Part shown: one piece after another, positions 1 to 24,542 of the stretch | Position numbering within the stretch: the stretch's first letter is position 1 | Layout: the number at the start of each line of letters is the position of its first letter | From: a virus | IMG/VR virus record: IMGVR_UViG_3300025889_000902 | Location: 1 to 24,542 of that record | Length of the DNA: 24,542 nt | Direction: 5' to 3' (one strand) | The notes under the pieces: generated by a model | Database searches by the model: none | What the model was told of the DNA's origin: nothing | The model's input: only the letters and a program-made list of their open reading frames with translations | Translations under genes and position numbers: made by a program

Positions 1-1
1 G

Positions 2-124
2 AAACCAAAAGCAAACGAGAAGCAAAGCGATTTTATGATGAGGTGTGTAGCAGAAATAAGCAAGGAGTATAAAAAAGACCAAGCCATAGCAATATGCTAT
101 CAAAAATGGAAAGATAATGAGTAA
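2..124 (+). CDS. C-terminal end of a phage protein (5' truncated)
   Basis: An open frame runs into the window from the left edge and ends at a TAA at 122-124, leaving 40 residues. The visible part begins with a basic stretch (KPKANEKQSDF) followed by FMMRCVAEI and DQAIAICYQKW. This pattern, an aromatic-R-C pair followed by DQAxAICxxxW, is one I recall as a short C-terminal cassette of Bacteroidota phage head proteins such as prohead proteases; that is memory, not a search. The next gene starts inside it with an 8-nt overlap, so the two are probably translated together. The missing N-terminal part leaves its function open. The reading frame is well supported; the family is tentative. Confidence 0.6.
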   Translation, partial: KPKANEKQSDFMMRCVAEISKEYKKDQAIAICYQKWKDNE

Positions 125-1529
125 CCCTAAATTAGCACTAATACCAAGCGGATATAAAAGCGGTAAAGTATATTCTATTTTGCCGAATGATGCAAGTGGA
201 GATTTTGACTTTACAAGACAGTCAATAGGTACACGAGTACGCAAAGATGGTTTAATAGAGGAAGCTAAAACAGTAGGCAGTATTACTAATGAACTTTTAT
301 ATAGTGAGGATTATTCACAAAGTCAATGGAGTAAAATTCGTTCAACAATTAGCACAGACCAAACTCTTGCGCCTGATGGAACTAATACTGCTGATAAAAT
401 AATACCAACAGCAGATAATAATACTCACAGATGCGACCAAGTTATAACATTAACAAATAATGCAGTTTATACTTTAAGTTTTTATGTAAAAGAGGGTGGA
501 TATAATTGTATAAGAGCATCAATAGGACAAAGTAGTTTAACTTTTGGTAGTTTAGCAAGTTTTAACTTGAACACAGAAACTGTAAGTATTACAGGAACTG
601 TAAGAGATGCACAAATACAAAGTATTGCTAATGATTGGTATAGATGTTCTATAACAATGGACGCGGGGTCGACTGATAGAATTGTAATTGGTTTAGGTAA
701 TAATAATAGTTATTCTTTTGCAGGAGATACTACAAGTGGTATCTTTATGTGGGGTGCTATGGTTAGTGAGGGTGCTTTATCTGACTACATAAAAACAGAG
801 GGTACAACAGAAACTAAAAGAGTAGAAACCTTTACAGATGTACCAAGATTAGATTGGTTAAATAGTAACTGTCCTTGTTTACTTTTAGAGCCTGAACGCA
901 CCAACTATGCTACCAATAACACAAGTATGGATACGTATTCAAATAGTGTTTTTGGTAATAACCCAAACCCTACTCAAACTGCTGATTATACAATAGCACC
1001 TGATGGCACTTTAACTGCTACAAGATTACAAACTTCTAAAACAGGTACTAACTATTCTTTAATTAGTTTTCCTACAACTTCTAATGATGGTAGCGGTGGT
1101 GGTTACTACACTGCATCTGTTTATGTAAAGAGTAATACAGGAAGTAGTCAAACTATAGGTTTTTATGGTGCAAATAGTGCACCTAATACAAGAACTGCAA
1201 CAACAGAATGGACGAGAATACAATTTACAGGGCAAAGGTTAGGTAATACTAAATACGCTTATTTAGGTGCTATTAATGGTACTGATGATGATATAGATAT
1301 TTCTGTATGGGGTGCGCAAATAGAGTTAGTAGATAGCTATCCATCAAGTTTAATTTATACAGAAGCAAGTACAGTAACAAGATTAGCTGATGTTTGTAGT
1401 GTTACAACACCAAGCGGAGTAAAAGAAATAGTAGAAACATTTTTAGACGATACGACCAACACTATAACGACAATACCAAGCACATATACAATAAGTGAGG
1501 GTAAAATCAAAAAAGTAATAATGACTTAA
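117..1529 (+). CDS. Tail fibre or adhesin-like protein with two jelly-roll-like repeats
   Basis: This 470-residue protein probably sits at the tail tip or on the virion surface and binds host glycans. Residues 31-48 hold a FTRxSxxTRVxxxGLIE motif typical of Bacteroidota phage fibres. Two similar beta-rich domains follow, at about 58-230 and 255-425. Each has an aPDGtxTAd/t motif near its start (85-93 and 294-302) and a WGAxxE-like strand near its end (212-217 and 398-403). STVTRLADVC at 418-427 matches a segment of the next gene, so the two are paralogous in part. A start at 117 overlaps the upstream stop by 8 nt and fits the tight packing. No enzymatic motif is visible. Receptor binding is an inference from the domain type and from position just ahead of the lysis genes. 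Confidence 0.7.
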   Translation: MSNPKLALIPSGYKSGKVYSILPNDASGDFDFTRQSIGTRVRKDGLIEEAKTVGSITNELLYSEDYSQSQWSKIRSTISTDQTLAPDGTNTADKIIPTADNNTHRCDQVITLTNNAVYTLSFYVKEGGYNCIRASIGQSSLTFGSLASFNLNTETVSITGTVRDAQIQSIANDWYRCSITMDAGSTDRIVIGLGNNNSYSFAGDTTSGIFMWGAMVSEGALSDYIKTEGTTETKRVETFTDVPRLDWLNSNCPCLLLEPERTNYATNNTSMDTYSNSVFGNNPNPTQTADYTIAPDGTLTATRLQTSKTGTNYSLISFPTTSNDGSGGGYYTASVYVKSNTGSSQTIGFYGANSAPNTRTATTEWTRIQFTGQRLGNTKYAYLGAINGTDDDIDISVWGAQIELVDSYPSSLIYTEASTVTRLADVCSVTTPSGVKEIVETFLDDTTNTITTIPSTYTISEGKIKKVIMT

Positions 1530-1530
1530 T

Positions 1531-3960
1531 ATGGCACAAGAAATATATCATAGAAGCGAATGGGGAAACCCTAACGAACAATGGGGAAACGTTTACTTAA
1601 ACGCTGACTTAACAAATGAGTTATATAAAAGAGCAAGTGAGTACGAGAACTCGTGGGTTACAGACCAACTATTAAACGGAGTAGGCACAAAGCCAAGTAT
1701 TATACTAACACCTACTGCTTATGAAGATGGCGTATTGAATAGTGTTAAGCCTGCTAAAACTTTTGGAAGTGAATTGGTTACTAATGGTACGTTTGATGAT
1801 GGCACAAATAATTGGGGTGGTACTGCTACATTATCTATTGATGGTGGTAGGTTGAAATTAGATGGTATAGCGGGACAAACTGCTGACCAAACCATAACTG
1901 CTATTGTAGGTAAAAAATATCAAGTTAGTTATGATTTAGCTTTAGGAACTGCAACTTCAGGTGCTTTAATTATCACAGGTGGAAATTACCCAACTTTAGA
2001 TGCAAGTGAAGGTACAAATACTTTTATATCTACTGCAACAAGCACAAGTTTTAAAGTTAGACCAAGACTTGGGACAAATGGGACAATGTTTATAGACAAC
2101 GTAAGCGTAAAAGAAGTAACAGAAGCAGACTTCCAATTTTCAAGAAATTCTAGTGCGACACGAGTTAACGAATTAGGTTTAGTACAAGATGTACAGTTAT
2201 TAAGCGGAGAATTAGTACAGAACGGAAACTTTGAGCAGATAGGTAGTGAGCTTGTTACAAATGGTAGTTTTGATACTGATAGTGATTGGACTAAATTAAA
2301 TGCCACTATAAGCGATGGCAAAGGTAATTTAAACGGAGATGGTCAAACATCTTTATTGTACCAAAACATATTAACACAGGATAAATTCTATAAAGTTACT
2401 TTTACAGTATCTGATTATAATGAATTAGGAACTGCGGTAATAATAAATAATAATGGTGCTACTATATATACTATAACAAGCAATGGAACTTTTACTATAT
2501 ATTTTAAACACACTATATCAAATGGGAATTTTTTATTTAGAGCTACAAATGGTGCAATATATTCAATAGACAACGTATCAGTTAAGGAAGTAGGGCAGAA
2601 TTGGACTTTTGGTACAGGGTGGTCTATGGGAGATGGTGTAGCGGTTTTTGATACTACATCTAATTCAAGTTTTATAACAAATTTAAATATATCAAGTGGT
2701 AATTTATATAGACTAAAAATAGAAGGAGAAGTTACAAGTGGTAATATAAAATTATCAGCCACAAGTGGTTTGGGTAATGGTCAAGCTATATCTCTACCAT
2801 TTGAGCAAGAAATAACACACGATGGCGGTGCAAATACAGTTGAAATAAGAACTATTGGCTCGGCTGAAGGATTTATATCAAACGTTTCAGTAGTAGAAAT
2901 AACAGACGATACAGACTTACCGAGAATAAATTATACTAACTTTGATTATGAGAATGGAGAAGTAGTACCTTATAGCGGAGAGGGTAGTCTTTTACTTGAG
3001 CCACAGAGTACAAATCTTGTAACGTATTCAGAAGATTTTAGTGAGTGGTCACTCGGTCAAGGTGGAACAGGTTCTACTGTTGTAATTTCTAACAATGCTA
3101 TTTCTCCTGATGGAAATAATACTGCCGATAAGGTTGTATTAGATATGAACGGTGGAACTACTTCTTCTGATTTTAGTTTTATTACTATTAGTTACACATC
3201 TTCTGTTGCTACCTATATTTTGTCTTGTTATTTAAAAGGGGTTAATGGTGGAGAAGAAATATTTTTTGATTTAGATAATGGCAATAACAACTTAATAACA
3301 CTTACTAATGAATGGGTAAGATATGATTTTACAAAAACTGTTAGCACAACAGGCACAAGAAGTATAAGAATTGGATTAAGAGGAGGTTCTACTACTGATG
3401 ACACCGCATCTTTCTACATCTACGGAGCAATGCTTGAACAAAATTCATTTACTACTTCCTACATACCAACAAACGGAAGCACAGTTACTCGTTTAGCAGA
3501 TGTATGCAATAATAGTGGTAATAGTGATTTAATAAACTCAACAGAGGGTGTGCTATATGCTGAAGTAAGTGCTTTGGCTAATGATGGTACTGTTAGATAT
3601 TTGAGTTTAACTGATGGAACGAGTAATAATAGAGTTCTTATACTATACTATTCATCAGCAAATAATATTAGGACAATTATTACAAGTGGTGGCACTAACT
3701 ATATGGATAAAAACTATGGCGTGACATCAGTATTAGATTTTCACAAGGTAGCTATAAGATGGAAAGCTAATGATTTTAGCCTTTGGGTTGATGGCTCTGA
3801 AAGAAAAACAGATACAAGTGGCTCTGTTCCTATTGGATTAAATAGTTTGTCGTTTGATAGTGGCACGGGTTCAAGTAATTTCTACGGAAACGTTAAATGC
3901 GTTGCAGTATTTAAAGAAGCATTAAGTGATACAGAATTACAAAAATTAACAACTATATAA
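1531..3960 (+). CDS. Large modular fibre/adhesin with nested carbohydrate-binding-like modules and LamG-like end
   Basis: This 809-residue protein begins 1 nt after the previous stop. Residues 1-80 look like an attachment region. Modules of the SELVTNGxF ... IDNVSVKEV type follow: copy 1 at about 80-196 and copy 2 at 239-354. A third copy is split, with its beginning (ELVQNGNFEQIG) at 227-238 and its remainder (QNWTFGTGW to NVSVVEI) at 356-457. A jelly-roll-like region at 487-660 (LLLEPQSTN, ISPDGNNTADK, TSYIPTNGSTVTRLADVC) matches the upstream gene. The last 140 residues resemble a LamG/concanavalin fold (WKANDFSLWVDG near the end). Such modules usually bind sugars, so a role in recognising host polysaccharide is likely but inferred. 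The antisense frames within it are shadows. Confidence 0.7.
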   Translation: MAQEIYHRSEWGNPNEQWGNVYLNADLTNELYKRASEYENSWVTDQLLNGVGTKPSIILTPTAYEDGVLNSVKPAKTFGSELVTNGTFDDGTNNWGGTATLSIDGGRLKLDGIAGQTADQTITAIVGKKYQVSYDLALGTATSGALIITGGNYPTLDASEGTNTFISTATSTSFKVRPRLGTNGTMFIDNVSVKEVTEADFQFSRNSSATRVNELGLVQDVQLLSGELVQNGNFEQIGSELVTNGSFDTDSDWTKLNATISDGKGNLNGDGQTSLLYQNILTQDKFYKVTFTVSDYNELGTAVIINNNGATIYTITSNGTFTIYFKHTISNGNFLFRATNGAIYSIDNVSVKEVGQNWTFGTGWSMGDGVAVFDTTSNSSFITNLNISSGNLYRLKIEGEVTSGNIKLSATSGLGNGQAISLPFEQEITHDGGANTVEIRTIGSAEGFISNVSVVEITDDTDLPRINYTNFDYENGEVVPYSGEGSLLLEPQSTNLVTYSEDFSEWSLGQGGTGSTVVISNNAISPDGNNTADKVVLDMNGGTTSSDFSFITISYTSSVATYILSCYLKGVNGGEEIFFDLDNGNNNLITLTNEWVRYDFTKTVSTTGTRSIRIGLRGGSTTDDTASFYIYGAMLEQNSFTTSYIPTNGSTVTRLADVCNNSGNSDLINSTEGVLYAEVSALANDGTVRYLSLTDGTSNNRVLILYYSSANNIRTIITSGGTNYMDKNYGVTSVLDFHKVAIRWKANDFSLWVDGSERKTDTSGSVPIGLNSLSFDSGTGSSNFYGNVKCVAVFKEALSDTELQKLTTI

Positions 3961-3961
3961 A

Positions 3962-4327
3962 ATGTACATAGGAAAATACGAATTTAAAGACCAAAAGACT
4001 GCTGAAAGTAAAATAAAAGCTTTAGGAGTAGAAACAGACGAAGATGGAAACGAATACCCAACTCACTCACACGCTATTGTTAAACTCGGACATATTGTTT
4101 TAGAGCAAGGGGAATACGACGAAGAGGGAAATGAAATAAAAGCACCTGTATTAAGCGACAAATACCACGTTGATGTAGCTTGGAAGTTACAAGATACTAT
4201 TGATGAAGATGGCAATGTAATAAAAGCAGACCACCCTTATGGTTGGAAGTCAAGTGCGGTTGCTATTGCAGATGGTAACGGAGTACATAGTTTTTATGGT
4301 GTAGACTATCAAAAATTTAAATTATGA
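3962..4327 (+). CDS. Small conserved fibre-associated protein, function unknown
   Basis: A 121-residue acidic protein begins 1 nt after the large fibre gene stops, so it is almost certainly co-translated with it. It contains two DEDGN-type loops (EDGNEYP near residue 27, DEDGNVIK near residue 81) and a W/Y-rich middle (VDVAWKL, HPYGWKSSAV). I recall similar short proteins downstream of fibre genes in flavobacterial phages, but no named domain is evident. No signal peptide, membrane segment or catalytic motif can be seen. A tail-tip component or fibre assembly helper fits the location. The coding call is strong; the function is only guilt by association. Confidence 0.6.
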   Translation: MYIGKYEFKDQKTAESKIKALGVETDEDGNEYPTHSHAIVKLGHIVLEQGEYDEEGNEIKAPVLSDKYHVDVAWKLQDTIDEDGNVIKADHPYGWKSSAVAIADGNGVHSFYGVDYQKFKL

Positions 4328-4422
4328 TTAGAGCATTAAGATACATAGCGGATAAGTTAGAGCATTTTACATTTTGGTTAGTAGCTAAATGGAATAACTT
4401 TTTAAAGAAACTTATGTTATGA
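4324..4422 (+). CDS. Very small membrane-associated protein, unknown
   Basis: A 32-residue frame starts in an ATGA overlap with the preceding gene and ends in an ATGA overlap with the next, the usual sign of coupled translation. The product (MIRALRYIADKLEHFTF, then WLVAKWNNFLKKLML) looks like an amphipathic or membrane-skimming helix with positive ends. The overlap at both ends is the main reason to accept such a short frame. It may be part of the lysis cassette, but this is a guess. Confidence 0.45.
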   Translation: MIRALRYIADKLEHFTFWLVAKWNNFLKKLML

Positions 4423-4598
4423 GTGTACAAGATTTGAGATTAGCTTTTTTTAATGCTATCTCTTTAGGGGTTAGCTTTACTCATGTTGAAAACAGTTTGA
4501 AGATCATTCTGCTTCTTGCTTCTATTGTATATACTTTCCAGAAGATATACGAAACGCACAAGAAAAAAAATAGCGGTGCAAATGACAAAGAACTTTAA
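4419..4598 (+). CDS. Small single-span membrane protein, putative holin-like
   Basis: A 59-residue frame overlaps its upstream neighbour by 4 nt and the endolysin by 17 nt. It has an amphipathic N-terminal part (residues 1-20), one hydrophobic segment (about 27-40, KIILLLASIVYTFQK) and a lysine-rich soluble tail. Small size, one membrane span, a charged C-terminus and a place directly before the endolysin suggest a holin or a similar lysis accessory. I recall comparable proteins starting MSVQDL in flavobacterial phages. A second membrane protein follows the endolysin, so it is unclear which forms the pore and which regulates it. Confidence 0.55.
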   Translation: MSVQDLRLAFFNAISLGVSFTHVENSLKIILLLASIVYTFQKIYETHKKKNSGANDKEL

Positions 4599-4965
4599 AA
4601 TAAAAGAATTTAATTGCAAATGTGGTTGCAAGATGCCACTGGAAGTTTATGAAAATATCATCAAACTTGCTGGACAGCTCCAGAGGTTAAGAGATTATAC
4701 TGGAAGACCAATCACAATAAACAGTGCATACAGATGTCCAGATCATAATTCTAAAATAAAAGGAAGTAGCCGAAGCCAGCACTTATTGGGTAAGGCAGCA
4801 GACATCACAATCCAAAGTTTAAAGCCAGCAGAAGTCTTTGTAATTATTGAGGATTTGATTGATATGGGAGAGCTCTTGCAAGGTGGAGTTGGAGCTTATG
4901 ATACGTTTACTCACTATGATATAAGAAGAACAAAAGCACGTTGGAATTATGCCAGGAAAGTATAA
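4582..4965 (+). CDS. Endolysin, peptidase M15A family
   Basis: This 127-residue protein is a zinc peptidase of the M15A type, which cuts the peptide stems of peptidoglycan at lysis. FKIKEFNCKCGCKMP near the N-terminus and INSAYRCPDHN in the middle are family signatures. The zinc ligands are visible: His and Asp in QHLLGKAAD and the second His in FTHYDIR. A longer frame reaches back to 4516, but that extension is basic, unlike the family, and lies inside the preceding gene; the ATG at 4582 (MTKNFKIKEF) gives the usual length. There is no signal peptide, so release needs a holin. It overlaps both neighbours by 17 nt. Confidence 0.9.
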   Translation: MTKNFKIKEFNCKCGCKMPLEVYENIIKLAGQLQRLRDYTGRPITINSAYRCPDHNSKIKGSSRSQHLLGKAADITIQSLKPAEVFVIIEDLIDMGELLQGGVGAYDTFTHYDIRRTKARWNYARKV

Positions 4966-5428
4966 ACAAAAACATGGAACGACAAGAGTTGGAGATGCTC
5001 TACGTTGGTTAGTTAAACAAGGAAAGGAAGTAGCTCCAGAGATTCTTACTGTTGCTGGGAATATTACTGGTATAGATCAATTAAAAAATTTAGCGGATAA
5101 GATAAAAGGAGACAAGGAGCTTTCAGAGATTGACAAAGAGATGCTTCTGGAGGAGCTTAGACACGACATGATTGAGATGCAAGAAACAACAAAGCGTTGG
5201 GTTGCAGATATGAGCAGTGATTCCTGGCTTTCAAAAAATATAAGACCATTATCTCTGGCTTTTTTAACAATCACTTTATTTATATACATAATTCTTGACA
5301 GCTCTTTGGAGGGATTTAAGATTGATTCTAACTGGATTGATTTATTGTCTTCACTTCTTTTATTAGTCTATGGAGGATACTTCGGAATGCGTTCAGCAGA
5401 GAAGATAACTAAGCACTGGAAAAAATAA
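4949..5428 (+). CDS. Holin-like membrane protein (3TM GTA-holin type)
   Basis: The 159-residue product has a soluble basic N-terminus, a charged helical middle (about 55-85, rich in E, D and K) and a membrane-bound C-terminal part with two clear hydrophobic spans (about 100-117 and 130-147). The RWVADMSSDSWLSKNIRP segment before the first span, and GGYFGMRSAEK after the last, resemble the family named Holin of 3TMs for gene-transfer release. It starts inside the endolysin gene with a 17-nt overlap. It likely makes or controls the membrane lesion for endolysin release; a role in anchoring cannot be excluded. Confidence 0.7.
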   Translation: MPGKYKQKHGTTRVGDALRWLVKQGKEVAPEILTVAGNITGIDQLKNLADKIKGDKELSEIDKEMLLEELRHDMIEMQETTKRWVADMSSDSWLSKNIRPLSLAFLTITLFIYIILDSSLEGFKIDSNWIDLLSSLLLLVYGGYFGMRSAEKITKHWKK

Positions 5429-5453
5429 ATTTTTTTCTTTAAAAATAAATGTA

Positions 5454-5461
5454 TAACTTTG
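5454..5461 (+). promoter_or_regulatory. Weak Bacteroidota-type -7 element before the NinG-like gene
   Basis: TAACTTTG fits the TAnnTTTG -7 consensus. The expected -33 position holds only a T-run, not TTTG. The ten bases TATAACTTTG (5452-5461) recur exactly in the better promoter at 6133-6142. It lies in the 139-nt gap between the lysis cassette and the NinG-like gene, which otherwise shows only A/T-rich sequence. Confidence 0.4.
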
Positions 5462-5567
5462 AGCCATTTATTATAAAAAAATGTTTTCTAATTATATAGA
5501 TATAAATACATTTATAAATAAATAGAAAAATAAAGTAATAAATATATGACTTCGGAATTGTAATCTT

Positions 5568-5966
5568 ATGCCAAAAAAAACTTTAAAATATTGGAAAAAT
5601 AAGATTGACAAAGTATTTCATGAATATATAAGGAGAAGAGATGCAGATAATCAAACTGGATACTGCTCTTGTATTTCATGTGGAAAGCAAGTGCACTTTT
5701 CTGAAACTGATGCTGGACATTTCATATCAAGGCAACATCTTATTACTCGATATGATGAAAGGAACGTTCATGCACAGTGTCGTAAATGCAACCGCTTTGA
5801 ATATGGCAGACAATATGAATACAGCTTGAAGCTTGGAGAGGAGTTAAGTCAAGAGCTTCTCACAAAATCAAGAGGAGTTCTTAAACTTACTGATCCAGAA
5901 TGGTTGGAAGTATTTCAGGATTTCAAGACTAAGCTTGATGATCTTAAAAGCATCCAGAACTTTTAA
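5568..5966 (+). CDS. ninG: NinG/Rap-like recombination nuclease
   Basis: The 132-residue protein resembles lambda NinG (Rap), a structure-specific nuclease that helps phage recombination by resolving branched DNA. A basic helical N-terminus (1-25) is followed by a cysteine cluster (C33, C35, C38), then the conserved core DAGHFISRxxxxTRYDERN at 48-66 and a second pair QCRKCN (C71, C74). These Cys and His residues probably hold zinc around an HNH-like fold. The gene has its own short gaps on both sides and a terminator about 110 nt downstream, so it may be a separate transcript. The family call is good; activity is inferred from the family. Confidence 0.85.
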   Translation: MPKKTLKYWKNKIDKVFHEYIRRRDADNQTGYCSCISCGKQVHFSETDAGHFISRQHLITRYDERNVHAQCRKCNRFEYGRQYEYSLKLGEELSQELLTKSRGVLKLTDPEWLEVFQDFKTKLDDLKSIQNF

Positions 5967-6076
5967 TTGTTAATAACTCTTTAAGCTTTTAATCTCTATT
6001 TTTTATTTATTATCTATATTTGATTAAAGATATAATCTTTGTTTTTTGTTATCAAAGAGTTAACCAACTCGGAAAG

Positions 6077-6102
6077 AGCCACCTTAATAGGTGGTTTTTT
6101 TT
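6077..6102 (+). terminator. Intrinsic terminator after the NinG-like gene
   Basis: A 5-bp GC-rich stem (CCACC 6079-6083 with GGTGG 6090-6094), a six-base loop, and a run of eight T from 6095. Flanking A-T and G-T pairs can lengthen the stem. It separates the NinG-like gene from the promoter at 6110. Confidence 0.8.
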
Positions 6103-6109
6103 GTAATAA

Positions 6110-6142
6110 TTTGTGAATAATTAAAATATTTTTATAACTTTG
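6110..6142 (+). promoter_or_regulatory. Bacteroidota housekeeping-type promoter for the early operon
   Basis: TTTG at 6110-6113, a 21-bp spacer and TAACTTTG at 6135-6142 match the TTTG-N19-21-TAnnTTTG consensus. It lies just after a terminator and 32 nt before the start codon at 6175, so it probably drives the first recombination operon through the host primary sigma factor. Confidence 0.75.
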
Positions 6143-6174
6143 GGATATTATTAACTTTTTATAACATTAAACAA

Positions 6175-6375
6175 ATGAATTTATTACAAAGAATGAAGCC
6201 ACATTACAAGCAAGAGCTTGAGAAGTGGAACTTAAAAATTCCAGACTTAGTTGATAGGATCTGTGAAGACTTAGAAAACGAGAGATTTGTTCACAAACTT
6301 AGGTATGAAACAATCATTGACTTAAATTTTGTCTTTGGGAGTTTAGATGCTTTCCAATTTTTTGAAGAGCTATGA
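6175..6375 (+). CDS. Small early protein, function unknown
   Basis: A 66-residue protein is the first gene behind the promoter at 6110-6142, with a 32-nt gap, so it is probably expressed soon after infection. It is predicted helical and mixed in charge (KPHYKQELEKWNLKIPDLV in the first half, DLNFVFGSLDAFQFFEEL at the end). No cysteine cluster, membrane span or nucleic-acid-binding motif is clear. It ends in a 4-nt ATGA overlap with the next gene. First-gene position behind a strong host promoter is common for takeover or regulatory proteins, but nothing in the sequence shows that role here. Confidence 0.6.
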   Translation: MNLLQRMKPHYKQELEKWNLKIPDLVDRICEDLENERFVHKLRYETIIDLNFVFGSLDAFQFFEEL

Positions 6376-6512
6376 CACATACAGAAGACGTAAGGAGAGT
6401 ATCATCTCCATCACAAGTTGATTTTTTAAACGCAAGAATAGAAGCGTTAGAAAACAGAGTACAATTCTTGGAAGCAATCCTTGAAGTTGAATATTTAAAT
6501 AAAGAACAATGA
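6372..6512 (+). CDS. Small coiled-coil protein, unknown
   Basis: A 46-residue frame with ATGA overlaps at both ends (start inside the stop of the gene before, stop around the start of the gene after). Residues 15-40 (QVDFLNARIEALENRVQFLE) show a heptad-like pattern of Leu/Ile/Val, so it may be a short coiled coil. The double overlap supports real translation. No family is recognised. Confidence 0.5.
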   Translation: MTHTEDVRRVSSPSQVDFLNARIEALENRVQFLEAILEVEYLNKEQ

Positions 6513-6916
6513 ACAAAGCAAAACTAACAGAGTTATACAAAAAGTATAACCTTACAAAAGAAGATTTCTTTAAGCATCAACACTATACAATCATTACAAG
6601 ACAAGGTATTGACAAGATACAAGCTCTTGAGCAAATGAGCGTTAGTTATGAGGTAATTAAATGTGAGCCGAATTTCGCAGTATTTAAAGCTCATGCAGAG
6701 AAAGATGGAAAGAAAATTGAAACCTTTGGAAGTGCTTTAAAAGGAGCTAATTACAAAGATGGAAATACTAACTCGTGGTACGTTCCAGAGATGGCAGAAA
6801 AACGTGCAATGAGTAGAGCAGTTTTGAAACTAACTGGCTTTTATGAACTCGGAGTATTTGGAGAAGATGAAAGTGAAAGTTTCAAGAAACCAAAAACAGA
6901 ATTTAAAACCCTTTAA
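6509..6916 (+). CDS. Putative single-strand annealing or recombination protein (Rad52/Erf-like, tentative)
   Basis: The 135-residue protein has IITRQGIDKIQALEQM near residues 28-43, a beta-strand region with ETFGSAL at 71-77, and YVPEMAEKRAMSRAVLKLTG at 91-110. The MAEKRAxxRAVLKL helix resembles one seen in phage annealing proteins of the Rad52-like and Erf groups, where it supports DNA binding and ring formation. The gene sits directly before an SSB-like gene, the usual partner of an annealing protein, and near a NinG-like nuclease and a RecE-like exonuclease. The protein is shorter than most annealing proteins, so it could also be an accessory factor. The assignment rests on motif likeness and context. 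Confidence 0.45.
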   Translation: MNKAKLTELYKKYNLTKEDFFKHQHYTIITRQGIDKIQALEQMSVSYEVIKCEPNFAVFKAHAEKDGKKIETFGSALKGANYKDGNTNSWYVPEMAEKRAMSRAVLKLTGFYELGVFGEDESESFKKPKTEFKTL

Positions 6917-6927
6917 TTTTTATTTAT

Positions 6928-7230
6928 ATGAGTGCATTAATTAATTTTAGTTTAAATGTAGCAAAGCTACCAAAGGAGAAGTTTATTGCTGGAAAAGATG
7001 GAGCAGTTTACGTAAATCTCACAATGAGCGTCAATGATGAAACAAGATACGGTAATAATGCTGGAATCTATGTTAGTCAAACGCAAGAGGAAAGAGAAGC
7101 CAAAAAACAAAAGACTTACTTAGGCAATGGAAAAGTAGTCTGGAACAATGGTACAATCGTAAACGCAGAGCGTGAAGCAGCTCCAGAAGTTGAAGCATCT
7201 CCACAAGAAGCAGCAGATCTACCTTTTTAA
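6928..7230 (+). CDS. ssb: Single-stranded DNA-binding protein-like
   Basis: The 100-residue protein has a beta-rich body (INFSLNVAKLPKEKFIAG, then VYVNLTMSVNDETRYGN) and a flexible acidic tail that ends DLPF. A short acidic tail ending in a D-x-P-F motif is the hallmark of bacterial and phage SSBs, where it recruits partner proteins. The body is shorter and differs from E. coli SSB, so this is a phage-type OB-fold guess. It follows the putative annealing protein by 11 nt and precedes a strong terminator, closing the operon that begins at 6175. Confidence 0.7.
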   Translation: MSALINFSLNVAKLPKEKFIAGKDGAVYVNLTMSVNDETRYGNNAGIYVSQTQEEREAKKQKTYLGNGKVVWNNGTIVNAEREAAPEVEASPQEAADLPF

Positions 7231-7237
7231 TTTTTAG

Positions 7238-7265
7238 AGGGGAGCTTCGGCTCTCCTTTTTTTTT
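7238..7265 (+). terminator. Intrinsic terminator with UUCG tetraloop after the SSB-like gene
   Basis: GGGGAGC (7239-7245), a TTCG loop closed by C-G, and GCTCTCC (7250-7256) form a 7-bp stem with one G-U pair, followed by nine T. The C(UUCG)G loop is extra stable. It ends the first early operon. Confidence 0.85.
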
Positions 7266-7299
7266 ATATATTTATGATAACAAAAAACTATATTAAAAA

Positions 7300-8160
7300 A
7301 TGACAGAAAAGGAAACGACAGACAGAATGTTAATGGAGCTAATTAAGGAAGAGTGCGAGGTGGATACATCTCAAACTTTAGATTATCCTCCAACTGCTTT
7401 GAGCTTAGGAAATAAGACAATCCAGACAAAAGCTGGAGAGATAACTTTTCCAGTTCCAATTGGAACGTATGGTAACTTCTCATTTGTTCAAGCTCCACCG
7501 AAGACAAAAAAGACATTCTTTATATCTCTACTTGCTTCAGTTTATTTAAGTGGAGGTAATAATTTTGGTGGTAAAATCTTAGGACACCGAGAGGGAAAGT
7601 GCTTGATTCATTTCGATACAGAACAAGGGCACTGGCATTCACAACGTGTATTCAAAAGGATACTTGATATGGCTAACATGAAAAATCCTGGATGCTACCA
7701 AACTTATGCTTTAAGGACTATCAATTATAAACAAAGAATGGAGTTCATTGAATTCTGCTTGAAAGAAAATGGAGATAAGAATGGAGTTGTTGTAATTGAT
7801 GGAATTGCAGATTTAGTCAGTGATGTAAACAATCTTGAGGAAAGCAATCTCTGTGTGCAGAAAATAATGGAGTGGAGTGCAAAGTTTGACTGCCATATTA
7901 TTACAGTGATACATTCTAATTATGGAAGTGATAAACCGACTGGTCACTTAGGTAGCTTCTTAGAAAAAAAGACAGAAACTCAAATCCAGCTTGAAGCAAA
8001 TACAGTAAACAAGGATTGGATAACAGTGAGCTGTAAACGCTCAAGGGGATATGCTTTTGAAACGTTTAGCTTTAGCATCAATGAATACGGACTACCATTT
8101 GTTGTTGGAGAGATTTATGACCCACTGGAATATTATGTGCCAAAAAAATTAGATATATGA
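7300..8160 (+). CDS. RecA-fold AAA ATPase (RepA/Sak4-like), DNA replication or recombination
   Basis: The 286-residue protein looks like a RecA-type ATPase of the AAA_25/RepA-like group. The P-loop at 65-73 reads APPKTKKTF: the lysine and threonine are kept, but the glycines of the normal GxxxxGK[ST] are replaced, which I recall as common in Bacteroidota phage members. A Walker B strand, GVVVIDG, lies at 162-168 and a sensor-like strand, ITVIHSN, at 201-207. HFDTEQGHWHSQRVFKR at 104-120 is a further family-type stretch. No primase or polymerase is in view, so it may load or move the replication machinery, or act in strand annealing as Sak4 does. The next gene overlaps by 4 nt. Confidence 0.7.
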   Translation: MTEKETTDRMLMELIKEECEVDTSQTLDYPPTALSLGNKTIQTKAGEITFPVPIGTYGNFSFVQAPPKTKKTFFISLLASVYLSGGNNFGGKILGHREGKCLIHFDTEQGHWHSQRVFKRILDMANMKNPGCYQTYALRTINYKQRMEFIEFCLKENGDKNGVVVIDGIADLVSDVNNLEESNLCVQKIMEWSAKFDCHIITVIHSNYGSDKPTGHLGSFLEKKTETQIQLEANTVNKDWITVSCKRSRGYAFETFSFSINEYGLPFVVGEIYDPLEYYVPKKLDI

Positions 8161-8651
8161 AAAAATCCCTTGTTGAAATAGCTTATAATAAACACGAAGA
8201 CTGGATACGGATTGTAAAGTCTTTTGGATGCAACTTCTCAACAGCAGAAGACATTGTTCAAGAAATGTATATACAGCTCCATCTGGATGTTCAAAAAGGA
8301 CTTGATCTTTGGTATGGAGAGGAAGTGAATACATATTACTGTTATAAGGTTTTGAGAGGGATTTATTTAAACATATATAAAAAGGAAGCAAAGCAAATCA
8401 AAATGTATCTTGAAGAGATTAATGAGTTTAAACAAGCGGAGGAGCTCGGAATTGATGAAGTTGAGTATGCGAATAAAAAGAAAAAAATTGACAAGATAAT
8501 GGAAAAAATGTTCTGGTATGATAGGAAAGTCTTTGAGATTTGTGCTTCTGGAAAGAGCGTTGCTGAATTAAGCAGAGATACTAAAATAAGTTACTATTCA
8601 CTTTACAATACATTTACTAACGCAAAGAAATTTATAAAAGACCAGCTTTGA
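8157..8651 (+). CDS. ECF-like sigma factor or sigma-70-type regulator
   Basis: The 164-residue protein has the layout of a small sigma factor. The N-terminal half (HEDWIRIVKSFGCNFSTAEDIVQEMYIQL, about 13-41) matches region 2, with the AEDIVQE motif characteristic of ECF sigma factors. The C-terminal part (KSVAELSRDTKISYYSLYNTFTNAKK, about 133-158) is a region 4-like helix-turn-helix. A lysine-rich linker joins them. It would bind host RNA polymerase core and direct it to other promoters, most likely for middle or late phage genes. It overlaps its upstream neighbour by 4 nt, so its timing follows the ATPase. Its target promoter is not known from sequence. Confidence 0.7.
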   Translation: MKKSLVEIAYNKHEDWIRIVKSFGCNFSTAEDIVQEMYIQLHLDVQKGLDLWYGEEVNTYYCYKVLRGIYLNIYKKEAKQIKMYLEEINEFKQAEELGIDEVEYANKKKKIDKIMEKMFWYDRKVFEICASGKSVAELSRDTKISYYSLYNTFTNAKKFIKDQL

Positions 8652-9070
8652 TTGAGACTTTTAATAGGGATTTAAAAAGAGGGAAATATCATGAGAATGT
8701 TATCCTGGAGGTAATTCAAAAGAAATACCCAAGAGCTTTTATCAAGGATGGATACTGCAAGGAGTATGATATTTTTATCCCAGAGCTTGAAATCGGAGTA
8801 GAAGTGAAGAGTGATGAAAAAAGTAAATTCACTGGTAATATTGTAATAGAGATTGAATTTAATAACAGACCATCTGCATTGAGCACAAGTAAAGCAAAGT
8901 ACTGGGTTATCTTTGATGGATATACTTATCACTGGTTTTTAATAAATCGGATAAAAGACTGCATAAAAGAGAATCATCTCAACTGGGTGGAGTTTATTGG
9001 AAAAGGAGATTCAAAAAGCAAAAAAGCATATTTGATAAAAAAAGAAATATTATATAAATATAAGTTATGA
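8648..9070 (+). CDS. PD-(D/E)XK nuclease-like protein, possible Holliday junction resolvase
   Basis: This 140-residue protein contains a restriction-endonuclease-like core: a helical glutamate (E16 or E21), D41 in EYDIFIP, and E52-V-K54 in GVEVKSD, which together fit the PD-(D/E)XK catalytic pattern. The spacing resembles small resolvases and structure-specific nucleases. The start is a TTG inside TTGA, overlapping the stop of the sigma factor gene by 4 nt; no upstream ATG gives the full fold, and this mirrors the start of the large terminase. It lies with other recombination genes, so cutting branched DNA before packaging is plausible, though not shown. Confidence 0.6.
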   Translation: MIETFNRDLKRGKYHENVILEVIQKKYPRAFIKDGYCKEYDIFIPELEIGVEVKSDEKSKFTGNIVIEIEFNNRPSALSTSKAKYWVIFDGYTYHWFLINRIKDCIKENHLNWVEFIGKGDSKSKKAYLIKKEILYKYKL

Positions 9071-9381
9071 ACAAACAAATAGCTAAAGAGTTAAAAATCT
9101 TCACAGATCAAGTTTGTGAAAGATATTCAAAAAAGGACAGAGCTAAAAACTTTAACAAAGAAACGTTTGAAGTACAAGAAATCATACCAACAAGCGACCA
9201 TACTGCAACTGTTATATATGAAAAGAATACTGGGAAACGTGCTGCATTTTTTTTCTATTATATTCCAGCATTTAAAAAGTGGAATTATTTTGTTCCAACG
9301 GATAGTCACATAAATGGAATGAGTAGTTTTGCGAATCAAAAAATTGAAGTAGAAAGACATAACTATAAATATAATTTTTAA
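9067..9381 (+). CDS. Conserved small phage protein, function unknown
   Basis: A 104-residue protein starts in a 4-nt overlap with the nuclease-like gene. The N-terminus is helical and charged (LKIFTDQVCERYSKKDRAK), and the rest appears beta-rich with many aromatics (HTATVIYEKNTGKRAAFFFYYIP, split over residues 44-67, then FKKWNYFVPTDSHINGM). The DSHINGM segment seems distinctive. I believe similar proteins occur in other flavobacterial phages but cannot name a domain. No membrane span or metal cluster is evident. Its place in the operon suggests a role in DNA metabolism or takeover. Confidence 0.55.
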   Translation: MNKQIAKELKIFTDQVCERYSKKDRAKNFNKETFEVQEIIPTSDHTATVIYEKNTGKRAAFFFYYIPAFKKWNYFVPTDSHINGMSSFANQKIEVERHNYKYNF

Positions 9382-9382
9382 A

Positions 9383-9535
9383 ATGAAGTTAGGAGATTTA
9401 ATGTATTACTTTACTTACTATACTGGTATTCACTGGTTAGTAAAAAAGATAAGCAAAGCAGTTGGAAAAGACTGTGGATGTAATAAGAGAAGAGAAGAGT
9501 GGAATGATATTGATTTGGATTTATGGAACAAGTAG
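9383..9535 (+). CDS. Small CGC-motif protein, unknown
   Basis: A 50-residue frame starts 1 nt after the preceding stop and overlaps the next gene by 13 nt. Its first half is aromatic and hydrophobic (MKLGDLMYYFTYYTGIHWLV), and its second half is basic with DCGCNKRREEWND. I recall similar short proteins with a GI-WLVKK ... CGC-RR pattern in Bacteroidota phages. The following gene has a comparable CGC-x-x-K-R segment. Function is unknown. Confidence 0.5.
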   Translation: MKLGDLMYYFTYYTGIHWLVKKISKAVGKDCGCNKRREEWNDIDLDLWNK

Positions 9536-9717
9536 ATAAACAAAAGTGGCTTCAAGTAAGCCAGGAAATAAAAGGCAAAATAAAAGAGGATCAATTCAAG
9601 CTTCTTTGTCAGCTTCATGCAAAGTATTTTAACCACCAATACTTTGAGCCATGCGGATGTAAGCCAAAAAGAATAGTGCAGTGGATTGAGGAACTTAATA
9701 AATTAAGCAATGAGTAG
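9523..9717 (+). CDS. Small CGC-motif protein, unknown
   Basis: A 64-residue protein overlaps the previous gene by 13 nt and the next by 8 nt. It is helical at the start (KQKWLQVSQEIKGKIKEDQF), then carries FEPCGCKPKRIVQWIEELN at about 41-59. The CGC-x-x-K-R-x-x-x-W core matches the end of the gene before it, suggesting a shared short element or common ancestry. Too few cysteines are present for a full zinc site in one chain. No function can be assigned. Confidence 0.5.
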   Translation: MEQVDKQKWLQVSQEIKGKIKEDQFKLLCQLHAKYFNHQYFEPCGCKPKRIVQWIEELNKLSNE

Positions 9718-10114
9718 AAGCGTAGAAGATTGGGAAAGAGCTGTAATAATGCTATTGAATGCAGATGGTTGGGAGCTAACTCACAGAGGAGATGGTTATG
9801 ACTATGATGCGGAGGGTAAATCTCCAAAAGGAGTTGAGGTTGTTATGACAATGAATTTCAGAAAAGCTCACTATCTCCAGAAAATGATTGAAAAGGATAG
9901 GTATGATAAACTCCTGGCAACTGGAAAGGTTGCTCTTTATTTTGTCAATGATCCTAAAGGCAACTATTTATTTTGGTTAAATGAATTAAAAGAGCTCCAG
10001 CAAAAAGATTTTTACTGTCCAGATTCATCTCTTTGGACTAAAAAGAAAGTGCTGAAACCTTGTTATTTAATAGATGAAAAGGATGCTTCAATAATCAATA
10101 TAAACCAAGAATAA
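9710..10114 (+). CDS. PD-(D/E)XK-like fold protein with altered catalytic site
   Basis: The 134-residue protein begins ERAVIMLLNADGWELTHRG, and continues YDYDAEGKSPKGVEVVMTMNFR (about 29-51), which aligns with the D ... E-x-K core of PD-(D/E)XK nucleases but ends with T-M-N where a catalytic E-x-K would be expected. RYDKLLATGKVALYFVNDPKG and FYCPDSSLWTKKKVL follow, as I recall from related phage proteins. If the alignment is right, this copy may have lost metal-dependent cleavage and act by binding only. It is the last gene before a fresh promoter, and overlaps its upstream neighbour by 8 nt. Fold assignment is moderate. Confidence 0.5.
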   Translation: MSRSVEDWERAVIMLLNADGWELTHRGDGYDYDAEGKSPKGVEVVMTMNFRKAHYLQKMIEKDRYDKLLATGKVALYFVNDPKGNYLFWLNELKELQQKDFYCPDSSLWTKKKVLKPCYLIDEKDASIININQE

Positions 10115-10132
10115 AATTTTTTTTAAAAAAAG

Positions 10133-10164
10133 TTTGTCAAAAGTTATTATAAACCCTACATTTG
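10133..10164 (+). promoter_or_regulatory. Bacteroidota housekeeping-type promoter for the second early operon
   Basis: TTTG (10133-10136), a 20-bp spacer and TACATTTG (10157-10164) match the consensus. The next ATG at 10192 lies 27 nt downstream. This also argues against the in-frame TTG at 10162 as a start, because it overlaps the -7 element and would precede the transcript start. Confidence 0.75.
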
Positions 10165-10191
10165 AATATTGATAACAAAAAAACAATTATT

Positions 10192-10413
10192 ATGAAAGCA
10201 AATTTAACTAAACTAAACAACTTAAAAGAAAAGCTAACAGAAAAGTTAGAAGCAATGGAGTGGGCAATGGACGAAAGGTCAGAAAGATGGCGCGAAAGCG
10301 AAGCTGCTCAAATACACGAGGATAAGATGAACGCTTTAGATGGTGCTATAATGTCAATACAGGATGCTATTGATGAACTATCAGAAGCGTTTGACTTGCA
10401 AGATTTATTTTAA
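10192..10413 (+). CDS. Small helical coiled-coil protein, unknown
   Basis: The 73-residue protein is rich in Glu, Lys, Ala and Leu (LTKLNNLKEKLTEKLEAMEW, then MNALDGAIMSIQDAIDELSE), with a heptad-like pattern that suggests two helices forming a coiled coil. An in-frame TTG upstream at 10162 lies inside the promoter, so the ATG at 10192 is chosen. It is the first gene of the operon driven by the promoter at 10133-10164. No domain is recognised and no binding residues are evident. Being first behind a host-type promoter suggests early expression. Confidence 0.65.
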   Translation: MKANLTKLNNLKEKLTEKLEAMEWAMDERSERWRESEAAQIHEDKMNALDGAIMSIQDAIDELSEAFDLQDLF

Positions 10414-10418
10414 AATTT

Positions 10419-10574
10419 ATGAGAACGCAATTAACAGACTTAAAAAAAGAATTAACAGAGATTGAACGCTCCTTGCAAATCAATCTAATGTACAACAATC
10501 TTCCAAAGGAGAATGTAGATAAACTGCTCAAAAGAGCCGAGATAATAAGAAGCACAATTTATAACTTTAGATAA
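10419..10574 (+). CDS. Small helical protein, unknown
   Basis: A 51-residue frame lies in the 168-nt space between two accepted genes, starting 5 nt after the upstream stop and ending 7 nt before the next start. The sequence (LTDLKKELTEIERSLQINLM, then KLLKRAEIIRSTIYNFR) is helical and charged, much like the previous gene. Good fit to the gap and coding-like composition support it; the opposite-strand frame there is a shadow. Confidence 0.5.
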   Translation: MRTQLTDLKKELTEIERSLQINLMYNNLPKENVDKLLKRAEIIRSTIYNFR

Positions 10575-10581
10575 CAAAAAA

Positions 10582-10953
10582 ATGAAAACAATACAAAGAG
10601 AAGTTCTTGAATTTATTTACGATGGGTTAGATCTTGCAATCAATAGAGATGAGGTAAGAGAGCTAACTAAAAAATTAACAGACATTGAGCCAGATTTCTA
10701 CATTGAGATTGATGGAGAGGAATACAGATTCATTCACGATAATGACATCTGGGATATTTATGTAGAAACAATCAGAGAGATAACGGAGGATTGCTATAAT
10801 ATTAAAGCACCAGATTGGTTAGCTATTGACTGGGAACAAACAGCAGAGAACTGCTTTGTTGATGGATATGGACATACCTTTGCTCATTATGATGGAGAAG
10901 AGCTTGAGTATGATTTTGATGGAGCTAACTATTACATTTTTAGAATTAATTAA
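10582..10953 (+). CDS. Strongly acidic early protein, unknown
   Basis: The 123-residue protein has about 32 Asp and Glu against about 10 Lys and Arg, with many Tyr and Trp. The C-terminal half holds DGYGHTFAHYDGEELEYDFD, which seems a family-specific segment; I recall similar proteins in Bacteroidota phages without a named function. A net charge near -20 in so small a protein is typical of DNA mimics such as anti-restriction proteins, but it lacks any motif that would confirm this. It is in the second early operon and is followed 1 nt later by the next gene. Confidence 0.6.
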   Translation: MKTIQREVLEFIYDGLDLAINRDEVRELTKKLTDIEPDFYIEIDGEEYRFIHDNDIWDIYVETIREITEDCYNIKAPDWLAIDWEQTAENCFVDGYGHTFAHYDGEELEYDFDGANYYIFRIN

Positions 10954-10954
10954 T

Positions 10955-11173
10955 ATGGAAGAGATATACGTAGAAAAAACAGTTGCTCTCTGGGGTGGAA
11001 ACAATGGAGAAGTAAACATGGAGCTTGAGGATGGAAGAGTAATTACTTTTCATGCTTACGAGCTTTTCAAAGATCTTCCATCAATAGTTGAGATAACTTT
11101 TAATGAAGTGCAAAAAGAAAAATTATTAATGCAAGAGAAATATCAAAAACTTGCACAATTTATAACAAAATGA
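10955..11173 (+). CDS. Small protein, unknown
   Basis: A 72-residue protein starts 1 nt after the acidic gene's stop (MEEIYVEKTVALWGGNNGEV). A longer in-frame reading from 10826 exists, but it lies wholly inside the acidic gene, has a low-complexity hydrophobic sequence, and is rejected. The first half looks beta-rich (VNMELEDGRVITFHAYELF), and the end is a charged helix (VQKEKLLMQEKYQKLAQF). It overlaps the next start by 4 nt. No family is recognised. Confidence 0.55.
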   Translation: MEEIYVEKTVALWGGNNGEVNMELEDGRVITFHAYELFKDLPSIVEITFNEVQKEKLLMQEKYQKLAQFITK

Positions 11174-11355
11174 AAAAAACAAAAACAGGATTACATATCC
11201 AAACAAGAAAGAACAGAATTGAAGTCTATACTAAAAAAGAGTTAGAGCAAAAGGAAGAGCAAAGAAAACAAGCCAGACATTTTATTATCAATGCTGCTAT
11301 TATTACGTTTGCTTCTTTAACTTTTTTAATTGGTTTTATATTAGGTAAATCATAA
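11170..11355 (+). CDS. Small single-span membrane protein, unknown
   Basis: A 61-residue protein begins in an ATGA overlap and ends by sharing one base with the next start codon. Residues 1-37 are strongly basic and charged, and 38-59 form one hydrophobic helix (FIINAAIITFASLTFLIGFI). This is a tail-anchored layout: a cytoplasmic charged domain held to the inner membrane. It could affect the host membrane, exclude other phages or modify a host protein; none of these can be told from sequence. Confidence 0.55.
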   Translation: MKKTKTGLHIQTRKNRIEVYTKKELEQKEEQRKQARHFIINAAIITFASLTFLIGFILGKS

Positions 11356-11735
11356 TGGATTTATTACAGAATCAAGCTTACAATCTCTGGTTTAATTGGT
11401 TAGCCGACAAGATAATGGAGTGGAAAGATGCAAAGCCACTTAATAAGGATTTAAGGAATTGCGTTAAAGCAATGAATGAAATCGGAATGTTTACTAACAC
11501 ATTAAGAACGGAGCTGGAGATAATGACAAAGAGATACAATCTCATGAGGTCTCAGAAAAATGACGAGATTCAAAACCTTAGAGAACAGATTGAAAACTTA
11601 ACTAATAAATTAAAAAAATACGATATGCACTATATTGATATGCCAGAAGAAACAACTTATTGTAGAACTTGCGACAAGGAAACCGATGGGGATACTTATT
11701 GCTCAAAAAACTGTTACGATTATGATACAGAATAA
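11355..11735 (+). CDS. Coiled-coil protein with C-terminal cysteine cluster
   Basis: The 126-residue protein has a helical N-terminal part with several tryptophans (NLWFNWLADKIMEW), a coiled coil at about 52-90 (EIMTKRYNLMRSQKNDEIQ, then LREQIENLTNKLKK) and a C-terminal cluster CRTCDKETDGDTYCSKNC. The two CxxC/CxxxC pairs could bind one zinc ion. Such small zinc knuckles often mediate protein or nucleic acid contacts. The next gene, a RecE-like exonuclease, starts 14 nt before its stop. A partner role in recombination is possible by position only. Confidence 0.55.
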   Translation: MDLLQNQAYNLWFNWLADKIMEWKDAKPLNKDLRNCVKAMNEIGMFTNTLRTELEIMTKRYNLMRSQKNDEIQNLREQIENLTNKLKKYDMHYIDMPEETTYCRTCDKETDGDTYCSKNCYDYDTE

Positions 11736-12504
11736 AATTACGCTTCTGGATGGGGAGCAATATGACAGAGCCGAGTTGCTCGAAAAAATGGATGATGATT
11801 CTTTCTATTATGGAGAGCTCAACAAACTGGCTTTGAGTAGCAGTAGCTTGAAGCAGATTCTTGCAAGTCCAAAGACTTACAAATATTCACTTGAATATGG
11901 AAGTGAGGAAACACAAGCACTTCGTGATGGATGGTTATTCCACACCGCTATATTAGAGCCAGAGGTTTTTGCAGCACAGACTTTTATTGATGTTCAAAGC
12001 AAGAATACAAAGAAATTCAAAGAAGCAAAACTGAAGCTCGGAAAAGTATTCACTGCAAAAGAGAGAAGTGATGCAGAGCGTTTAGTGGATGCTTTCTTTA
12101 AGAATGAACACGCAAAGGAACTGATCACAAAAGCAGAGTTTGAAGTTCCTGGAATTGATAACATTAAAGGACTACCATTTCGAGGTAAAGCGGATGTTCT
12201 TGCAGATAATAGAATTGTAGATTTAAAGACATCTTCATCAAGCGTTAAGGACTTTCACTATTCAGCACAAAAATATTCTTACGATGTGCAGTGCTTTCTT
12301 TACTGCAATCTATTTAATAAGAAGCATGAAGATTTTTATTTCTTAGTGCTTGACAAAGGAAGTCTTGACATCGGTATCTTTAACTGCTCGGAAAACTTTT
12401 ATTTCAGAGGAGAGGAGAAAGTAGAGAAAGCTCTTAAGTTATATGAAAAGTTTTTCATTGATGGAGCTGACATTGATAACTATTGCTTAACTGGACAATT
12501 ATAA
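11722..12504 (+). CDS. RecE/exonuclease VIII-like PD-(D/E)XK nuclease
   Basis: The 260-residue protein resembles RecE-type 5'-3' double-strand exonucleases, which resect ends to make single strands for annealing. LALSSSSLKQILASP at 36-50 and LRDGWLFHTAILEPE at 67-81 are family signatures (H74, E81). The catalytic core is D158 in RGKADVL, D167-L-K169 in IVDLKT, and Q190/Y194 in QCFLYC. A longer in-frame reading from 11635 overlaps the coiled-coil gene and lacks family features, so ATG 11722 is chosen; overlap is 14 nt. Together with the putative annealing protein and the SSB-like gene it completes a RecET-like set, though split between two operons. Confidence 0.8.
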   Translation: MIQNKITLLDGEQYDRAELLEKMDDDSFYYGELNKLALSSSSLKQILASPKTYKYSLEYGSEETQALRDGWLFHTAILEPEVFAAQTFIDVQSKNTKKFKEAKLKLGKVFTAKERSDAERLVDAFFKNEHAKELITKAEFEVPGIDNIKGLPFRGKADVLADNRIVDLKTSSSSVKDFHYSAQKYSYDVQCFLYCNLFNKKHEDFYFLVLDKGSLDIGIFNCSENFYFRGEEKVEKALKLYEKFFIDGADIDNYCLTGQL

Positions 12505-12523
12505 ACCATAAAATAAAATAAAA

Positions 12524-12694
12524 ATGAAATTTGATTTAAAGATTGAATATTTAGGAAAAAAAGAGAAAAAAGGAGATACGGAAAAGGACATGTATCACTT
12601 GAGCTTCAAAACTTACAACGCAGAAATATCTGGAAAGTTTGAGAGAAGTGAAATAAGACACTTAATACAAATGTTAGACAACGCAATAGTATGA
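12524..12694 (+). CDS. Small protein, unknown
   Basis: A 56-residue frame lies 19 nt after the exonuclease gene, with an A-rich leader, and ends in an ATGA overlap with the DUF3310 gene. The sequence (MKFDLKIEYLGKKEKKGDTE, then YHLSFKTYNAEISGKFE) looks like two or three beta strands followed by a helix (RSEIRHLIQMLDNA). The position and overlap support translation. No function can be given. Confidence 0.55.
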   Translation: MKFDLKIEYLGKKEKKGDTEKDMYHLSFKTYNAEISGKFERSEIRHLIQMLDNAIV

Positions 12695-12918
12695 GAGCAA
12701 CATATTTACATTACGAGAATGGAAAAGGATACGATGTTATTGACTTTATAAAAGACTACAATCTTAACTTCAACAGAGGGAACATCATCAAGTATGTATG
12801 CAGAGCTGGAAAAAAAGAAAGCGAGTTGAAAGATCTGGAGAAAGCAGCAGACTATTTGAGGAGAGAGATTGAGTTTATAAGAGATGAACAACAGAAATGG
12901 ATTGAAAAAAATAAATAA
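12691..12918 (+). CDS. DUF3310-like protein
   Basis: The 75-residue protein matches the small phage family DUF3310: HYENGKGYDVIDFIKDY at 7-23, LNFNRGNIIKYVCRAGKK at 25-42, and LKDLEKAADYLRREIE at 46-61. Members are common next to phage replication genes, and their role is not firmly known. The IKYVxRAGKK segment is the best-conserved part. It overlaps the upstream gene by 4 nt, and the next gene starts 1 nt after its stop if the internal start at 12920 is used. Confidence 0.8.
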   Translation: MRATYLHYENGKGYDVIDFIKDYNLNFNRGNIIKYVCRAGKKESELKDLEKAADYLRREIEFIRDEQQKWIEKNK

Positions 12919-12919
12919 A

Positions 12920-13273
12920 ATGAAATTACAGAAGATAGGAAAACAGATAAAAGAAATGACTGGAGTTGATATATTTCAGCAAAGCAGAAGACGAGACTTA
13001 GTAGAAATGAGAAGCGTTGCAAACGTATTCATGCGTGATGTTTTAGGAATGGGATGGACAGAGATTGTGAGAGAATACAGAAAGAATGGATTTAAAACAA
13101 CGCACAGATCAGTGATGTATTCTTGTGAAACTTATCCAGACCACAGTTTCTATAACAAGGAGCTTCCATTGATTCATGAAACTCTTTTAAATGATTCCAA
13201 GATTAATATCATAAAAAAAGTATCAAGCTTATCTCCAGAGAAACTGGAAGCTATTGAAGAGATACTAAAATAA
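12920..13273 (+). CDS. DnaA domain IV-like DNA-binding protein
   Basis: A 117-residue reading starts at ATG 12920; an upstream in-frame ATG at 12884 would overlap the DUF3310 gene by 35 nt and adds a non-conserved extension. Residues 18-75 (IFQQSRRRDLVEMRSVANVF, then LGMGWTEIVREYRKNGFKTTH) resemble the helix-turn-helix of DnaA domain IV, where SRRR-x-x-VEAR, a turn and H-S/T-V contact the DnaA box. Here HRSVMYSCE replaces HTTVLxA. There is no ATPase part. It may bind a phage origin or a host DnaA site; the nearby DUF3310 and exonuclease genes suit a replication role. Medium confidence. Confidence 0.6.
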   Translation: MKLQKIGKQIKEMTGVDIFQQSRRRDLVEMRSVANVFMRDVLGMGWTEIVREYRKNGFKTTHRSVMYSCETYPDHSFYNKELPLIHETLLNDSKINIIKKVSSLSPEKLEAIEEILK

Positions 13274-13274
13274 T

Positions 13275-13892
13275 ATGAAAATAACAAATGAAGATAACAT
13301 GGAACTAATGGCAAGGTATGAGGATAACTACTTTGACCTTGCTATTGTAGACCCACCTTATGGTATTGGAAATTTTAACCACAGAGATAAAGGTGTTAAA
13401 TGGGAATATGATTGGAACAACAAAACACCAAATATTGATTATTTTAAAGAATTAGAAAGAGTAAGTAAAGAACAAATTATATGGGGTGCTAATTATTATA
13501 ATTGTTTTAATAATAAAGGTGGTGCAATAGTATGGTATAAAGATGTGAAACACCCAAATATGAGTAAATGTGAAATTGCAAGTTATAGTAGGTTAAAAAA
13601 GGTGGATTTTTACAGATATGATTGGAGTAATACAGATAGATACAATGAATTAAATAAAAAAGATTTTGATATTCACCCTTGTCAAAAACCTGTTAGTCTT
13701 TACGAATGGCTTTTAATGAACTACGCAAAGGAAGAAGATAAAATACTTGATACGCATTTGGGTAGTGGCTCAATAGCAATAGCTTGTCATAATTTAGGAT
13801 ATGATTTAACAGCTTGTGAACTTGACAAAGAGTATTACGAAGCAGCTATGAAACGAATAGAGCAACACAAAGCACAACAAAGGTTATTCTAA
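13275..13892 (+). CDS. DNA adenine methyltransferase, beta-class-like order
   Basis: The 205-residue protein carries the catalytic motif DPPYG at 26-30 near its N-terminus and the SAM-binding motif ILDTHLGSGSIAIA at 157-170 near its C-terminus. That motif order, with HPCQKP at 134-139 between, is typical of beta-class N6-adenine or N4-cytosine methyltransferases; DPPY favours adenine. No restriction enzyme is adjacent, so it is an orphan, perhaps shielding phage DNA from host restriction. It follows the DnaA-like gene by 1 nt, yet its glycine codons (6 GGT, 2 GGA, 1 GGC) match the structural genes downstream rather than the replication genes upstream. Confidence 0.85.
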   Translation: MKITNEDNMELMARYEDNYFDLAIVDPPYGIGNFNHRDKGVKWEYDWNNKTPNIDYFKELERVSKEQIIWGANYYNCFNNKGGAIVWYKDVKHPNMSKCEIASYSRLKKVDFYRYDWSNTDRYNELNKKDFDIHPCQKPVSLYEWLLMNYAKEEDKILDTHLGSGSIAIACHNLGYDLTACELDKEYYEAAMKRIEQHKAQQRLF

Positions 13893-13906
13893 AAAAATAT
13901 AATTCT

Positions 13907-13918
13907 GTTTATATATTA
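13907..13918 (+). promoter_or_regulatory. A/T-rich motif upstream of terminase genes, possible late promoter element
   Basis: GTTTATATATTA here is identical to 15787-15798 upstream of the tail chaperone, and similar to the sequence before the prohead protease. No host-type TTTG/TAnnTTTG pair is present. It lies in the 57-nt gap before the small terminase gene. In such A/T-rich DNA the match could be chance. Confidence 0.3.
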
Positions 13919-13949
13919 GTAAGTTCAGTTAACTAATAAAAAACTGATT

Positions 13950-14222
13950 ATGGACAAAAGAAGATTTAATAAAGGTACTAAAGGGAATAAAGGCGGTAGA
14001 CCAAGCAAAGCTGCCGAGCATAAACTTATAGAACGCTTAGACGCTATAATAGACAAAGACGAAGCATTGGCAAAGTTAGGCGAGTTAGTACATAAAGGTG
14101 ATATGAGAGCTTTACAACTATATTTAGGGTATAGGTATGGTAAACCAAAAGATAGCGTAGATATAAATAGTTCAGAGGGTTTAAATATTAATTTTAGAGA
14201 TTTATTAAAGTTCGTTGATTGA
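13950..14222 (+). CDS. terS: Putative small terminase subunit
   Basis: The 90-residue protein is short, basic at the start (MDKRRFNKGTKGNKGGRPSK) and helical in the middle (HKLIERLDAIIDKDEALAKL, then LYLGYRYGKPKDSVDI). KGNKGGRPSK is a common N-terminal segment of small terminases in Bacteroidota phages, and the gene is directly before the large subunit with a 4-nt TTGA overlap. It would recognise the packaging start site on the concatemer. Small terminases usually run to 130-180 residues, so this one is at the low end; the DNA-binding helix is not clearly resolved by eye. Context carries most of the weight. Confidence 0.65.
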   Translation: MDKRRFNKGTKGNKGGRPSKAAEHKLIERLDAIIDKDEALAKLGELVHKGDMRALQLYLGYRYGKPKDSVDINSSEGLNINFRDLLKFVD

Positions 14223-15427
14223 TTGAGGTTAAGAAAAAATATATGCCTATTGTACAAAGCGATAGTAGGTATTTTATAGTTAGTGGTGGGCGTGGTAGTG
14301 GTAAGTCGTTTTCTATAAATGCTTTATTAGTAATGCTAACATACCAAGCAGGACACACTATACTGTTTACACGCTATACATTAACTTCTGCATATATTTC
14401 AATTATACCTGAATTTATAGACAAGCTAGAACAGTTTGGGTCTATAGAGCATTTTCATATAACCAAAGACGAAATACTAAACAAAAAGACAGGTAGCAAA
14501 ATAATATTTAGAGGTATTAAAACTTCAAGCGGAGACCAAACCGCTAATCTAAAATCATTACAGGGCATTACAACGTGGGTTGTTGATGAAGCTGAAGAAC
14601 TAACAGACGAGCAAAAGTTTGATACTATTGATTTATCTGTAAGGGAAAAAGGACTACAAAACAGGGTTATACTAATACTAAACCCAACTACTAAAGAGCA
14701 TTTTATATATAGACGTTTCTTTGAAGATAGGGGTATTCAAGAGGGTAGCAATATAACTAAAGGCAATACTACCTATATACACACCACATACAAAGACAAC
14801 ATAGACAACCTATCTAAAAGCTATATAGAGCAGATAGAACAAATGCGAGAACGCAGACCTGAAAAATATAAACAACAAATGTTAGGTGCGTGGTTAAACA
14901 AAGCAGAGGGTGTAATATTTGATAATTGGACTATAGGCGAATTTAAACGCAATAGTGTAAGCGTTTGGGGTCAAGATTACGGATTTGCAGCAGACCCAAC
15001 AACACTAATAGAAACAAACATAGATACAAGCACTAAAACAATATACTTAAGGGAATGTGTATACCTACCTAGATTAACTACTTCACAAATAGCTGAACTT
15101 AATTTAAAACACGCTAGAGATGGTTTAATAATAGGTGATAGTGCTGAGCCTAGACTAATAACAGAAATAAAAGCAAAGGGGTGCAATGTACTACCATCAA
15201 TTAAAGGTCAAGGTAGTGTTACTTATGGTATATCACTATTACAAGATTATGATTTAGTGGTAAGTCCTGATAGCACTAATTTAATCAAAGAACTTAATAA
15301 CTATCGTTGGTTAGAACGCAAATCAAATACACCAATAGACAAATACAACCACCTTATTGATGCGGTTAGGTACGCAGTAGGTTATCAATTACAAAACCCA
15401 AATAGAGGAAAATATATAGTTCACTAA
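14219..15427 (+). CDS. terL: Large terminase subunit, Terminase_3 family
   Basis: The 402-residue motor protein pumps DNA into the prohead and cuts it. Walker A is GGRGSGKS at 23-30, Walker B TTWVVDEAEEL at 118-128 with the catalytic Glu after D123, and the coupling segment LILNPTT lies at 152-158. The nuclease domain shows D253 in GQDYGFAADP, D307 in IIGDSAEP and D381 in YNHLIDAVRYAV, a full acidic triad. It starts at TTG within the stop of the small subunit; the first ATG, eight codons later, would clip an N-terminal strand I expect in this family. The length fits the Terminase_3/3C type seen in headful-packaging phages. Confidence 0.95.
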   Translation: MIEVKKKYMPIVQSDSRYFIVSGGRGSGKSFSINALLVMLTYQAGHTILFTRYTLTSAYISIIPEFIDKLEQFGSIEHFHITKDEILNKKTGSKIIFRGIKTSSGDQTANLKSLQGITTWVVDEAEELTDEQKFDTIDLSVREKGLQNRVILILNPTTKEHFIYRRFFEDRGIQEGSNITKGNTTYIHTTYKDNIDNLSKSYIEQIEQMRERRPEKYKQQMLGAWLNKAEGVIFDNWTIGEFKRNSVSVWGQDYGFAADPTTLIETNIDTSTKTIYLRECVYLPRLTTSQIAELNLKHARDGLIIGDSAEPRLITEIKAKGCNVLPSIKGQGSVTYGISLLQDYDLVVSPDSTNLIKELNNYRWLERKSNTPIDKYNHLIDAVRYAVGYQLQNPNRGKYIVH

Positions 15428-15476
15428 CCTGTTGGAAAAAATTTTCGTAAAATTTTCGTAAGTTTTTTGTTTAAAA

Positions 15477-15509
15477 TTTGTTTATAATTAAAATAATGTT
15501 GTATATTTG
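15477..15509 (+). promoter_or_regulatory. Bacteroidota housekeeping-type promoter after terL
   Basis: TTTG (15477-15480), a 21-bp spacer and TATATTTG (15502-15509) match the consensus. It precedes a small gene at 15541 by 31 nt. This 373-nt gap between terL and the tail genes holds only the promoter, the small gene and a terminator. Confidence 0.75.
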
Positions 15510-15540
15510 TAATGTAAAACAATAACAAAAACTAAAAATT

Positions 15541-15714
15541 ATGAACAAAGAACAAGAATTTTTCAAAACACTTTCTAATATGCTTAAGGATTACACTTTT
15601 GATATAGAATATAATGCTGAAGAGCGAAATCCTACACCTACACAATTCAGCAGAGCAAACATAAAGATGATTAGAGCAGCTAAATTATTATTAGAAGCTA
15701 AACAAGAATTATAA
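15541..15714 (+). CDS. Small monocistronic protein, unknown
   Basis: A 57-residue frame has its own promoter (15477-15509) and terminator (15738-15764), so it forms a one-gene unit set between packaging and tail genes. The sequence (MNKEQEFFKTLSNMLKDYTF, then NIKMIRAAKLLLEAKQEL) is helical and charged. The isolated, host-promoter-driven arrangement inside a late region is typical of added small genes ('morons') or of regulators. No motif is recognised. The regulatory signals on both sides make the coding call stronger than its length would. Confidence 0.65.
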   Translation: MNKEQEFFKTLSNMLKDYTFDIEYNAEERNPTPTQFSRANIKMIRAAKLLLEAKQEL

Positions 15715-15737
15715 TAAAAACACAAAACAAACACAAC

Positions 15738-15764
15738 ACCCTTGCAAAACGCAGGGGTTTTTTT
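15738..15764 (+). terminator. Intrinsic terminator of the small unit
   Basis: CCCTTGC (15739-15745) pairs with GCAGGGG (15751-15757) with one G-U pair, around a five-base loop, with an extra A-T pair outside and seven T from 15758. It separates the small gene from the tail operon. Confidence 0.85.
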
Positions 15765-15780
15765 ATGCCTAAAATTATTT

Positions 15781-15800
15781 AAAAACGTTTATATATTAAT
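15781..15800 (+). promoter_or_regulatory. A/T-rich element directly before the chaperone start
   Basis: An A-run, then C, then GTTTATATATTA runs directly into the ATG at 15801. The same 12 bases occur at 13907-13918, and a close relative at 23735-23754 also abuts an ATG. It may be a late promoter giving a nearly leaderless message or an A/T-rich translation enhancer. Confidence 0.3.
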
Positions 15801-16445
15801 ATGAATGTTAATTTAAGAATACCGACAACCCTAAACGAAATAACACTAGGGCAATACCAAGAATACGCAAAGTTGCAGGACTTAACAGAAACAGACCTAC
15901 AACTAAAGACTATTGAAATATTTTGTAACGTTCCTGAAGTAGTAGTAAGGAATATGAAAGCAACTGATATAGTAGAAATATGTGGTATCATAAATAATAT
16001 GTTTGATACTAAGCATCAACTTATATCTATGTTTAAAATGAATGGTGTGGAATATGGGTTTATACCAAGTCTTGAAGATATGAGTTTTGGTGAATATGTA
16101 GACTTAGATACTTTTATAGGTGATAACGATAATTTGCATAGAGCAGTAAACGTACTATACAGACCTATAGAACACCGCAAAGGCAATAGATACACTATAA
16201 AGGACTATGAGCCTAACAATAGCGAAATAGCAAAGGATATGCCTTTAGATGCGGTCTTAGGTGCGGTTGTTTTTTTTTACAATTTAGGCAGGGACTTATC
16301 ACTAGTTATGCTGAACTCTTTGGACAAGAAGAACGAGCAGACCTTAGCGGAGTATCTAACTTCACAACCAAATGGGGGTGGTACAATTCAATCTATGGAC
16401 TATCTAACGGAGATATTACAAAATTTGAACATATCACTAAACTAG
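15801..16445 (+). CDS. Tail assembly chaperone, zero-frame product
   Basis: The 214-residue protein is recognised as a flavobacterial-phage tail assembly chaperone-like protein: IPTTLNEITLGQYQEYAKLQ at the start, IFCNVPEVVVRNMKATDI at about 50-67, NGVEYGFIPSLEDMSFGEY at about 84-102, and MPLDAVLGAVVFFYNLGRDL near 149-168. Chaperones of this kind coat the tape measure before tail-tube polymerisation. A second open frame (-1) overlaps its end and continues to 16531, so a longer frameshifted form is likely, as in lambda G/GT. It is the first gene of the tail operon. The name rests on recall of the family and on the frameshift layout. Confidence 0.65.
   Translation: MNVNLRIPTTLNEITLGQYQEYAKLQDLTETDLQLKTIEIFCNVPEVVVRNMKATDIVEICGIINNMFDTKHQLISMFKMNGVEYGFIPSLEDMSFGEYVDLDTFIGDNDNLHRAVNVLYRPIEHRKGNRYTIKDYEPNNSEIAKDMPLDAVLGAVVFFYNLGRDLSLVMLNSLDKKNEQTLAEYLTSQPNGGGTIQSMDYLTEILQNLNISLN
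16271..16277 (+). other. Slippery heptamer for probable -1 ribosomal frameshift
   Basis: T TTT TTT sits in the correct phase of the zero frame (GTT TTT TTT TAC), inside a run of nine T at 16270-16278. Slipping one base back joins the chaperone to the -1 frame ending at 16531. A less favourable X XXY YYZ site, A AAT TTG, lies at 16421-16427. Confidence 0.65.
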
Positions 16446-16531
16446 GTGTACACGAGTGCTTAACATACTTAACATACACAAAAGAAAAAAACGAATTAGA
16501 AGCAAGACAAATAAAAAGTAAATTTAAATAG
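16277..16531 (+). CDS. Frameshift extension of the tail chaperone (GT-like domain)
   Basis: The -1 frame is open from 16223 and contains no ATG before its TAG at 16529-16531, so it needs a ribosome to enter from the upstream frame. After the slip at 16271-16277 it gives 84 residues, for a product of 243. The content looks coding: ELFGQEERADLSG, then KWGWYNSIYGLSNGDITKFE, ITKLGVHECLTYLTY, and KEKNELEARQIKSKFK. The 55 zero-frame residues that it replaces also look like family sequence. By the lambda G-T model, the extension would bind tail-tube subunits while the shared part binds the tape measure. The next gene begins 7 nt after this stop. Confidence 0.65.
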   Translation, partial: LQFRQGLITSYAELFGQEERADLSGVSNFTTKWGWYNSIYGLSNGDITKFEHITKLGVHECLTYLTYTKEKNELEARQIKSKFK

Positions 16532-16537
16532 CATAGA

Positions 16538-17011
16538 ATGAGCCAAACAGGGATAAGAGGTTTTTACCTACTAACAGAAACTATAAAAGACCAACTACTA
16601 GGCGATGTAAATGTTAATACAGTTACTACAGGCGATATATACGATATAGACCTAGCAAAGCAAAGTATATTTCCTTTGAGCCATATTATAATTAATAGCG
16701 TGAGTACACAAGAACAAACATTAACGTTTAATATTAGTGTACTAGCAATGGATATAGTAGATGAAAGCAAAGAAGCTACAACCGATATATTTAGAGGTAA
16801 TAATAACGAGCAAGATATACTAAATACTCAACTAGCAGTACTTAATAAACTTGTTATGGTGCTTAGAAAGGGTACGCTATATAGCGACCAATACCAATTA
16901 GATGGTGATGCTACACTAGAGCCTTTTTATGAAAGGTTTGATAATCGTTTAGCAGGTTGGAGTGCTACATTTGATGTGTTTGTTAAAAACGATATTGATA
17001 TATGTGCGTAA
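16538..17011 (+). CDS. Conserved tail-module protein, possible tail terminator or completion factor
   Basis: The 157-residue protein has FYLLTETIKDQLLGDVNVNTV at 9-29, GDIYDIDLAKQSIFPLSHII at about 32-51, FNISVLAMDIVD at about 63-74, DILNTQLAVLNKL at about 92-104 and FDNRLAGWSATFDVFVKNDI at the end. I recall this set of motifs from many flavobacterial phages, always among tail or neck genes, usually without a named function. Size and location suit a tail terminator or head-tail connector. It begins just after the frameshift stop and its end is overlapped by 10 nt by the homing endonuclease gene. The exact role is uncertain. Confidence 0.6.
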   Translation: MSQTGIRGFYLLTETIKDQLLGDVNVNTVTTGDIYDIDLAKQSIFPLSHIIINSVSTQEQTLTFNISVLAMDIVDESKEATTDIFRGNNNEQDILNTQLAVLNKLVMVLRKGTLYSDQYQLDGDATLEPFYERFDNRLAGWSATFDVFVKNDIDICA

Positions 17012-17568
17012 AAAAGGTTGTATATAGACATAGAAGATTAGATGATAATTCAATATTTTACATTGGTATAGGTAATAGTAAAAGACCGTATTGTAAACAC
17101 GGAAGAAATACGCATTGGAATAGAATAATAAAAAAAACTGATTACAAAGTAGAAATAGTAGCTAATGATTTAAGTTTAGAAGATGCTTGTGAATTAGAAA
17201 TGTTTTTAATATCAGAATATGGTAAAGAAAATTTAGCTAATATGAATGATGGCGGAGATGGTCAATTTAATCCTGATGAATTAACAAGATATAAAATAGG
17301 TTCTGCTAATAGAGGGAAAAAATTAAAAAAAGACCATAGAGATAAAATATTTAAATCTAATAAAGGAAAAAAACACAATAAAAAATCTTTATACACTATG
17401 AGTTTGAATAGTGGTGTTTCAAAATGGGTTGTTGATTTAGAAACAGGAATTTTTTATCATTCTTTAAGATATGCTTGTAATGTTAATAATATAAAGTATA
17501 ATGCAGAACATTTACGAATAACAAGATATAATAAGAATTACAGATTTAAATATTTAAAAGAATGTTAG
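17002..17568 (+). CDS. GIY-YIG homing endonuclease with NUMOD3-like motifs
   Basis: The 188-residue protein has the GIY-YIG core: VYRH at 7-10, FYIGIG at 19-24 in place of the second motif, R28, and a catalytic Glu in DACELEMFLISEYG (E66). The NMNDGGDGQF turn at 80-89 is usual for this group. Two NUMOD3-like repeats follow (YKIGSANRGKKLKKDHRDKI at 97-116, and SNKGKKHNKKSL at 119-130), and a C-terminal part (YHSLRYACNVNNIKY) that resembles a DNA-contact helix. It is more lysine- and A/T-rich than its neighbours, and is set between two tail genes with overlaps of 10 and 7 nt. It is a selfish element; a tail role is unlikely. Confidence 0.8.
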   Translation: MCVKKVVYRHRRLDDNSIFYIGIGNSKRPYCKHGRNTHWNRIIKKTDYKVEIVANDLSLEDACELEMFLISEYGKENLANMNDGGDGQFNPDELTRYKIGSANRGKKLKKDHRDKIFKSNKGKKHNKKSLYTMSLNSGVSKWVVDLETGIFYHSLRYACNVNNIKYNAEHLRITRYNKNYRFKYLKEC

Positions 17569-18071
17569 CAGATAAGTATTTAAGAGATGAACTAAACAAG
17601 TTTGCTAAATACGTTATACAACAAAGTAGAAGCAACTTAACTAAGGGCAAAAAGAACGCTTCTAAAGAACTTTATAATAGTTTAGGGTACGAAGTATCAA
17701 AGAGTGCTAAAAGTACGTCCTTAGCGTTTAATATGGCTGATTATGGTACGTTTCAGGATAGAGGGGTTAGTGGTACAGAAAAAAAATACAATACACCTTA
17801 TTCATATACAACTAAAATGCCACCTAGAAAGGCTTTTGATAAATGGATAGTAAGAAAGGGAATTGCGCCAAGAGGTAAAGGGGGTAAGTTTTTAAGTAGA
17901 CAAAGTTTGCAGTTTTTAATAGCAAGGGCAATATATCAAAAGGGTATAAAGCCAAGTCTGTTTTTTACAAAACCATTTCAAGCAGCTTTTAAGCGTTTGC
18001 CTGATGATTTAGTACAAGCGTATTCAATAGGTCTAGAAAAACAAATACAACTGAATATTAAAGAAAAATGA
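17562..18071 (+). CDS. Tail completion or HK97 gp10-like protein
   Basis: The 169-residue protein is basic and helical at its ends, with MADYGTFQDRGVSGTEKKYN near 58-77, GKGGKFLSRQSLQFLIARAI near 105-124, and GIKPSLFFTKPF near 127-138. The YGxFxDxGVxG pattern and an R/K-rich FL-IARxIYxxGI-PSxFF stretch resemble phage neck or tail-completion proteins of the gp10 type in HK97-like phages, as seen in Bacteroidota phages. Location within the tail operon agrees. Overlaps of 7 nt (upstream) and 4 nt (downstream) indicate coupled translation. The assignment is by pattern and position. Confidence 0.55.
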   Translation: MLADKYLRDELNKFAKYVIQQSRSNLTKGKKNASKELYNSLGYEVSKSAKSTSLAFNMADYGTFQDRGVSGTEKKYNTPYSYTTKMPPRKAFDKWIVRKGIAPRGKGGKFLSRQSLQFLIARAIYQKGIKPSLFFTKPFQAAFKRLPDDLVQAYSIGLEKQIQLNIKEK

Positions 18072-19177
18072 AAATAAATTCAAGAAGTCCATACTACATA
18101 AACATATCTGCAACTAACTTAACGCAGGTAGATATGCAACTATATGTATATACAGGAACGCAAACAACTGATAGAACTAATATATTTATATTGCAGTCTT
18201 TTGCAGTAAATGAAAATGTTACTTTTGAGATAGGCGAAATAGTAAGAGATTATATACTACAAACTTTTGATGGCGATTATTCAAGTGCAAACGTTTGGGT
18301 GGACTATAGAACAAATAGCTATATACAAGGTGTTGCACAAGGGTTTACTTCTTATACACAATTAGTAGGTTTTGATGGGTACGGATTTTACGAAGATGAT
18401 GCAAACCCACAAAACGATAGCGGACTATTACAAACAAACACTAAATTAGTAAAGCTAGATGATGCACCTGCTACAATACCTGTAGATACGTCTAAGACTA
18501 CACAAGTTACATACGAACTAAACGGACAACAAATATACACAAAGGCGGTTACTAGTAGTACTGAAAGTGATGAACAAATAGAATACGTTACAAATGGTGT
18601 TAATGGTGCTGATGAATACGAGAATAGAGTAATACAAGATGGTGGAACATTTGAAAATAGTGCTTGTTTACAGGAGTTTGTAGATGACTTTACATTATTT
18701 GACTTTGATACTATTTATGTAGATACTACTGATGGAGTTATTAAGTTAACAGTAGAAAATATAGAAGAGTGTAAGTACCAACCATATAAAGTAACGTTTG
18801 TGAACAAGTTTGGTGCATTGCAAGATTTATGGTTTTTTAAGCGTAGCAATGAAGTACTAACAACTAAAAAAGAAGAATTTAAGCGTAATATAATTGTTAA
18901 TGGTGCTTATGATAGGAGTAGACACCAACAGAAAATATTAACTAAAAACGGAACTGAAAAACTAACACTAAATACAGGATTTTATCCTGAAGAATACAAT
19001 GAGGTGTTTAAAGAGATGCAATTAAGCGAAGATTGTTGGATAGAGATAGAAAATAAAACACTTCCAATAAATATATCTAGTTCTAGTTTAAATTACAAAA
19101 CACACTTAAACGACAAGCTAATAAACTACACAATAGAAATAGACTTTGCTTTTGACACGATAAACAATATACGTTAA
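18068..19177 (+). CDS. Tail structural protein, unnamed
   Basis: The 369-residue protein is rich in beta-strand-forming residues. Recognisable segments are INSRSPYYINISATNLTQVD at 3-22, NVTFEIGEIVRDYI near 50-63, and YKVTFVNKFGALQDLWFFKR about two thirds along, which I recall from flavobacterial-phage tail genes. There is no catalytic motif, signal peptide or membrane span. It lies between the completion-like gene and the large tail protein, overlapping them by 4 nt and 1 nt. A tail-tip, distal-tail or tube-associated role is plausible. Since no other tail-tube candidate is clear in the window, that role also remains open. Confidence 0.55.
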   Translation: MKINSRSPYYINISATNLTQVDMQLYVYTGTQTTDRTNIFILQSFAVNENVTFEIGEIVRDYILQTFDGDYSSANVWVDYRTNSYIQGVAQGFTSYTQLVGFDGYGFYEDDANPQNDSGLLQTNTKLVKLDDAPATIPVDTSKTTQVTYELNGQQIYTKAVTSSTESDEQIEYVTNGVNGADEYENRVIQDGGTFENSACLQEFVDDFTLFDFDTIYVDTTDGVIKLTVENIEECKYQPYKVTFVNKFGALQDLWFFKRSNEVLTTKKEEFKRNIIVNGAYDRSRHQQKILTKNGTEKLTLNTGFYPEEYNEVFKEMQLSEDCWIEIENKTLPINISSSSLNYKTHLNDKLINYTIEIDFAFDTINNIR

Positions 19178-21750
19178 TGCAGATAATAGAACTTTACATA
19201 AAAGGGTACAAGCGTTTAAATGGTGCGGTTAATTCAATTACTACTAATAAACTTATTGATGGTACTGCTGAATTTACTGAAACTGCAGAAATAGGCGATT
19301 TAGTTACAAACCAAGAAACAAACGAAACTGCACGTATAACCGCTATTGATAGTGATACACAATTAACATTATCAGACGATATATTTACAACCACACAAGA
19401 GCCTTACAGAATTACAAGCGATTATTTTAGAGCTGATTTATTTAAAGATGAAAGTGTTGTAATAACTGATAGCTTATTAAATGTAAGAGATGTGGCAAAA
19501 GTATTCACACCTTTTTCTAAGCAATTTAACCTACCTGCATCTAAGCTAAACAACAAGCTATTTAGACATTATGAGAATACAGATATTTTAGATAGTTTTG
19601 ATGCTAGATACAGACACGATGCTATAATAAAGCTAAACGGAATAGACTACAAAAAAGGTAAGATACAATTCAATAGCGTACAACTTAAAAACAATAAAGC
19701 CTATTCATATAAAGTAACATTTTTTAGTGATACAGTAGATTTAAAAGAAATACTAGGCGATAGTAAACTATCTAGCTTAGATTATGGCGATATATCAGAG
19801 TTTGAATATAGCCAAGCTAATATACTAGATATGGCTACTAGAGATGATACATATTTAGAAGCTAGTGGTGTTTTAAATAGTTCAGATATTAAAGTGCCTA
19901 ATATACACCATAGTAAAAATATGCGTTTTAGTAATAGTGGGTATTTAGATAATGCAACAGGAACTAGTTTAAAATATACTGATGTTAAACCTGCAATACG
20001 AGTAAAAGCAATAATAGAGGCTATAAATAGAACGTTCCCACAAATTAACATAACAGGGTTTTTAGCTAGTTATCAGATTTATGATGTTTATATGTGGTTG
20101 CATAGAAACGAGGGATTTATAAGTAATTCAACAGAGGGCGGTGGTGTTCAAATAGTACGCAAAAGGTGGAAGCGAGATAACCCTGATTATACTTTTACTT
20201 CTTCTACACCATCAAGCGTTGGAGATGTTAGGGGTATACATATTCAAGAGCCATATTCTTATCACAAATATTTCTTTACTGTAAATATAACACCTGCAGA
20301 TTTAACCCAACCCTATGATTTAAGAATTTTAAGGGGTTATGATGAAGCAGATTTATTAGCAGGTCAAGGAGGCGGTCAAGGTTTAACAGGCGCACAAACA
20401 AGATTTGTACAAATAGATGCAGGACCAAACAGAAACTATCAAGGCGAACTAGATTTAATTATAGAAATACAAAGCGATAACACACTAGGTATTACACAAA
20501 CCGCTAGTTTAGAGTATCTATCTAGAGGTGCATCAGGTGGACCTTATATATCACAATGGACTGCAAACTATTCTGCAGTAGCTTCAGATGTAGAAAATAC
20601 TTTTTACACCGCAAAGCAAGTCCCTGAAATAAAAGTAATGGACTTTCTAAGTGGGTTATTTAAGATGTTTAATTTAGTAGTATTCAAAGATGGTAACGAT
20701 ATATACACCGCTTTAGCTAGTTGGTATATGAATATTGGTAATAGATATGATATTACTAAGTATGTAGATATGGATAGTGCTTCAATAGAACGATTATTTC
20801 AGTATAAAAGTATGGACTTTAAATTTAAAAGTAAAAAGTCTTTTTTAGTTCAATATGCTGATGAAATAAACGGAGTGCCTTTTGCAGAAGAAGATTACGG
20901 AAGTGATGAGTGGGACGGCGGTGTTTACAATTTAGAACTGCCTTTTGAAAAAATGATGTACGAACGTTTAAGCAACGAAGATACAGATGCTTTAAGTGAT
21001 ATAGGACAGGGTGCAATGCTAGATAAAAAATTTGATGCTACTATTGGAGAGCCTTTACTATTTTGTATGGAGTATACAGATGGTGGTGGCGATTGGGAAA
21101 TAGATGGTACTACTAGAACAACCTATTGGCGACCTACACAATTAACTTCAAGTTTATGGGGTGGTAGTGGTAATGGTTTAGCTTTAAACTTTGGCGAAGA
21201 AATAGATGAGTGGTTAAGAGTTGCACCTACTAATTATGATAACTTATTTAGCGCAGGGTACTTTGATTATGTAGATAGTGTTTTTGATAGACAGGCACGA
21301 TTACTAAAAGTTAGTGCTTATTTGCCTTTAAGTATAATAACAAGATATAGGCTAAATGATAGGTTTATAATAGCTAATAAATCGTATAGAATAAATAGCA
21401 TAAAAACAAACCTACTAACAAACAAAACAGACCTAGAACTATACAACAAAGAAGAATATGCAAGTCAGATATTAAACAACCAAGTGGCGTGGTTAGGTAG
21501 GGTTGCAAATTTAGAAGTTACTGCAAAAAGTACTGATTTCATTACTGTATCGTGGGACGCAGTAAGTGGTGTAACAGGATATAATGTATATTCTAATGGT
21601 GCTTATTTTGATACGACACTAAGTACAGGAATTAAAGTAAATGGTTTAGAAAGTGATGCGTGGTACAATATAACAGTAAGAGCAAAGTATAATGTAGGTG
21701 GTAATGATTTATTTTCATTTGATACAGGCATATCAGAAAAAACTAACTAA
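19177..21750 (+). CDS. Large tail protein with C-terminal fibronectin type III domain
   Basis: The 857-residue protein has four visible parts. Residues 1-16 and about 73-200 form a conserved N-terminal region (VVITDSLLNVRDVAKVFTPF, FSKQFNLPASKLNNKLFRHY). This is interrupted at about 17-72 by a small beta module (FTETAEIGDLVTNQETNETA). A large middle region follows with no clear catalytic site. The last 82 residues (776-857) are a fibronectin type III domain (ITVSWDAVSGVTGYNVY, WYNITVRAKYNVGG). Size and position suggest a baseplate-like or tail-tip hub protein; Fn3 ends commonly touch the cell surface. It starts on the last base of the gene before. Confidence 0.65.
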   Translation: MQIIELYIKGYKRLNGAVNSITTNKLIDGTAEFTETAEIGDLVTNQETNETARITAIDSDTQLTLSDDIFTTTQEPYRITSDYFRADLFKDESVVITDSLLNVRDVAKVFTPFSKQFNLPASKLNNKLFRHYENTDILDSFDARYRHDAIIKLNGIDYKKGKIQFNSVQLKNNKAYSYKVTFFSDTVDLKEILGDSKLSSLDYGDISEFEYSQANILDMATRDDTYLEASGVLNSSDIKVPNIHHSKNMRFSNSGYLDNATGTSLKYTDVKPAIRVKAIIEAINRTFPQINITGFLASYQIYDVYMWLHRNEGFISNSTEGGGVQIVRKRWKRDNPDYTFTSSTPSSVGDVRGIHIQEPYSYHKYFFTVNITPADLTQPYDLRILRGYDEADLLAGQGGGQGLTGAQTRFVQIDAGPNRNYQGELDLIIEIQSDNTLGITQTASLEYLSRGASGGPYISQWTANYSAVASDVENTFYTAKQVPEIKVMDFLSGLFKMFNLVVFKDGNDIYTALASWYMNIGNRYDITKYVDMDSASIERLFQYKSMDFKFKSKKSFLVQYADEINGVPFAEEDYGSDEWDGGVYNLELPFEKMMYERLSNEDTDALSDIGQGAMLDKKFDATIGEPLLFCMEYTDGGGDWEIDGTTRTTYWRPTQLTSSLWGGSGNGLALNFGEEIDEWLRVAPTNYDNLFSAGYFDYVDSVFDRQARLLKVSAYLPLSIITRYRLNDRFIIANKSYRINSIKTNLLTNKTDLELYNKEEYASQILNNQVAWLGRVANLEVTAKSTDFITVSWDAVSGVTGYNVYSNGAYFDTTLSTGIKVNGLESDAWYNITVRAKYNVGGNDLFSFDTGISEKTN

Positions 21751-21759
21751 TTGTAAGAA

Positions 21760-21900
21760 ATGATAAAACTAATAATAGATAGCTTAAAATACGTAGAGGG
21801 CGAAACAGAAAATATACGTATAGCAAAAGGTAAACATAAACTACCTACAACACTAAAAGAGGGTTACAAAGCACTTAAACAAGAAATAAAATGGCAATAG
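21760..21900 (+). CDS. Small basic protein before the tape measure, unknown
   Basis: A 46-residue frame (MIKLIIDSLKYVEGETENIR, then LPTTLKEGYKALKQEIKWQ) starts 9 nt after the large tail gene and overlaps the tape measure start by 10 nt. It is not a shadow: it fills the gap of 140 nt exactly and ends in a different frame to the tape measure. No function is known; a tail assembly role is possible from location. Confidence 0.5.
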   Translation: MIKLIIDSLKYVEGETENIRIAKGKHKLPTTLKEGYKALKQEIKWQ

Positions 21901-23720
21901 AAAAAAAGATAGTAATTGATGTTGATGCGGTCAAAGCTGCAGGTGGTATTGACAAACTAACAGAAAGCCTAAAAGAAACTAACAAAGAGGTTAAAGAAAC
22001 TAGTGCATCTACTCAACAAATGGGTAATACAGTAGACAAAGCTACAGGTGGTGCAGTTAGTAAGTTCAAAGCATTAAAAGGCGGTTTAGGTGGTGTTATA
22101 GCGAGTTTTAAGACTTTGAGAGGTGCAATTATAGCTACAGGGATTGGTGCGCTTATAATAGCTATTACGTCTTTAACACAAGCCTTTACACGAAGCGAAG
22201 AGGGACAAAATAAATTTGCTAAAATACTAGGTGTAATTGGAAGTGTTACAGGAAACTTATTAGACCTATTAGCTGATTTAGGCGAGGGTATAATATCTGT
22301 ATTTGAAAACCCTAAACAAGCCTTAATAAACTTTAAAAATCTGTTAGTTGAAAATATAACAAATAGATTTAAGGCAATATTAGATACTGTAGGTTTTTTA
22401 GGTAGTGCAATAAAAAATGTATTTAGTGGAGAATTTAAAGCAGCTTTAGACGATGCAAAAAAGGCAGGTAGTAGTTTTGTAGATAGCTTTACAGGTGTTG
22501 AAAATAGTATAGACAAAGCCACCAACGCAGTTAAAGAGTTTGGCAAAGAAATAGCTGCAGATGCAAGTGCAGCAGCAAAGATAGCAGACCAAAGGGCGCA
22601 AGCTGAAAAACTAGCAAGAAATTTAGTAGTAGAACGTGCTGAAGCTGAAAGGAAAATAGCAGAGTTAAGAGAAAAAGCAGTTAATAAGGATAAGTTTACT
22701 GCACAAGAACGCATACAATTTTTAGAAGAAGCAGGGCGTATAAGTGATGAGTTAGCGGCTAAGGAAGTTAAAGTAGCGCAGATAAGATTAGAAGCTAAAC
22801 AAACTGAAAACGCTTTAACAAAAAGTAATAAAGAGGATTTAGACGAACAGGCACGATTAGAAGCAGAGGTAATACAAAAAGAAACACAAAGACTTAACCT
22901 ACAAAAAAGATTAAGTACAGAGTTACTAACTTCAAGACGTGAAGAAGCTGCAGCACAAAAAGCTATTATAGATGCAGAAAATAAAAGGAACGAAGAAGCA
23001 GCTACAAAAGAACAAGCTAGACTAGATGCTATTGATAAAATAAGAAACGATTTTAGAGATAAACAAAAGCTAAGAGAAGCAGATGAAGAACTAGAAAAAA
23101 TAGCACTAGAAGAAGAAAAGAAACTTGCAGAATTAGATAAACTAAATGCAAGTGAAGAACAAAAACTAGAGGTACTTAAATACTATGCAGGGTTAAGAAC
23201 TGATGTAGAACAAAAAGAAAACGATAAAAAAGCAGAACTAGACAAACTTAGACAACAACAAACGCTAGGAGATGCAGCAAACACTTTTTCGCAAATTTCA
23301 CAATTAGCAGGTAAAGATAGTAAGATAGGCAAAGCCTTAGCAGTAGCTAGTGCAACTATTAGTGGTGTTCAGGGTGTACAAAACGCTTATTCTACTGCTC
23401 AAAAATCACCTATAACAACTTTCTTCCCTGCATATCCTGTAGTACAGGCTGCATTAGCAGGTGCAGTAGCAGCTAAAAATATTGCTGCAATTAAAAGCGT
23501 AGATAGTAGTGGTAAAGGTAGTGCAAGTGTACCAACAACAACAGGTGGTGCAGCTTCTCAACCCCCTAGCTTTAATGTAGTAGGTGCAACCGAAACAAGC
23601 CAATTAGCTGAAGCAGTAGGTAGTCAAACCCAACAACCTGTACAGGCTTATGTAGTATCTAATGATGTTACAACTGCACAAAGTTTAGAAAACAATATTG
23701 TTGAGGGTGCGACACTATAA
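21891..23720 (+). CDS. Tail tape measure protein
   Basis: The 609-residue protein begins IEKKIVIDVDAVKAAGGIDK, a usual start for Bacteroidota phage tape measures. A hydrophobic stretch at about 79-98 and a second at about 109-138 (ILGVIGSVTGNLLDLLADLG) match the membrane-interacting part. A long Ala/Glu/Lys/Arg-rich coiled coil runs from about 215 to 480. The C-terminus is Gly/Ala/Thr-rich (AYPVVQAALAGAVAAKNIAA). Such proteins set tail length at about 0.15 nm per residue, which would give a tail near 90 nm; this is a rough rule. The chaperone at 15801 would coat it during assembly. A 233-residue antisense frame inside is a shadow. Confidence 0.85.
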   Translation: MAIEKKIVIDVDAVKAAGGIDKLTESLKETNKEVKETSASTQQMGNTVDKATGGAVSKFKALKGGLGGVIASFKTLRGAIIATGIGALIIAITSLTQAFTRSEEGQNKFAKILGVIGSVTGNLLDLLADLGEGIISVFENPKQALINFKNLLVENITNRFKAILDTVGFLGSAIKNVFSGEFKAALDDAKKAGSSFVDSFTGVENSIDKATNAVKEFGKEIAADASAAAKIADQRAQAEKLARNLVVERAEAERKIAELREKAVNKDKFTAQERIQFLEEAGRISDELAAKEVKVAQIRLEAKQTENALTKSNKEDLDEQARLEAEVIQKETQRLNLQKRLSTELLTSRREEAAAQKAIIDAENKRNEEAATKEQARLDAIDKIRNDFRDKQKLREADEELEKIALEEEKKLAELDKLNASEEQKLEVLKYYAGLRTDVEQKENDKKAELDKLRQQQTLGDAANTFSQISQLAGKDSKIGKALAVASATISGVQGVQNAYSTAQKSPITTFFPAYPVVQAALAGAVAAKNIAAIKSVDSSGKGSASVPTTTGGAASQPPSFNVVGATETSQLAEAVGSQTQQPVQAYVVSNDVTTAQSLENNIVEGATL

Positions 23721-23734
23721 ATACAAAAATTAAT

Positions 23735-23754
23735 AAAAAACATTATATAATAAT
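23735..23754 (+). promoter_or_regulatory. A/T-rich element directly before the protease start
   Basis: An A-run, C, then ATTATATAATAAT leads into the ATG at 23755. It resembles 15781-15800 in base order and in distance to the start codon, but differs at several bases. No TTTG/TAnnTTTG pair is present. Confidence 0.25.
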
Positions 23755-24542
23755 ATGCGTATAGTAGAATTAATTTTAGACGAAGAACAAGAAATAGGTA
23801 TTGAAGCTATTAGCGTAGTTGAAAACCCTGCAATAGAAGAAGATTTTATAGCTTTAAAATCACAAGAATTTAAACTAGCTGAAGTAGACAAAGAAAAACG
23901 TATCTTAATGGGTGCGCTATTAATACCTAACAAGCCTATATACAGACGTAATGGCGAAGATGAGTATTATATATATTTTTCAAAAGATACTGTATTAAAA
24001 GCTAGTCAAATGTACCTGATGCAAGGCAAACAAAACAATTCTACCTTAGAACACCAATACCAAATTAACGGACTATCATTAGTTGAAAGTTGGATAGTAG
24101 AAGATAAGGTACACGACAAGAGTGTTAAGTATGGTATGGATTTACCATTAGGCACGTGGGTTGGAAGTGTTAAGGTCAATAACGAAAACATTTGGAACGA
24201 GTTTGTTAAAACAGGTAAAGTAAAAGGGTTTAGTATAGAGGGGTATTTTGCTGATAAAATGGAACGCCCACAGGAAAAAATAAACGACTTTAGTAGTGAT
24301 GAACTATTAAAAGAAATAGACCAAGAGGAAGCGGAATATTTATTGAGTGAGATACGAGCCATTATAAAAAGCGACAAGCGTGTAAAGGGTGGTAAAAAAA
24401 TGGTTTTAGAAAGCTATTCAGACTATCCAAGTGGTGTTAAGAATAACGCTAAAAGAGGTTTAGAACTTAACGAAAAGGTAAACAACAAATGTGCAACCCA
24501 AGTTGGTAAAATACGAGCGCAACAATTAGCACAAGGCAAACC
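23755..24542 (+). CDS. XkdF-type prohead serine protease (3' truncated)
   Basis: At least 262 residues are visible before the window ends. The N-terminal part (VELILDEEQEIGIEAISVVE, ENPAIEEDFIAL) and the centre (STLEHQYQINGLSLVESWIV at 96-115, GLSLVESW; WVGSVKV, KVKGFSIEGYF at 155-165) match the putative serine protease XkdF, peptidase family S78_2. The likely catalytic pair is H100 and S160. From about 221 a second domain begins (YPSGVKNNAKRGLELNEKV, then CATQVGKIRAQQLAQGK), often fused to such proteases in Bacteroidota phages. The enzyme would trim scaffold and capsid proteins in the prohead, so portal and capsid genes should be next. Confidence 0.8.
   Translation, partial: MRIVELILDEEQEIGIEAISVVENPAIEEDFIALKSQEFKLAEVDKEKRILMGALLIPNKPIYRRNGEDEYYIYFSKDTVLKASQMYLMQGKQNNSTLEHQYQINGLSLVESWIVEDKVHDKSVKYGMDLPLGTWVGSVKVNNENIWNEFVKTGKVKGFSIEGYFADKMERPQEKINDFSSDELLKEIDQEEAEYLLSEIRAIIKSDKRVKGGKKMVLESYSDYPSGVKNNAKRGLELNEKVNNKCATQVGKIRAQQLAQGK

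Follow-up and report, generated by a model that had tools for sequence, protein, structure and literature searches.

A divergent ECF-type sigma factor and candidate late promoters in a marine Bacteroidota virus

What is known of phage-encoded sigma factors comes largely from work on phages that infect Enterobacteria and Bacillus. In the gp55/gp33/gp45 system of T4 a late sigma factor operates on the host core polymerase and uses an AT-rich -10 sequence; gp55 lacks region 4 and needs a clamp and a co-activator. According to passages of one report (PMC8948821), the late sigma factor gp47 of Salmonella phage 7-11 works with the host core polymerase at bipartite late promoters of the form GTAAtg-(16)-aCTA, while gp36 of phiEco32 serves middle and late genes through the host core at the single-element promoter tAATGTAtA, its region 4 being described there as without homology.

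Here we describe a protein encoded in a 24,542-nucleotide stretch of viral DNA (IMG/VR record IMGVR_UViG_3300025889_000902; hereafter the window). Like T4 gp55, it is predicted to be a late sigma factor acting at an AT-rich -10 region, but it has a modelled sigma4 domain, and so falls outside a class marked by the absence of region 4, and its candidate promoters carry an upstream box. With 7-11 gp47 it shares its phage origin and bipartite promoters before late genes, the elements in the window being read from sequence; 7-11 differs in its own consensus, in being an enterobacterial phiEco32-like phage and in that the passages cited state no fixed register of the ATG. Although gp36 is likewise a phage sigma factor, the window protein is set apart from it by the modelled sigma4 domain and the bipartite element. 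The window phage resembles the gp47 and gp36 kind in that a distinct class of sequence elements precedes its late genes. The kind is known; what appears to be new is the lineage, together with its types of promoter and the fixed register of the start codon; titles and abstract openings among the matches listed from the open-licence literature contained no report of these late promoters. We consider it very likely that the phage sigma factor redirects host RNA polymerase to late promoters.

The predicted sigma protein and its genomic setting

The features of this region are as follows.

8157 to 8651, + strand: putative phage sigma factor gene, encoding an ECF-type two-domain protein of 164 amino acids
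Layout of the protein: sigma2, residues ~1-80; linker, residues 81-104; sigma4, residues 105-164
7236 to 7259, + strand: intrinsic terminator dividing the SSB-like gene from the sigma-containing operon (7300 onward)
9383 to 9535, + strand: gene for a conserved 50-amino-acid CGC-motif protein, downstream of the sigma gene

The sigma ORF is intact, starts with ATG and overlaps its upstream neighbour by 4 nt. Relatives are encoded by at least 589 of 599 pattern-matched viral stretches (the best 80 of these were retained), which argues against a chance ORF. Among NCBIfam models the protein matched TIGR02985 (E=5.2e-8, residues 17-164, 33.3 bits against a curated cut-off of 126.4) and the sigma70-ECF model TIGR02937 (E=4.6e-7, residues 14-164, 29.6 bits against 42.9). 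As both scores lie below the cut-offs the protein is not filed in either group; judged by these matches it is a divergent relative of both, outside the named groups themselves. The match to Pfam Sigma70_r2 (E=0.03, 14.5 bits) is likewise below its gathering threshold of 24, and this model was matched at E<=1 by 36 of 48 family members (best 2.4e-5). The PHROG family 'RNA polymerase sigma factor' (phrog_1740) was matched at E<=0.1 by 46 of the 48 (best 4.1e-8). Across the 48 aligned members the residues E31, D32, V34, E36, M37 and Y38 of region 2.2 are invariant; in region 4, conservation of the stretch YYSLYNTY is complete or at least 90%. We take the AEDhVQE-type motif to be the conserved core-binding region 2.2 of the sigma70 family.

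An AlphaFold2 model built from the 48 aligned sequences had a pLDDT of 82.7; a single-sequence fold was poor (51.6) and was not used. Foldseek placed the ECF sigma factors SigH and SigL among the top PDB matches (best E=3.3e-3, probability 1.00), with no match at E<=0.001. The modelled sigma2 domain aligned with SigR (1h3l_A; Z 9.2, rmsd 2.6, 71 aligned) and the sigma4 domain with SigL (3hug_E; Z 9.5, rmsd 1.8, 65 aligned), values that are not proof, as a Z below ~13 can mean little for helical proteins. The predicted architecture, sigma2 and sigma4 without sigma1.1 or sigma3, is that of an ECF factor, and the NCBIfam matches span the same stretch. When a viral structure library was searched with the model, ranks 2 and 4-7 were named phage sigma factors, for example that of Cronobacter phage GAP52 (K4F9S8, E=0.017). 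Sequence searches of the PDB returned nothing significant (SigH, E=0.97), and no cultured phage record was matched at E<=1. A scan of bacterial genomes (GTDB) revealed no close copy, only one weak relative of 25% identity in a sediment Bacteroidetes MAG (L143, 10001-10402).

It could be argued that the sub-threshold Pfam and NCBIfam scores, and the matches of 20 of the 48 members to the plain helix-turn-helix model HTH_26 at E<=1, reflect a DNA-binding regulator that is not a sigma factor and works with the host holoenzyme, for which we take the ArpU- and RinA-like late activators as the model. This is very unlikely given the invariance of the region 2.2 residues, the modelling of both sigma domains and the lack of a strict host-type site at the late operons of the window. 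The first-pass annotation had called the gene an ECF-like sigma factor and had named a structure lacking sigma folds as the outcome that would speak against it. The sub-cut-off NCBIfam matches, phrog_1740 in the relatives, the invariant region 2.2 and a predicted model with both sigma domains all bear out that identification.

Flanking the sigma gene are an AAA_25 ATPase gene (7300-8160) and an ORF (8648-9070) that is weakly nuclease-like (ScaI-type, E=0.023); an exonuclease VIII-like gene (11713-12504) lies in the same region. Gene 6928, which by its look we take to be SSB-like, has the phrog category unknown, and the terminator after it has a similar stem and T-run in many relatives. The 50-residue protein fits the pattern LGD..YY.TYYTGI.W.VKK...DCGC.KRR..WNDI. 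Downstream sequence was sufficient in 77 loci: its gene comes immediately after sigma in 41 of them and is separated from it by an inserted stretch in 31; the same search did not find it in five of the 77, and four further contigs end there. In the window two ORFs at 8648-9381, the first being the nuclease-like one, separate the two genes, and since 41 of the 77 loci have no insert there this stretch is a variable slot. A CGC..R motif similar to that of the 50-residue protein was observed in the ORF at 9523. The protein is a possible partner of the sigma factor or the polymerase.

Host-type sites and a repeated element in the window

In the parts of two reports that describe it, the Bacteroidota sigmaA promoter has the form TTTG/TAnnTTTG (PMC6847099, PMC9723704). 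A strict scan for TTTG-N17-21-TAHHTTTG found exactly three sites on the + strand of the window (200 shuffles: mean 0.29, maximum 2) and one on the - strand, at 2347. The + strand sites are:

6110 to 6142, + strand: host-type (Bacteroidota sigmaA) promoter of the early operon at 6175, TTTG ... TAACTTTG
10133 to 10164, + strand: host-type promoter-like site before ORF 10162, whose first in-frame ATG is at 10192
15477 to 15509, + strand: host-type promoter of the isolated gene 15541, from the strict two-box scan

The site at 6110 has counterparts before many homologues of gene 6175, 18 of them strict. Only the two-box pattern stands out: a generic sigma70 TTGACA/TATAAT scan was uninformative (83 found, 88.8 expected), as was the bare TAnnTTTG box (39 found, 39.9 expected).

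The late genes to which the scan bears, and the elements found before them, are:

13950 to 14222, + strand: terminase small subunit-like gene (terS), DUF5681-like, just under the Pfam cut-off
14219 to 15427, + strand: terminase large subunit (terL), Terminase_3, phrog_2
15801 to 16445, + strand: first gene of the second late operon; weak tail-protein match, E=0.013
23755 to 24542, + strand: XkdF-type prohead protease, Peptidase_S78_2 E=1.7e-14, running off the window
13889 to 13918, + strand: predicted late promoter 1; CTAAAA 13889-13894, GTTTATATATTA 13907-13918, terS ATG 13950; matrix score 42.3
15769 to 15798, + strand: predicted late promoter 2; CTAAAA 15769-15774, GTTTATATATTA 15787-15798, ATG 15801; matrix score 41.7
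23723 to 23752, + strand: predicted late promoter 3, degenerate; ACAAAA 23723-23728, CATTATATAATA 23741-23752, protease ATG 23755; matrix score 11.6

No strict host-type site was found in the window before the terminase, the 15801 gene or the protease. The strict scan agrees with the earlier count of three host-type promoters, described there as lying before small early or isolated genes, and with their absence before the terminase, the 'tail chaperone' (15801) and the protease.

The terminase operon and gene 15801 are instead preceded by a bipartite element, YTAAAA-N12-GTTTATATATTA, whose exact 12-mer occurs twice in the window (13907 and 15787). Scores are from a matrix trained on 29 sites of relatives, the window being left out, which 100 shuffles reach with at most 11.6. 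The protease copy is weak, as its score equals this largest shuffle value; the equivalent place scores 13.4-17.6 in five relatives. Outside late genes the window has one match, at 6139 (10.7), inside the 6110 host-type promoter, and the matrix scan found no late element before the sigma gene, which sits in the early/replication region. Enrichment is confined to exact copies of the 12-mer or copies with the upstream box; with two mismatches allowed the 12-mer was not enriched (15 found, 13.25 expected). It should be emphasized that the element patterns were refined after the sequences had been seen.

Some other features of the late region were observed. Gene 15801 has a T-rich run near its end and an open extension past its stop (16262-16530), a combination known from tail-chaperone frameshift genes. 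The stretch 15477-15758 holds the isolated small gene 15541 together with a host-type promoter of its own and a terminator (15738-15758); it is placed between terL and the 15801 operon and resembles a moron cassette. ORF 17002-17568, which sits between two late genes, is by its look presumably a GIY-YIG homing endonuclease; a 44% relative lies in L077 at 1648, just downstream of the sigma and 50-residue genes.

The element and the sigma factor across relatives

The 42 loci with the closest (A) sigma type (432,117 bases) contain 28 exact copies of the 12-mer, all on the late strand and none on the other; these loci are related and partly overlapping (L021, L089, L129 and L168 are from one contig), so that counts are not independent. 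The reversed pattern is absent, and 20 shuffles gave a mean of 0.25 and a maximum of 1. None of the 28 copies lies inside an ORF, although ORFs cover ~87% of the sequence (overlaps counted; these tests take ATG ORFs on the site's own strand). Alignment of 25 distinct sites revealed a second box 18 nt upstream of the -10 block (C in 18, T in 20 and AAAA in all 25), the AAAA having played no part in choosing the sites, and a conserved RTA just downstream of the element.

Applied to five relatives (G001-G005), the matrix picks out five late operons in every one of them. They comprise the operon on the terminase side (terS, a second terS type or a ParB-like gene), those of 15801 and of the protease, that of an MNTNDM-type gene, inferred from its position to be scaffold-like, and one in which a portal protein is encoded by the second gene. 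An ORF of at least 45 amino acids overlaps one of these 25 late sites (L089, protease). Off-late matches comprise the 6139 counterpart in two relatives, inside the host-type promoter, and two sites in L008: that at 7180 (21.0) precedes a homologue of the NinG-like gene 5568, whereas that at 7614 (13.3) has no ORF. The L008 site at 7180 is the one clear match outside late operons among the five; P12024-like or B-pattern matches were also seen before 5568 homologues in L052, L065 and L067.

A motif-first scan of IMG/VR with YTAAAA-N12-GTTTATATATTANTA returned at least 120 stretches, 110 of them new. The new stretches listed contain 135 sites (111 distinct contexts), none inside an ORF. Among these listed matches 83 sites precede 15801 homologues, 39 terS and seven the second terS type; three more lie before unlabelled genes and three have no ORF. 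The sigma gene is present in nine of the 14 listed contigs of at least 16,998 bases, once as a partial gene at a contig end, and was not seen in the other five; these may be fragments, because all 14 are classed as linear.

The position of the start codon is regular. Counting from the first -10 base, the ATG lies at +14 in 48 and at +26 in 35 of the 83 listed sites before 15801 homologues, and the 25 late sites of the five relatives place it at +14 (18 sites), +26 (five), +16 (one) and +42 (one). For the ATG to remain on the mRNA, transcription has to start at that codon or immediately upstream, and the mRNAs of many late operons are thus probably leaderless or nearly so. Such a start would make the spacing to CTAAAA shorter than is usual for -35 and -10 boxes, and box spacing and ATG position give no single clean -35/-10 register. 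Leaderless mRNAs make up 5.5% in F. psychrophilum, according to one section of PMC9723704. At many operons the element stops 2 nt short of the ATG, and one copy lies beside terS, which could instead suggest a translation-start signal or a packaging or replication element. This is extremely unlikely, as the distance to the ATG varies between genes (14, 26, 28 or 40-50 nt) and the element occurs on a single strand, has a second upstream box and stands before five late operons in every one of the five relatives.

A 15801 homologue is present in 72 loci, 36 of which also carry a sigma gene on the same stretch. In all 34 of these that belong to the three main types (A-C) promoter type equals sigma type, across three terminase types, as follows.

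Sigma A: [N]TTTATATAWWA in 24/24 loci (terminase type 1 in 12, type 2 in 11, none found in one)
Sigma B: CG[TA]TATATA in 7/7 loci (terminase type 1 in four, type 3 in three)
Sigma C: AACTATATA in 3/3 loci (terminase type 2)
Sigma D: two loci, one with CGTTATATA (B-like) and one fitting no pattern

The 36 loci without a sigma gene comprise 33 with the A-type element, two that are unreadable (L119, L137) and Nonlabens (Persicivirga) phage P12024L, which has none of the three forms. Before terS (21 rows) the types agree in 9/9 A and 10/10 B rows (L011 with one mismatch), and neither form matches the sigma D row (L079) or P12024L; the 14 rows listed with terL only gave five A-type elements, eight without a match and one unrelated match (L073). 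Where the terminase is common (72-82% identical) but the sigma factor differs the promoter differs, and where the sigma factor is common but the terminase is not the promoter is common. The A and B elements are mutually exclusive. The A pattern occurs 33 times on the + strand and never on the - strand of the 42 A loci, and is absent from 26 B stretches. The B form with an ATG at 12 nt occurs seven times and never, respectively, in 22 B loci (20 shuffles: mean 0.1, maximum 1), with five more copies in further B-genome stretches and none in A loci. Without the ATG the short B pattern is loose (107 sites, 44 inside ORFs and seven before non-late or unlabelled early genes). Late-type control of the sigma operon itself was considered and dropped, as the matches before the 7300 homologue in L070 and L078, both C-type phages, run through the T-run after the terminator.

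Across the types the -10 block changes, but the upstream box remains close to (C)TAAAA. Identity between types is 0.65-0.76 in the region 4.2 recognition helix (A-B 0.76) and 0.37-0.40 in the 2.3/2.4 helix (A-B 0.38). The parallel between a kept 4.2 helix and CTAAAA box and a divergent 2.3/2.4 helix and -10 block is only suggestive, because region 2.1 is also well kept (0.60-0.67). Since sigma type tracks overall lineage too, promoter type could in truth correspond to another co-inherited trans-acting factor, or to the host.

The nearest cultured relatives by terminase are flavobacterial phages (P12024L, 54%); this match led to P12024. P12024L gp35 matched the sigma family profile (hhalign probability 96.8, E=3.1e-10, 20% identity) and, below cut-off, ECF models; gp35 and P12024S gp33 are annotated as 'containing Sigma-70 region 2'. 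Parts of one report place both P12024 phages in a marine viral group of 161 genomes (PMC5332604). Their element is a TAAAACA-like box ... CGTTAATA before late operons. In P12024L the box and CGTTAWTA precede six operons, mostly structural, and the ATG follows the C at exactly 12 nt, as in all seven B forms at 15801. CGTTAWTA-N4-ATG occurs there seven times on the late strand and never on the other (shuffles 0.02 and 0.05); six copies lie among the upstream regions viewed for 39 of the 58 annotated genes, and the seventh (28798) is intragenic. Without the ATG the pattern is less striking (9 and 3, shuffles 1.9 and 2.8). P12024S has six and none, five of the six at annotated starts and one intragenic; gp01, given with these matches, carries a one-base variant. 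The full pattern is absent from Riemerella phage RAP44, where tblastn searches using gp35 and a B-type sigma as queries detected no homologue. Thus P12024L/S resemble the window phage in a distant sigma homologue, a repeated element of their own and a fixed ATG distance, and differ in the form of the element and in the position of the sigma gene shortly before the terminase genes; no element was seen upstream of P12024L terS/terL. An exact GTTTATATATTA at P12024L position 44, without a spaced box, was treated as chance.

Passages of PMC9723704 describe flavobacterial SM6 promoters of a host ECF sigma regulon with CGT in the -10 region. This CGT is common to most B, one D and the P12024 forms, while the A form before terS is TGTTTATATATTA. 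The CGTT (in B sometimes CGAT) of the former could indicate that a host ECF sigma factor recognizes the late elements and that the phage protein acts otherwise, for example by competing with or inhibiting a host sigma factor. We judge this unlikely: 129 of the 135 motif-first sites (matches listed) lie before late genes of the family of the window phage, and element type follows phage sigma type at 34/34 loci of types A-C.

A proposed late switch

Recognition by the phage sigma factor is the reading that we prefer. Host RNA polymerase with the host primary sigma factor would transcribe the early operon from TTTG/TAnnTTTG sites. The small ECF-type sigma factor, encoded in the early/replication operon, is expected from its fold and conserved region 2.2 to bind host core polymerase, and would steer it to the (C/T)TAAAA box and GTTTATATATTA -10 region before the late operons. 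The putative targets are the terminase, 15801 and protease operons and, in relatives, also the scaffold-like and portal operons. With many late start codons 14 nt after the first -10 base, the fixed spacing suggests leaderless or near-leaderless mRNA; the timing of sigma action and leaderless translation are presumed steps. The proposal of the first-pass annotation that the sigma factor could direct late transcription, drawn from the lack of host-type promoters, has gained support, while still an inference, from three findings: a phage-specific element stands before the late operons, it is confined to late genes in the motif-first scan, and its type goes with sigma type independently of terminase type.

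More tentatively, marine Bacteroidota phages of this large group may possess orthogonal, lineage-specific sigma/promoter pairs, with promoter and start codon in one ~35-40 bp cassette and many of the late operons translated from leaderless mRNA, a possibility that we hold with less than moderate confidence. The window is from a marine virus of Bacteroidota-type bacteria, and its sigma factor very probably switches on the late genes for packaging, head and tail. The setting is phages of a phylum with unusual promoters and translation signals of its own, and here a sigma factor, its likely regulon and the natural variants of both can be read from sequence. Specificity can be tested directly with these natural sigma/promoter pairs, from which expression tools for flavobacteria could be developed.
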